Source: Magnolia sinica
Lineage: Eukaryota; Streptophyta; Magnoliopsida; Magnoliales; Magnoliaceae
Assembly: GCF_029962835.1 (NCBI RefSeq)
Contig: NC_080582.1
Coordinates: 17,182,032-17,246,031, forward strand
DNA length: 64,000 nt
Direction: 5' to 3'
Positions 1 to 64,000 of this stretch are shown in pieces; position 1 is the stretch's first letter, and each line of letters begins with the position of its first letter. Both the position numbers and the translations under genes were made by a program. The notes under the pieces were generated by a model. That model did no database searches and was not told the origin of the DNA. It saw nothing but the letters and a program-made list of their open reading frames with translations.

Positions 1-317
1 CAAAACCTGCTGGCGAGATCGACTCAGTCACGACTTGGCACAACTCAACCCATTTATCTTTTGCTTATTTCTCTTTTCAATATACAATAGTAGAACCTTC
101 TGCCATTGTATTACCAATATGGGTGGGTTTGAATAGCTAAACCCAAACACAACATGCTTGCATAAAAAAACACAAGCCTACTTGTTTTGGAGAAGTAGTT
201 TGCAGTAGTGTTATTACTCATGCAACGGCCCTTTAAATCAAGGGTCTTGATTCATTCCATCCTACATTCTTTCTCCTCTGCGATTTTCGTCTTCCTCATT
301 AGAGATGAGCTAAAACA
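1..317 (+). promoter_or_regulatory. Upstream region of B3 gene copy 1
   Basis: This block aligns by eye with the DNA upstream of the other B3 copies (5.7-6.5, 9.06-9.35, 14.55-14.74 and 27.7-28.0 kb). The copies share a stretch reading CCTACTTGTTTTGG, then a CTTTAAATC element at 231-239 in the place expected of a TATA box, then a pyrimidine-rich leader ending in CCTCATTAGAGA about 20 bases before the ATG. A core promoter with a short 5' UTR is inferred from conservation and position only. The left edge lies outside the window. Confidence 0.5.
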
Positions 318-864
318 ATGGCTAATAACTATAGAAACTTTGCTCAAGCATTAACGTAGCAATAATCCTATGGAATGTTGCCCACATTTCCCATGGGACC
401 AACAAAATCGATGGCACAAACGTATACTAGAAGGGCTAGGCAATCGGCAGAGCCCTACAACGCCTCTACGATTAATTTGCCAGAAGGATCTAACGAAAAT
501 GGGCGTAGGATATTGTCACAACAAAGGTTTTATTATGGGAAAGAAATATGTGGAAGGAGCCATTTTCCCATGCCTCACAGCTGATCAAAGACGAGGCATT
601 TGTGATAAAAACGTGGCGGTCCAAGTTGTGGGTCATGACCAAAAGGGAAGGAAATGAAAGATGGAATTTAAACAAGAGAATGATGGTAGCATGACTTACG
701 TATTAGATGGTCAATGGGCTGATATGGTGAGTAAGAACGGTTGGAAGGTGGACTATCAGCTTAGTATCTGGGGCTTCCCTTATGCTGATAATAGAGATGG
801 ATGGAAGTTTGGACCAGATAATGGCTACCATGATGTTCACCTAGTCTTCACTGTTCAGCGTTGA
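318..864 (+). pseudogene. B3 DNA-binding domain gene, copy 1, disrupted
   Basis: The family start (AAACAATGGCTAATAA) is kept at 318, but that frame ends at a TAG (357-359) after 13 codons. From 370 another frame runs to a TGA at 864 and matches the intact copy at 28.1 kb almost throughout: the N-terminal FPWDQQNRWHKRILEGLGNR, the first half of the B3 fold (KDLTKMGVGY, PCLTADQRR), and the C-terminal part (GQWADMV, NGWK, IWGFPYA, HLVFTVQR). A TGA at 655-657 replaces the conserved Trp of the GREW motif of the intact copy. So there is at least one frameshift and one internal stop. B3 proteins are plant-specific transcription factors that bind DNA in the nucleus. This copy cannot make a full domain. 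Confidence 0.75.
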
Positions 865-999
865 ATGCCAGCATATTTTATCCTTTTATCAGTTATTTAT
901 TTATTATTTGCATTGAGAGATAATAAGTATAAGTAGTTATGAAAGATTATGTTAAATAAAACCGAATTATTATGTAATAATAGTCTACAAGTAGGTACA

Positions 1000-1535
1000 A
1001 ATTTTTAGGGCCCAACTTCACAAATATTTTGTATATCCACACCGTCCATCTGTTTTTTGAGCTCATTTTAGGATGTTGTGCCAATGTTAAAGTAGTTTCA
1101 ATCTCGGTTGGACCACCCCACTTGAAGAAGACGTCAAGGACAATTGAAAACTTTTTGTCGGCCACAAAAGTTTTGGATCAAGCTGATATATTTATTTTCC
1201 CTTTATCCAGGTATCCAGGTCTGATTGACCTTAGCAACAGGCTGCATGGCAAATAAACATTATGAATCTAATTACAGTGGGCCGTGGGAAGTTTTTATTG
1301 GTGAGCGTTCAATCACCACTGTTTCCTTTGGTGTGGCCCACCTGAGATTTGGATCTACTTAATTTTTGGGACCACCTAAGTTTTTTTTTCCAAATGACTT
1401 TACGAAATTGTTTGACAATATTATTTATTGAAGATAGTTCGAGTAGTGGATATTTTGGACCATTTAATTTGAAGTTGTCTTTGCACAATGATGAGAGAAG
1501 ATTAGATTTCATCTAATGAACGGACCAGATAAGAA
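1000..1535. mobile_element. GTGGGCC foldback element a (degraded)
   Basis: The left part runs CCACACCGTCCATCTGTTTT, ...GGATCAAGCTGATAT, ...GGCAAATAAACATTA, and the right part GGTGTGGCCCACCTGAGATT. That is the full internal order of a roughly 500-bp repeat seen at least a dozen times in the window, whose outer parts are inverted copies of each other. Termini are eroded. It sits just downstream of B3 copy 1, where copy d sits downstream of B3 copy 3. Confidence 0.7.
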
Positions 1536-1659
1536 ATGTAAATGATGACAAGTCCAAATGCAACTATGTGCATGACAAGGTTTCCATACACAGCCTACTA
1601 GATAATTTCTCTAGGGAAAATACCCACTAATATTTCAGAAGATGGGATATACAAAGCTT

Positions 1660-2345
1660 GGTAACGGCCGCGATGAATCTGGTCATAGGGTCGGCTAGTA
1701 TGTACCATCTATCTGGTGGGCCATTCTAGGACCCAAGGTAGAAAAGCCACACAGATTGATCAATCATAGCCTTCCTATTGATGGGCTTAAACCACATGGA
1801 ATTTTGATTGATGACCTATAACCTTACTATTTTCAATTTCTGTCCTGGCTTTGGTGTAGCGTTGGACCCTTTAGCTGGCCCCTGGTCAGGCCTGGGCTCG
1901 GCATGTATGGCTCGATTAATTGTTAAAAGGGCTTGAACTTAAATAATTATGGCCAGCCTGGCCCACTTCAGTCAACCAATAGATGCATCTGGTATGTTGA
2001 TCCTTGGTTGAATTTTCCTATCTGTATTTGTGCATGTGTGGTCCACCTAATCAACAGATGATTTAGAAGCGTTCATGTCCAAAATAGGGATTGGGGCCAG
2101 GTCCCCACCTAGCCAATTTTTGTCAGGATTGGCATGGGCCTGCTCTGATGAACTATGTTGGGTTTAGGCCTTGGACTTTATATATAATGTCGGGCTGGGT
2201 GGGCCATGCCACCCAAACCCAGCCCATTGATCATCAGTCCAGTCTTTCAACGGTGGGCCATCCATGGTAGGATGAACCAGCTATAGAACCTAGATTCATC
2301 TATTCACAGCCAATTGTATGGTGGTGGGCAGGCCTGGGACTAGAA
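1660..2345 (+). repeat. Duplicated block downstream of B3 copy 1
   Basis: This non-coding block (GGTCGGCTAGTATGTACC..., GGTGGGCCATTCTAGGACCC..., CAGGCCTGGGCTCGGC...) is found in the same order at 10.99-11.77 plus 12.30-12.50 kb and at 14.74-15.31 kb, with a short piece at 28.76-28.92 kb. It follows the B3 gene each time, so gene and downstream DNA were duplicated together. Confidence 0.7.
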
Positions 2346-2379
2346 AGTACAGGCATGCCCCCAAACACTTCAGAATCCC

Positions 2380-3095
2380 GGACAGTAGGTGATGCATGGA
2401 AGGATGTGTTGATGTCGAGCACCGTCTTCTCAACGGGATAACAACTCCGAATTCATAGAGCTTCTTTGGACGCTTCACAAAGATTTCCTAAATCGATGAA
2501 GAAAATAAGAAAATAAAAATAAATTTTAGAAATTCCAAATAAATTCATTGATGATCAAAAACGAGTTTACATTTAAGAGGTGACATGAACCTTAGGAATA
2601 AGTTTCAGAATAGAACTACAACTAAAACTCCCTAAAATCGTGACTTATTATAAATAGTAAACTTAATATTTATAAGCGGTCATGATTTCTACTGGACCTC
2701 ATAGTTCTTGGCCAAAAATAGTGAGTGTCCTACTTGGCTTAACAATGTTATTCTCCTAATTTTCTTAAGCAATTTTCGTGTTGGCACAACTATGAAAACT
2801 CAACAGATGAACAGTTACAAACAAACCAAAACTTACTATAAATAATAAAAATGAAAATAAAATGAGATTTCAACTGTCTTTCTTTCTGAGGGAATCTCGC
2901 GAATTTGGTGTGGGCAACCCAGTATAGCTTCCACCCCAAAATCATATATGACATGTCGGATAACTCAATCTAGTTTGCGAGATATGCCCATTTTAAGTTC
3001 CTGACAATCTGGATCACTTCCGCTTCTGATCGGGCCTTTTCTAGTCCATCTTAGCCATGAGATTATCCATGACCCGTTCTAAATCAGTAGGCTTG
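2380..3095 (-). repeat. LTR-like repeat A, minus strand
   Basis: It aligns with 3885-4530 (minus) and 24375-25105 (plus). Read on the minus strand it goes from CATGGCTAAGATGGA, through a region with several TACTATTTATAGTAAG-like repeats, to a 3' part rich in GAATTTATTT and a GGAGTTGTTATCCC-like end. Copy C keeps a TATTTAAAGGG element followed by GTAAACTCG, as expected of an LTR promoter and R region. It has no internal retroelement domain beside it, so I read it as a solo LTR. It lies between the two duplicated blocks that follow B3 copy 1. Confidence 0.55.
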
Positions 3096-3099
3096 GCTG

Positions 3100-3545
3100 G
3101 TTGACAGCCCTAATGGTAGAGCTGTAATTCTGGCTCATGAGTCAAACAACTGAAATTGGAAAGATTTCAACTCTCATTTACAGCATCCTGTTGACTCTCC
3201 CTGCAGCATGATCTGGACCACAGATTTGGACCCAGATTGTCCAATCAAATTGATGGCACGGTTATGATCAATGAACTTTTTAGGTCACAGCCTATCCATA
3301 ATGAGGTCCCCAAGATGGATGGACCAGACCACTGGGAGTTTCCACCGGATGTAAGGTAGAGAAGGCATGAGAAATAGATAATCCCATAGAAAATGACCTT
3401 GAATGAAAAGGAATATCGCCGACAAAGTGGGGAATAACACTCCAATCAGTTTCTGTTTTGCTTCAATCTCCACCATCCATGGGACACCTCTAAGTGAGAT
3501 CATCTCTCCTGTGCTCCCCACCATCGAATAAAATAATAATAGGAA
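3100..3545 (+). repeat. Duplicated block (CTCTGCC...GATCTGGACC type)
   Basis: The block contains GATCTGGACCACAGATTTGG, then GGGCCA-rich DNA and ATCTCCACCATCCATGGG. It recurs at 12.54-12.99 and 44.49-44.83 kb, with shorter pieces at 15.32-15.36 and 28.93-29.01 kb. No coding potential is seen. Confidence 0.7.
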
Positions 3546-3756
3546 AATGCAGACCTCAACGGCTAAATGTTTTAATATATATCCAGAGCAGAATGGAATG
3601 GTTGGAGTAGCTTGGGCCAGGTCAGTATGGTGTGTGCCTGTTTATGGAATGGAACATCGTGAGTCAGATGGGTTTTGTGGTCTAACCATGGAATAGTACA
3701 ATAAAGACAGTTTGGACCTTTATATTTTTCTGATTATTTAGTCTATTCTTAATTAA

Positions 3757-3866
3757 GGTTGTGTTCGGTTGCACCAAATCTTATGATATTTCATGATAAA
3801 TCAGTATAATGTGGTGCAAACTATCACGAAATAATTTCATGATATTTGGTGCAACCAAACACACCC
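3757..3866. mobile_element. 110-bp hairpin MITE (TGTTTGGTTGCACC type)
   Basis: The termini GGTTGTGTTCGGTTGCACC and GGTGCAACCAAACACACC are near-perfect inverted repeats around an AT-rich centre. The second copy at 44992-45098 has the same flanking DNA, so the MITE was inserted before that segment was duplicated. Together the two copies suggest a TAA target duplication, which would fit PIF/Harbinger-derived MITEs. Confidence 0.7.
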
Positions 3867-3884
3867 TGATATGATTATGATGCA

Positions 3885-4530
3885 GGGATGAACGTGATGA
3901 GGTCAATCACCATCTTCATCAAGGATAACTGCTCCGAATTGACAGAGCTTCTCTGGACTACTCACAGAGACTTTTGGAATCCACAAGGAAAAAACAAGAA
4001 AAATAGAAGATAAATTCTATAAAATTCATAATTTAATTGATGAATGAAATAAATGAGTTTACAACCCTTTAAATAGGAACACTAAGCCATGTGAGAAGTT
4101 TTAGCCAAAAATAGTAATTTGATTGATAAATGAAATCGCAACTTACTATAATTAGTAAACGTACTATTTATAAATGGTCGTGATGTCTACTAATGCGCAT
4201 GGTTTTCAGCCAAAAATAGTAAGTGTCCTATTTGGCCGAACCACTCCTAATTATTCTAAGCACTTTTCATGTTGGGCACAACTCCTAAGGCCCAATGGAT
4301 GGGAATTCGACCATTGATCCACGGTTTTTCGCAAATTCGGCGTGGATAACATAAAGCCCAACAGTGGCTAAAGTAGCTGGTCCTACCCCAAGATCATATA
4401 TAGTACGTCGTATAACTCATTCCGGATAGCGAGATACGTCCGATTTAAGTTCTAATGGTCTAGATCACTTCTGTCATCGATCGGGTCTTTTCTAATCCAT
4501 CTTGGCCATGAAACTGTCCGGTGACACCTT
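3885..4530 (-). repeat. LTR-like repeat B, minus strand
   Basis: Same family and order as repeats A and C. On the minus strand it runs from CATGGCCAAGATGGA through AAGTAGCTT and GAGATACG-like stretches, then CATTCATCAATTAAATTATG and a GGAGCAGTTATCCTTG 3' part. The 3' edge lies next to the MITE at 3757-3866. No internal domain is adjacent, so it is probably a solo LTR. Confidence 0.55.
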
Positions 4531-4599
4531 AGCCAGCTGGACAGGCAGTCAGACTAGTTTGGATAGGACCACCAACAAAAACGGGTTGGCTGCGGTCTA

Positions 4600-4920
4600 G
4601 TTTTTAAAATATTGGCATGAGTTCCATGTACCTTGTTAGGGTGCAAATTAACTTAATGCAGGTTCACAAGGATCATGAGCATTGGATAGGAGGGACCCAC
4701 CATGGGTTGCATATGGCCCAATATCACCCCTCGATTGGATGATCACAGCCCTTTAAATTAAGGGCATGCAAAAGCGATAGTAAAACCATTTCTACTCTTA
4801 CCATACACTTTGCATGCACTTAGTTGTCCGGTTTTGATTGTCCAATTCTGGTTATTTTTGGTTCACGTACAATTTACAAATGGTTTGTGTAGAAATGTAA
4901 TCTGGCATTGGTGTGGGAGC
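4600..4920 (+). repeat. Duplicated block shared with 45.46-45.60 kb
   Basis: GGATCATGAGCATTGGA, CCCACCATGGGTTGCA and GGCCCAATATCA occur in the same order at 45.46-45.60 kb, and the middle part again at 54.02-54.07 kb. No gene is seen. Confidence 0.6.
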
Positions 4921-4924
4921 GGAT

Positions 4925-5395
4925 TAAGTGAGATCCCGGACTCACCCAAGATGGCGTGGCCCTTACCATGGGCCTTAGCTTGATGTATGTATTATGTATC
5001 CATGCCGTCTATCTGTTTTTCCATATCATTTTAGGACACTATCCTAAAAATGAAGCAGATCGAATTATCAGGTGGACAAGAAGATAGGAAACAGTGGTGA
5101 TTGACCATTAATGGGCCACAAAATTTCTGGATCAAGTTGATATTTGTCTTTTACCTTCATCTACGCTTATGTGACCTTATCAACAGATTGGATGGAAAAT
5201 AAACACTACTGAAACATTAAGGTTCACCCTAAGAAGTTTCTAATGGTAGGGCGTTCAACACTACTGTTTCCTATGGTATGGTCCACCCGATGATTGGATC
5301 TACTTCATTTTTGGGATAATGCCCTAAAATGATATGGAAAAATGGATGGACTGAGTGGATACAGAATAGATACATCAAAGTGGGCCCACATGATC
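4925..5395. mobile_element. GTGGGCC foldback element b
   Basis: The order is GATGTATGTATTATGTATCC, then ATGCCGTCTATCTG, GGTGATTGACCATTA, CTGGATCAAGTTGATAT, ACAGATTGGATGG, GTATGGTCCACC, and ATGGATGGACTGAGTGGATA, ending in GTGGGCCCACA. The outer segments are inverted copies of each other. No clean target duplication was found. Confidence 0.75.
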
Positions 5396-5519
5396 AATGG
5401 GTTGGATGATCTAATCATTACATATTTAGATTGGGCATACCCGGGCCCTACCTCTTTCCTTGACAGCCATCAAAAGACAATAAGCTTTGAAATGAGTTCA
5501 TGGAAGGCCTTGGTAGTTA

Positions 5520-6473
5520 CCTAAGATTGCCTTAGTGGGCCCACCGTGATATGCACATGCAATCCAGACCATCATGTACACATGCACCGTTTTTCAGAGA
5601 ATGGTGAGGATATGCTATCCCACAACGTTCATGTGACCGTCCTCGAGAGAACAGTCGTCCAGTATTAACAAATTCTTTCACCCATGCGACCAAAGATGCA
5701 CCTATTACCTTTTGTTTTTTTGTCCATATTAATGCTATTTTTTAATACATTTTAGCTCATTAATTTTATTATTTTAAAATATTAATCTAAATTTTTTTGC
5801 AATACATATATAATTAATACCTAAATCCACCTTATTTTAAAATATTATTTTAAAATATTAATCTAAATTTTTTTGCAATACATATATAATTAATACCTAA
5901 ATCCACCTTATTTAACTGTCCATCCATCCTTTTCTTTCTTTCTTCTTCTTCTTCTTCTTCTTCTTCTTCTTTTTTTTTTTTCAATCCAATGGTAGAACTT
6001 TCAGCCATTAAATTACCAAAGTAAGAAAAATCATCCATCATAATAAGTGGTCATTTGGATGCCCCTAGTTTTTAAGATGTGACTCACGGATAAGTCACTT
6101 GCATGTGTTATTTGGGGAGGAAATTCACTTGTTAAGTCACTTATAATCAAAACTACAAGGAAATTCATAGGTCTGGTGTGAAAGTCACTTCCCAGTAAGA
6201 GCCTCACAACTGATGTATAGTTAGTTACTTTCAGGTGAAAGTTCCATGGGTCTGGAGTGAGAAGTTGCTTTCCTGTAAGTGCATAGCAACATCACTTTTA
6301 ACTTAAAACTTACGAGCATCCAGACGAACCGTAAGGGTAGGTTTAAATTGTTAATCCGAGATAGATACAACATGCCTTCATAAACATTGCGTTTGGTTTG
6401 GAAAAGTAGCTTGCACAAGTACGGTGTTATAAGTCATGTAATGGCGCCTTTAAATCTTGGGTCTTCGTCCATT
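5520..6473 (+). promoter_or_regulatory. Upstream region of B3 copy 2
   Basis: It aligns with the DNA upstream of B3 copy 4 (27.6-28.0 kb), including ATTAATACCTAAATCCACC and a CAATGGTAGAACTTTC block. The core is a TAAATC element at 6451 in the TATA-box position. A TTC microsatellite sits at about 5935-5972. An approximately 60-base AT-rich piece (AAAATATTAATCTAAATTTT) is present twice, at about 5773 and 5848. A segment at 5520-5660 is shared with 14.44-14.57 and 25.49-25.62 kb. Confidence 0.5.
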
Positions 6474-6780
6474 CCATGCTACATTCTTTCTCCTCTTCAA
6501 CTTTCTCCTTCCTCATTAGAGAGAGGCTAAAACAATGGCTAATAATGATGGAAACTTAAATATTTTAGCTACTTTCCATGCTACATTCTTTCTACTCTTC
6601 GAGTTTCTCCTTCCTCATTAGAGAGAATCTAAAACAATGGCTAATAATGATGGAAAGTTAAATATTTTAGGCACTTTCCATGCTACATTCTTTCCCCTCT
6701 TCGAGTTTCTCCTTCCTCATTAGAGAGAATCTAAAACAATGGCTAATAATGATGGAAACTTGAATATTTTAGCCACTCAA
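6474..6780 (+). repeat. Three tandem copies of a 103-bp leader and start-codon unit
   Basis: The unit starts CCATGCTACATTCTTTC, passes through CCTTCCTCATTAGAGAG and AAACAATGGCTAATAATG, and ends near AATATTTTAG. It begins at 6474, 6576 and 6679. Each unit carries the 5' UTR and the first codons (Met-Ala-Asn-Asn) of the B3 gene, so three start codons sit in series. The first two frames run into the next leader and stop there; only the third leads into B3 sequence. Confidence 0.85.
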
Positions 6781-6876
6781 TCAATATCGTTAGAACTTGG
6801 AAGTGATCCCTTAAAACCGGGTCATTATTTCTTGTCGGACCGACAAAGTCAACGGCACCAACATATACTAACATGA
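6739..6876 (+). pseudogene. B3 gene copy 2, 5' end only
   Basis: The frame opens at the third start codon (6739) and reads 45 codons. It has the family N-terminus MANNDGNLNILATQ and then SQRHQHIL, which matches PQHQHIL in copy 4, before a TGA at 6874-6876. Homology stops there and the whole B3 domain is missing. The following DNA (AAAAAGAGGACC, then a CT-rich tract) is unrelated. The break looks like a deletion or a duplication boundary, not gradual decay. Confidence 0.7.
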
Positions 6877-6879
6877 AAA

Positions 6880-7405
6880 AGAGGACCTTTCCTCCACGTC
6901 TCTCCCTCTCTCTCCTATCCTCTATCTCTCATGCGACTGAGAGCTATGACCATTCATCATTGGCCAGCAACTAGTGGCCATGATCAATGGTCAACGATGA
7001 GTGCCCATGATCGACGGTCAACGATCAATCTCCAAGGGAGATGGACGACTGTCTGACCACGAAGATCCATGTCCAGCTGCTGTACTAATGGTGATCCTTT
7101 GTTTAATGGCCATCGTGATCTACTACCAACGTTCAGATCTATCTAGATTTACGATCAATGGACACCAGATAATCATCTCACGCTAGTCGCGAGACATCCC
7201 TGGCCTCATCAGCTTCTTCCTTTTCTCCTTTTCCCTCCTTTTCCTTCTAAAAAAGCAGAGATCTGATCAGATGATCTGAAAATTGATCAGATTGATCCCA
7301 ATCTCCTCAGATCAGTTGGAATCTGTTTGGATTAGCTGTAATTCAACCGAATCAGATGCAATTAATTTTATTAGATAAGTTGTGGTCTGATCAGGTCAAT
7401 CAGAA
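6880..7405. other. No gene recognised
   Basis: A CT-rich tract is followed by DNA with many GATCAATGGTC-like words (6950-7160) and GATCAGAT-like words (7255-7400). The reading frame at 7001-7186 is composed of these words and has no resemblance to a known domain. Probably degenerate repeat. Confidence 0.4.
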
Positions 7406-7902
7406 TGTGCTCTGTTGGCCCCCAGCATGATGTATGTGTTTTATCCATGCCGTCTATCAATTTTTCCCAGATCATATTACGGTGTTAGCAAAAATTGAGG
7501 CAGATTTAAGCCTTAGGTGGATCACACCACATGAAAATAGTAGTGATTGAATGATCACCATTAAAAACCTCCTAAGGCCCAATGTAATGTTTACTTGACA
7601 TCCAACGTATTGATTAGGTCAAAAAGACCTGGATGAAGGGAAAATAACAAATATCAGCTTGATCCAAAACTTTTGTGGGCCACGGGAAGTTTTTAATGGT
7701 GGGCATTCAATCAACATTGTTTCGGGTGATGGGGTCCACTTGAGATTTCGATCTACCTTATTTTCGGGTTCATACAATACAATGATATGTAAAAATGGAT
7801 GGATGGCATGGATGAAACACATACATAATAGTGGGGCCCACAAAGCACCGACCACAAGCCATTGGCTAGTCGCAGCAGGGACACTAGCCAATCCGCGTCC
7901 AT
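7406..7902. mobile_element. GTGGGCC foldback element c
   Basis: The left arm is GATGTATGTGTTTTATCC and the right arm GGATGAAACACATACATAAT, the inverse of it, with the full family interior. The right end reads ...GCCAATCCGCGTCC, the inverse of the GGAAACGGATTGGC terminus of element d. The left terminus is eroded. Confidence 0.75.
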
Positions 7903-8046
7903 TTTACATGATTCACGGTCTGATTCACCTGTTCACGGCTCATAGTCCATGGCCTAAGGCCCGTCCAAATGTAAACTGTCTAGAATGCTGACAGTTGATT
8001 ATAGTTCAAACCCCTTTAATGCATATACACAGACTCCCATCCATAT

Positions 8047-8707
8047 TAGGGCTGAAAGTCAGGCGGGTTGGGTCAGGTTGGTGCTCAACTCTAGCTCAAC
8101 TCAAGGATCCTATCCCTCAACCCTAGCCCAACCCAATCCAACCTTGGGCTGGGAATTCTCAACCCAAGCCCAACCCAAGTGGGCTTGGTTGGGTTGGTCA
8201 GGTGAATACCTGCTAATATCTTTGTTATTACATTATTCTATTATATTTTCAGCACTTTATTATTTTTTGTACCTATGATTTTCTTAATTATATATATAGT
8301 TATTGATTGTAAAGAACTTCATTTTTTCTAAACAAATAAGTTAAAATAGAGGACAACTACTCCTTTAAAAGTCGTGTTGTATAGCACGCAATGTATTTGG
8401 GAGAGAGAAATATGACGTATCTCGTTCGCTTTGAGTCATCGAAAATTACATTGACTAATGAAATCCGACGGCTCAGAAATTTCTTATGCCTTCAACACAA
8501 GCAATCTGCACTCAATTATAATTTATAAGTTATATATCGATTGGGTTCGGGTTAGGTTGGGCAACCTGAGCCTGACGCAAGTTTGATCAGGTTGGTGTTT
8601 GTACAGCCCAAGCTCGAGGCCAAACCAGTTACATTCTACCCAAGCCCAACCCAATGTCGGGTCAGTCACAGGTCGGTCGGGTTGAACCTGCCCGACTTTC
8701 AGCCCTA
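8047..8707. mobile_element. Non-autonomous hAT element, 661 bp
   Basis: Termini TAGGGCTGAAAGTCAGGCGG and CCGACTTTCAGCCCTA are inverted repeats (about 21 of 23 positions). They are flanked by ATCCATAT (8039-8046) and ATCAATAT (8708-8715), an 8-bp target duplication with one mismatch. TAGGG ends and 8-bp duplications are hallmarks of hAT. Subterminal DNA is rich in CCAACCC/GGGTTGG words, a possible transposase-binding pattern. No transposase frame. Its right half recurs inside the palindromic giant at 37226-37598. Confidence 0.85.
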
Positions 8708-8814
8708 ATCAATATGGGATTGCTACCCTCAGATGACTTCTAATCCACGTGCAATTATTAACGGTTATTAACATGTGTTCCCATTCACACAATATATATT
8801 TACAACACATTAGG

Positions 8815-9065
8815 GCCTAAAGCCCATTCCATTATTCCAACCCAAGGCCCATTCATTTGGCCTTTGGTCCACTTCATATGGTCTTTGGCCCACTCCCGTT
8901 CATCTGGCCTTTGACTTACTCACGGCCTACTGACGTACTCATGGCCCACCTAGCTGGCCGGTAACTTATATTCATGGTCCACGGCCTCCTTCACGTCCCA
9001 TTGCCCATTTACATACCCACGGCCCATCTTACGGCCCACCTTATCCACCTTATTTTAGGCCCACC
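8815..9065 (+). repeat. Degenerate GGCCCA-rich short repeats
   Basis: Words such as GGCCCATTC, GGCCTTTGG and CACGGCCCA recur every 20-35 bases. The composition resembles the GGGCC array inside the large LTR at 21.17-22.08 kb, but I cannot show common origin. Confidence 0.5.
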
Positions 9066-9340
9066 CTATCCTTTTTACCTTTATTTCCATGCAATAGTAG
9101 AACTTTCCGCCACTGTATTACGAAAGTATAAAGAAATTGTCCATCACAATGAGGGTGGGTTTAAATGGTTAAACCCAAATACAACATACAAAAAAATCAC
9201 AAGCCTACTTGTTTTGGAAATATAGTTTGCACAAGTATGTTGTTGTTACTCATAAAAATGGCCTTTAAATAAAGAGCGAGAGTGCTGATCCATTCCATAA
9301 TACATTCTTTCTCCTCTTTGAGTATCTTCTTTCTCATTAG
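9066..9340 (+). promoter_or_regulatory. Upstream region of B3 copy 3
   Basis: It aligns with 1-300 and 27.7-28.0 kb. It includes CAATAGTAGAACTTTCCGCC, CACAAGCCTACTTGTTTTGG and a GGCCTTTAAATAAA element at 9261-9274 in the TATA position. The leader ends in CATTAGAGAGAATC. The expected ATGGCT has become TTGCCA at about 9356-9361, so the ancestral start codon is lost. Confidence 0.5.
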
Positions 9341-9379
9341 AGAGAATCTCAAACAATTGCCAATCAAAATTTCAATAAT

Positions 9380-9938
9380 TTGATCAATCAAGCATTGATA
9401 GAACGCAAAGGTGATCATGACGAACTGGGCCGGCCTTTCTTGTGGGACCCACAAAATCAAAGGCACGAGCATATACGAAGAGATCTAGGAGGTCGAGTGA
9501 GCGATGGGACCCCTCTACGCTTAGCCTGTGAGAAGGTGCTAACGGCGACGGACATAAACAGTCACCATCGCTGTTTTGTTATTAAAAAGAAACCAGCAGA
9601 GAATTCCATTTTCCGATGCCTCACTCTTGATCAAAGAATCAGCGTTTACAACGGTGATGACGTCCGAGTGACAGGCCATAACAGAGAGGGAACGACATGG
9701 GACTTGAGATTTACAACATGATTTACGTCTTAATGAAGGCCCACTGTAGGAGAATGACGGTAACATGATTTACGTCTTAATTGGGCAGTGGGCCGATAAG
9801 GTGGCTCATAACTGTTGGAGGGCAGGCAATCGGCTCGCTACCTGGGGCTTCCATTATGGTGGTAATATAGATAGATGGGAGTTTGGACCAGATCACGGCT
9901 ACAATGAAGTTCACTTCGTGTTCACAGTACAGCGGTGA
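9380..9938 (+). pseudogene. B3 DNA-binding domain gene, copy 3, frameshifted
   Basis: The first frame (9380-9721) has no ATG at the family start. It encodes RPFLWDPQNQRHEHIRRDLG, TPLRLACEKVLTATDI and FRCLTLDQR, the first half of the B3 domain. The second frame (9765-9938, shifted by one) encodes YVLIGQWADKVAHNCWR, LATWGF and EVHFVFTVQR. The break coincides with an imperfect direct duplication: ACATGATTTACGTCTTAAT occurs at about 9717 and again at 9763. The C-terminus FTVQR and the stop agree with copy 1, so copy 4's longer tail is the derived form. Confidence 0.75.
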
Positions 9939-9944
9939 ACTGTT

Positions 9945-9950
<6 letters not shown>

Positions 9951-9989
<39 letters not shown>
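9951..9989. repeat. (GA)n microsatellite
   Basis: About 39 bases of GA repeat begin 12 bases after the stop of B3 copy 3. Confidence 0.9.
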
Positions 9990-9991
<2 letters not shown>

Positions 9992-10248
9992 CACCAGTTA
10001 TAAGGATATTTGGTCATAAATGATTATGTTAAGTAAACTGAATGATTAAGAATCTGGATCCTTAGCTTGCCACAAGCAGAAAAAATTCTGTTTTTCTGCG
10101 TCCAGGTGCACGGCATCACCGGCAATGTCAGGAATGCTGCATAAAATGCCTTGTGTGATGATGTGGTCCAATTACATTACAACAAGTAAGATTTTTCTGC
10201 TTTAGGCAAGCAGAGGATCCGGATTCAATGATTAAATGAAGTATAACA

Positions 10249-10783
10249 GGAAACGGATTGGCTACTCCCTTGCCACCATCCAATGGCTCATGGTCGGTGC
10301 TATGTGGGCCTCACCATGATGTATATGTTTCATTTATTCCGTTCATCCTTTTTTACAGATGATTTTAGGGCTTGATAATAAAAATGAGGTATATCCCAAT
10401 CTCAAGTAGACCACAATTCAGGAAACAGCGTGGAATGAACATTGACCATTCAAAACTTTTTGAGGGCCATAACAGTTTTGGATCAAGCTAATCTTTGTTT
10501 TTTATCTTCATCTTGGCCTGTATGACCTAATCGACAGATTGTATGTCAAATAAACATTACAGTAGGCCGTAGGAGGATTTTAATGGTTGATATCTAATCA
10601 CTATTGTTTTCCTATGGTGTGGTCCACCTGAGATTTATATACCTATAATTGTTGGTATCAAGCCTAAATTAATTTGTAAATATGGATGAACGGCATGGAT
10701 GAAAAATATACATCGTGGTGGGGCCCACAGAGCACCGACCATCAGCCACCAGGCTAGTGGCGGGGAGTAGCCAAACCGTTTCC
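10249..10783. mobile_element. GTGGGCC foldback element d, complete, 535 bp
   Basis: Inverted termini GGAAACGGATTGGCTACTCC and GGAGTAGCCAAACCGTTTCC are flanked by GTATAACA at 10241-10248 and exactly GTATAACA at 10784-10791. This defines the element and an 8-bp target duplication. The interior is itself roughly palindromic (GATGTATATGTTTCAT... to ...GATGAAAAATATACATC), and no protein is encoded. It is the best reference copy for the family in this window. Confidence 0.9.
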
Positions 10784-10984
10784 GTATAACACCCGGTCTT
10801 GGTGAATGGCATCATGCAGATAGGCCTGATGAAGCCAGATTAGCCCTTCGGGATTTCAATTTGTCTCGGGTATGGGTCAAACTCAACTTGCAATGTAGAC
10901 CCAAGGATAAAGTGGGCCTGGATTTTACGAAATTCTCTTTAAAGCCTATTTATAACTGTTATGATAGGGGTTGAGCCTGAAATT

Positions 10985-11770
10985 ACTCAGCCAAGACAAA
11001 TCCGGTCATACAGTCGGCTACTATAGAGTACCCATCTGGTGGGCCTTTTTTTTCTTTTTCTTTTTTAAACACCCGTACACACACCCCACACCCTCACGCT
11101 GGTGGAATTTCACCACCTATGGGTACTCGAACCCTTGACCGGGAGTTGAAACTCCTGAGAGTCTACCATCCGGGCAAGAGTAAGGACCCGTCCGGTGGGC
11201 CATTCTGGGATAAAGGTACAAAAACCACATCGATTGACCAATTCAGGCCTTTTTATTCATGGACTTCAACCACATGGAATGATGACCATTAAATCTTAGT
11301 ATTTTTCAACTTCTTTTTAAAGAACTCAAATATAAATGCCAGAATTAGGGGTGGCAATAGGCTGAGTGGCTTACCTGTCCCAGCGTTTAGACTAGGGTTG
11401 GACCCACAAGCTTGGATCCTGGTCAGGTTTGGTGTCGACGTGTGTGGCTCAATCAACTTTCAGTAGCCCTTGAGCCTAAATCATTATAGCCACCTGGCCA
11501 ACTTCATACTTCATCCTAGAAATATACCATTTTAATTCTCAGCCAGCCAACACATGCATTCCATTGGTTGATTTTTCCTAAATGTCTTCTGTTCACTTGC
11601 GGCCCACCTAATTAACCGATGAATTAGATGTGAAAATTAGGGATTGGGACCACGTTTGGACCAAGCCATTTGTTTTTCTCTTTTATGGCTTGGGCCTGCT
11701 CTGCTATGCCGTGTTGGGTTTAGGGCTTGGACATAATAATGTCAGGTGGAGGGTCTCATGCCACCTCAAC
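10985..11770 (+). repeat. Duplicated block downstream of B3 copy 3
   Basis: Homologous to 1660-2345 and 14740-15310. Here it is interrupted by the SINE at 11046-11190 and bounded by the hAT element at 11771. It continues at 12300-12500. Confidence 0.7.
11046..11190 (-). mobile_element. tRNA-derived SINE, copy 1
   Basis: On the minus strand there is an A-box-like GGATGGTAGACTC and a B-box GGGTTCGAGTACCC about 30 bases on. The unit then ends in an A-rich tail (T-rich tract at 11046-11066 on plus). TCTGGTGGGCC (11035-11045) and TCCGGTGGGCC (11191-11201) flank it as an 11-bp target duplication. The uninterrupted site is seen at about 1710 in the homologous block. RNA polymerase III transcription is inferred from the boxes. 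Confidence 0.8.
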
Positions 11771-11947
11771 TAGAGCTGGGCACGGGACTACTCAACTCAG
11801 CTGACTCGACTTATCCGACCCAACTTGACCTGAACCGAGTAGGCTTCGCCCAATCTGAACTCAAACCGAGTCGAACTTGAGTTACCCAATAACTCGACCC
11901 GACTCGACCCAAATCTCGATCCAAAACCCAACTTGACACAGGTTTGG

Positions 11948-11991
<44 letters not shown>

Positions 11992-12295
11992 AAAATAAAA
12001 ACTAATTTCTAACATCTCTAACCCTACCCGCTGATCCCGATCCCAGATTCTCTCTCCCTCCCTCATCCTCCTCCTCTTCCAAGCCAAGCCCAACTCGGTG
12101 CCAACTCGACCCACCTCGGTACTTCTGACTGGGTCGGACTCAGTCTGGATTAGTACAGGGCCAGATCAGATTCAGTTTGGGTCAGGCATAATGGACTCGG
12201 TACCGTCGGATCGAGTTTAGATCAGGCCTATTTCAAAATTGGATTGAGCCGGGTCAGCCCTAACTCTGTGCAACTCGACTCGATACCCAGCTCTA
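11771..12295. mobile_element. Non-autonomous hAT element, 525 bp
   Basis: Termini TAGAGCTGGG and CCCAGCTCTA are flanked by ACCTCAAC (11763-11770) and ACCTTAAC (12296-12303), an 8-bp duplication with one mismatch. The interior is full of CGACTCG/CGAGTCG-like words and a TA microsatellite at about 11950-11986. Relatives lie at 63007-63512 and from 63871 to the window end. No transposase. Confidence 0.85.
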
Positions 12296-12299
12296 ACCT

Positions 12300-12990
12300 T
12301 AACCCAACCCATTACCGCTTTGAGCTAGGATCATTGGTTTGATCATTCTACGGTGGGCCATCCCATGGCAGGATGAACCAAATACAAAACCCTGATTCAT
12401 TTATTAAAAGCCAAAATGTATGGTGGTGGGTGGCAATGGGCTTGGCCTGGGACTAAAATATATAAAAGTTTGAATAGCCATGGCCTGAACGAGCTCAAAA
12501 TTCGAGCCACAGATGACTCGGGCCCAACTGGTTGACAGCCCTAACTAGAGAACTGATTAAAAGAGATGCTGGTTCATGATTCAAACAACTGACATAAGAA
12601 AGAGTGCAATTCTCATTAACAGAGCCCCTTTGCCTCTGCCTGAATGATCTGGACCACAGATTTGGACCCAGATGGTCATATCTGATTGATGTCCATTCAT
12701 TATTCGATCACGGAAGGTCCACTGATTGCACGGTTATGATTGATGTGCTTTTTGGGCCACGGCTCATCCATGGTGAGGTGCACAAGATGGATGGGCCAGA
12801 CCACTATGATGCCCACCGGATGTAAGGAGAGAAGGCGTAAGAAATAGATAATGCCACAGAAAGTGACCTTAATGAAAAGTAACATCAGCCGCTAAATGTC
12901 GAGAATGCTCCAATCATTTTCTGATTTACTTCAATCACCATCATTCATGGGCCACCTCTCAATGATCGAGATCTTCTCTCCTGTTACCCT
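12300..12990 (+). repeat. Duplicated blocks, continuation of the B3 copy 3 unit
   Basis: 12300-12500 continues the 1660-2345 type block, and 12540-12990 matches 3100-3545 and 44490-44830. The order B3 gene, foldback, block 1, block 2 is the same as downstream of copy 1. Confidence 0.7.
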
Positions 12991-12999
12991 ATGCAAAAT

Positions 13000-13135
13000 T
13001 TCCACGGATTAAACAATACCAATGATATAGAGCGGGTTGCGGACTTATTCCTGGCTCAAATGGACTGAAAAACATCTTCGATGGGACTTCAATGGTAGCA
13101 ATGATCTGCCTCGATGGCATCAAGTAAAATACAAA
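13000..13135. repeat. Fragments of two LTR families
   Basis: GATATAGAGCGGGTTGCGGA at about 13023 matches the 5' side of LTR-like repeat C near 24387. TTCGATGGGACTTCAATGG and CTCGATGGCATCAAGTAAAA at 13077-13125 match the LTR relic at 14140-14205. The remaining AT-rich DNA to 13500 holds nothing I recognise. Confidence 0.45.
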
Positions 13136-13564
13136 TTTTTAATGTCTTAGGTTGAATGTAACTTTTTATCGTTAGAGTTTTAGTATTTAGTATCTTCTCA
13201 AGGTTTGCTTCTTATCATGCCAAAAATATATCATGCATGGTTAGAATATAACTTTTTATTTTATTTTTAGTATGTTTTATTATTTTAGTAAAGTTTAAAT
13301 TTATTTGTATTAAAACTCTTAATTATAATTTTATTTTATTATTTAAAACTTGGGCCCATTTATAACTTATGGCTTGAGCCTGAAACTGAACAGAAAATTA
13401 CAAAACAGGCCAAAGCTTAGCTCGAACTTTATTCCAATGAAATATCAAGTCATTCATAACCTGGTCCAAAGTTCAAACTCTGTAAATTTGCTGTCGATTG
13501 ACTTAAATCACATGGAATGATGACCATTAACCTTACTGGTGGGCCATATTACAAAAACCACACA

Positions 13565-13657
13565 GGTAGACTCACAAGAGTTTTAAAACAAGGTCATAGG
13601 TTCAAGGACCTATTGTGGTGAAATCCTATTGTAGCGTGAGTGCATGTGTAAAAAAAA
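13565..13657 (+). mobile_element. tRNA-derived SINE, copy 2
   Basis: TAGACTCACAAGAGTTT, then a B-box-like CATAGGTTCAAGGACC, then GGTGAAATCC and TGAGTGCATGTGTAAAAAAA. This is the order of the minus-strand SINE at 11046-11190, here on the plus strand with an A tail. The left edge and target duplication are unclear. Confidence 0.6.
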
Positions 13658-13974
13658 CTACATGGCTGTGTAGGCTAAGCTAAAACTATAAAGGAATTAG
13701 TTTTGTCTTTTGATCACAAAAGAGTCACAAAGATACAAAAGAGTTATTCCAATATTCAAGCTGTATATTTTCAAAATTGGCCAAAGTCATACCAGTTAAT
13801 TATGAGAAATGCTAGACCCATCATCTTGTAGGTCCACCTATTATCATTTTGGTTCAAAGGGCAAGGAAAACCTTGAACGCTATTTTTATAGAGTACTTAA
13901 ATCCAAACACTATTCTTTTGCAAGACATTCTTCTCTTAATGATGAAATTTCATTTTGGCAGGGTACATATTGCT

Positions 13975-14345
13975 TATTTACATGAAATGATTACCGAACA
14001 TACCTTAATCTTGTTGGGAAAACGTATAACACCTCTCTTGCTACCCAAAATCCCGATTACACCTGCTATATATAGCATAACATCATATCACAATCGGAAT
14101 AGGAAACATATCCCATACTTATGTAATTTTGCACATGCGTTCAATGGCACCTTCGACGAGACTTCAATGGCATCAATGATCTGCCGATGGCATCAAGTAA
14201 AATACAAAAACATTCCAACGATAAAACATGATTTTTTTTGGATTTTTCCGATGACATCGAACATGTGTTGATTGCATCAACATCTGCGCAATGGCATTGA
14301 GTAGTTTGCCCCTGTTGTCTACGTATTTAAGATATCAACAACAAA
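13975..14345 (-). repeat. Copia LTR relic
   Basis: It aligns with the Copia LTR at 26315-26902: GATTACACC...TATATATA, ...GGAATAGGAAACA, ...TCAATGGCACC, ...TTAAGATATCAACAACA. Same orientation, truncated on one side, no internal domain. The reading frame at 13849-14271 is accidental. Confidence 0.6.
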
Positions 14346-14439
14346 TCTAATGTGTAGTCATGGTCAGATCAGACCCACATCCTCCTTTAAAGCCATTAAT
14401 GGGCTTAGAATAGAGTTCATGCATGGCCTTGGTAGGCTG

Positions 14440-14735
14440 TACGTTTGCAATCTAGGCTGTCATGTGCACATATGCTTAAGATGACAACCGTTGATGTGAT
14501 GATCATTGGGATAACGGTTGTCTAATATTAACAATTTTTTTTTTCCATCCATGCAACCTAACAGGCATTATTACCCAAATGCAAAGAAATTGTAAATCAC
14601 AATAAGGGTGGGTTTGAGTAGTCAAATCCCAAAGAAAACATGCCTATGTAAAAATCACAAGCCTACTTGTTTCGGAAATGTAGTTTGCACAAATACTGTG
14701 TTATTACCCATCCAATGGCCTATAAAGAAAGGTCC
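14440..14735 (+). promoter_or_regulatory. Promoter-only relic of a fifth B3 unit
   Basis: It aligns with the upstream regions of the other B3 copies: GGGTGGGTTTGAGTAGTC, CAAGCCTACTTGTTTCGG, ACTGTGTTATTACCC. It ends at GGCCTATAAAGAAAGG (a TATA-like TATAAAG at 14721-14727). The leader and gene are missing; the sequence passes straight into the downstream duplicated block, implying a deletion of the whole gene. Confidence 0.6.
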
Positions 14736-14739
14736 ACAT

Positions 14740-15355
14740 TAACCTAGCTGATGGGCCATGCAGTTGGCTAATATGGACCACCCATTTAATGGGCCATTCT
14801 AGCACCAAGGCACGAAAACCACATGCATTGACCAATTCAGGCCTTCTTGTTTATCTTAAATTAACCACATTGAATCATGACCATTAACCTTACTATTTTC
14901 AACTTGATCTGTTTGAAGACCTCAAATAATTAAGGGTGGCAACAGGCGGACCGGCCCCACCTGTCCAGCGTTTGGACTAGGGTTAGACCCATAAGCTCGG
15001 CCCCTGGTCATTTTTGGGATTGGATCAATTTTCAAAAGCTCTTGAGCCTAAATCATTTTAGCCAGTCTAGCCCAACTTCATGCTCCATCCTATAAATACA
15101 CCATTTGAATTCTAAGGTCAGCCAACACATGCACTCCATTGTTTGAATTTTCTTAAATGTCTTCTATTCATTTGTGGCCCAATTGATCAACACATGAATT
15201 AGAAGCATTCATGTGGAAAATAGGGGATTGGGATCAGGTCCGGTCTAAGCCAAATCTTGGGCCTTCTCCTCTAAGCCGTATTGGGCTCAGGCCTTGAACA
15301 TTATAATGTGAGTCTTGGGGTGCAATTCTCATTAACAGTGCCCCTTTCCCTCTGC
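14740..15355 (+). repeat. Duplicated block of the fifth B3 unit
   Basis: It matches 1660-2345 and 10985-11770 (GATGGGCCATG, ...GACCAATTCAGGCCTTCTTG, ...CACATGCACTCCATTG), then a short piece of the CTCTGCC block near 15318-15358. Confidence 0.65.
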
Positions 15356-15364
15356 CTGCATAAT

Positions 15365-16270
15365 GGGTAGTGGGTCTGGCTTGGGTTAGAAATGTGGACT
15401 ATTTAAGTAAATGGGTCGAGATAACTCATTCATAGACCATTAATTAAATTCACTCTCACATGGTGGGCCACGGATTTAAAAATAAGGTCAATCTCTTACT
15501 TAGGTGGGCTACACCATAGACAACAGATGACAGTGGATTCCTACTCATAGAAACCTTCCTGATTGTTTTTAGTGCCCATTAAGATGTGGTTTAGACATCT
15601 AACGCATCCATTCTGTGTCTTGCTTGGATGAGGAGCCACACCAAATTTCAGGTAATTTCAAAACTTAGGTGGGCCGAACAAGTGATTTCAGATGTTTAAG
15701 GCATGATTTTATATGGTTTTAGATTGTGTGGCCCACCTGAGTTTGTAACACGGCTGAGTTTTTGGAGGTCCCATGATCTATATGGGACCCTCCAAATGCA
15801 CAGTGTGGATGTCCAACACACATCACGGTGGGTTTGACAGAGCTTGACCTCATATATAGTAAGTTCCCATGAGGTTGATCCCATATATAGGACCTTTTCA
15901 AATGTGTGTATAAAACTGTACGGCAGGTCACCTTTATGTGGGACAAGTGGATGAGCTCATGCTTGGGTTGGGCAGTGCCATACTGTTCATGTGAAATCCA
16001 CCCTGAGCATTAAGTGCATGATGGAAATTTAGCAGTACCACTAAAAAACTAGGTGGATTCTTAATTCAGACAGGCCACACAAAGAGAAACAGTGGGTGAG
16101 GGGACACCTACCCTTATTTTTATAAGGCCCACCGTGATGTTTATGTGAAATCAACTACAATCCCTGCCTCATAAAATGTTATGCATGGTTACAAAAGATT
16201 AGGCTCATATGTGATTTAGGTGGGCCATACTAAGTGAAACAATTTGGATGAGGGTAATTTTTTAGTATAG
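15365..16270. repeat. Second family of GGGCC foldback-like repeats
   Basis: Repeated GTGGGCCA and TAGGTGGGC words alternate with their complements, for example GGCCCACCGTGATGTTTATG and GGTGGGCCATAC. Part of the pattern recurs at 44.26-44.50 kb. No terminal repeats or genes could be defined. Confidence 0.5.
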
Positions 16271-16784
16271 ATCAAACGGACTACCTACTTTTTTTCATTC
16301 CACCTGAAAACTTAAATCACCAAACTAGACCTCTAGTTGTACGGACGAACCTAGAAAGATGAAAAATACCCCTGCCTTTTCCAACTACTTTACCTTAACA
16401 AGCAGGGTAATTTTCGTCAAAAAACCTATCTCCGTACCCTAAATATCCACTATGGTGAGATAAGTTTTCGGGCGGCGAAAAACAAAAGGCATAGTACGGA
16501 CTCATCTACAGTGCTAATTTTTTCTTTGGATGATGGGTTTTTGCATATGTGGCCCACCTGAATTGTGGATGTGAATAATGTTTGATCCCTACAGCTAAAT
16601 AATCACCCCACACCCAAATATTGATACAGGGCGTATGCCCGAGCTCGTAAAGTTCTAGCACATGGGTCGTTTCAAAGGCTGAGAGAGAGAGAGAGACCCA
16701 TATAGTACTTAGGACTAACAAAATAGGATGTGCATGTAAATGGCAGAGTAGCTAGGTAGCGGAAATCTGTAAGTTTGAGCAGCC

Positions 16785-17385
16785 GACTAAAAGACGAAAT
16801 CTCAGTAAGCTCTTATAGTATTGAGTAATCTGAGTTGGGCCCACCATCAATGTATTTGGGTTATCCTCACCATCCATCCATTTTTTCGACTAAAAGACGA
16901 AATCTCAGTAAGCTCTTATCATACTGAGTAATCTGAGTTGGGCCCACCATCAATGTATTTGGGTTATCCACACCATGCATCCGTTTTTTAAACTCATTAA
17001 AGGGGTTGAGCCCAAAATTGAAGCATATCCAAAGCTCAAGTAGATCATACCACAGGAAACAGTGGGAATGGTGATTTCCACCCGTTGAAACCTTTCTAAG
17101 CCTCACTGTATATTTGTCATCCAACATGTTCATAAGATCATGCAGACATGGATGAAGGGAAAAAAAGATAAATATAAGCTTGATCCAAAAAGATAAATAT
17201 AAACTTTCAATGGTAAAAGTTCAATTAATACTCTTTCCTATGGTGTGGTTCATTTGAGCTTTGGATAAGCTTCAGTTTTTTTCAGATGCCTTAAAATTAT
17301 CTGAAAAAAAATGGATGGACCGAGTGGATAAATAAATAAATTATGGTGAACCGCACGGAGTTTATTCATTACCCTTCCTTAAAAG
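16785..17385. mobile_element. GTGGGCC foldback element e, with internal tandem duplication
   Basis: The left end is present twice: a 103-bp unit starting GACTAAAAGACGAAATCTC begins at 16785 and again at 16888. The rest has the usual order to ATGGATGGACCGAGTGGATA near 17310-17330. It belongs with elements f and j, whose ends contain ACTGAGTAA-type words. Confidence 0.75.
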
Positions 17386-17920
17386 ACATGCCTTGACAAC
17401 CCAAATATGACCCGATAAACACACATACAACCTAAATCATACACCTCAACTTAAAAGATCATGGCCGGACTGCTAGTTTGAGAAACCGACTACATACCTA
17501 TGCCTTAACAACCCAAGGAACAACGTGCAACACTCAATCTAGGATTTTAAGGCCGTCCATCTGTTAAACACAATTTCAAGTGATTGAAACCACTCGATCA
17601 GGAAGCGTTGTTTGAATCATTCTCTGATGATCCAAACTGCATGATAGATGGAACATGAAAATCCCTTAAACTTTGATCCATCTATAGCCCAGTCCTAGCC
17701 TTGTACACGTGTGAATCAGCACACGTGTAAGTATGTGCATGATCCAACGAGGTGCTCTCTTTCAGCGTAAGGAGTCTTTAAACAGATACTCTCTTCATTT
17801 CTCCTTATGTAAAACCGGCTCAAGCTCGATCCATGACAATCATGTAAAATGAATCTGAACCATCCAATGGAGAGGATATCGACCATCCAAAGCCAATCGA
17901 TGAGATCAACATTGAGCTGA
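17386..17920. other. No gene or repeat recognised
   Basis: Mixed-composition DNA with a small CACGTGTGAATCAGCACACG hairpin near 17706-17728. The minus-strand frames at 17716-18119 straddle the LTR edge and show no domain. Confidence 0.4.
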
Positions 17921-19654
17921 GTATCTGTCACGCCCCAAATCTGGAAATTGGATTCACAGGAATTCCGATCGCCGAATCCAGTGCCGATAGCCTCTGTAGT
18001 ACCCCATTCTCGGCTCCTAGCGTCCACACGACAGATTCCAATCCTGGGATCCTAAAAAGAGAATTTTCTAATATATATTTAACTCGTAATAAGCATAACC
18101 ACAAGTATACCCAAATCACAAAGGCATCATCATCATCATATATCCACTAATATAAACATTTGAATACAGTGCTGAAAGGGAAATACATATGACAAAATTA
18201 AAGCTCTAGATGTCCACTGCATGCTCTAAGCTCAATGTTGCTGCAACCTAACGCCACTTGCAAGCATTTATCATGCATAAGCTTATAGAAAGCTTAGTGG
18301 GTGGTGAAAGTGTGTGCACAAGGTAAGTGTCAAGTAAGCAATATTAGAGTAATTAGAGTAAGCAGAAATACTGACAATGTCATGAATCATACGATATCAG
18401 AGTAAGCAGAAATAATAACGAGTCCATAAAAATATCATCAACCTCATCCATGATATACGAAGAAAAGACATAGCAATCCAATGTCATATACTGGGAAAGT
18501 AATGTAAATCGACTATGTAATACGGAAACATAATGAACCAGATGTCAGACATCGAGGAAGCAATAAAATATGCAATTCGGAAGAACTACGAATACCATCA
18601 ACCTCATTTAGGTCATATAAATGCAGAAATATAGTAACCCAAAATGCCATATGCTGAGGATGTAATGCAATATGCAGTGCGAATAAAATGACCAAGCTAG
18701 AGTGAAGTCGGGATGATAGTACGTGGTATCGCAAGCTATGGGGTCCATTACAAGGGAATTCTATACAAACCAGTCCCATACCTAAATTTGGATATTCAGA
18801 CTCAATGTGGTAAACTTTTGATCCTAGGTTAGTCGCGCGCCCAACCGAAATCCTTGCCATTACGAAGGTACACAACAATTAGTTGCGCACCACCAACTTG
18901 AGTGGATAGTGAATGAATGAATGAATATGCAACTCCTACTCGATAGTCCACATATCAGTACAGTTTCTCTCTAGGATCATTACCGGGGTCTAGTACACTT
19001 TGCATATAAATCGCCGCCCACTAACGCCCGACTATGCAAGTGGAAGAAACCTCACCATCTGCCTGGATAGTAGTCAGCCAATATCTACCCGGCACGTTGA
19101 TAGTGGACCCATTCACGGCTGGTCAAACTTAGCCTAACTATGCCCCCTACCCTCGGGTGGGTAAGGCCACACCCCTCTCAACCGACCATGAAATAGTGAG
19201 AGACGCGACCTCCTGGTATTCGGCTCTCATGAGCTCATATATATCCACTCGATCTCAACGTTGGGGCGTCTCCTGGCCATGGAGGTTTATGAATTTTCAC
19301 CCAGGGACATCTATGGCACCCGTATGTTAGAACAGATTTTCGGTGTCCCATCTGGCCATTCACGATATGCCTGTGGAGGCTACGGCTCTAATGTCGCCAG
19401 GGCACACAATGCAAGATGCATGAGTCATACAATCTAGTCATGCATCAATCCTGCGCATACCATGCGCTCATATAAGACAATCTCCGCCTGTTAGAGAGTC
19501 TCATAACAACCTGCCCAATGACATATGCAATGGTCAACCACGTCTCATAACAAACATGCAGATGATGCGTATGAGCATGTATCATGATGCTATGCTGTCA
19601 CATACTCATAACTGGTATCAATAACCGACATCGACAATCGACCTCAACGATGTA

Positions 19655-19985
19655 AACATTTAACCAACATTGCCCCCAATGAATGGCCCACATAGAGCCT
19701 AGCATATAATGGGCCCATGGCCTCACACAAGGGCCAAATATACAACACCATGGGGCCTTACTTAAGAACTTAATACATATCACGATGGGCTTAACATACG
19801 TTACAATGGGCCTTATCGCCTGGCCCTCAATGCATCACATTGGGCCTCATCACATAGGCCTCATATACATCACCTTGGGCCTTAAACATGGGTTGAATAC
19901 ACATCACAACAGGCCTCAAATACGGGCCACATATATATCACATTAGGCCTCGACAATTGGCCTCGATAATCAGAATCGACAATCG
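19655..19985. repeat. GGGCC-type short repeat array, first block
   Basis: Words like ATACATCACA and GGGCCTCA alternate every 25-40 bases. The opening (ATTTAACCAACATTGC...GGCCCACATAGAGCC) is repeated at about 21180-21220, so the two GGGCC blocks flank the ATCG array as a duplicated border. Confidence 0.75.
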
Positions 19986-21110
19986 GCCACAACAATTGAA
20001 ATCGATTAATAATCAACCTCGATGATCGGAATCGATCGATAATCGACCTCGATAATCGATATCGGCAATCAGTCATAACAATCGGAATCGATCAATAATC
20101 GGTCTTGATGATCGGAATCAGCAATCGGTCACAACAATCGAAATCGATCGATAATCGACCTCAATAATCGGTATCAGCAATCAGCCACAATAATCGAAAT
20201 TGATTAATAATCGACCTCGATGAACGGAATCGGCAATCGGCCACAACAATCCGAATCGATCGATAATCAGAATCGGCAATCGGTCACGATAATCAGCCTC
20301 GATTGCAAATCGAAAATCGACCACGACAATCGAAATTGATCAATGATTGACCTCGATGATCAGAACTTGTAATTGGCCACAACAATCAGAGTCAATCGAT
20401 AATTGGCCTCAATAATCGGAATCGACAATCAGCCACAATAATCGGAATGGATCAATAATCGGCCTTGATGATCGGAATTAGCAATCAGTCATAACAATCG
20501 GAATCGATCGATAATCGACCTCGATAATCGGTATCGACAATCGGCCACAACAATAGAAATCGATCGATAATCGGCCTCGATAATGGGAATCGGTAATCGG
20601 TCACGATAATCAGCCTCGATCGCTAATCGAAAATTGACCACGACAATCGGAATTGATCAATAATCAGCCTCAATGATCGGAACCTGCAATCGGCCACAAC
20701 AATCGAAGTCAATCGATAATTGGCCTCGATAATCGGAATTGGCAGTAGCCATGACAATCAAAATCGGTAATTGATCACAACAATCGGAATCGATTGATAA
20801 TCGGCCTCGATAATCGGTATCGGCAATCGGCCACAACAATCGGAATCGATCAATAATCGGCCTCGATGATCGAAATTGGCAATCAGCCACAACAATCGGA
20901 ATCGATCGATAATTGGCCTTGATAATCAGAATCGGCAATCGACTATGATAATTAGCCTCGATCGCTAATCAGCAATCGACCACAACAATCGGAATCGGCA
21001 ATTGGTCACGATAATCAAAATCAGTAATCAATCACGATAATCTGAATCGATCGATAATCGAAATCAGCAATCGGTCATGATAATCGGAATCGGTAACTGA
21101 CATTAATGAG
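19985..21110. repeat. ATCGG-rich tandem array, unit about 56 bp
   Basis: The unit contains CGGCCACAACAATCGGAATC, then GATCGATAATCGG and CCTCGATAATCGG. About 20 diverged units are present, with higher-order variation (GGCAATCGG versus GGTATCGGC). It holds many GATCGATAATCG words, a strikingly CpG-rich and palindrome-rich block. Confidence 0.85.
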
Positions 21111-21169
21111 AGTTGCCTAGCAAGGCCTTAGGGAAGGTCACAATATGGACATCCAACCATCATTGCCCA

Positions 21170-22075
21170 TCAATGTGGACATTTAACCAACATCGCTCCC
21201 AAGCAATGGCCCACATAGAGCCAAACATAGTGGGCCCATGGCCTCACACAAAGGCCTAATATACATCACAATGGGCCACACACAAGGGCTACATATACAA
21301 CAAGTGGGCCCTGCACATGGGCCTCAGATACATCGCATGGGCCACAACTCATGGGCCTAATGCACACATAATGGGCCTCATTAAATGGGCTACAAAAACA
21401 TCACAATGGCCACGCCATATGGGCCAGAAATACATTTCATCAGGCCTTACTAAATGGGCTGTAAATACATCACAATGGGTCACGTCATATGGGCCAGAAA
21501 TACATCTCATTAGGCCTTACTAAATGGGCTGTAAATACATCACAATGGGTCACGTCATATGGGCCGAAAATACATCTCAATGGGTCACGACCCATGGGCC
21601 TCAGTACATCATAATGGGTCACGACCCATGGGCCTCAAATACATAACATGTGGGCCCTACACATGGGTCTCATATATATCGAATGGGCTACGGATCTAGG
21701 CCTCGAATACATCAAAAGGGCCACTCGTCATGAGCCTAATACATATCACAATGGGCCTTGCCCATAGGCCACAAATACATCGTAATGGGCATTGTCCATA
21801 GGCCTCGAATACATACAATGGGCCTTGCTCATGGGCCTAAGATTCAAGCAAGTGGGCCCCTTCATATGGGCCATTAATATATCTCAATGGGCCACAACCC
21901 ATGGGCCTCAAATACATCACAAGTGGGCCGTATCCACGAGCTGCACCAATGGGCCGCACCAATGGGCCATCATAAACATCAAGTGGGCCACATCAATGGT
22001 TCGCACCAGTGGGCCTCATATACAACACATCGGGCCTCACTCATGGGCCACATATAGATTACATTGGCAGGACCG
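21170..22075. repeat. GGGCC-type short repeat array, second block
   Basis: Roughly 25-35 bp units of the form AATACATCACAATGGGCCAC followed by CATGGGCCT. The best conserved part, 21400-21620, has a near-perfect tandem repeat of about 77 bases (ATGGGCCAGAAATACATCTC and its neighbours). Confidence 0.8.
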
Positions 22076-22997
22076 TGAAGGTTCATGCAATACATTCACA
22101 CGAATGGCTAAGCTATTGTGCAAGCATTCAAATAATATTGCCAGACCTCAAGCCTCGCATGTGCCTTTCCACCATGGTCTAGCTAATGCGCAGATCAGGT
22201 GTGCATCCCATATATGTCACATATGCATTCAATGTAACCCATCACTCATGCATGTATTACTTGCATCCATGCATGTATGACACATAACGTGGTGTCATGC
22301 ACCTTACCACACACTCATCATACATGTACACATGCATACAACTATTACAGGTACTAAATAGACATGCATCACACGCATGCTTATAGCATGCATACACACG
22401 TGCCATGGATTGAAGTCATTCAACATGCCATGCATGCATGCAATCTGTCACCCACAAATAGCATGGGCCCACTCCACTACTAGATGGTGCTCTATGGACC
22501 CATGCATGTATCTCAGCCAAGCGGACGATGTAGATATAATAAATATTTCACGATGGGTACCACCTTCTGATGGAAGGTGCACCAGATGATCAAGCCCACA
22601 GGACTTACAGCGGGAATACAACTACTGCTGCTAGTGGGATGCAAATGTGGATGGTCTAGATGCGACACAGATGGATGGTGAAGAACACATACATCATGCT
22701 GGTCTACAGAACTTGCTGACGTCAAAAGACAACAACAATGTGTGGGGTCCACACGTGGGACGGTGTAGATATAACACCTCCATCAAGGTGCGTCCCACGT
22801 GTGTGGATGGCACGTACATCACAGTAATCCCCACCGTCCCAAGCATCTAGACGGTTGAGGATATACAGTGCATATAACATGGTGCATCCCACGTTGCACC
22901 ATCCAGCAATGGACGGTGTGGATTACACATACATCACGGTGTGCTGCAACTACAAGATACTTACATCAAGGTGGGTCCCACATGGGGCCCACCAGAC

Positions 22998-22998
<1 letters not shown>

Positions 22999-23054
<56 letters not shown>
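22999..23054. repeat. (TA)n microsatellite
   Basis: About 55 bases of pure TA repeat inside the giant LTR, followed by further TATATAAC-rich DNA to about 23110. Confidence 0.9.
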
Positions 23055-23060
<6 letters not shown>

Positions 23061-24374
23061 GGTACATATATAACTATATATAACTATATATAATATAATA
23101 TTATATATTACTTTATCTTACTTTCTTCTTTTCTTTCTTTCTTTTTTTTTTTTAAAAAAGAAAAGGTTCTAGCGTCAAGACCTGGACGTTGGACAGATGG
23201 ACGGCTTTGATAGTCACATGCATGTGGAGTCCACATGTGCATGGGTCCCACAGCTACTCTACAGCATGGATAAATCACATATATCACTAGTGGGGTCCAC
23301 AAGACCGCCCAACCTGTCCAGCACTGTCCAGATGGTTTGGACGGTGCGAAACGATGCGGATGAAATAAATACATCATTGTGTGGCCCCAACAGCAGGTGG
23401 GCAGTTGGGATTCACCACCTACAATCACGTGGGACCGACAAAAGTTACTGACGTCTGTCAGCCGGTTGGGGTCCCACCATTGGATGGTTTGGATGCAACG
23501 CACACATCATGGTGGGCTCCACAGTGATGGATGGTGTGGATGTGTCACATACATCGGGTGGGCCGCACATCAAGAGGGAGAGAGAGAAAGAGAAAGGGAG
23601 AGAGACGATCATGAGAGGGGAGGGACCCCACCACTATGGGCCCTCCCTATACATGAATACATCAAGATGGGCCCCAAATATGTGGGCCCTTAAACCACAA
23701 AGTCAACAAATAGAAGCACGCACCTTGAGATCTCTTCTTCCTTCTTCAACCAATGCATGATAGAGTCCCAAAGGGACAATTTCAACGGTTAAGATGGGCT
23801 TAGGATGGTGGGATCGAGTGGTAGAAAGGTGGGCCACACTAGCTCTCTCTCATGGAGCTTGGATGTGGGTTGCTCTCATGGAGCATGGGAGGAAATGAGA
23901 GAGAGAGGTGATAGGTGAGACATGTGAGTGATGGGTGAGTGAGTGATGGAAGTACTTATGTAAGAGAGAGAGTTGACTTTAAGGGGGGTGGTTGTACTTG
24001 GGGATGAGTGTGAGTGATGGGAGTGATGTGTACTTAATTGATGTGATATTTTCTAAAAATTGCAACACGCAACGTTTATCCTTGAACTGAACGTGGGCCC
24101 ACATCTCCTAGCCTGGGTATCGCCTCAGCGCGTAATACGCGGCATCAGAACTGCGGCAACGGCGCAGTCGCTAGGGTACAACTCTCGGGTTGAGCTGACT
24201 CTGGAATACGAGACATGACTCAAGGTTGCACACAACTGCCGATAACAGATCGTGGGTCACCAAAATTTGACCGAAAGGACTGCGGAACAGTATGGGCTAG
24301 GATACGGGCCTCACAGTATCCCACAATCGAGTCACGCTTCTTACTTCCTCCAATTTTGGAAACACTTTTAAAAA

Positions 24375-25105
24375 CCACCTGGAATGATGTAGAGCGAGTT
24401 GCGGACACTTTCATGGCCAAGATGGATAAAAAAAGGCCTGGTCCACGACAGAAGTGATATAGACCGTCAGACCTTAGATCGAGCGTATCCCATAATGCGG
24501 AATGAGTTATCGGGCGTAAAATATATGATTTTGGGGTAGAACAAGCTACTTTAGCCAACCAACCCCATTGTGCTGGGTTGTGCAACCTGGATTTGTGAAA
24601 TACCCCTAGATCGACTGTCATTTCCTTATTTTAACTCTGTTTTTACTATAAATAGTAAGTTTTAGTTTGATTATAACTCTTCATCTGTGGGCTTTAGGAG
24701 ATGCACCCAACGCGAAAAGAGCTTAGAAAAATTAGGAGAAAGGTTTGGTGAAGCCAAATAGGACACTTACTATTTTTGGCCCAAAACCTTGCGCATTAGT
24801 AGACATCACGACTGTCTGTAAATAATAAGTTTACTATTTATAGTAAGTTGCAAATTCTAGGAGTTTTAGTTGTAGTTTGATTCTGATTTCTCTCCCATTG
24901 CTTGGTATCCCTATTTAAAGGGTTGTAAACTCGTTTATTTCATTCATTAATCAAATTTCGAATTTATTAGAATTTATTTTTATTTTCTTGCTTTCTTTCT
25001 TCGTGGATTCGAGAAGTCCCCGTGAGGAGTGAAGATCCGTGGATTCGGAGTAGTTATCCTCGAGGAAGATGATGATTGACCTCATCATGTTCATCCCTGC
25101 TTCAG
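24375..25105 (+). repeat. LTR-like repeat C, plus strand
   Basis: Third copy of the family at 2380-3095 and 3885-4530, here on the plus strand. It has ATGGCCAAGATGGA at 24416, TAGTAAGTTT repeats at 24650 and 24830, and a TATA-like CCCTATTTAAAGGG at 24910 followed by GTAAACTCG. The 3' part has GTGGATTCGGAGTAGTTATC and a CATGTTCATCCCTGC end. The giant solo LTR lies immediately upstream. Confidence 0.6.
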
Positions 25106-25790
25106 GGAATCATGACCATCCATGATTGTGGGACACAGTGCTATCCTCCAAAACTAAAGACCTTTTGAAGGAGCCAACGTTGAAGATGCTCGGTTTTCTC
25201 ACCATCTTCAATGGAGGATTGTGGTAGCCGACACCTTCCAAACCTAAACCCACTAAAAAATTTGATGAAAAGCTTAAAAAATCCATGTCACGAAGTTTCT
25301 TAGGCTAATCTAGACCGTCCCTAAGCATTGAAATTAAGAAACAACCCAAGTTTGAAATTTTCCATTAACATACCACCTTATATACTTGATCAAGAAACCT
25401 CGATCAGCGCGTAAGTTTTCTTTAGTCCCTGATTTGGAGATCTAATTCGATTGTCCCATGGGCCATCTGATCAGCATGTGATCTATAGGTTGTAAAGTAT
25501 GCATGTAATCTAGCTCGTCATGTGCATATCAATTGTTTTTGGGAGAGGTGAGGATATGCTTAAGGCAACAACCCTTAACGTTGATTTAACCATCATTAAG
25601 AGTTTCATTTAGATTTCGATCGCGAAGATCCATTATATTGCTTAGATTTTCTTCCCCTCGTAACCAGTACATCTATAAAAGCATTCATGTCACCACTTTT
25701 TTTTTTCTCATCAACTTGGATTGAAATGTTGAGATAATGGTCTCAACACTAATGGTTGTCCTATCAGTGCACAAAGAGTCTTTGAATGAC
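25105..25790. other. Mostly unrecognised; piece of B3-unit upstream block
   Basis: 25485-25620 (GGTTGTAAAGTATGCATG, ...GAGGTGAGGATATGCTTAAG, ...CAACAACCCTTAACG) matches 5540-5640 and 14440-14530, the outer upstream part of the B3 units. The rest shows no gene. Confidence 0.4.
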
Positions 25791-25794
25791 TCAT

Positions 25795-26260
25795 ATAATT
25801 ATAAAAGAGAATTCAACAAATTACAGACTTGATTTACATCCTGCATCGCCTCATCCACCTCCAACAATTTACAAACAAGCCTATTAAAGTTACTGATGTG
25901 GGTCTCAACGTCAACTCCCTCAATCATCTTTAGATTGAACAATTGTAGCTTCGTATACAAATGATTCTCAAGAGATTTATTCACATAAATGTTCTCTAAC
26001 TTTTTTCATGTATTAGTTGTAGTCTTTTCTCTCATAACAGTGTAGAGGTACCTCATCTATTAAACACAACTGGATTAAGATATTGAACTTTTGATCTAAT
26101 TTGTTCACTCTTCTTCTTTCATAGTTTTCGGTTGCTTTCCAAAGAGTGCATCTTCCAATACTTGTTAAACTAGAAGGTCTTTCATCTTCACCACCCATAG
26201 TTTAAAGTTGATTTTTCCCGAAATATACTTCTCTACATCGAACTTCATGTTTGATGTCAT
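25795..26260 (-). pseudogene. Copia gag remnant, truncated
   Basis: Read on the minus strand after the PBS, the frame starts near 26260 with KFDVEKYISGKINFKLW and WVVKMKDLLV, the usual beginning of a Copia gag. A later frame has YTKLQLFNLKMIEGV and ISNFNRLVCKLLEVDEA, the UBN2-type gag middle. There are several stops and frameshifts. Sequence homologous to Copia ends near 25795, so protease, integrase, RT and the other LTR are missing. In life gag would form the capsid of the particle. Confidence 0.7.
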
Positions 26261-26300
26261 AGATACCTCACCTTCATATTTAATTTGCTTCTCAATATTA

Positions 26301-26312
26301 GCTCTGATACCA
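26301..26312 (-). other. Primer-binding site, initiator tRNA-Met
   Basis: The minus strand reads TGGTATCAGAGC, the standard plant Copia PBS, two bases from the LTR edge at 26315. This fixes the orientation of the truncated element. Confidence 0.85.
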
Positions 26313-26314
26313 CT

Positions 26315-26902
26315 TGTTGGTACTCGTGGAACCCCATGGAGAGGAATTAAACAAAGTTATCACAATCACACAAGCAAATCCAACAAGAGAACAATCTAAA
26401 TTTACGAGGAAAAATCCTTGCGGAAAAAAATCATGGCACAAAGCAAGAATGCACTATGAAAAATGAAATTACAAGAGATGAAACATTACCGATTCAAAGC
26501 CCCAATTGAAAAGCTTTTTCTCTTCAAAACCCTCTCAAACCCTTAAGCACATCTTAGAGAACCCTTATCTTACCATAATCCTGATTACACCCAATATGTA
26601 TATATATACTACCGCAACCAGAATAGGAAACAAATCGCGCACTTACATAGTTGTGCGAGCACCTTCAATGGGTCCTTTGATGCATTGATAGTCATTGAGG
26701 ACTAATCGATGACATCAAAGCAACCTTCAATGCCATTAAGTAACAACTCCAAAACTATCTAACAATCAATTAGGATTTTTTTGAATTTTCTCGATGGGAT
26801 TGAGCATCTATCAATGGCATCGACATCTGCTCGATAGAATTGAGTGGTCTGTTGATGTCATTGAGAGACCTATTACCAACAAATTTAAGACATTAAACAA
26901 CA
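26315..26902 (-). mobile_element. Copia 5' LTR, minus strand
   Basis: On the minus strand the LTR starts TGTTGTTTAATGTCTTAAAT and ends CCAACA next to the PBS. It is about 588 bp. A TATATATACATATTGG stretch near 26598 could be the TATA box. A relic of the same LTR lies at 13975-14345. Confidence 0.75.
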
Positions 26903-26929
26903 ATAAGTAGTTTGGTTAGTCCAAGATTG

Positions 26930-27590
26930 AAGTTCACTAGTCCACTTGGACTGGTAAAGATGAATGGTCTAATTTGGTGGATATTAATGAGAAACAGTTT
27001 GATTTGACCAAAATTGGAGATGAATGGTTTGATTGGTTTATATTAATGATCAATAGTCAGTTGTCAATATTTAAAGCTAGATTGGATAGACATCAAAATG
27101 AACGGTTTGATTGGGGAAATAAGAGATGAATGATCGCGTTGGTCAATGACCAAACAATTCAATTGTGCCAATCTTGATGATCGATGATCCAATATTGAAG
27201 ATGAATCGTCTAATGGGATCATTACGAGACCATTGATCATTTATCTACCCAATTAGACCTTCATATCTAACGCCAAACATATAGACCATGCATCTTATAT
27301 AGTCTAATAAGAACGTTCATATTTAGTATAGTTAGAATCAGACAATTCTACTTTTACATTTGTCCAACTGGACCACTGATTTTCAATATCAGCCTGATTG
27401 AACCACACATCTTCAATTTTAGCACAATCAAACTTCTCTTCTTTAATATTTTTCCAATTAAACCGTTGATCTTCAATTTCAGTATAATTGGACTATTCGT
27501 CTTTGACAATACTGGTCCAATTTGATCATTTATCTAGAGTATCAATTGAATCATACCATTTGGCTTCAACATCTATCTCATCACCTATTT
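26930..27590. repeat. Inverted array of degenerate 30-40 bp repeats
   Basis: In the left half words such as GATGAATGGTTTGATTGG recur. In the right half their complements (CCAATTTGATCATT, CCAATTAAACCGTTGATC, CTTCAATTTCAG) recur, with the centre near 27260-27300. The whole could fold back on itself. Not coding, and no ends defined. Confidence 0.6.
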
Positions 27591-27594
27591 TTTC

Positions 27595-28002
27595 CATGTT
27601 AATGCTAAAACTTGGTACATTTTAACTCATTAATGTTATTATATTTTAAAGTTATTAATGTAGAAAATGTTGTAATACATGGATAATTAATACCTGAATC
27701 CACCTTATTTATAAACTGTCCACCCTTTTTCTTTCTAATTTAATTTATTTTTCAATACAATAGTAGAACTTTCTGCCATAGGATTACCAAAGTAGTAGGA
27801 ATTGTGTTGTCCAACACAAGAAGGTTTATATATAGTTAATCCCAAATACCAAATGCCTACAAAAAATCACAAGCCCACTCGTTATTACACATACAATCCT
27901 ACTTGATTTTTAAATGCAGCTTGCACAAGTACTATGGTGTTACTACACATGCAGTGGCCTTTAAAACAAGATTCTTGAGTCTTGATCCATTCCATGCAAC
28001 AT
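27595..28002 (+). promoter_or_regulatory. Upstream region of B3 copy 4
   Basis: It aligns with the upstream regions of copies 1-3, most extensively with copy 2. It includes TTAATACCTGAATCCACC, CAATAGTAGAACTTTCTGCC and TGCACAAGTACTATGGTG. GGCCTTTAAAACAAG at 27957-27971 is in the TATA position. The leader continues CATTCTCTCCTCTTTGAG. Confidence 0.55.
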
Positions 28003-28102
28003 TCTCTCCTCTTTGAGTTTCTTCTTCCTCATTGGAGAGAAGCTAAAACAATGGCTAATAACGATATATAGAGGCCTACTGATTTTAGCCACTCAAGCAT
28101 CG

Positions 28103-28633
28103 ATGGAGGATGAAGTTGATCCCAATGAGTTGGGCCAGAGTTTCGAATGGGATCTAAATAACCCACAACATCAACATATACTGGAACGATTAGGCAATCG
28201 AGTGAGCCCTGAGACGCCTCTACGCTTTATTTGTGACAAGGAGCTGACGCCATCGGACGTAGAACATAACCAGAGCCGTTTCGTTATCAGAATGGATTTG
28301 GCAGAGCAATGCATTTTCCACTGCCTCACACTTCAACAAAGAATCCATGTTTGTGAAGGAAATGTGGTCCAGGTGGTGGGCTACGACCCAAAGGGAAGGG
28401 AATGGAAATTGCAACTTACATCGCGAAGGCAGGCGAATAGTGATAGTCCTACTTATGTCTTAATCGAGCAATGGGCTCAAATGGTGAGACGGAATGGTTG
28501 GAGGAATGGCGATCGGCTCAATATATGGGGCTTTCCTTATGCATCTGTTAGAGATCGCTACGAAGAAGTTCATTTCTTGTTCACCGTATGGTATAGCAGT
28601 GAAGGGCATATTTTATCTTTCTTAAAAAAATAA
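28103..28633 (+). CDS. B3 DNA-binding domain protein, copy 4, open frame
   Basis: 176 residues from the ATG at 28103. Residues 12-34 form an N-terminal segment (EWDLNNPQHQHILERLGNR). Residues 41-162 match the B3 fold: CDKELTPSDVEHNQSRFVI, then GREWKLQL, then TYVLIEQWAQMV, NGWRNGDRLNIWGF and VHFLFTV. B3 proteins bind DNA in the nucleus as plant transcription factors; this resembles the small single-domain REM/DUF313-like group. The ancestral start (ACAATGGCTAATAACG at 28049) now meets a TAG after six codons because the next bases are rearranged, so the protein would start 17 residues later than the family ancestor. The tail is also changed: copies 1 and 3 end FTVQR, while here an insertion replaces the stop and adds WYSSEGHILSFLKK. 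The frame is open and may be expressed, but changes at both ends make it a possible pseudogene. Confidence 0.7.
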   Translation: MEDEVDPNELGQSFEWDLNNPQHQHILERLGNRVSPETPLRFICDKELTPSDVEHNQSRFVIRMDLAEQCIFHCLTLQQRIHVCEGNVVQVVGYDPKGREWKLQLTSRRQANSDSPTYVLIEQWAQMVRRNGWRNGDRLNIWGFPYASVRDRYEEVHFLFTVWYSSEGHILSFLKK

Positions 28634-28729
28634 AAAAAAGTGCATTGCCAGTAATAAGCAGATTAGTTGGTAATAAATACTTATTTAATTTAAGTACACC
28701 TAATGATTAATTACTTGGTAATAAATGCA

Positions 28730-29050
28730 ATTATGTGCGTGGGAAGGTTTCCATACACACAGCGCATTAAACAATTCATATAGCCTAAAGGTCAGCTTTG
28801 GGATCCGCATGTATGGCCCACTCAAGTTTCAGAAGGCCTTGAGCTTAAATCATTTTAGCCTGGCATTTCAAAATCCCAGGCCACAGGTAACGTAGGCCCG
28901 GCTAGTTGATAGCCCTAACCGCATAACAGATTAAAAAGAGTTTCTGGCTCATTCACAGTGCCCCCATTGCCTCTGCCCACATGATTGGGACCTATTAGAT
29001 TGTTGTCCGTTTATTATTCATGAATCATTAATGGCCCACAGGTATGTTTG
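28730..29050 (+). repeat. Downstream blocks of the B3 copy 4 unit, shortened
   Basis: AATGCAATTATGTGCGTGGG and GGTTTCCATACACACAGC match the DNA after foldback a (about 1555-1600). The rest contains pieces of the two duplicated blocks. This unit lacks the foldback element between gene and blocks. Confidence 0.6.
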
Positions 29051-29404
29051 CTTGTATTCACTAATTCGGATTCATAGGCCAAAGGTACGGATATGTTTGC
29101 TTGTATTAACTAATTGGGATACATTGGGCATATCTTTTAGCTCATCTTCCATTCTTAAAACTCAAGCAAGCAGTCGTGTGTCAGGTTGTAATTAAATGGG
29201 CTCGGGTCGGGCTCAATGACTTTTAAGTCGGTCACGTCGGACCATAGGGTACCTAGTCAACAGTTAGGTTTGGACTGGAATTCTTAACCTGCCTGGTGGT
29301 CTGACACTGACTTAACCCAAACCCAAACCCTGAAACTCTTGATCTGCTAAGCAAATGAGTTGGGCTTGGGCTAACCCCGACTTAACCCAAATATGTAATA
29401 TGTT

Positions 29405-29406
<2 letters not shown>

Positions 29407-29468
<62 letters not shown>
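29407..29468. repeat. (TA)n microsatellite
   Basis: About 60 bases of pure AT repeat. Confidence 0.9.
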
Positions 29469-29471
<3 letters not shown>

Positions 29472-29538
29472 GAGGCTGGCAACACACTAGGTACGACTTA
29501 TATATGTCGAGGCTGGCAACACACTAGGTACGACTTAG
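29464..29538. repeat. Perfect 37-bp tandem duplication
   Basis: The unit TATATGTCGAGGCTGGCAAC followed by ACACTAGGTACGACTTA occurs twice in a row without a mismatch, directly after the TA tract. It must be recent or polymorphic. Confidence 0.9.
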
Positions 29539-29569
29539 TGTATTCCCTAGGAAAGCCTTTAGAATGAAG

Positions 29570-30060
29570 TACTACTCTAGAAACCTAAGTGGGGCCTGCC
29601 GTGGGATTTTCTGAGAAATTCATCCCTTCCATCCATTTTTTTTCATATCATTTAAGTGGTGGAGCCTAAAATTGAACTAAATCCAAGTCTCAAGTGGATC
29701 ATAACAACAATGATTTCAACCATTGAAATCTTGCTAGGCCCCACAGTGATGTTTATTTGTCATCCAATCTGTTCATAAGATCATACAGACATGGATGAAG
29801 AGAAAAAACAAATATAAGCTTGATTCAAAACTTCCGTGACTCCCAAGAATTTTTCAACAGTAGACGTTTAATTCAACTGTTTCATGTGGTGTGGTCCATT
29901 TAAATATTCTATGTGATTAATTTTTGGGCTCAAGACCTAAAATTATATGGTAAAATGGATGGACAGAACGGATCAGATACTTAAATAGTGGTGGACCTCA
30001 CGGAGTTTACTCAGTTCACTAGGCTTAGTGAGTTACTCACTGGGCAATCTGCTGCCGTCA
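29570..30060. mobile_element. GTGGGCC foldback element f
   Basis: The family interior is present from GTGGGGCCTGCCG to GGTGGACCTCACGGAGTTT. The right end has GAGTTACTCACTGGGCAATC, related to the ends of elements e and j. It lies just outside the palindromic giant. Confidence 0.7.
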
Positions 30061-30347
30061 AACAGGCCGTTCCGGGAGAAAATGACCACTGTAGACAAAA
30101 CCTTTTACCCAGCGGTTTTTATGAAGGAAGACAAACTTAAGTTACCAACTTAGACTAGCACGTGCGGACAACGACTTTGAGGACGAAACTACCCCACCTT
30201 TTCACTGCGAAGACGAGCGCCGACGCTCCTCCAACTGAGAGTTGTACGAACGGCTTAAAAGAGACCAAAGTTACATGGCCCCACAGCTATGTGTTTATTA
30301 TATCCACAACGTTCATCCATATTTCGAGATCATTTCGGAGCATTATC

Positions 30348-30378
<31 letters not shown>

Positions 30379-30574
30379 TCCAAAGATCAACTGGGCCACA
30401 CCACACAGAGCAGCGGAAAATTGATTTTCATCGTTGAAACTTTTGTAGGGCCCACCATAATATTTACTTTCCATCCAATCTATTCATAAGGTCACAAAGA
30501 ACTGGATGAAGAAGAAAAACAAATTTCATAATGATCCAAAACTTATGTGGCCCCTAAAAGGGTTTCAACGGTAG

Positions 30575-30790
30575 ACGTTCAAGTAGAATGGTAATAGCGT
30601 ATGCACAGGGAAACAGATATAGCTATGGTTATAATCCGTAGCCATAACAGTAGCTTGGTGATCAATCACGGATCCCGAGATTCCACCACAAGTCACTGTC
30701 CCTGTCGGCGATTAATCATGGATTCCGCAATTCCACCTCTGATCTATGGCTACGGATTATAACCGTAGCTATAACCGTATCGCTATGCAC
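30575..30790. repeat. Hairpin of GGTTATAATCCG words, left arm
   Basis: GGTTATAATCCGTAGCCATA near 30619 is mirrored by GGCTACGGATTATAACCG near 30747. Between them are CACGGATCCCGAGATTCC-like words. The right-arm counterpart is 37805-38030. It could be an independent hairpin MITE caught in both arms. Confidence 0.65.
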
Positions 30791-30986
30791 TTTTTTTATT
30801 TTAATTTTTATTTACATGGAGAATTTTATTCTACCTACATTTTTTTCTAACACATTTATTTAAATATGTAAATATAAGCATATAAAAAAAAATCTCTTTT
30901 TTTTTTTTTTTTTTTCATTTCTTCATTCATATAACAAGAATATTTTCTAAACCAAAATTAGTTACTTAACGTACCATATATAATTT

Positions 30987-31130
30987 TAGGGCTAAAAGTT
31001 GGGCGGGCTCAACCCGACCAACCTGTGACCGACCCGACATTGGATTGGGCTTAGTCAGGATGTATCGGGTTTGGTCTTGGGGTTGGGTCATACAAACAGC
31101 AACTCGATAAAACTTGGGTTGGGCTGAGGT
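30987..31130. mobile_element. hAT end relic, left arm
   Basis: TAGGGCTAAAAGTTGGGCGG and the following GTGACCGACCCGACATTGG match the end of the hAT element at 8047-8707. The mirror copy is at the outer edge of 37226-37598. The left copy is shorter by about 200 bases. Confidence 0.75.
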
Positions 31131-31137
31131 CTTAGGA

Positions 31138-31600
31138 ATTGCCAGGAAATGCATGTAAATGATCGTGAAATGCATGGAAATGACCGCGAAATGAAGGAAA
31201 ATGACTGTGAAATGCATGGAAATGACCGTGAAATGTATGGAAATGACCGTGAAATGAAGGGAAATGACCGTGAAATGCATAGAAATGACCATAAAATGAA
31301 ATGGAATCGCCGAAATTGACCTTGAAATGCATGGAAATGATCGTGAAGTGAAGGGAAATGATCGTGATATGCATGGAAATGACCGTGAAATGAAACGGAA
31401 TCGCCGGGATTGACCGTGAAATGCATGGAAATGACCGTGAAATGAAACGGAATCGCCGGGATTGCCCATGAAATGCATGGAAATGACCATGAAGTGAATC
31501 GAATTGACCGTGAAATGCATGGAAATGACCGTGAAGTGAAAGGGAATTGACCGTGAAATGCATGGAAATGACCGTGAAGTGAAGCGAATTGACCGTGAGA
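31138..31600. repeat. 21-bp array GACCGTGAAATGCATGGAAAT, left arm
   Basis: About 20 units with variants (GTGAAATGAAGGGAAATG, GAAACGGAATCGCCG). The 21-base period keeps long frames open in several phases on both strands, giving proteins of endless HFTVISMHFT- or FHGHFHAFHG-like repeats. These are not genes. The mirror array is at 36843-37225. Confidence 0.85.
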
Positions 31601-33170
31601 GAGAGAAGCTAGAAATTCAGCGAGGCAACCTAAAAATTGAGCGAGGCAACCTACGAATTAATCAAGGAACACTAGAAATTGAGCGAGGCAACCTACGAAT
31701 TGAGCGAGAGAACATAAGATTTAAGCGAGGGAAGCTAGAAATTCAGCGAGGCAACCTAAAAATTGAGCGAGGCAACCTAGGAATTGAGTGAGGGAAGCCA
31801 GGAATTGAGCGAGGCAACCTAGGAAATGAGCGAGAGAACATACGATTTGAGCGAGGGAAGCTAGAAATTCAGCGAGGCAACCTAAAAATTGAGCGAGGCA
31901 ACCTACGAATTAATCGAGGAAAGTTAGAAATTGAGCGAGGCAACCTACGAATTGAGCGAGGGAACATAGGATTTGAGCGAGGGAAGCTAGAAATTCAGCG
32001 CGGCAACCTAAAAATTAAGCAAGGCAACCTTGGAATTGAGCGAGGGAAGCTAAAAATTGAGCGAGGCAACTTACGAATTGAGCGAGGGAAGCTAGAAATT
32101 CAGCAAGGGAACTTAGGAAATGAGCGAGGGAGCATAGGATTTGAGCGAGAGAAGATAGAAATTCAGTGAGGGAACCTACGGATTGAGCGAGGCAACCTAC
32201 AAATTGAGCGAGGGAAGTTAGGAATTGAGCGAGGGAAGCTAGAAATTGAGCGAGGGAACCTACGGATTGAACAAGGCAACCTAAGAATTGAGCGAGGGAA
32301 GCTAGGAATTGAACAAGGTAACCTACGGATTGAGCGAGGCAACCTACGAATTGAGCGAGGGAAGCTAGGAATTGTGCAGGGCAACCTAGAAATTGAGCGA
32401 GAGAACATAGGAATTGAGCGAGGGAACTTAGGAATTGAGCGAGGGAAGCTAGAAATTGAGCAAGGCAACATACAAATTAAGCGAGGCAACCTAGGAAATG
32501 AGCAAGGGAACATAGGATTTGAGCAAGGGAACTAGAAATTCAGCGAGGCAACCTAAAAATTGAGCGAGGCAACCTACGAATTAAGCGAGGGAGCTAGGAA
32601 TTGAGCGAGAGAACCTAGCAATTGAGCGAAGGAACCTAAGAATTGAGCGAGGGAAGCTAGAAATTGACTGAGGCAACATACGAATTGAGCGAGGGAAGCT
32701 AGGAATTGAGCAAGGCAACCTAAGAATTAAGCGAGGGAAGCTAGGAATTGAGCGAGGGAACCTACAAATTAAGCGAGGCAACCTAGGAAATGAGCGAGGG
32801 AACATAGGATTTGAGCGAAGGAAGCTAGAAATTCAGTGAGGCAACCTAAAAATTGAGCGAGGCAACCTACGAATTGAGCGAGGGAAGCTAGGAATTGAGC
32901 GAGGGAACCTACAAATTAAGCGAGGCAACCTAGGAAATGAGCGAGGGAACATAGGAATTGAGCGAGGGAAGCTAGAAATTCAGCGAGACAACCTAAAAAT
33001 TGAGCGAGGGAAGCTTAGAAATTGAGTGAGGGAAGCTAGGAATTGAGCGAGGTAATTTAAGATTTGAGCGAGGGAAGCTAGAAATTGAGCAAGGGAACCA
33101 ACGGATTCCGCGAGGCAACATAGAACTTGAGCAAGACTATAGGAATTGAGTGAGGGTAAGTGTAAGGTGA
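31600..33170. repeat. 21-bp array GGAATTGAGCGAGGGAAGCTA, left
   Basis: About 75 units, with alternating variants AAGCTAG, CACCTAC and AACATAG after the constant ATTGAGCGAGG. Higher-order repeats of several units are visible (for example the set at 31735-31870 recurs from about 31850). It directly follows the first 21-bp family. Not coding. Confidence 0.9.
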
Positions 33171-33432
33171 GATAGGAAAACTTGAAATTAGGCGGGGCAA
33201 ACTAGAAGTTGAACAAAACAAGCATAAAAGTTGAGCGACGGAAACATTTACACGTTATGAAATTTAATTCATTATAAACTTTCCTGAAGTACAAATTGTG
33301 CGGGAAATATACAACACCATATATAATACAATATTCTATAAAATTATCCTTCTCATCTCATGCCTACAACAAGTATCATTTACAGGTTACAGATAAACAA
33401 TCAAACGCTATTGACTTCCTCCAATGTATAGT

Positions 33433-33520
33433 GAATTTTTGCATGTCTGTTCCCTCCAAGGTGCGACCATTACACAGTATATTGATGAATTTTTGCATGT
33501 CTGTTCCCTCCAAGGTGAAT
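33433..33520. repeat. 54-bp direct duplication in the core
   Basis: GAATTTTTGCATGTCTGTTC followed by CCTCCAAGGTG occurs at about 33433 and 33487. It lies between the left array and the DUF1985 gene. The surrounding 33.2-33.95 kb has no domain I recognise, though it could hold decayed exons of the same gene. Confidence 0.8.
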
Positions 33521-33954
33521 TAAGCAACATTTCATTTCAATCAAACGCTCATGATATCTCACCTGAAAACTATCACGGAGCAAGCCAACGACTCCGTTTC
33601 CCATTCTCGTAGGGTGGGTTCTAAGTTCTTTATTAAGATAGTCTGCAAAAGAACACAGACTGATGTTAATATACGGAGTGTAAGTGTCAAATCAAGCAAA
33701 GTGAACAGCGGAGAAATACATATACTTACAGCTTCACTCTAAAAAATTGCATACATTTTGTTGTAACTCCAACCCTTCCAGCCTCAATATTGAATGAAGA
33801 GTGAAATTTGTGAGAGAACAAATGAAATAATACACTCTCGTAGGGTTGGTAATCTCTCTACAGCCCATATCTATTTTAAAGAAGTTGCATAAGAATAAAA
33901 ATCCACAATTGAATATAATCATGTAGAATAAAGAAAGAGTTCTTACCTACAAAG

Positions 33955-34455
33955 GAAAGATACAACCATATACAGTGTAGCGAACCGCACTTGATGCCAT
34001 CACAGTAGCTGCGACCCCTTGCGACATTGTATTGTAGGCCAAGCTACCCCAAGGATAGCTATAGAAATCCTCTATAGAGTCTACTAAGTACATATAATCC
34101 ATGTTACACATAGTTTTTTATTCAGTTCCCCTAACAAAACACTCTACACACATAAGTAGAGCAACCTTCACGACATCCTCGTACTTATTGGTGTCAACTA
34201 ATTTATTAATCACATCTAATAAATGCTTCTTAAAAACTGGATATTCTCTGAAGTATTTGTCCATTAATGTATAACTCATGTGACGCTTTTTTGGTATTGT
34301 AAGCTCCTCAGTCTTAAGCCCTGTTATGAGGGCAAAGTCCATCTCCGTGAATTACAACCGTGTCCCTCGTATCTCAAATATAATATCACCTTTATATCTT
34401 ACAAGAAGAAGGTGAAATAGAGCCCCTATAAATCGAAAGGATGAGAGGTTCAACA
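33955..34455 (-). pseudogene. DUF1985 domain gene fragment in the element core
   Basis: On the minus strand one frame reads FRFIGALFHLLLVRYKGD, FEIRGTRL, a TAA stop (34354-34352), FTEMDFALITGLKTEEL, MDKYFREY, VALLMCVECFVRG, a second TAA (34120-34118), then DSIEDFYSYPWGSLAYNT and YTVYGCIFPL. The landmarks FALITGLK, VKVALL...E and SYPWG are those of DUF1985, a plant domain found with Ulp1-type (C48) peptidase domains in transposon-borne genes. Right after the last block comes TAG and then GTAAGAAC, a possible splice donor. Apart from the stops the frame is well kept over about 165 codons, so decay is recent. No C48 catalytic part is recognised. On the plus strand nothing is seen. Confidence 0.75.
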
Positions 34456-34589
34456 AGAAGGAAAATGGGGATTGCTTGAATAGACGTAGCCGAGTATCAT
34501 GCTTCTCTAATCCACACATATAATTAGAGCAACCTTCATTACTTAGAGAATCATAACGAAAAAAAATTAAACATAGTTGAAATCGAGTG

Positions 34590-35330
34590 AAGCAGACTAA
34601 AAATTAAGCGAGGCAAATTACAAAATGAGTGAGGGAAACATGAAATTCAGCAAGGCAAACATTAAATTCAATGAGGCAAGATGAAATTGAGCGAGGCAAC
34701 TTAAAAAATTGAGCGAGGCAAGGTAAAATTGAGCGAAAAACCTAGAAATTAAGCGAGGCAACCAAGAAATTCAGCGAGGGAACCGAGACAATGAGCGAGG
34801 GAACTAAAAAATTCAGCGAGGCAACCTAGGAATTAAGCGAGGAAAGCTAGAAATTGAGTGAGGGAACCTAGAAATTCAGCAAGGAAACCTACGATTTGAG
34901 CGAGACAACCTAAAAATTGAGCGAGGGAACCTAAAAATTGAGCAAGGCAACGTAGGAATTCAGCGAGGTAGCCTGGGAATTGAGCGAGGGAAGGTAGAAA
35001 TTGAGCGAGGCAACCTAGGAATTGAGCGAGGAAAGCTAGAAATTAAGCGAGGGAAGGTAGATATTGAGCAAGGGAAGCTAGGAATTAATCGAGGAAACCT
35101 AGGATTTGAGCGAGGAAAGCTAGAAATTGAGCGAGGGAACCGAGAAATTGAGCGAGGGAACCTAGGATTTGAGCAAGGCGACATAGAAATTGAGCGAGGC
35201 AATGTAGGGATTGAGTGAGGGAAGCTACGAATTGAGCGAGACAGCTTACGAATTGAGCGAGGGAAGCTAGAAATTCATCTAGAGAACTTATGAATTGAGC
35301 AACGGGAGGTAAAAATTGAGCTCGCTCAAT
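34590..35330. repeat. 21-bp array (ATTGAGCGAGG type), right of core
   Basis: About 35 units in the same orientation as the left array, so this array is a direct, not inverted, partner. Variants include AATTCAGCGAGG and GAAAGCTAGAAATTGAGCG. Confidence 0.85.
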
Positions 35331-35510
35331 TTCCAGTTTATCCCACTCAATTTCCAGTTTGGCCCGCTTAATTTCCAGTTTGTCTCGCTCAATTTTCAGT
35401 TTGGCCCGCTCAATTTTCAGTTTGTCCCACTCAATTTCCAGTTTGTCCCGCTCAATTTCATGTTTGCCCCGCTGAAATTCATGTTTGCCCTGCTCAAATG
35501 AATTTTCCAC
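35330..35510. repeat. 21-bp array CTCAATTTCCAGTTTGTCCCG, first block
   Basis: About eight units. The complement (GGGACAAACTGGAAATTGAG) is clearly related to the GAGCGAGGGAAGCTAGAAATT units, so the array switches orientation abruptly at about 35325. Confidence 0.85.
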
Positions 35511-35725
35511 CATCGACCCGATGAAATCTTAGAAAATAACTAGATTGGTTGGTCTAGTGTTGATAGTTCCAATCGACCAAATAATTCAGGATACTTTATA
35601 GGATCCATTAAAATATATAGTAGAATCTCGATTATTAATGAATTACCATATGATACATTGCATATTGAAGAATATCATGATTATCCCAAGTTAGAGAATG
35701 TTGGAATCATTGGCCATTTACAAAA
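35475..35725. repeat. Direct duplication, first copy (about 250 bp)
   Basis: TTCCACCATCGACCCGATG, then AATAACTAGATTGG, TACTTTATAGGATCCATTA and GAATATCATGATTATCCC. The second copy is at 36595-36843, about 1.1 kb on, with the 21-bp array in front of both. A segment of array plus spacer was duplicated. The DNA between (35.73-36.14 kb) holds no recognised gene. Confidence 0.85.
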
Positions 35726-36144
35726 TGATAATCTAATTGTATCCGGATGTGGCATGCCAAATTTATGCCTATGCAGTGTTCGTGTCTAAATTAAATACAT
35801 TCCAACCCATCGCGTTCTCTAGTGTTCAAATATTATTTTTTTAATAATATTTATTGCATGAGAAATATCATCATTGCCAACTCAGCTATTTTAATTCCCT
35901 CCAAGAGGAACTAAACAGAAATAAGAAGGACAAGCCCAAAAGTAATAGCTAGTCAAAGTAAAACTACAAGAAGAAAACAAAAGTTTGCAGAGTCTAACAA
36001 TGTAAAACCTTACCTCTATTCCAAGGATTTTGTTGACTCCGTACATGTGGTGCAAACCACATACTATTTCCCTAATCACTGTATTAAGTCCGGGGCACAG
36101 GCCCCCACATGTTACAATGCATGCAGGCCTCCCTGGAAATTTCT

Positions 36145-36605
36145 AGTTTGGCCCACTCAATTTCCAATTTGTCTCGCTCAATTTCCAGTTTGGCCCACTC
36201 AATTTCCAGTTGTCCTGCTCAATTTCCAGTTTGTCCCGCTCAATTTTCAGTTTGGCCAGCTCAATTTCCAGTTTGTCCCACCCAATTTCCAGTTTGTCCC
36301 GCCCAATTTTCGGTTTGGCCCACTCAATTTTCGGTTTGTCCCACTCAATTTCCAGTTTGTCCCGCTCAATTTCCAGTTTGTCCCGCTCAATTTCCAGTTT
36401 AGCCCGTTCAATTTCCAGTTTGTCCCGCTTAATTTCCAGTTTAGCCCGCTCAATTTCCAGTTTGGCCCACTCAATTTTTAGTTCGTCCCGCTCAATTTCC
36501 AGTTTGGCCCGCTTAATTTCCGATTTGTCCCACTAAATTTCCAGTTTAGCCTGCTCAATTTCCAGTTTGGCCCGCTCAATTTCATGTTTGCTCCGTTGAA
36601 ATTCA
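36145..36605. repeat. 21-bp array CTCAATTTCCAGTTTGTCCCG, second block
   Basis: About 21 units. Open frames of NFQFVPLNFQFG- or NWKLSGTNWKLSG-like repeats follow from the 21-base period and are not genes. Confidence 0.85.
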
Positions 36606-36843
36606 TGTCTGCCCCGCTCAAATGGATTTTCCACCATCGACCCGATGGAATCTTGAAAAATAACTAGGTTGTTTAGTCTAGTGTCAATAGTTCCAATCAA
36701 CCAAATAATTCAAGATACTTTATAGGATCCATTAAAATATCCAGTAGAATCTCGATCATTAATGAATTACCATATAATATATTGCATATTGAAGAATATC
36801 ATGATTATCCCAAGTTAGAGAATATTGGAATCATTGGCCATTT
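36595..36843. repeat. Direct duplication, second copy
   Basis: Counterpart of 35475-35725 with scattered substitutions; homology ends at ATTGGCCATTT, where the right-arm GTGAAATGCATGG array begins. Confidence 0.85.
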
Positions 36844-37225
36844 TTAAGCATTTCACACTCAATTCCGTTCACTTCATGGTCATTTTCACACATTTCACAG
36901 GCAATTTGCTTCACTTCACGGTCATTTCCATGCATTTCACGGTCATTCCCAACCATTTCGTGTTAATTCACGCTCATTTCCAAGCATTTCACGGTCAATT
37001 CCCTTCACTTCACGGTCATTTCCATGCATTTCACGGTCAATTCGCTTCACTTCACGGTCATTTCCATACATTTCACAGTCAATTCGCTTCACTTCACGAT
37101 CATTACCATGCATTTCACGGTCAATTCCGGTGATTCCATTTCATTTCACGGTCATTTCCCTTCACTTCACGGTCATTTCCATGCATTTCACGGTCAATTC
37201 CCTTCACTTCACGATCATTTCCATG
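36843..37225. repeat. 21-bp array, right arm (inverse of 31138-31600)
   Basis: Units of TTCCATGCATTTCACGGTCA type, about 18 copies, the complement of the left-arm array. This is the innermost part of the mirror symmetry. Confidence 0.85.
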
Positions 37226-37598
37226 TATTTTTTTCTAAACAAACAAGCTAAAATATAAGACAACTACTCCATTACAAGTCGTATTTTGTATCAAGCAATT
37301 TATTTGGGAGAGGGAAATCCGACATATCTTGTTAGCTTGAGGGGAGGCATTGGAATTTCCTTTGCCTTCAACACAAATGATCTGCACTCAATTATAATTA
37401 ATTTATAAGGAACTTATATCTTAATCGGGTTTGTGTTGGGTCAGGCAACCCGAGACCAACCCAAGTTTTATCGGGTTAGTGTTTGTATGGCCCAACCCCA
37501 AGACCAAACTCGATACATCCTTCCCAAGCCTAACCCAATGTCGGATCAGTCACAGGTTGGTCGGGTTGAGCCCGCCCAACTTTCAGCCTTAAAATCAT
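37226..37598. mobile_element. hAT relic, right arm (3' half)
   Basis: TTCTAAACAAACAAGCTAAA, AGACAACTACTCC, CTTCAACACAAATGATCTGC and the end GCCCGCCCAACTTTCAGCCTTA follow the right half of the hAT element at 8320-8707 base by base with moderate divergence. The left arm keeps only the outer 140 bases of it. Confidence 0.8.
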
Positions 37599-37804
37599 AT
37601 ATGGTACGTCAAGTAACTAATTTTGGTTTAGCAGATATTCTTGTTATATGAATAAAGAAATAAATGAAAAAAAAAAGAGATTAGTTTTTTTTTATATGCT
37701 TATATATACATATTTATATAAATATGTGTTAGAGAAAAATGTAGGTAGAATAAAATTCTCCATGTAAAAAAATAAAAATAAAAATAAAAAATAAAAGCTA
37801 AAAA

Positions 37805-38030
37805 AGGATAAGGATATGGTTATAGCTACGGTTATAATCCGTACCCATAGATCGGGTGTGGAATTGTGGAATCCACGATTAATTACTGACTAGGACAGCG
37901 ACTTGCGGTGGAATCGCGAGGGCCGCGATTGATCGTAGAGCTATAGTTATCGAAAAAGCAGGGGCTACGGATATGGCTACGGTTATAATCCGTAGCTATA
38001 GAAAATCGTAGCCATAGGTTCCTGGTTTTT
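37805..38030. repeat. Hairpin of GGTTATAATCCG words, right arm
   Basis: GCTACGGTTATAATCCGTAC near 37826 and GCTACGGTTATAATCCGTAG near 37976, with GGAATCCACGATTAAT-like words between. Counterpart of 30575-30790, slightly rearranged. Confidence 0.6.
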
Positions 38031-38689
38031 TTTATTTTTTTATTTATTTTTGCTGTTGTATCCCCACTGCCTTTTGTGGGTCCCATCATGAGGTCTGTGT
38101 TATATCCAAACCGTCCATCTATTTGGCGAGCTCATATTAAGCTTGAGACATAAAATAAGACAGATCTAACTATCAAGTGGATGCAGTGAAGAATTGAACG
38201 TCTACCATTGAAACCCTTTTAGGGGTTACAGAAGTTTTGGATCATTATGAAATTTTTTTTCCTCTTCATCCAGGCCTTTGTGACCTTATGAATAGATTGG
38301 ATGGAAAATAAATGTTATGGTGGGCCCTACAAAATTTTTAACGGTGAAAATCAGTTTTCCCGCTTCTCTTTGTGGTGTGGTCCAGTTGATCTTTGGATAT
38401 GATTTTTTTTTGGATAATGCTCTAAAATGATCTCGAAATATGGATGAACGTTGTAGATATAATAAATACATAGCTATGGGGCCATGTAACTTTGATCTCT
38501 TTTGAGCCGTCCGTACAACTCTCGGTTGGAGGAGCGTCAGCGCTCATCTTCGAAAGGAAGGGAGGGGTATTTTCGTCCTCAAAGTCGCTGTCCGCACGTG
38601 CTAGTCTAAGTTGGTAACTTAAGTTTGTATTCCTTCATAAAAATCGCTGGATAAAAGGTATTGTCTACAGTGGTCATTTTCTCCCGTTC

Positions 38690-39148
38690 TGGAAACAGAT
38701 TGGCTACTCCCCAGCCACCAGCCAGTGGTGGGTGGTCGGTGCTCTTTGGGCCCTACAATGATGTATGTGTTTCATCCATGCCGTCCATATATTTTTCTAG
38801 AACATTTTTGGGTATGAGACCAAAACTAACGTATATACCAGTCTCAAGTGAACCACATTTCAGGAAACAGTGTTGATTGAACGTAGACTATTAAAAACTT
38901 TTTGGGATCCAAAAAAGTTTTGGATCAAGATGATATTTGTTTTTTCACTTCATTTATGTTTGTATGACCTAATCAATGGATTGGATGTCAAATAAACAAT
39001 ATAGTGGGCCTTAGGAGGATTTTAATGGAGGATATCTAATCACTATTGTTTTCCTGTGGTGTGGTCCACTTGAGATTTATATCCCTTTAATTTTTGGGAT
39101 AAATCCATAACATGATATGTAAAAATAGATGAACAACATGGATGAAAG
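38690..39148. mobile_element. GTGGGCC foldback element g, interrupted
   Basis: It starts GGAAACAGATTGGCTACTCC at 38691, the same terminus as element d, and runs to GAACAACATGGATGAAA, where an LTR begins at 39149. The missing 3' end would be about 80 bases. The element lies 5 bases outside the palindromic giant. Confidence 0.8.
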
Positions 39149-40451
39149 TGTTGAGACTGAAATATTGTATAATTTTTCCCATTTATATCTTGGTTTTATG
39201 AACATAAATCATCTTAATATTCTATTTTACTCATGTATGTGTTGCAAGGTAAATTTAAGAGCTTGGATTGAAAAAGGGTGCTAAAAAGTAAGAATTTGAT
39301 GCTCAAAAATCACCAAGGCAAGGGATGGATCTTAGGAGATCAAGATTGAAGAATTCACATGCCAAAGATCCAAGAAAACCAAGTGAGGAATGAAGAGAAT
39401 CGAAGATTTGAAGTGAAGAATCCTGAAATCATCCTGAAAAAGTGTATTATGAAGCTGTGAAGTTTATTTTGAAAAACTGCGCAGTAGGAAGTCTGTTTTA
39501 AACGAACTTGCAGCGAGAAGTCTATTTTGAAAAAATACGTATATTTGAGCCGTTTTCTAGGGTTTTCAACTTTATACGAAATTGGAGTTCCCTACTTATA
39601 AATAAGGCCTCCTAGGGCATTCTTAAACATCATTAGAAGCATTCAAGAGCAATATTTAGAGTTTTTAAAGAGTTTTTAGTTTTATTAAAGCTTTATAAGT
39701 TGTTTTTTTTATTTTAGATCTTTTCTATTTGCATTTTTTTCTTCTTTCTTTCTTGTTGCTTTTTATTTCTGCAATTTAATTATGTTTTTCTAAGTTCCTT
39801 CTAGCCCGAGCTAGAAGGGAAGCACATGGATTTATTATTTCTTTAAGATTATGATGATTGACTGTTTTAATGATGAGAAGAATGGTGTATGCATGTTATC
39901 TATTATTTAGGTTTTGTTGTTTATCCTTTTGTAAGATCCATATGTTTCCATCATATGAGATCCACATTGATGGATAGGCTTACCTTAGATCAATCAGATT
40001 TCCTAGATAGGAGATGTTCTCAACCTGTTATATTTCTTTGATATTCATTATCCTATAGATATTGAATACTTAAAATCACTGGCGCTTGAGAATATATGTC
40101 AATGGTGCAAATCCATTATTTTCTAATCTTTTATATCATTTATTAAATATTTAAACTGTTTTATTTTTCGATTAGGCTGACCATAGTGCTCAGATCCTAG
40201 TTGTGTTATCCAAGTCATCATGATTTTGGAACATTAACCTATGTGTGGAACTTTGAAACTTGGGTGTTATTTTATTCAGTTGAATTACATCCATTCAAAA
40301 ATCCCAAAATCAAATCATCAGATTAATTTTTATTACTTAGTTTGTTTTGCATTTGATTTTTTTTTCTTCTCGCAATTCATCTCCATGTGGGATCGACCCT
40401 GTATTCACAGGATATTACTTATGAACCTCTGCACTTAGAGGCAAGCAATCA
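39149..40451 (+). mobile_element. LTR of a Tat/Athila-type Gypsy element
   Basis: It starts TGTTGAGACTGAAATATTG inside foldback g and ends CAAGCAATCA seven bases before the primer site. About 1.3 kb. The 3' part has TGTGGGATCGACCCTGTATT and ATTACTTATGAACCTCTGC, typical of Tat-lineage LTRs. No second LTR is in the window. Confidence 0.65.
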
Positions 40452-40457
40452 AGTTTT

Positions 40458-40475
40458 TGGCGTCGTTGCCGGGGA
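40458..40475 (+). other. Primer-binding site, Tat/Athila type
   Basis: TGGCGTCGTTGCCGGGGA differs by one base from TGGCGCCGTTGCCGGGGA, the PBS of Athila and Tat Gypsy elements. About 130 bases further on, Copia sequence begins, so the internal region of this element is almost all lost. Confidence 0.75.
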
Positions 40476-40605
40476 GAGACTGAGATAGATCAGATCTGTG
40501 CAAGATAGGTAAGATAAGTTTTCTATAGTTCTCTTCTGTAGTTTTTGGCGCGCTCAATTTCCTTTGCTCGATTTTTTGGTAGTGATCGTACAGTCATCGC
40601 AGGGT

Positions 40606-42600
40606 GTTTGGATGCAAGGCATCCGTTCACGTATCAAAGGACGAGAGGTCCAAGCTCGATATGAAGATCAGGTAGTGTATGTTCTTGGGGTACGGTGATG
40701 AAAAGTTTAGTTACAGATTGTGGGATCCGACCGAGAAAAAGCTCGTCAGGAGCAGAGATGTGGTTTTCTTTAAAGATCAGTGTATAAAAGACATTGATAC
40801 GCCAGAGATGAACCAGCCTAGTTCAGGTGAGCTAGAGGACATGGATCCGATTATTCCTCCTGTGATTCCTGATGAAGGGGGATTATAGCAAGGTGGAGAG
40901 GACAAGGGAGTTCCTTCAGAAGATGGACCAGGGGAGCAGCCCCCACTTGATCTACCTATTGAGCCACATGTGAAGAGGTCATGTAGGAACAGACAGCCGT
41001 CCAAGAGTTACTCGCCGCATGAGTACATTATGCTGACTGATGGGGGAGAGCTAGAAGATTATTCTAAGGCCCTAACCGACGAGCATAAGGGGGAGTAGTT
41101 GAAAGCTATACAAGAGGAGATGGAATCCTTACATAAGAACCACACCTATGATATGGTGAAATTGCCTAAGGGTAAGAAAGCTTTGAGCAATAAGTGGGTG
41201 TTCAGAAAGAAGGTTGAGCAGAAAAATTCACAGACGAGGTTCAAGGCCGAACTTGTGTGAAAGGGTTTGGTCAGAGGAAAGGCATAAACTTCGAGGAGAT
41301 ATTCTCACCAGTGGTGAAGATGACATCCATACGGGTGTTGCTTGGGTTGGCGGCTAGTATAGATCTGGAGATATAGCAGTTAGATGTTAAAACTGTCTTC
41401 CTCCATGGTGAACTGGAAAAAGAGATCTACATGCACCAACCAGAGGGGTTCAAAGTCAAGGCAAGTAGCATATCGTGTGTAAGTTGAGGAAGAGCTTTTA
41501 TGGGCTGAAACAAGCTCCAAGGCACTGGTATAAGAAGTTCGACTTGTTTATGTTAAAGCATGGGTATAACAAAACGGAGTCGGTCCACTGTGTGTTCACG
41601 CTCAAGTTCTCAAATGGTGATTTCTTAGTTCTGTTGTTATACATTGATGACATGTTCATTATGGAAAAAGACATAAAGAGATCGATAGGCTGAAACAGGA
41701 GTTGGGTAAGTCGTTTACGATGAAAGACTTAGGCCTTGCTAAACAGATCCTAGGATTGGAGATAACCCGTGACAGAAGCAGTAGGAAGTTTTGGCTGTCA
41801 CAAGAGTGGTATATTGAGAAAGTCCTAGAGCGGTTCAATATGAATGCAGCGAAGCCGGTCAGTACTTCACTGGATGGTCTCTTCAGATTGAGCAACAAGA
41901 AGTGTCCCAAGACGAAGGCAAAAGTGGAAGAGATGCAGAAGATACCCTACACATCAGCTGTAGGAAGTTTGATGTATATTATGGTGTGTACGCGCCCAGA
42001 CATAGCATATGCGGTTGGTGTTATCAGCTGGTATCTTGTCAATCCTGGCAAAGAGCATTGGGCAGCGGTGAAATGGATACTATGGAATCTCAGAGGCTCT
42101 TCCAAGTTGAGCCTATGCTATGGTGACAGAAAACCTATGTTAGAGGGCTATACAGATGCAGATATGGAAGGCGACATAGACTCCAGGAAGTCTACATCGA
42201 GGTTCATGTTCACGTTTACAGGGGGAGCGGTTTCTTGGCAGAGCAAGCTACAGAAGGTCGTAGCATTATCAACGACAGAGGCCGAGTACATTGCAGTCAC
42301 AGAAGCATGTAAAGAGATGCTTTGGATGAAGAGGTTTCTACAGGAACTTAGCCTGAAGCAGGAGCAGCACATGGTCTATTGCGATAGTCAAAGTGTTATA
42401 TACTTGAGCGAGAATCCAAGTCAGCACTCCAAGTCAAAGCACATAGAGATTCAGTATCACTGGTCAGGGTTACTTTGGAACAAAAAGTGTTACATCTTAA
42501 AAAGGTCCACACGGACAATAATGGGTCAAACATGATGACCAAGGCTTTGCTTAAGGACAAGTTTAAGGTTTGTAGAAACGTAGCTGGCTTGAAGAATGTG
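40606..42600 (+). pseudogene. Copia pol remnant (integrase end, RT, RNase H)
   Basis: Fragments in different frames follow Copia pol order. VFGCKASVHVSKDERSKLD and MFLGYGDEKFSYRLWDP (end of integrase, 40608-40760) come first. NKWVFRKK (RT start, about 41190), FYGLKQAPRHWYKKFD (41495) and LYIDDMFIM (RT active site, IDD for the usual VDD, 41635) follow. Then a 277-codon open frame (41702-42535) ends RT and carries RNase H with YTDADMEGD, STTEAEYIAVTEACKE and YCDSQSV. At least six stops or frameshifts interrupt it. Gag, protease and most of integrase are missing. RT would copy RNA into DNA in a cytoplasmic particle. Confidence 0.85.
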
Positions 42601-42630
42601 AATCCCTCCTAGATAGGAAAGGGGAAGTTT

Positions 42631-43356
42631 TGATGAGATTTCCTCCCAGGCTCGACCGGTCGTGAGCCTCACTGGACCGGTCGAGGGTGGTGCTTGATCA
42701 GTCGAGCCCTAACTTAACTCAAAGTCCAGCAACTTTGGGTTTATTTTTCCCATAGTGCTCGACCAGTCGAGGGAGGTGCTCGACCGGTCGAGGACACTGC
42801 TCGACTAGTCGAGGTTATGCAGATTCTAGTCCGATTTTGTGTGGGATTCGAAATTTTGAGGTGGTTTTTGCACCCGTGTGAAAGAGAGTTTCATAAACTA
42901 TAAATAGGAGGTACCTGGGGCTTTCTAGGTAATGCAAGAGGGTTTCCTAAAGCTTTACAAGGGTTTGCTAAAGGGTTTAGGGCTATCAAAGGTGAGGGAG
43001 AGAGAGAGAGAGGAAGCTTGTAGAAGGGAGGTTATGCTCATGGAGGTGATCTACTGTGCAATTAACAATTTCAACGCTTCTATGTCCTCATGATTGATGA
43101 AATCTCTTCATTTTTCTCTTATTCTCTTATTGTTTATCCACTCTTGCATGAGTGAAGAAGGTTGTAATGTTCTACTTCATAGTGGCTTGTTGATCTAGAC
43201 GAGGTCTCGTGATTTTTACCTCTTTGAGGGTTTTCCACGTAAAAATCTCTTGTGTCGTATGGTTTGTGCTTTGATTTATTTCATTGCTTTATTATCGCAC
43301 AATTCTAGTTTGTTTTGGGAGGCTAGATCCTAAGGTTTTGTGTAAGGCCCCCAACA
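42631..43356 (+). mobile_element. 3' LTR of the Copia element, with GGTCGAG palindromes
   Basis: A purine tract GATAGGAAAGGGGAAG lies just before TGATGAGATTTCC. The unit ends CCCCCAACA at 43356. GAGGGTTTTCCACGTAAAAA near 43225 is typical of Copia LTR ends. A TATAAATAGG element at 42899 is the likely promoter. Six copies of an imperfect 14-base palindrome (best: CTCGACCGGTCGAG) lie at 42652-42815 in U3. Confidence 0.75.
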
Positions 43357-43899
43357 GTGGGTCTGCTTGGATTAGAAATGTGGACCTTTTAAGTAAATGG
43401 GTCAGGCTCGGGTTGGACACCCATTAATTAACCAGCTTAACTAATGGGTTGTGCTTGAGCTTACACTAACCTAACCCAAAACCACCACTTGCCTTTGTGG
43501 TGATGTAATATGTTTGAAAGGTTTGCAAACCAAATTAATATAGTATTTTCATTAACCTACCTAACTAATCGAAGAAATTATCATTAGAGTACCTTTTTTT
43601 TTCTTTTTTATTTATTTTTTATTTTTTATTTTTTTGTAAGGTAACACCGCCACTCGTGCATACCCCCGTTGGTCCTGCCCACTTGCTCTTAATTATCCAG
43701 CTTTAGTGTGACTTTTCTCTTGGTCATATACGATGGCTCAACTTGGTAAGAGTATCCCGAAAGAACAAGTCAAGCATAGGGCTTTTAGAAGTCCAAGTGG
43801 GAGCACGGGTGGCTCTTGAGATATTATGGTCAATATGAGAAGTCAATTTATTGATTAGTTTGTTCCTAGTTACACTTACTCCGAAGGCCTCCAATAATT

Positions 43900-44142
<243 letters not shown>

Positions 44143-44489
44143 AAACTCAGCTTGATCTATTATTCAAGTAGACCACATGATTGAAAACAGTATACAAGGC
44201 AACACCCACCCTCTAAATTATTTCTCATTGTGTTACTCACATGAACTACAAATGACCCTTTTTTGGGGCCCCAAGCCTAAATTTTGCATGGCATCTAATG
44301 GTTGAAGTGAACTTCATATAATCATCACAGTGGGCCCTGTAAAAATTAAGGGTGAACATTTCTCCGAACTGCTTAACATGGTGTGTCACACCTGAATCAT
44401 AGGTTAGCATGATTTTTTGCCATAGACCTAATGTAGGATTTCATATCCAATGGTGAGGGCAGATTTTCACATAAACATCATGGTGGGCC

Positions 44490-44990
44490 CCACCGCCTCT
44501 GCCAGTATGATCTAGACCACATATTTGGACCCAGATGCTCCTATTAGATTGATACTGTGATTGATGGTGCACTGATTGCACAGTTATGATTGATGCACTT
44601 TATGGGCCATGGCTTATCCATAGTAAGGTCCACAAGATAGATGGGCCAGATCACTGTGGCCCCCACCTGATGTGAGGTAGAGAAGGCATGAGAAATAGAT
44701 AATGCCATAGAAAGCAACCGTGAATGAAAAGGAATGTCATCATCTAAAGTGGGGAATGCTCTAAATCAGTTTTTGTTTTGCTGCAATCTCCACCATCCAT
44801 GGGCCACCTCTCAGTGATCAGACTAGTTTGGACAGGAACCAATGGCCATTCTGGGCCGGTCAGTATGGTGTACCCGTTTATGGATTGGAACCTCCGGAGT
44901 CAAATGGGTTTTGTGGTCCAACCATCGAATAGTTCAACATAGACAGTTTGGACCTTTATATTTTTATTATGTTTTAAGTATTCTTAATCA
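44490..44990 (+). repeat. Duplicated block, copy with MITE flank
   Basis: Matches 3160-3750, including the GATCTAGACCACATATTTGG part and the TATGGTGTACCCGTTTATGG part leading to the same hairpin MITE. Here it is not linked to a B3 gene. Confidence 0.75.
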
Positions 44991-44991
44991 A

Positions 44992-45098
44992 GGGTGTGTT
45001 TGGTTGCACCAAATATCATTATGTTTCATGATAAACCAATATAATTTGGTGCAAAATATCACGAAATTTCTTGATATTTGTGGCAGCCAAACACACCC
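44992..45098. mobile_element. Hairpin MITE, second copy
   Basis: GGGTGTGTTTGGTTGCACC to GCCAAACACACCC, the same insertion as 3757-3866, carried along in the segment duplication. Confidence 0.7.
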
Positions 45099-45131
45099 TA
45101 ATATGATTATTAGGCCATGATGACACCATGG

Positions 45132-45233
45132 TTTTTTTTTTTTTTTTTTTTTAACACACACCACATGGGTACTCAAACCATGACCTTAGTGTTGGAACCC
45201 AAATGGTCTACCATTGAGCCATGAGTAGGACCC
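45132..45233 (-). mobile_element. tRNA-derived SINE, copy 3
   Basis: On the minus strand: ATGGCTCAATGGTAGACC (A box), GGTTTGAGTACCC (B box), then an A tail (T tract 45132-45152 on plus). ATGATGACACCATGG (45117-45131) and ATGATAACATCATGG (45234-45248) flank it as a 15-bp target duplication with two mismatches. Confidence 0.8.
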
Positions 45234-45454
45234 ATGATAACATCATGGGTTGAACCAGTTGGATAGGACCTCCAACAAAAGCAGGTTGTTGGGTTTTGTG
45301 GTCCTACAACCGACCAATTTAACTTGGACAACCCTGATGTAATTATTAGGCCATGACGGCTCTACGGTTTGACCCAGTTGGACCGGCAATCCAACTTGTT
45401 TGGATAGTACCACTAACCAAAACGGCTCGGCTCTGGTCCAGTTTTTAAAACATT

Positions 45455-45770
45455 GGCACGAATTCTATGTACCTTATTAGGGTAGAAATTTAATTCAGAT
45501 TTATATGGATCATGAGCATTGGACCAGAGGGGCCCACCATGGGTTGCACCTGGCCCAATATCAGCTCCATTGGATGATCTTTAGAACCCCTCTATCAAAC
45601 GGAAAGAAAGAAAGAAAAAAACAAAAAAACAAACAAACAAACAAACCACTTTCTTTTAGAGGGGAGCAAAGGTCCATCTACTGTAAGACCATGATTTGGA
45701 TTGTCTATATCAATCAACATGCTATGGGGAAAAGAAAACCACATATTTCTTGTACTGTAGATTGTATGAC
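45455..45770 (+). repeat. Duplicated block, first copy (second at 54.02 kb)
   Basis: GGGTTGCACCTGGCCCAATA, ACCACTTTCTTTTAGAGGGG and CATTTGGATTGTCTATATC-like sequence recur at 54019-54212 in the same orientation, 8.3 kb apart. A simple AAAC repeat (45605-45645) differs between copies. Confidence 0.85.
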
Positions 45771-47994
45771 AACAACTGCTCCCATGACCAAAACAGTCAG
45801 CTAACACACCTTGCAGCTTCTCCTACAGGCACCAAGAACCTCTGCAGATCCCACCATATACTCTGGGTTTTTCGTGCACTCTCCGAGAGCGGCCCACCTC
45901 TCACAGCTTGTGTTCTCATCGGTGCAACCACCACTGTTACCCCCCAGGGCCAAGCATAGATATGTGGGCAGCATAAGTGAATGTGCGTCTGTATTGATAA
46001 ATAATTAAAAGATTACATCTAACCACATGTTGCAGTGCAAAACTGTTTGCAATCAAAACAAGAGATCACCCAATTCACTCTACTGATTTTTTGCAGAAAG
46101 AGTTACAAAATATGGAAAAAAATCACTAACTAATTTGCAGGAAAACAATTAGAAAACCAAAATTCTACAGTTTTTGCCATGGCCTGAGGACAATGCCCAG
46201 GCTTGAAATCTAGGCCTGGTACCTGATAGGGCTGAACCCAGCAAGCAACGGATTGTCTGGATTATTGCCGCCCTGAAGGAGTCTTCCAATCATTTGCAAG
46301 GATTATCCATTCATTGGTTTCTATGGAATACATGATCTTTGGTAGCGCCCAGCATGTGACCGGTCAGGTTTTGCTACATGTATTTTCTGAGAGATGATAA
46401 CTAAGATATAAGCAACAACACCATAGGTATTTTCTGAAAAAAAGGTGATCTAGTTGAAAAAAGATGCCTGGTATTTAGATATTTTATTCAACCCTGCCTG
46501 GTAGCAATGCACCACATGGTCCAAAGATTGTATCAAGATTGATGTCAGGCAGGCACCTACTCACAAAACTTTTACCAATCAATCATGACAAAAGCATTAC
46601 ATTTTGATTAGCCTGATTTTTAGTTGTAGATAGAGAGACTGAAAAATACATTTAGATCCCAAGAATAGTTCATTTTGATTGATGATGAGGATTGAATTTT
46701 AGTCATGATAGAACTGATTAACTAAAGCATTTGGTGAGAATTTCATTCAAAATGACGCAATACCCAAGCATTGGCACCTGCATTGGAACCACGGAATGTT
46801 CATGGTGGGACCTGACTGATGGATGGCTAGCTAGGATCTTAAGAAGGTGCTCCTCAGCTAGCAAGTGTCAGCAGAAAACAGTTACTCAGAGGAATCATGA
46901 CAAACAATCAGAGGAAAGGGAAAAAAAATTACTACAAGAACCCTAAATAAAAAATATATTTATCAGTTTTTATAGTTACCCAACCTAGTTGTCTTCATCA
47001 GCAGATACACACTGCAAGAAATAAAAAATAAAAATAGGAATTCCAATTTTTCAACAGGAGAAATTTATTAAAGAAACCAAAACCACAAGCTAGCAAAGTC
47101 CCAGGGTTTCAAATAAACGATTCCTCCACATCTCTACAATTTGCATTAGCAAATAAGTCCATAAACAAATTAAATTGAACCATGATCCTAGTGTTGGTGG
47201 TAGTATAACCAGCTAATCTTTGGGTATCCTTGTCACCTTTTCTAAATGAAGTATCCTTGCCACATTGAATACCAACGAGAGACCTTCATGCTCTTTTTCT
47301 TTTCTAATTGATGTTTTCACTTTCTTAGGCAATTTGATTGGAGAAAGAAAATGCAATCTAAGAAAAAAGCACATACTGGATTAGATAACTGAATCTAGAT
47401 TGCTGTCACAGTTTCCAATGCTCACAGGCCTTAAAATTACCTCACAAAGCCAATCAAAGGCAAAATTCTTTAAAGTGGAAAATGATAGCCTGCTAGTTGT
47501 ATATTGAATTCCGTGCAACCCCAAATGCTCAATAGAGATGAATTTCGATGTAAATAAATTCTCATTGAGTAGAATGCCCACTTGCCTCAATTACCATTGT
47601 TCCTGATCCTTTGAATAGAGAAACTAGCTCACTCTGCCATTGTAGGCTGGTTCAACAGAGGAAATCCATTCCATCCAATTTAGAATGTGATTGCTGCATT
47701 TTCCAAACGACGCACCCTCGAATATTTGGGTGGAATGATATGAGGTAATTCTGCTTGCAAATAAAAATAAAAAATCGAGCTAGATTCAATGAGAGAGAGA
47801 GAGAGAGACTTGTAAATGTTTGGGCCAGGTCACCTAATGAATTGACCACCCTGATGTTTGGGCCAGGTCAGTCCATTAATCAAGCTGGTCAACGCATCAG
47901 GGGCCCACACACTCATTAAAAAAAAAAATCGTGTCCATCGAAATGTGGAACATTGGCAATTTTTTTCAAAACCATCCTAAATCATATCGATCCA
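45771..47994. other. Low-information DNA; possible LINE 3' relic
   Basis: No gene can be supported. Minus-strand sequence ending GGTTTCTTTAATAAATTTCTCC (about 47045-47070) resembles the 3' end of plant L1-type LINEs. A minus-strand stretch at about 46200-46290 reads GRLLQGGNNPDNPLLAGF and then stops; it looks protein-like but I cannot place it. A possible acceptor followed by a short ADEDN-stop frame lies near 46990-47015. Confidence 0.3.
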
Positions 47995-48186
47995 CTCATC
48001 AGCAGGGTGTCCCAAATCGGTTACGTATCGGCCGTAACGGCCGATACGTAATAGTAACGACCAATACCATTACATGATACAAGGTCGAAACAGGCACGCC
48101 CCCGGATTTTGTGATCGTAACGGCCGTTACGGGGCCATTACGGGCTAAAGAAAAAGTGGGGGGAAAAAAAACGTACATTTTTTCTT

Positions 48187-48204
48187 TTTTCTTTCTTTTC
48201 TTCT

Positions 48205-48239
<35 letters not shown>

Positions 48240-48297
48240 TTCTAGATTGCTGCAGCTGCGGCTGCGGCCTTCTTCTTCTTCTTCTTCTTCTTCTTCT

Positions 48298-48352
<55 letters not shown>
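48187..48352. repeat. Compound (CTT)n and (CT)n microsatellite
   Basis: CTT repeats interrupted by GCTGCAGCTGCGGCTGCGG, then about 50 bases of CT. Confidence 0.9.
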
Positions 48353-48354
<2 letters not shown>

Positions 48355-48483
48355 CCACTCTTTCCCTCTTTTTCTTTTTCGGTTTCCCTCTTCTTTTCCT
48401 CTTTTTTCATTTGGCGTTGGAAATAAAATGGGAAGCAGATTTGCTGGTGTACCACACACCAGCTATGTAGCTGCTACAGGTAC

Positions 48484-48880
48484 GTGTCATGCTAAGACGA
48501 GCGCTGACACTCCTCGAGCTTCGTGTTGTACGAACGGTTCAAAGGAGATCAAAGTTACATGGGCTCCACAATGATGTATTTATTATATCGACACCGTTCA
48601 TCTAATTTTAGAGATCATCTTAAAGCATTACTCAAAAAATGAATCATATACAAAGATCGTCTGGACCACACCAAAAATAACAGTGGAGATAATGATTTTC
48701 ATCATTAAACAATTCATAGGGCCCACCGTAACGTTTATTTTCCATCCAATCTGTTCGTAAGGTCAAAAAGACCTGAATGAAGAGGAAAAACAAATTTCAT
48801 ATTGATCCAAAACATCTATGATCCCAAAAAGGGTTTCAACGGTAGACGTTCAATCCCCCACTGCTTTTTGCAGTGTGCTC
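48484..48880. repeat. Relative of the giant element's terminal block
   Basis: AGACGAGCGCTGACACTCC, GTTGTACGAACGGTTC and AAGTTACATGGGCTCC match 30205-30300 and the complement of 38460-38560. Homology continues to GGTTTCAACGGTAGACGTTC. It lies inside the hAT element. Confidence 0.75.
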
Positions 48881-48989
48881 CACTTGATAATTAGATCTGT
48901 ATTACTTTTCGTGTCAATCCTTAAGTCGAGCCCACAGGAATTGTTGACATCAAATGAATGGACTGGGTACGTGGCACCCTTTTAACGGA

Positions 48990-49445
48990 CAACTTAATAA
49001 ATGGTACACCTGCCGGCCCATGATATATGTATTTTATTCATGTCATCCAGCCATTTTGCCACATCATTTTAAGTCATGATCCAAAAAATTAGTAAGATCC
49101 AAATCTCAGGTGGACCACAGCATAGGAAACAGTGGTTATAGAATGCTCACCATTAAAATTTTCTTAGGGTCCACTGTAATGTTTATTTTCCATCTAACCT
49201 GTTAATAGGATCACACTAACATGGATGAAGGGAAAACACACATGTCAGCTTGATCTAAAACTCTTGTAGCCCCCAATAAATTTTTACTAGTGGACGTTTA
49301 ATTATTGTTGTTTCTTATGGTGTGGTCCACCTGAGCTTTGGATCTGCCTCATTTTTGGGCTCATACCCTAAAATTATTTGGCAAAATGGATGGACGGTGT
49401 GGATATAACACATTCATCATGGATTGGGCCCAAAAAACTTTGACA
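48990..49445. mobile_element. GTGGGCC foldback element h
   Basis: Family order from CCGGCCCATGATATATGTAT to GGATGGACGGTGTGGATATA. It is nested in the hAT element, so it was inserted there or travelled with it. Confidence 0.75.
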
Positions 49446-50284
49446 CTCGTGTGCTACACTTCACAATCCAAGTCCCACCTAATTTAGGCCCTTAAAAAAT
49501 TATACACAAGACACGTATTAACTTAAAATTTACCAATTAAATTATGAACTGTAATTACTAACTCATAATACCAAAATCAAATAGTTTGAATAGTTTAATT
49601 GTTAATTTGTGGACACTTATGTTTTAAAATAAGGCCTTTTGATTATTTTTTTTCATGATTCACTATCCAATAAATGTCCACCAATTCATAAGTGGGATAA
49701 TTCCAATAAATTGCATGAATTTGAGGCTGATTTGGGGCATGGATTGGTCCTCGAAGTCAGCCCCAAATTGGCAACACCATCTACCTGAATTTAATTTCAT
49801 TTTTTTTAAGAACTATTGGGAGAAATGATATCAAATTGTTAAGTATATAAATTAGATATTTAGAAAAATAAATATATGAATTTTGTAGTCAAATTTAGGT
49901 TATCTGGTTCATAAATTCATCAAACAATCCGATACAACTTCTCACCAAAGAGTGGACCGTTACACCACCACAAACATGTTCCAATTTATAAATGAATGCA
50001 TATTTGGAATGCTTAGAATATTCCGGATTTAATCCATATTTTTTCATATTTTTTTGGCAAAAAAAAAAAAAATTGCGCCGTTACGGGCCGTTACGCCCCC
50101 GTATCACCGTTACGCCCCCATATCCGTATCGGTTTCGGAGGGCACCGTTACGCCAACTGATACCGATACAGGACACCTTGCTCATCAGGGGACCACACTC
50201 ATCAAACAAGACACATGTATATTGAAATGTGGACCACAGGCTGTATCTAAAATTGTACAACAGCTCGCAACTAACTATCAATTC

Positions 50285-50370
50285 ATCATCATCATCATCT
50301 AAGCCTCGTCCCAATTACTTGGGGTCGGCTACATGAATCTGTCCCACCATTTTATTCTATCCCAGCTAGA
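50285..50370 (-). mobile_element. 3' end of an RTE-type LINE or Au-like SINE
   Basis: On the minus strand: GGGATAGAATAAAATGG, then CATGTAGCCGACCCCAAG, then GGGACGAGGCTTAGATGATG with an ATG microsatellite tail. CCGACCCCA...GGGA..AGGCTT followed by a trinucleotide tail is the shared 3' signature of plant RTE LINEs and Au SINEs. The 5' part is missing. Confidence 0.65.
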
Positions 50371-50413
50371 TAAACCAACAATGTTTCAGACTAAAAAAAT
50401 GAGAAGAACTCAC

Positions 50414-50476
50414 TTTCTTGTTACTTGCTGCATCTTCTGCTTGTTTAACTAGGGTGGTTCCTTCCGCAGTAACATG
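50414..50476 (-). pseudogene. CUL1: Cullin-1 exon (fragment), downstream one
   Basis: Acceptor GATGCAG precedes 21 codons, HVTAEGTTLVKQAEDAASNK plus Lys, then donor GTGAGTTC. This is the cullin-1 segment that follows IFKQ. It joins in phase with the exon at 50589-50669 across a 112-base intron. Cullin-1 is the scaffold of SCF ubiquitin ligases. The next expected exon is not present downstream: the LINE/SINE tail and hAT element lie there instead. Confidence 0.8.
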
Positions 50477-50588
50477 CTGCATCACAAAGCACTCAGTAAC
50501 CGTAGAGAGGCAGGATAAACATAAGAGGGCAGTTGCTATGTTCTATTTATAAAACCAAAATACAACTTTGAAAGGAAATGCACCCCAC

Positions 50589-50669
50589 CTGCTTAAATAT
50601 TTGAGAAACGGGATTTAAGCCTCTAGTTATTCTACAAAATAACCTATACATCCTTGAGAGATCATCCAC
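50589..50669 (-). pseudogene. CUL1: Cullin-1 exon (fragment), upstream one
   Basis: After acceptor GTGTTAG come 27 codons, [19 protein letters not shown] and PVSQIFKQ, then donor GTGGGGTG. This is a highly conserved stretch of plant cullin-1, about residues 280-310 of a protein of about 740. No other cullin exon was found in 50.67-54 kb or in 45.8-50.4 kb, so these two exons with their intron form an isolated genomic fragment. Splice sites and frame are intact, so the piece was moved or cut off recently. Confidence 0.8.
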
Positions 50670-52420
50670 CTAACACAGTGAAGACAAAAGAATATTTTTT
50701 GCTCACTAAACTGAAAGACAACACATAATCTTCACACAGCAGCAACAACATAACCAACAACAAATTACATTTGCATCTCAGTTCATACGTGGTGATTGTA
50801 TGTAATATTCGTGAATGCTTCCACAGGTTGTTCAACTGCAGTATAATCCTTAGCCTTGCAATTTTGAGAAGAAATATACACTTAGAACTCCAAAAAACAA
50901 AGTTAGACATGGCCTGAGTGTGATATTACCTGCTACATATATTCGTGAAAAGCATAATAAATGCCAATTATATATAAGTACTTTTTGATAAGCGAAGCAG
51001 ATTTGAGTACTCATTCTGTCTAGACCTTGTTCTCTGAGTGTGATATTACCTGCTACATATATTGGCACCAAGAAAAAAGTATAAGCAATGTTTATTGGCT
51101 TCTTGAATCCTGAGTTCTTGGGAATCAATCCTTTTTGCACATTTACATGAATCAGGTCGAAAGAACTCTAATGGTCTCACAGCACGATGATGAAATATTC
51201 TAGAAAAGAATGCCCATCTTGATCTGTAGTTGATTGAAACTTTCAACCTACTAATGTATGCATGATATTAAGCAAATGTGCCATGTTTGAAGTTATGATA
51301 GAAAAAAAGCTGTTAGTCATAAGGGCAAATATGCAAACACATATGCATGCATGTGCAACATGTACATGTACACCTCTGTATATAGTATGAGGATATGCAT
51401 GTACATAGGCATGCAGAAAGATATATGCAGACAGAAAGATGATCAGCTATTATAATGCAACATAAAATCTTACTTGTGGAAAGAGCAAAATGAGAATATT
51501 TGTGATCTGTTTCCCATTTTTCACCGAGCAGTACAACTGCAGTTTGACAAGCTTAAGTGTAAGTGAAACCATACCAAAACAAACATAAGAATCATGGGAC
51601 TCCATCAGTTCAAGGTCATTATGAACTGATGCATTTTCAACACTCCAGTACATAAAGTGGGGGGCAAAGTTCAAACCTACTTACCAACCAAATAATAGCA
51701 ACAATAATGATGATAGTAATTTCTACTGAGTTCACTCCATATTCTGATTTACAAATCAGAAACTGAGAACACAGGGAGCGTAACATAACCAATAACCAAA
51801 ATAACATGGAAGAAAACCAGTTGACAAATGCCATCACTTTTGTGCAATAAAAACTTCATCAAACTAGGTTCTTAACATGTCAGGTTCAGGCCGGGTACTG
51901 GTGTCCCCGTATTCTGGACCTCACTAAGGGTATCAAACTTGGGCCTGTTGAGTTCTGATTCAGAGACCACAATATGAATCATCACAACCAGATCCAATCA
52001 GATTTGCAAATCCCATTGGGTCTTGTCAGGTCTAATTTCAAGCACATATTAGGATTTAAAATGGAGTCTGGATCTGGAATCGGGTCCAGACTCAAGTTCA
52101 GGCCAGATCCAGATTCTGGTCCATACCAGAAACTGCCTTTCTATGTTTTTTTGGGTAATAAATATAATTGAGGTACAAATTTAAGAAAAAAATCACATAC
52201 TTGGTAGCCAATGGGTACCCGAGTTGGGTACCAGACGCAACCTTTTTTTTATTTAAAAGGCCATGAGATTTTATTAAAGCCAAAACAGGATAACAAGCAT
52301 TGAGTATGCAAAGAGGATAGCAAGCGACCCTCTCTTCACTCCAATTCTACCAAGCCTACTGGCTACCTCATTGTACTTCCCTGGAACTAAGGATGTGACC
52401 CAACCTGAAATGATGAATGG
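50670..52420. other. No gene recognised; short direct repeat and LINE-like end
   Basis: GAGTGTGATATTACCTGCTA with its flank occurs at about 50920 and 51037. A minus-strand stretch ending GGCTTTAATAAAATCTCATGG (about 52250-52280) resembles an L1 LINE 3' end, with KYNEVASRLGRIG-like coding before it. If introns of the cullin locus remain here, no exons do. Confidence 0.35.
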
Positions 52421-52890
52421 CAAGACTATTATATGTCAGGTGGACCACATCATTATATATCCACACCGTTCCTCTGTTTTCCAGCTTATTTTAGGCAATG
52501 GTCCCACAACTGAAGAAATAAAAATTTCAGGTGGACCACATCACAGGAAACAGTGATTGTTGGCCATTAAAAACCTCTTGTGGGCGACGAAATATTCGAA
52601 TCAATCTGATATTTTATTTTATTTTTCATTTCTTCCAGGTCTGCGTGATCTTATCTATAGTTTGGATGGTCAATAAACATTACAGTAGAAGCTAGATAAT
52701 TTTTAATGGTGAGTGTTCAATGACAACTGTTTCCTTTAGTATGGTTCACCTGAAATTTATATATGCTTTATTTTTTGTACCATGCTTTAAAATAAGCTGG
52801 AGAAACAGATGAATGACATAGATATACAATTAATACATATAGGTGGGTCCTATGGTTAGGGCCTCACCACATCGGTGGTGCTGGGGTCAC
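52420..52890. mobile_element. GTGGGCC foldback element i
   Basis: Family order from ATATCCACACCGTTCCTC to TACATATAGGTGGGTCCTA, diverged. Ends not defined. Confidence 0.7.
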
Positions 52891-53793
52891 ATACAAGTCG
52901 CTCTCCATAACGTGGCTCACTTCAACTGCATCTGCGGACCACATTAATACCCTCTTAGTAAACAAGCTGAAGCCACATCCTCTAATAAACCAATCATGGC
53001 CCCACATCCATCTGCACAATTAAGAAAAGGAGAAATACTCTGATACTCTTGCAGAGTGTGAGAGATGATAGGCAGGCACTTAGAAATTGCATACATGGGA
53101 TACCAGTAATTCAAATTTAACTGTCCAAAATATGTCTTCCCAATTTGGATGTATCATGAACTAAATTTTATGATTTTATATATATATTTGTTTTTATTAT
53201 CCACTATCAGATTGGTAGACATTTATTGGACGGTTAACATGAAAAATATCCAATGGTCGAGTGAGTGCATGCATCTAAGGTTAGAGTCGTTCCATCAATC
53301 TAATTTTTGGAATTTAGTTAATGTATGGCACGTGTACAATTTCTACGTGCCTGTGTATCAAGTATCCCACGCTGTCTGAGTATCATGCAACTACAAGAGC
53401 CTGCTAACAAACAATACCATGTTTGCAAGCCACTTTGCAATTCACCCAGATCAGGAAAATAGAAGAGAACAAAATCCAGATCATCATAGCCACAAACAAA
53501 TAAATTGAAAACTGTTAGAACAGAGACATTTCATCAAACACATGTTATGCACACCTTAAACATTCATAACAATAAAACATAAAAGTGATTTTTTAGGAAA
53601 GCCCTAATCCTTTTCCCATTACAGAGTTTAGGAAATCCCTAATTCCAATATTGTATCCTCTGATAATCTGCGAATTTACAGATCTAAAAATAAAAAACCT
53701 AAATATCTATTTGAGAGAAATGAGTATTTGGCCGGGGAAGAGATGAAGGGCAGGGGCTGCTGGCCGCACCAGATCTGGAGATGATGCAAGTGA

Positions 53794-53796
<3 letters not shown>

Positions 53797-53861
<65 letters not shown>
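53797..53861. repeat. (GA)n microsatellite
   Basis: About 64 bases of GA. With the GC-richer flank (53.69-53.79 kb) it would resemble a 5' UTR on the minus strand, but no following exon is found. Confidence 0.9.
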
Positions 53862-53868
<7 letters not shown>

Positions 53869-53939
53869 ATGGAGAGAGACGCACGGGGTCCGGGAGCAAA
53901 ATGACTGTAGGTTTTTTTTTTAAATATATATAGGGTAAA

Positions 53940-54018
53940 ACATCCGTGGTCCCTGTTTTACACAGCGCCGGTGTAAGAGGCACCTAAAGTGCCGCTGTTA
54001 TTCTTTTTTGTTGTAGTG
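53940..54018 (-). mobile_element. CACTA element terminus
   Basis: The minus strand starts CACTACAACAAAAAAGAA at 54018, followed by AGCGGCACTTTAGGTGCC, a subterminal hairpin of the kind seen in plant CACTA (CMC) elements. The opposite end was not found, so the element is truncated or very eroded. Confidence 0.65.
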
Positions 54019-54212
54019 ATGGGTTGCACCTGACCCAATATCACCTCCATTGGATGATCTTTAGAACCCCTCTCTCACATGGAAAAAAAAAAACCACTTT
54101 CTTTTAGAGGGGAGCAAAGGTCCATCTACTGTAAGACCATCATTTGGATTGTCTATATCAATCAACATGCTATGGGGAAACGAAAACCACCTTCTTCTTG
54201 TGTAGATTGAAA
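54019..54212 (+). repeat. Duplicated block, second copy
   Basis: Matches 45539-45770. Homology begins exactly at the CACTA terminus, which therefore cut or bounds this copy. Confidence 0.85.
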
Positions 54213-55139
54213 GGTGTGACAAAATAATATACTTTCATCTAGTCTTTAAAATCGAGGTTGTTTAAGTGAGTGTGTACTCTATTAATGGTCTTATGGTCAA
54301 GCAAGTTGATGATCCCAGCTATCTATATAAAAGGCCACATAACTGATGATGGTTGCCACTTTCATGCAATGGCCCACAAAATAATATTTAAGGAATTTCA
54401 TTTTGTACTCTCTTCTTCTACCTTAGTATTGAGGGTTCTCACTTGTCTCGTCTTTTTTATATATAACTCATGTAGCATTTGATTAATTTTACCAATGCAA
54501 TTAGTTCTGGTAATTAAGAGACATGAACTTTTGATTTTAAAAGATAAATAGGATGTGGTTGGTAATTGAGTATATTTTTGTTATTTATTTCTTTCATGCA
54601 AATATCGTCTTCTAGAGAGCTCTTTCATCAAAGCTCTTTAGAATTGTTTAGAATAATGGTGTGATATCCACTCCATACATATATTGCACCATCATCTATT
54701 GCATACAAAGCATGATGGACAACCATAAAATTAATAATAATAATAAATAAACCATCCATGTATGTATTAAATTGGGGCCCACTTGAAGTGAAAATGCTGT
54801 GCTCTTTATGCCAAGAAAAAGCTGATACTGATCTGATAAAGCTGGAAGAAGGTTCTTGTGGTGGACAGGAGCCATTCATTAGTCATAGTACCTCTTGCGC
54901 ATATTCCAGGTCAAAATTAGCCCACCAACCTATCATGTGGGCCACATGTGTACTTTGGCCTTGTTACATCACTCAGACTTTTCTAACCTTCCGTGTGTCC
55001 CATGTAATCAATGCAAATCAATGCACTGGCCTGATTTTTATGTAAGGAATAAAGATGGTGTACATGTATATCCCTCTATTTATATGTAAGCAGGCAGATG
55101 AGACAGGAAGAAAAAAAAAAAAAAACTAAAGTAAAGAAA

Positions 55140-55256
55140 ATGGAGAAGCTATTCCAGAAGGCTGTTTGGGCCTGCGTTCTTGCCTTTCTAGTGTTGCTTG
55201 GATCATGGTTTCTTATGATAGATTTAAGGAGCACAGACTTCCATACTCCTCTTCAA
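55140..55256 (+). CDS. Possible first exon of a membrane-anchored protein
   Basis: ATG in a good context (AAAATGGAG) opens a frame MEKLFQKAVWACVLAFLVLL with further hydrophobic residues (GSWFLMIDL), then RSTDFHTPLQG, with a possible donor (CAAGGTACAT) at 55255. Residues 9-27 form one transmembrane or signal-anchor helix with a short basic N-terminus, so the rest would face the ER lumen or Golgi. A TATTTATATG motif 60 bases upstream could be a TATA box. No second exon was recognised; 55.33 kb onward is repeat. It could be chance or a fragment. Confidence 0.3.
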
Positions 55257-55423
55257 GGTACATGCATACCTATCCTTCTATTTTAAAATACCTACTTCAT
55301 CTCCTCTTCTTTTATCTTTTGGATAGGATGGGATGCGGTTAGATCTCCGATGCAGGTGCATCTTCGGGCCTACGACGTGCAGAATGACCATGGGGTGGGT
55401 CCCACTGTGGGACCTGTGAGATG

Positions 55424-55940
55424 AAATCGGATTTGTACTGAGTTACTCGGTAGGCTCTTATCGTACTGAGTAAACTCAGTTGGGCCCACTGTGAATGTAT
55501 TTTGTTTATCCACACCGTCCATCTGTTTTTTCAGATCATTTTAATGGTTGAGTCCGAAATTGAAGAATATCCGAAGGTCAAGTGGACTATACCACAGGAA
55601 ACAGTGAGAATGATGATTTCCACCGTTGAAACCTTCCTATGGAAGGCCCACAGTGATGTTTATTTGCCATCCAACCTGTTCATAAGATCACAAAGACATG
55701 GATGAAGGGAAAACAGAAATATCAGCTTGATCCAAAACTTCTGTGGCCTCTAAGAATTTTTCAATGGTAGATGTTCAATTCATATTTTTTTCCTATGGTG
55801 TGGTCCACTTGAGCTTTTTATATACCTCATTTTATGTCTCATGCAATAAAATTATCTGTTAAAATGGTTGGACGGACTGGATAAAATACATAAACCACGG
55901 TGGCCCCACAGGTTTTACTCGGTAAGCAATCTGCTTCCCC
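55424..55940. mobile_element. GTGGGCC foldback element j, with target duplication
   Basis: Flanked by GTGAGATG at 55416-55423 and 55941-55948, an exact 8-bp duplication. The right end GCAATCTGCTTCCCC is the complement of a GGGGAAGCAGATTG terminus; the left AAATCGGATT is eroded. It has ACTGAGTTACTCGG-like subterminal words. The flanking DNA is itself a short duplicated pair (GATGCAGGTGCATCT at 55350 and 56087). Confidence 0.85.
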
Positions 55941-55949
55941 GTGAGATGG

Positions 55950-56780
55950 GAGATCTCGATCAGTTTGCTTGGGAGGATAGAGATAAAGGGATATTCTCGT
56001 GCTTTCCCAATAGATTTGAAGCTTCTGGTGTGCTGGCCAGTAGGAAGGCTAGTGTTCCAGATTCCTTACTGTGTGGGTGGATGATGCAGGTGCATCTCTA
56101 CACTCGAGTAGGATGTCTCACCAGGTGGGTCTGCAAGATGCAGAATGAGCATGGGGTACGTCTCACTGGGACATGTGAGATACAGGATAGCCCATGGAGA
56201 GATCATGGTCGATTTGCCCTGGATGGGTCATCGGCAAAATAAATTAAAAAATCACGTATGAATTTATTCATGCCCTTTGCTTGGTTGCTTGAATTTTATT
56301 TTATTTTTTTGATTGAAAATAAATTGACAAAAGGTTAAAAAGAGTTTTAAATTACTATCCACCGATGAGATGGATAGGATTGACCAATAAGAAAAAATCA
56401 CAGGCAATTGTTGGTCCATCATACCAACAATATGGATCATCCAAACATGCTTATAAATTGTCCAAAATAGATGCACCATAACCATATGATTGAACCATTA
56501 GTATAAGTGTTTTATGAAGATGATACCATTAACGCTCTTAACAGCCTAACGTTCCCCATCTAAGTTTATTAAAGAGCTTTTTTTTTCCTAAAAACTGACT
56601 ATAATTTTTGCCACATTTACTTTTTGTAATTTCTTTTTATACCACTTACCCTTAAAAAAAACAAAGACTTTGAGCAGCTCATTAGGACAATTCTACCGTA
56701 AATGAAGCACCCTTTCTATCATTTTATCTATCAAATGGGACACTTTTGGTTCTACCCAGTAACCCTTTACCCAGCTATTA
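55950..56780. other. No gene recognised
   Basis: 55.95-56.24 kb has an open plus-strand frame without any known domain and shares words (CAGGTGCATCT, GACATGTGAGAT) with 55.33-55.43 kb. The rest is AT-rich and empty. Confidence 0.4.
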
Positions 56781-57275
56781 CCCGAGTAACAGCTTAGTGA
56801 GTGTTACCCCTACCATGTGGGGCTATCTTATTAAATGTATTCTGCTGATCTTTTTTTTCATCTCATTTAAGAACTTTATTGAAAACTTAAGAAGAAATTT
56901 ATAGTGGAACACACTACTAGAAAAAGTGGTGAATAACCATTAAATGCTTTTTGTATGCCACAAAAGTTTTGAATCAAGCTAATCCTTGTATTTTTCCCTT
57001 CATCAAGTTTTGTTTGAAATTATCAACTGGTTGGATGAGAAATAAACATTAGGTATATGCTTATAGTAAGCCTTGGAAAGTTTTTAATGGTGAGCAATCA
57101 ATCATCATTGTTTCTTGTGGTGTAGTCCACCTGATATTTTGATATGCTTACTGCTTGGAACCATGTCTTAAATTGAGCTGGAAAAAAAGGATGGACAGAG
57201 TAGATATACAACAAATCATCAAGTGGGCCCTACAATAAGGGTAACATCTGGCCACTAAGCTGTTACAAAGATAAT
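56780..57275. mobile_element. GTGGGCC foldback element k
   Basis: Inverted ends GTAACAGCTTAGTG and CACTAAGCTGTTAC bracket the family interior. This is a third type of terminus for the same interior. No target duplication seen. Confidence 0.75.
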
Positions 57276-57356
57276 CCAAGCTGTTAATGAAAAATCCACC
57301 CCCTTCATCTATTTTTTCATCTCATTTTAGGGCATGCCTAAAAATGAGGTTGATCT
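57276..57356. mobile_element. GTGGGCC foldback element l, left piece, split by Copia
   Basis: TCTATTTTTTCATCTCATTT and AAAAATGAGGTTGATCT are the start of a foldback. It continues after the Copia element at 62401 with GATTCAAAGCTCAAGTGGACC-like sequence, as in intact copies (GCAGATCCAAAGCTCAAG). Confidence 0.75.
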
Positions 57357-57575
57357 TGTTGAAACTTTGAATGAGGAGAGAAAAACAGAGAATTGAGTAA
57401 TGCCCTCAATCTCTATGTTATTTATACTAAAATACAACCTTTATTTAAGATGGAAATAAACTAAGATAAGAAAATAAATGAGAGATAAAGAGATAAGGAC
57501 GAGCTACATGGAGAGATAAGGACAAGCTACGTCCCCGATGGATGATTCATCCCCTTGACCGTTTCTCCTTCAATA
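57357..57575 (-). repeat. 3' LTR of the Copia element
   Basis: On the minus strand it begins TATTGAAGGAGAAACGG after the polypurine tract TTGAAGGGGGAG (57576-57587) and ends TTTCAACA. The second base is A where TG is expected. Confidence 0.85.
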
Positions 57576-57649
57576 CTCCCCCTTCAAGCTTGGCCCAAAA
57601 ATGTCGGAGAGTCCAAGCTTGGAAGAAATAGTCATATGCCAATCTCTTA

Positions 57650-58030
57650 CTAAAGCTTTAGTAAACACATCGGCAAGTTGGTCTGCTGTGCAAACATGTG
57701 GAGTAACAATTTCTTGAGCCTTGATTTTTTTTCCCGAATAAAGTGGCAATCGACTTTGATATGCTTTGTACGCTCATGGAATGCAGGATTACTGGAGATC
57801 TGTATAGCAGCCTGGTTATCACACATCATCTGCATTGGTGTAGAATGAGAGAAACCAGTCTCAGTCAAAAATTTATTCAGCCAAAGTAATTCCCAAGTGG
57901 TCTGTGCCATAGCTCTGTACTCGGCTTCGGCACTGGAACATGCCACAACCGTTTGCTTTTTCCTCCTCCAAGTCACCAAATTACCACCAACAAAAGAACA
58001 ATAGCCGGTTGTAGATTTTCAGTCATCTTT
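57650..58030 (-). pseudogene. Copia RNase H domain remnant
   Basis: A frame of 109 codons has VACSSAEAEYRAMAQTTWEL, DNQAAIQISSNPAFHERTKH and HIKVDCHFIREK, the usual C-terminal RNase H of Copia pol. It ends near the start of the 3' LTR, as expected. Confidence 0.85.
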
Positions 58031-58039
58031 GGAACGGGC

Positions 58040-59070
58040 CTAACCATCATCAAAAAAAGTAGAAATATTTAGGTGACCAAACTTAGAATAAAGGAGACCC
58101 TTGCCAGGAGAGCCTTTGATATAACGAAGCACATGGTATGCAACATCCATATGGGTAACTTGAGGTGAATGCATGAACTGACTGAGGACACTCACAGCAT
58201 GAGAAATATCCGGCCTGATAATAGTGAGGTAAATACCCCTCCCAATGAGGCGTTGATAAGGTCCAGGATCAGAGAGGGCCTCACCATCCAATGAAGTAAG
58301 GTAATGGTTGACCTCAAGAGGAGTGTCAAGTGGCTTACAACCAATCATTCCAGTCTCAGTGAGTAAGTCCAGCGCATATTTACACTAACATAAGGAGATT
58401 CCATATCGAGAACAAGCTATCTCAATGCCCAAGAAATAATGTAAAGAGCTCAAGTCTCTTACATCAAAAATGAGAGAAAGGTGGGATTTGATGCTAGAAA
58501 TTGCAAGAGAATCGTCACCCATGACGATAATATCATCGACATAAACAAAAAAAATTGTAATCCTATTTGTAGAGCATTTCCAGAAGATAGAATTATCTAA
58601 GCTGCACTGGTGAAAAAATGCATCTCTCATTGCATGAGTAAATTTGACAAACCATGCATGTGGCAACTGCTTGAGGCCATATATAGACTTGCGAAGGCAG
58701 CATACTTTCTTTTCCTCCCCCATTTGGCGAAAACTGGGTGGTTGGCTCATATAGACTTCCTCATGAAGATCACCATGTAAAAATGCATTTTTGACAGCAA
58801 GTTAATGAAGTGGCCAGCCCAAATTTGTTGCAAGAGATAAAAGGACACAAATGGAATTCATTTTGGCAACCGGGGCGAACGTCTCAGTGTAATCGATGTC
58901 ATAGGTCTAAGTAAAGCCTTTTGTAACAAGGCAAGCTTTATACCAATCAACAGTACCATCGGGCTTATGCTTGAGAGTGTACACCCATTTACAACCCACC
59001 GCCTATTTTCTGCAGGTAAATCAACAAGTTCCCATGTCTGATTTTTCTCCAAGGGAGTCATCTCATCCAT
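58040..59070 (-). pseudogene. Copia reverse transcriptase remnant
   Basis: From the 5' side: PLEKNQTWELVDLP (about 59050), then frames with CCLRKSIYGLKQLPHAWF and FFVYVDDIIVMGDD (active site YVDD, about 58540), HYFLGIEIA, then YQRLIGRGIYLTIIRPDIS and VLSQFMHSP. At least three frameshifts or stops. RT is the enzyme that copies the element RNA into DNA. Confidence 0.85.
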
Positions 59071-59363
59071 AATGGCATGCTTCCAGTTCGGGTGTGCAAG
59101 GCATCATCCACCCGAGTAGGGAGAGATATGGAATCCACATTGGCAATAAATGACTTGTAGGAAGGAGAAATTGAGTGATATGAAACAAAGTGGTGGATAG
59201 GATGAGAAGTAGACGGATGAGTACCTTTCCATAAAGACGTGGGAAAGCCCGATGCAGAAATGGATCCCAGACCCGCGGATGATGGTGATGGAAGTAATGG
59301 TGCATCGGCGTTACTCTGCTTCTGCTGGTGGTGAAAAGCATGTGGTGGTGCTGGTAACAATGC

Positions 59364-60562
59364 TTAAGAACAATTGTAATCCTGTAGGTGAGTTGGTCTG
59401 GTATTGGGACGGGTAGTATGGCGAGGTGGTGGTGATGAGGGTGGTAAGAAAGGAGAAAAAGGAGATGAAGGTGTGATAGATGATGAAGGAGATGAAGGCA
59501 ATGAGGGATATACCGGTAACAGGGTAGAGGATGGAGGATATAAAAAGGGTATAGGAGTGATATGAGGGGGTGAGGAAAGGATTGAAGACTTTGGAGAGAA
59601 GAAATTCAGAGACTCAAAAAAGGAAGCATCAAGGGTGACATAACGTCGGCTAGTATCAGGATTAACAAATTTATAACCTTTTTGGGTGAGAGAATACCCA
59701 ACAAACATGCATAGAATCGAGCGATGAGACAACTTTGTACGGGAATGAAAAAAGTCATGCACATAAGCAGTGCACCCAAACACCCTAAGAGGGATATCAG
59801 TGACATGATGCACTTTCCTGAATAAAGAAATAGGAGTTTTAAAATTGAGAGTAGAGTGAGGTAGTTGATTGGCCAGGTAGCATGCAGTGAGAACGGCATC
59901 TCCTCAATATCGTTTAGGAACATGCATCTCAGTAAGGAGACACCAAGTAATATTTAACAATTATTGATTTTTCCTCTTGGCTACCCCATTCAGCTGAGGA
60001 GTGGAAGCACAAGTAGTGTTTGACTCAATGCCATGCTGGTGAAGATAGGTAAGAAAATCAATAGAGAGATATTCTCCATCATTGTCACAATGGAGCATCT
60101 TAACGGTGGCGCTAAATTGATTTATCAACCAAACATGGAAGGACTAAAAATTTTCAAAAACTTCGCTTTTATTTTTGAGTAGATAGATCTATGTCATTTT
60201 TGTGGTGGCATCCATAAAAGAGATGAAGTAATGAAACCCCATGGAAGAGGTAACCGGAGATGGTCCCCACACATCGGATTGAATGAAAGAAAATATAGGG
60301 ACAGAATGTTTATTTAAAACCAAAGGAAAATAAACTTGTCTTTGTTTTGACAAAGCACAAGTACTATATTGAAATTTTTAGTTGTTATGCTGAGAAAATA
60401 AAGAGAGAAATAAAATACGTAAAACTGAAAAAGAAAGATGGTCATAACAACAATGCCATCGATAAATATCCTCATGATTGATAGAAATGAGATGAGCAAC
60501 AACATAGGGTTGAACCCCCCCATCAAACCGGTATAGGCCGGCACTTTCACATCCACCACCAA
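59364..60562 (-). pseudogene. Copia integrase remnant
   Basis: WHCCYDHLSFSVL (near 60470) is the decayed GAG-pre-integrase zinc region. CDNDGEYLSIDFLTYL (near 60090) carries the second Asp of the DDE core, followed by GIESNTTCASTPQLNGVAKR with the catalytic Glu position replaced or shifted. Next come IPLRVFGCTAYVH and MFVGYSLTQKGYKFVNP. A Ser/Pro-rich linker (59364-59570) leads to RT. Several stops. Confidence 0.8.
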
Positions 60563-60584
60563 TCATCTTCCACGTTCTGAGATC

Positions 60585-60890
60585 CTAAAACATACAATGA
60601 GAAGGAAGAAATATAGCAGCATAGTTAAGTTGTTTAGTAAGGGTGCCCACAGAAAGTAAGCTAGAAGCAAGATCTAGGACAAGAAGGGTCTTGTCAAGAG
60701 TCATAGTAGAAGTTAGAGGAACAGTACCTGACCCAGTAATAAGGGTAAGGTTCCCATCTGCTAACTTAACAAAACCTAAAGTAAAACTGGGAGTAAATGA
60801 GGAAAAAATGTGAGACATGCCAGTCATATAGTCAGTGGCCCCCGTGTCAATGACCTAGGGCTGGGAAGAGAGAGTAACGGTGGATGTACC
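60585..60890 (-). pseudogene. Copia protease remnant
   Basis: VIDTGA-type sequence at about 60850 (the aspartic protease D[ST]GA site), then HIFSSFTPSFTLGFVKLADG and LTSTMTLDKTLLVLDLASSL, as in Copia proteases. A stop lies just before the DTGA-like site (the codon at about 60855 reads TAG). Confidence 0.7.
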
Positions 60891-61914
60891 TTACACAGCA
60901 GAACTGAAAGTAGCTGAAGATTTTGAAACAGATAGACTAGCTTTCTGAACAACAAGATTGTCATATTCTTCTTCAGAGATTTGAACCATACTAGGAGAGG
61001 AATCAGATGGAGCCTCCTCAGATTCAGTAGCAGAAAAATATCCACCACGAGAAAAACCTTCACGCATTGGAGGTCTGCTGTGAAGGATCCAGCAGGTATC
61101 AACCATATGATTGGTGTGTTTGCAACGAATGCAAAAAAGAGAATTGCGGCCACGACCACGGACTCCAGAACCACGTCCTCGATCAGCAAAAGTACGAACA
61201 TCAGCCTGTAAGGCAGACTGAGTGATCATGATGGATGGAGTCATAACATGCTTTCTCTTCTCTTCTCTGGCTAGAATTGCATACGCTTGATTCAATGTCA
61301 TGGACTCAGCGTTATGGATAATTTGTTGCCTGAGTGTGTCATATTCATCATTCAAACCGTCTAAAAACTTGAAGATCTGGCATCACTCTTGCCATTTCTT
61401 GATAAGAACCATATCACGAGTACAATAAGTATCCTCCTCGTCATGGTAGGCAAGTTCCTCCCGTAAACTACGAAGTTTGGCATAATACTTTGTGAGGCTC
61501 TTGTCATTTTTTTGGAGAGATGCAATCTCCTTCTCCAACTGGAATATGCGGGTCATGTTGTGTGCATCGTTGTAGAGTTCGCAGACAGTTTCCCAAATTT
61601 CTTTTGTTGTCTTTAAGAAGAGAAGGCCACTCCGGACATTGTCATCCATGAAGTTCCATAGCCATGACAATCATGTCATCTGATTCCCAATCCGCCTGTT
61701 TTGGATCTCCATCATCAGGACGAGGAAGGGTCCCAGTGATGTGGCCAAGTTTACGCTTGCCACTGATAAAGATACGAACAACCAGTTGCCATTGTAGAAA
61801 GTTGGGACCAGTGAGAGGAGATGATGTGATCTTCAGACCTGGATTCTCAGAGTGTCTGAGATCAACATCAAGAGGAGATGAAATAGAATCTTTGGAGTCC
61901 TTTGATAGAGCCAT
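60891..61914 (-). pseudogene. Copia gag remnant
   Basis: It starts MALSKDSKDSISSPLDVDL at 61914, then ITSSPLTGPNFLQWQLVVR. The frame shifts near 61650 to WNFMDDNVRSGLLFLKTTKE and IWETVCELYNDAHNMTRIF, then again near 61380 to DGLNDEYDTLRQQI. A zinc knuckle CIRCKHTNHMVDTC (C-x2-C-x4-H-x4-C) follows an Arg/Gly-rich stretch. Gag would package the RNA. It is broken by two frameshifts or stops but all landmarks remain. Confidence 0.85.
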
Positions 61915-62154
61915 GCGGAGAAAAAAATGGATAATGAGTTTAGGGAGAAGAAGTTAGAGAAAAAATTGATTGTTTTTTTTAAAGAACCACCATGCTGGCC
62001 ATATAAGGGACGGCCAGCCAAACTATAAAAAGCACAAATTTTAAAAAAAATAAAAATAAAAGAGGGGTTGTGAAGGTAGGGGGTGGTGGGGCGGTTATGG
62101 TGGTGGTGATGAGAGGTTCAGAGATTAGGGTTTGGGAAGCAATGGATTAAAATT

Positions 62155-62166
62155 GCTTTGATACCA
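62155..62166 (-). other. Primer-binding site of the Copia element
   Basis: The minus strand reads TGGTATCAAAGC, one change from the initiator tRNA-Met site TGGTATCAGAGC, directly next to the 5' LTR. Confidence 0.9.
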
Positions 62167-62400
62167 TGTTGAAACTTTGAATGAGGAGAGAAAAAAAGAG
62201 AATTGAGTAATGCCCTCAATCTCTATATTATTTATACTAAAATACAACCCTTATCTAAGAAGGAAATAAAGTAAAATAAGAAAATAAAATAGAGATAAGG
62301 ACGAGCTATGTGGAGAGATAGGGATGAGCTACGTGAAGAGATAAGGACGAGCTACATCCCCGGTGGATGATGCGTCCCCTTGACCGTTTCTCCTTCAATA
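62167..62400 (-). repeat. 5' LTR of the Copia element
   Basis: Minus strand TATTGAAGGAGAAACGG... to ...TTTCAACA. It has an extra GAGATAGGGATGAGCTACGT-like unit compared with the 3' LTR, from a short tandem repeat of about 23 bases (GAGATAAGGACGAGCTA). Confidence 0.85.
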
Positions 62401-62950
62401 GATTCAAAGCTCAAGTGGACCAAAAACACAAAAGAATAAGGCATATCCAAAGCTCTAGTGAACCATGTATAGTCAAAAGAGAGGGAAGAAGAGACCAAGG
62501 GAGTGGGAGACTATCTGGGTACTCCCCTGCCTCTTCCAAGATAGGGTGGGGCTTAACCCTTATCCACACTATCCATCCATTTTCCCATATCATTTTAGGT
62601 TAGAACCCAAAACTGAGGCAGATCCAAGGCTCAAGTAGACCACAAAGTGAAGATTAAACACTTACCATTGAAACTTCTTAGGCTCACAAAAGTTTTGGAT
62701 GAAGCTAATATTTGTGTTTTTCGTTCATCTAGGTCTATATTACCTTATGAGCAGGCTAGATGACAAATAAACATTACAGTAGGCAAAAATATGGAGAATA
62801 TTTCAACAATGGATCATTGGCACCGCTGCTTCTTGTATGTGGTCTACTTGAGCCTTAGATATGCCTCATTTTTTAACTCATGGAAAAATGAATAGACAGT
62901 GTGGATAAATGTCATACATCATGGTAGCCCCTTTGGAGTTTTAATAAGGG
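62401..62950. mobile_element. Right piece of foldback l, then foldback element m
   Basis: 62401-62480 continues foldback l. From about 62515 another family copy starts (CCTTATCCACACTATCC, ...AACTGAGGCAGATCC, ...TGGATGAAGCTAATATTTG, ...TAGACAGTGTGGATA) and runs to about 62940. Confidence 0.7.
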
Positions 62951-63006
62951 TGATGTTGTTATTTTAAATATATAAAATAATACATACAAAACAGTTAAAC
63001 TATTAC

Positions 63007-63512
63007 TAGAGTTGGGCATTGAGTCGAGTCAGACTGAGTTAGGGCTGACTGACTCGATCTAGTTTTGAAATAGACCTGACCCAAACTTGACCCAACTCGG
63101 TATCAAGTCAAGCATGCCTGACCCGATCCATGTCCGAGTCTAGCCAGACTTATCTGGCCTGAGTCGGGTTGAGCCAACACTAAATCGAGTTGGCTGCAGT
63201 GGATATCCACAGGCTGAAATCACAACTCAAAACCTAGGTGCACTTGCCAGAATTGCAACCTCTCCATCAGCTACACAGCATCTCAGATCTTAAACATTAA
63301 ATTTGAGTTCTTTTTGTTAATATATATGTACGAATTGAGTTTTGGATCAAGTCGAGTCAGTATCGAGTTGTACTCCAGGCCAAGTCGAGTCGAGTTACTA
63401 GGTGATTCGAACTCAACTCGGTTTGAGTTCGGATTGGATGAAGTCTACTCAATTTGAATTGACTCACCCACTTGGTTCTGATCAAATCAGGTCTAAACGA
63501 GTCAGCTTTAAC
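63007..63512. mobile_element. hAT element relic (TAGAGTTGGGCA type)
   Basis: It starts TAGAGTTGGGCATTGAG and follows the complement of the 525-bp hAT element at 11771-12295 through CGAGTCG-rich DNA. The far end stops at ACGAGTCAGCTTTAACTG without the expected terminus, so it is truncated. Confidence 0.7.
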
Positions 63513-63789
63513 TGTCGATTAATAATTTTAAGGGCAAGAGGTTATTTCACAATCGTAGAAACTGTTGGCAGTTGTTAGAAATAAAATACATAAATAAATA
63601 ATAAAACCTTAAGTTAGTGGGTAGAATGCACCAATCAAACGGCCAAGATTCTCCGATCACAACAATTCTTAGGCTGTGTCCTGTCAACTTGGTAGCCCAT
63701 CATATGAATGGCTCCATATAGATGAGCCATTTATTTAGTGGGCCACAAACGAAGGTCAAGATCAGCATATTATTATCTTGGCCTACACC

Positions 63790-63870
63790 ACAGTAGGATT
63801 TCACCACAATGGGTACTCAAACCCATGACCTCATGTTGAAACTTTTGCAAGTCTACCACACATGTATGAG
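63790..63870 (-). mobile_element. SINE relic, copy 4
   Basis: On the minus strand GTGTGGTAGACTTGCAAAAG (A-box side) and CATGGGTTTGAGTACCC (B box) and GTGGTGAAATCCTAC. No A tail remains. Confidence 0.6.
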
Positions 63871-64000
63871 TGGAGCCAGGCACGAGACGACTTGACTCGA
63901 CAAACTCAACTCGTCGGACTTGTTTAGATCTGACTCGATTCGAACCGAGTGGGTGAGTCTATCTGAATCAAGTTGACTTCATCCAATCCAAACTCAAACC
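63871..64000. mobile_element. hAT element relic, runs off the window
   Basis: TGGAGCCAGGCACGAGACG and the following CTTGACTCGACAAACTCAAC match the left end of the element at 11771. The rest lies beyond 64000. Confidence 0.6.

What the first reader, a model, noticed from the sequence alone, without database searches (positions are those of the whole stretch)
30074..38685. An 8.6 kb palindromic transposon built from two families of 21-bp repeats around a DUF1985 cargo gene
The two ends mirror each other through at least five distinct blocks (terminus, foldback piece, hairpin, hAT relic, 21-bp array). The core holds a DUF1985 gene. Long-armed MULEs and Ulp1/DUF1985 cargo (Kaonashi-type) are known, but arms made of about 150 copies of 21-bp repeats flanking such a gene are unusual. 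I saw no transposase and no target duplication, so class membership is inferred.
Basis: partly seen in the sequence, partly recalled or inferred. Interest (0 to 1): 0.85.

Follow-up and report, generated by a model that had tools for sequence, protein, structure and literature searches.

The report
Magnolia jumping gene with repeat arms
It is a disabled jumping gene in a magnolia, one copy of a large family in which other members still encode a transposase or a SUMO-protease-like gene; its arms are built from 21-letter repeats that occur in tens of thousands of copies and may be docking sites for the family's own anti-silencing protein.

Summary
Window 30076-38683 (8,608 bp) is one transposon inserted in another repeat: ~282-bp inverted termini, an 8-of-9 matching 9-bp target duplication, and 26 uninterrupted relatives of the target site. 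It carries about 175 units of 21 bp. The genome is very probably Magnolia sinica. All 10 fetched copies repeat the left-arm order and core; 8 of 10 have both terminal blocks.

It is a non-autonomous Mutator-like element (MULE). Relatives with the same termini encode a MuDR-type transposase at a fixed distance from the end (14 of 99 copies), others an Ulp1/C48 gene; one of 40 bounded elements shows both. In the wider family the two genes are convergent in 30 of 30 nearby pairs.

DUF1985 also occurs in Arabidopsis VANC anti-silencing proteins, whose targets are tandem repeats in MULEs (PMC5735166). The arrays may be such docking sites: inferred, not shown. ULP-bearing MULEs and repeat-built arms are each known; the combination is a new variant.

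The parts
30067..30075 (.). left copy of the 9-bp target duplication, CCGTTCCGG
   Evidence: 8 of 9 with the right copy; 26 uninterrupted target relatives
30076..30357 (+). left terminal inverted repeat, begins GAGAAAATGACCACTG
30415..30582 (+). second mirrored block (FB)
30590..30800 (+). hairpin-like mirrored block
30885..31130 (+). mirrored block B, 0.76-1.05 kb from a listed terminus in 17 of 40 scored places
31146..31598 (+). first 21-bp family (21a), left arm, 20 units
31596..33132 (+). second 21-bp family (21b), left arm, 73 units
33379..33507 (-). remnant of the C-terminal end of an Ulp1/C48 gene; the catalytic part (938 bp relative to the C6:84.61 Mb copy) is missing here
34118..34603 (-). 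broken DUF1985 frame (in-frame stops)
   Evidence: 7.7e-07 with X at the stop, under the curated cut-off; 4.1e-15 in an unbroken relative; no codon-position bias
34601..35321 (+). 21b, 34 units right of the core, same orientation as the left array
35322..35497 (-). inverted 21-bp variant (21b2), 8 units
35500..35725 (+). segment repeated at 36625-36850
35718..36125 (-). captured phosphofructokinase exon with intron
   Evidence: PFK structures 2.6e-06, PF00365 weak, 93% over 410 bp to the gene at C13:13.49 Mb
36138..36623 (-). inverted 21b2 array, 23 units
36625..36850 (+). second copy of the repeated segment
36848..37230 (-). 21a, right arm, 17 units
37448..37693 (-). block B, right arm
   Evidence: 88% complementary
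37800..38020 (-). hairpin-like block, right arm
38190..38360 (-). FB block, right arm
38403..38683 (-). right terminal inverted repeat
38684..38692 (.). right copy of the target duplication, CCGTTCTGG

Best explanation
A non-autonomous member of a TIR-type MULE family in Magnolia. Its termini were cut and joined by a MuDR-type transposase encoded by other members with the same termini (shown: termini, 9-bp duplication, empty-site relatives, transposase inside same-ended elements; inferred: supply in trans to this copy). It entered a pre-existing repeat. Its arms are foldback-type, built from 21-bp minisatellites. The wider family pairs the transposase with a convergent Ulp1/C48-DUF1985 gene; the window's subfamily spread after losing the transposase and the C48 catalytic part, and its DUF1985 remnant decays without sign of selection. 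A host phosphofructokinase exon was captured before the copies that carry it spread. What the arrays do is the least certain step: most likely (about 0.4) they are docking sites for the family's DUF1985 protein and work like VANC targets in Arabidopsis VANDAL MULEs, stripping DNA methylation. The stated confidence is for class and mode of movement, not for the arrays' function.
For: Target duplication 8 of 9 in the window; 9 exact duplications of 8-10 bp among 20 elements with both ends read. Empty site: 26 of 40 scored places run uninterrupted across the junction. 612 termini at up to 3 mismatches in 35 bases, 0 for the reversed pattern; among 100 listed, neighbours within 40 kb are convergent 28 times, otherwise 2. 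Transposase in a 23.6-kb element with a 10-of-10 duplication, same termini and both 21-bp families; 14 of 99 scored transposase copies (12 of the 26 best) have one of 195 listed termini 4.37-4.71 kb upstream, 0 downstream. C48: 9 of 150 scored copies have a listed terminus upstream, 8 of them at 4.75-4.86 kb, 0 downstream. Convergent transposase/C48 in 30 of 30 pairs within 30 kb, from 99 and 150 copies. PFK capture. For the arrays' function: VANC proteins carry DUF1985 and bind motifs held in tandem repeats (PMC5735166: abstract, passages, section 9).
Against: Only 1 of 40 elements bounded by listed termini contains both a listed transposase and a listed C48 copy; 10 have only the transposase, 7 only C48, 22 neither (gene lists capped at 99 of 1809 and 150 of 1061 candidates). 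The termini of the other convergent pairs were not checked. 6 of 20 elements show no convincing duplication. Two long elements read in full hold no C48 or DUF1985 match. For the arrays' function: the two 21-bp families share no significant motif (785 and 166 of 3000 shuffles reach the score); CpG decay in arrays is not clearly lower than elsewhere in the element; the window's DUF1985 is dead; no binding or methylation data.
Confidence: 0.9

Rival explanations
1. The arrays have no protein partner: they are ordinary foldback arms that grow and shrink by slippage, unequal exchange and repair after excision.
For: Nematode Tm1 has 9-bp duplications, arms of 13-15-bp tandem repeats and a Mutator-type transposase; the same paper says FARE of Arabidopsis holds a MULE transposase (PMC3169594, passages). 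Arrays occur also in members without DUF1985 (C10_29, C1_1.97). A 1.06-kb member with a 9-of-9 duplication has no array, so arrays are not needed for movement.
Against: Unit counts are very large and arrays cluster with the family (25 of 47 clusters within 10 kb of a listed landmark, 0.22 expected); spacing is strict. These facts fit both readings.
Confidence: 0.4
2. The inverted arrays are transcribed into hairpins that feed small-RNA silencing; the arrays are a host-exploited liability rather than a tool of the element.
For: Arms are inverted over several hundred bases; [quoted passage not shown] CpG contexts vary more than other sites in all parts of the element, as expected of methylated DNA.
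Against: No transcript or small-RNA data here; it does not explain why the arrays persist and multiply.
Confidence: 0.15
3. The arrays are coding minisatellites, exons of a repetitive protein of the family (units of 7 codons).
For: The unit is a multiple of three and long frames stay open; PMC5735166 section 9 says variable parts of VANC proteins often hold tandem peptide motifs.
Against: Variation in the units shows no third-position excess, spacing shifts of 1 base occur (20: 63, 22: 16 against 21: 918), and arrays lie on both strands.
Confidence: 0.05
4. Chance neighbours: two unrelated repeats on either side of a gene, not one element.
For: The region is rich in repeats and the target is itself a repeat.
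Against: 10 of 10 copies colinear through left arm and core, duplications, 26 uninterrupted target relatives.
Confidence: 0.01

Closest known systems
ULP-bearing TIR-MULEs (grapevine, melon) and KAONASHI (KI/KIU) MULEs of Arabidopsis
   Same: MULE transposase with an Ulp1/C48 gene downstream, in KI in reverse orientation; ULP found in TIR and non-TIR MULEs; 9-nt duplications (PMC2528002 passages; PMC13317346 passages).
   Different: KI-MULEs are non-TIR; here long TIRs, 21-bp arrays in the arms, and in the window a dead, truncated gene.
VANDAL MULEs with VANC (Arabidopsis)
   Same: DUF1985 in the accessory protein; [quoted passage not shown]
   Different: VANDALs are described as non-TIR; their motifs (YAGTATTAY; AGTTGTMC) are not these 21-bp units; anti-silencing not tested here; DUF287 not found or searched for apart from Pfam scans of single frames.
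Foldback-type MULEs: Tm1 (root-knot nematode), FARE (Arabidopsis)
   Same: Composite terminal repeats with tandem sub-repeats, Mutator-type transposase in some members, 9-bp duplication in Tm1 (PMC3169594 passages).
   Different: Tm1 unit is 13-15 bp and its transposase is of the Phantom type; FARE paper not held, so details of FARE not seen.
Pack-MULEs
   Same: MULE carrying a copied host gene piece, here a phosphofructokinase exon with intron.
   Different: This element also keeps remnants of the family's own accessory gene and large arrays.

Membership tests
Mutator-like elements (MULE) | 8-11 bp target duplication | tested here: met
   window 8 of 9; 9 exact of 20 elements with both ends read; range from PMC6446971 passages
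Mutator-like elements (MULE) | long terminal inverted repeats | tested here: met
   ~282 bp, 90-94% complementary
Mutator-like elements (MULE) | MuDR-type transposase in the family | tested here: met
   in same-ended relatives, not in the window copy: MULE 5.6e-20, DBD_Tnp_Mut 2e-12, SWIM 1.7e-08; position
Mutator-like elements (MULE) | movement by that transposase | not testable with these tools
   needs an excision or transposition assay
KAONASHI / KI-MULE | Ulp1/C48 gene in reverse orientation to the transposase | tested here: met
   30 of 30 nearby pairs in the wider family; 1 element with both genes and both listed termini; not in the window copy itself
KAONASHI / KI-MULE | no terminal inverted repeats | tested here: not met
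   TIRs present; so it is not filed as a KI-MULE
VANDAL/VANC anti-silencing system | DUF1985 protein | tested here: met
   4.1e-15 in a relative; broken in the window
VANDAL/VANC anti-silencing system | motif arrays bound by the protein, with loss of DNA methylation | not testable with these tools
   arrays exist; binding and methylation unknown; CpG decay test inconclusive
VANDAL/VANC anti-silencing system | DUF287 in the protein | not tested
   full gene model not available
Foldback-type elements | long composite inverted repeats containing tandem sub-repeats | tested here: met
Pack-MULE | captured host gene fragment with a donor elsewhere | tested here: met
   93% over 410 bp to C13:13.49 Mb
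   block B travels with the family termini in 17 of 40 scored places

The most novel reading that the evidence does not exclude
The 21-bp arrays are the coevolved targets of a VANC-like anti-silencing protein of the DUF1985-Ulp1 kind in a magnoliid. More than 110,000 docking sites genome-wide, spaced mostly in whole helical turns, would make gene-poor copies such as this one respond in trans both to the transposase and to the anti-silencing protein of other members, which here often sit in different elements. Sequence-specific anti-silencing would then reach beyond the Brassicaceae, perhaps back to before the magnoliid-eudicot split, and work through proteins that carry a SUMO-protease domain.
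Probability: 0.33. Interest if true: 0.78.

Novelty: new variant of a known kind. Interest (0 to 1): 0.5.

Why it matters
The family joins three things that the papers seen here treat apart: arms built of minisatellites, ULP/DUF1985 genes in MULEs, and anti-silencing through tandem-repeat targets. If the arrays are such targets, the age and generality of sequence-specific anti-silencing become testable in a tree far from Arabidopsis; if not, the family is a control showing that such arrays arise without it. Practically, it supplies ends, duplications, a transposase and gene positions for annotating hundreds of copies in Magnolia, some of which carry host exons.

Tried and rejected
Transposase beside the C48-bearing copy at C6:84.61 Mb: an 875-aa FAR1-type MULE protein lies outside that element's ends, so it was not taken as the family's. 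A common motif of the two 21-bp families: not significant (785 of 3000 shuffles for 21a with 21b, 166 of 3000 with 21b2; 21b with 21b2 is clear, 0 of 3000). CpG decay as a footprint of past hypomethylation: CpG/non-CpG ratios core 5.35, 21b right of core 4.37, 21b left 3.52, left terminus 2.83, right unique region plus block B 2.93; 21b left is lower than the core, but its non-CpG rate is raised, probably by alignment, and the terminus is lower still, so inconclusive. Codon-position test on DUF1985: 0.037, 0.030, 0.025 in 11 copies, and 0.027, 0.015, 0.018 with CpG contexts left out; no third-position excess. Helical phasing: 21a steps of 21, 31, 42, 52, 62-63 and 73 fit turns of about 10.4 bp, but 10/11-bp half-units give the same numbers. 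Complete elements: I first took the 30 convergent pairs as proof that complete members with these termini carry both genes; the check showed both in only 1 of 40 bounded elements, and the claim was cut back. Literature on this family: one search (Mutator-like, tandem repeats, terminal inverted repeats, 21-bp, Magnolia, at least 4 of 5 terms) found no paper; 'mutator' and 'mule' have no occurrence in the held main text of the M. sinica genome paper. That is all the absence I can claim.
Full report
Observation. The mirrored blocks and two 21-bp repeat families are in the sequence at the stated place. Counted as gapless units with up to 8 mismatches, the second family has 73 units left of the core, 34 right of it in the same orientation, and 8 plus 23 inverted; the first has 20 and 17; 175 in all. 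At 6 mismatches the reversed element gives 0, 1 and 0. The element is 30076-38683, 8,608 bp, two bases shorter at each end than written, because the outer GG and CC belong to the duplication CCGTTCCGG / CCGTTCTGG (8 of 9). That its first bases resemble the ends of maize Mu is recalled, from no call.

Insertion. The joined flanks with one copy of the duplication make a 284-base empty site. Of 40 scored places (4267 candidates), 26 match across the junction without interruption at 80-87% identity; two of the 40 are the window's own flanks. So the element entered a pre-existing abundant repeat. The inverted pair 29712-29872 / 38876-39036 (77%) may be that repeat's own arms; this is inference.

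Genome. The window lies in an assembly of 1,838,573,281 bases in 127 contigs. Contig C1 is 141,926,363 bases, exactly the maximum scaffold length published for Magnolia sinica; the paper gives 1,839,595,854 bases in 130 scaffolds (PMC10999834, passages).

Other copies. The core (33140-34600) matches over its full length at 13 of 40 scored places (1023 candidates), itself included, the others at 90-94%. I fetched 20 kb around 10 of the other 12. All 10 repeat the order of the left blocks, arrays and core; 8 of 10 have a right terminal block in the stretch, 5 of them complete at both outer ends. Six of 10 carry the PFK piece; in C15_3, C3_83, C5_115 and C6_16 it is missing and the right half differs. 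Of 20 elements with both ends read (the window, 8 of these, 10 other pairs, and the copy at C6:84.61 Mb), 9 have exact duplications of 8-10 bp, 2 match 8 of 9, 2 match 7 of 9, one (C3_83) matches 9 of 9 but with a shortened right end and a longer flank repeat, and 6 show none that convinces. The first 35 terminal bases occur at 612 places with at most 3 mismatches, 0 for the reversed pattern. Among the 100 places listed, neighbours within 40 kb are convergent 28 times, divergent once, tandem once; the 28 span 1.06 to 35.6 kb.

Transposase. The 23.6-kb element at C10:29.32 Mb has the same termini, a 10-of-10 duplication, both 21-bp families and a MuDR-type transposase (DBD_Tnp_Mut 2e-12, MULE 5.6e-20, SWIM 1.7e-08). 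Of 99 scored relatives of it (1809 candidates), 14 have one of 195 listed termini 4.37-4.71 kb upstream in the right orientation, 12 of them among the 26 best; none has one downstream. The listed termini are a part of those known, so these are lower bounds.

DUF1985 and C48. In the window the DUF1985 frame is broken. Joined with X it scores 7.7e-07, under the curated cut-off; an unbroken 286-aa frame of a relative scores 4.1e-15, above it. The copy at C6:84.61 Mb, with the family's termini and a 9-of-9 duplication, keeps a C48 frame, 1.6e-17. The window keeps only the part matching its last 43 residues; 938 bp are missing against that copy, and the same catalytic part is missing in all 10 fetched copies. 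Among 11 copies the DUF1985 stretch shows no third-position excess: it decays. In the genome, 30 of 99 transposase copies have one of 150 scored C48 copies (1061 candidates) within 30 kb, and in all 30 it lies downstream on the opposite strand, the layout described for KI-MULEs (PMC2528002, passages). Against a simple picture: of 40 elements bounded by listed termini, 1 holds both a listed transposase and a listed C48 copy (C4:12.81 Mb, 17.7 kb), 10 only the transposase, 7 only C48, 22 neither, and the two long elements read in full hold no C48 or DUF1985 match. So in the same-ended family the two genes often sit in different elements, or the partner is too decayed to be in the capped lists.

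Captured exon. Window 35718-36125, minus strand, encodes [35 protein letters not shown] and matches phosphofructokinase chains at 2.6e-06. A gene at C13:13.49 Mb matches at 93% over 410 bp including intron and continues into further frames that read like PFK and that the element lacks (naming those further frames is my reading, not a search). About 13 places hold most of the segment, the window included.

The arrays. At up to 3 mismatches the first unit occurs 89,982 times and the second 23,178 times, against 10 and 15 for the reversed patterns. Of 47 clusters of exact second-family units listed on C1-C4, 25 lie within 10 kb and 27 within 20 kb of a listed terminus, C48 or core copy; random placement gives 0.22 and 0.41. 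Twenty have no listed landmark near. Both families are in the transposase-bearing C10_29 and in C1_1.97; the C48-bearing copy has the second family and almost none of the first. The 1.06-kb member at C5:15.119 Mb has a 9-of-9 duplication and no units, so arrays are not needed for movement. Spacing of the second family in 14 loci is 21 bp 918 times, 42 bp 207 times, 20 bp 63 times; the first adds 31, 52 and 73.

What the arrays may do. [quoted passage not shown]; PMC10398659: passages). A review names Ulp1-bearing VANC genes KIU and says they act on their own kind (PMC13317346, passages). A DUF1985-C48 family with huge arrays of its own fits that, and I put it at about 0.4. The main rival, equally likely, is that these are plain foldback arms, as in nematode Tm1 (PMC3169594, passages). 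The CpG test did not separate them.

Verdict. A well-delimited, non-autonomous TIR-MULE of an ULP/DUF1985-bearing family, with foldback-type 21-bp arms and a captured PFK exon: a new variant of a known kind.

Noticed in passing
window 29712-29872 and 38876-39036: A further inverted pair (77%) outside the element; with the empty-site hits it suggests the element sits inside another abundant inverted-repeat sequence with 4267 candidate places.
   Followed up: partly
L048 (C13:13485000-13491000): Phosphofructokinase-like gene that looks like the donor of the captured exon, with a Copia-like polyprotein frame at its left.
   Followed up: partly
L031 (C5:15118896-15120160): 1.06-kb member with perfect 9-bp duplication and no 21-bp units: a miniature form of the family.
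   Followed up: partly
C3:93752501(-)/93753522(+) and C14:79942832(-)/79943153(+): Pairs of family termini facing outwards a few hundred to a thousand bases apart, as if two elements lie back to back.
   Followed up: no
L049:6900-9524 (C6:84.607 Mb): 875-aa FAR1-type MULE protein with MULE and SWIM domains next to, but outside, a family element; domesticated gene or another transposon.
   Followed up: no
copy C3_83 (L013/L014): Right terminus lacks its last bases and the flank repeat is about 16 bp instead of 9: an aberrant insertion or repair.
   Followed up: no
genome-wide: The first 21-bp unit (89,982 places) is about four times as common as the second (23,178), so it must occur in many elements outside the window's subfamily.
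   Followed up: no
window 29407-29537: A run of 31 AT units followed by a 37-bp sequence repeated about twice, just left of the target repeat.
   Followed up: no
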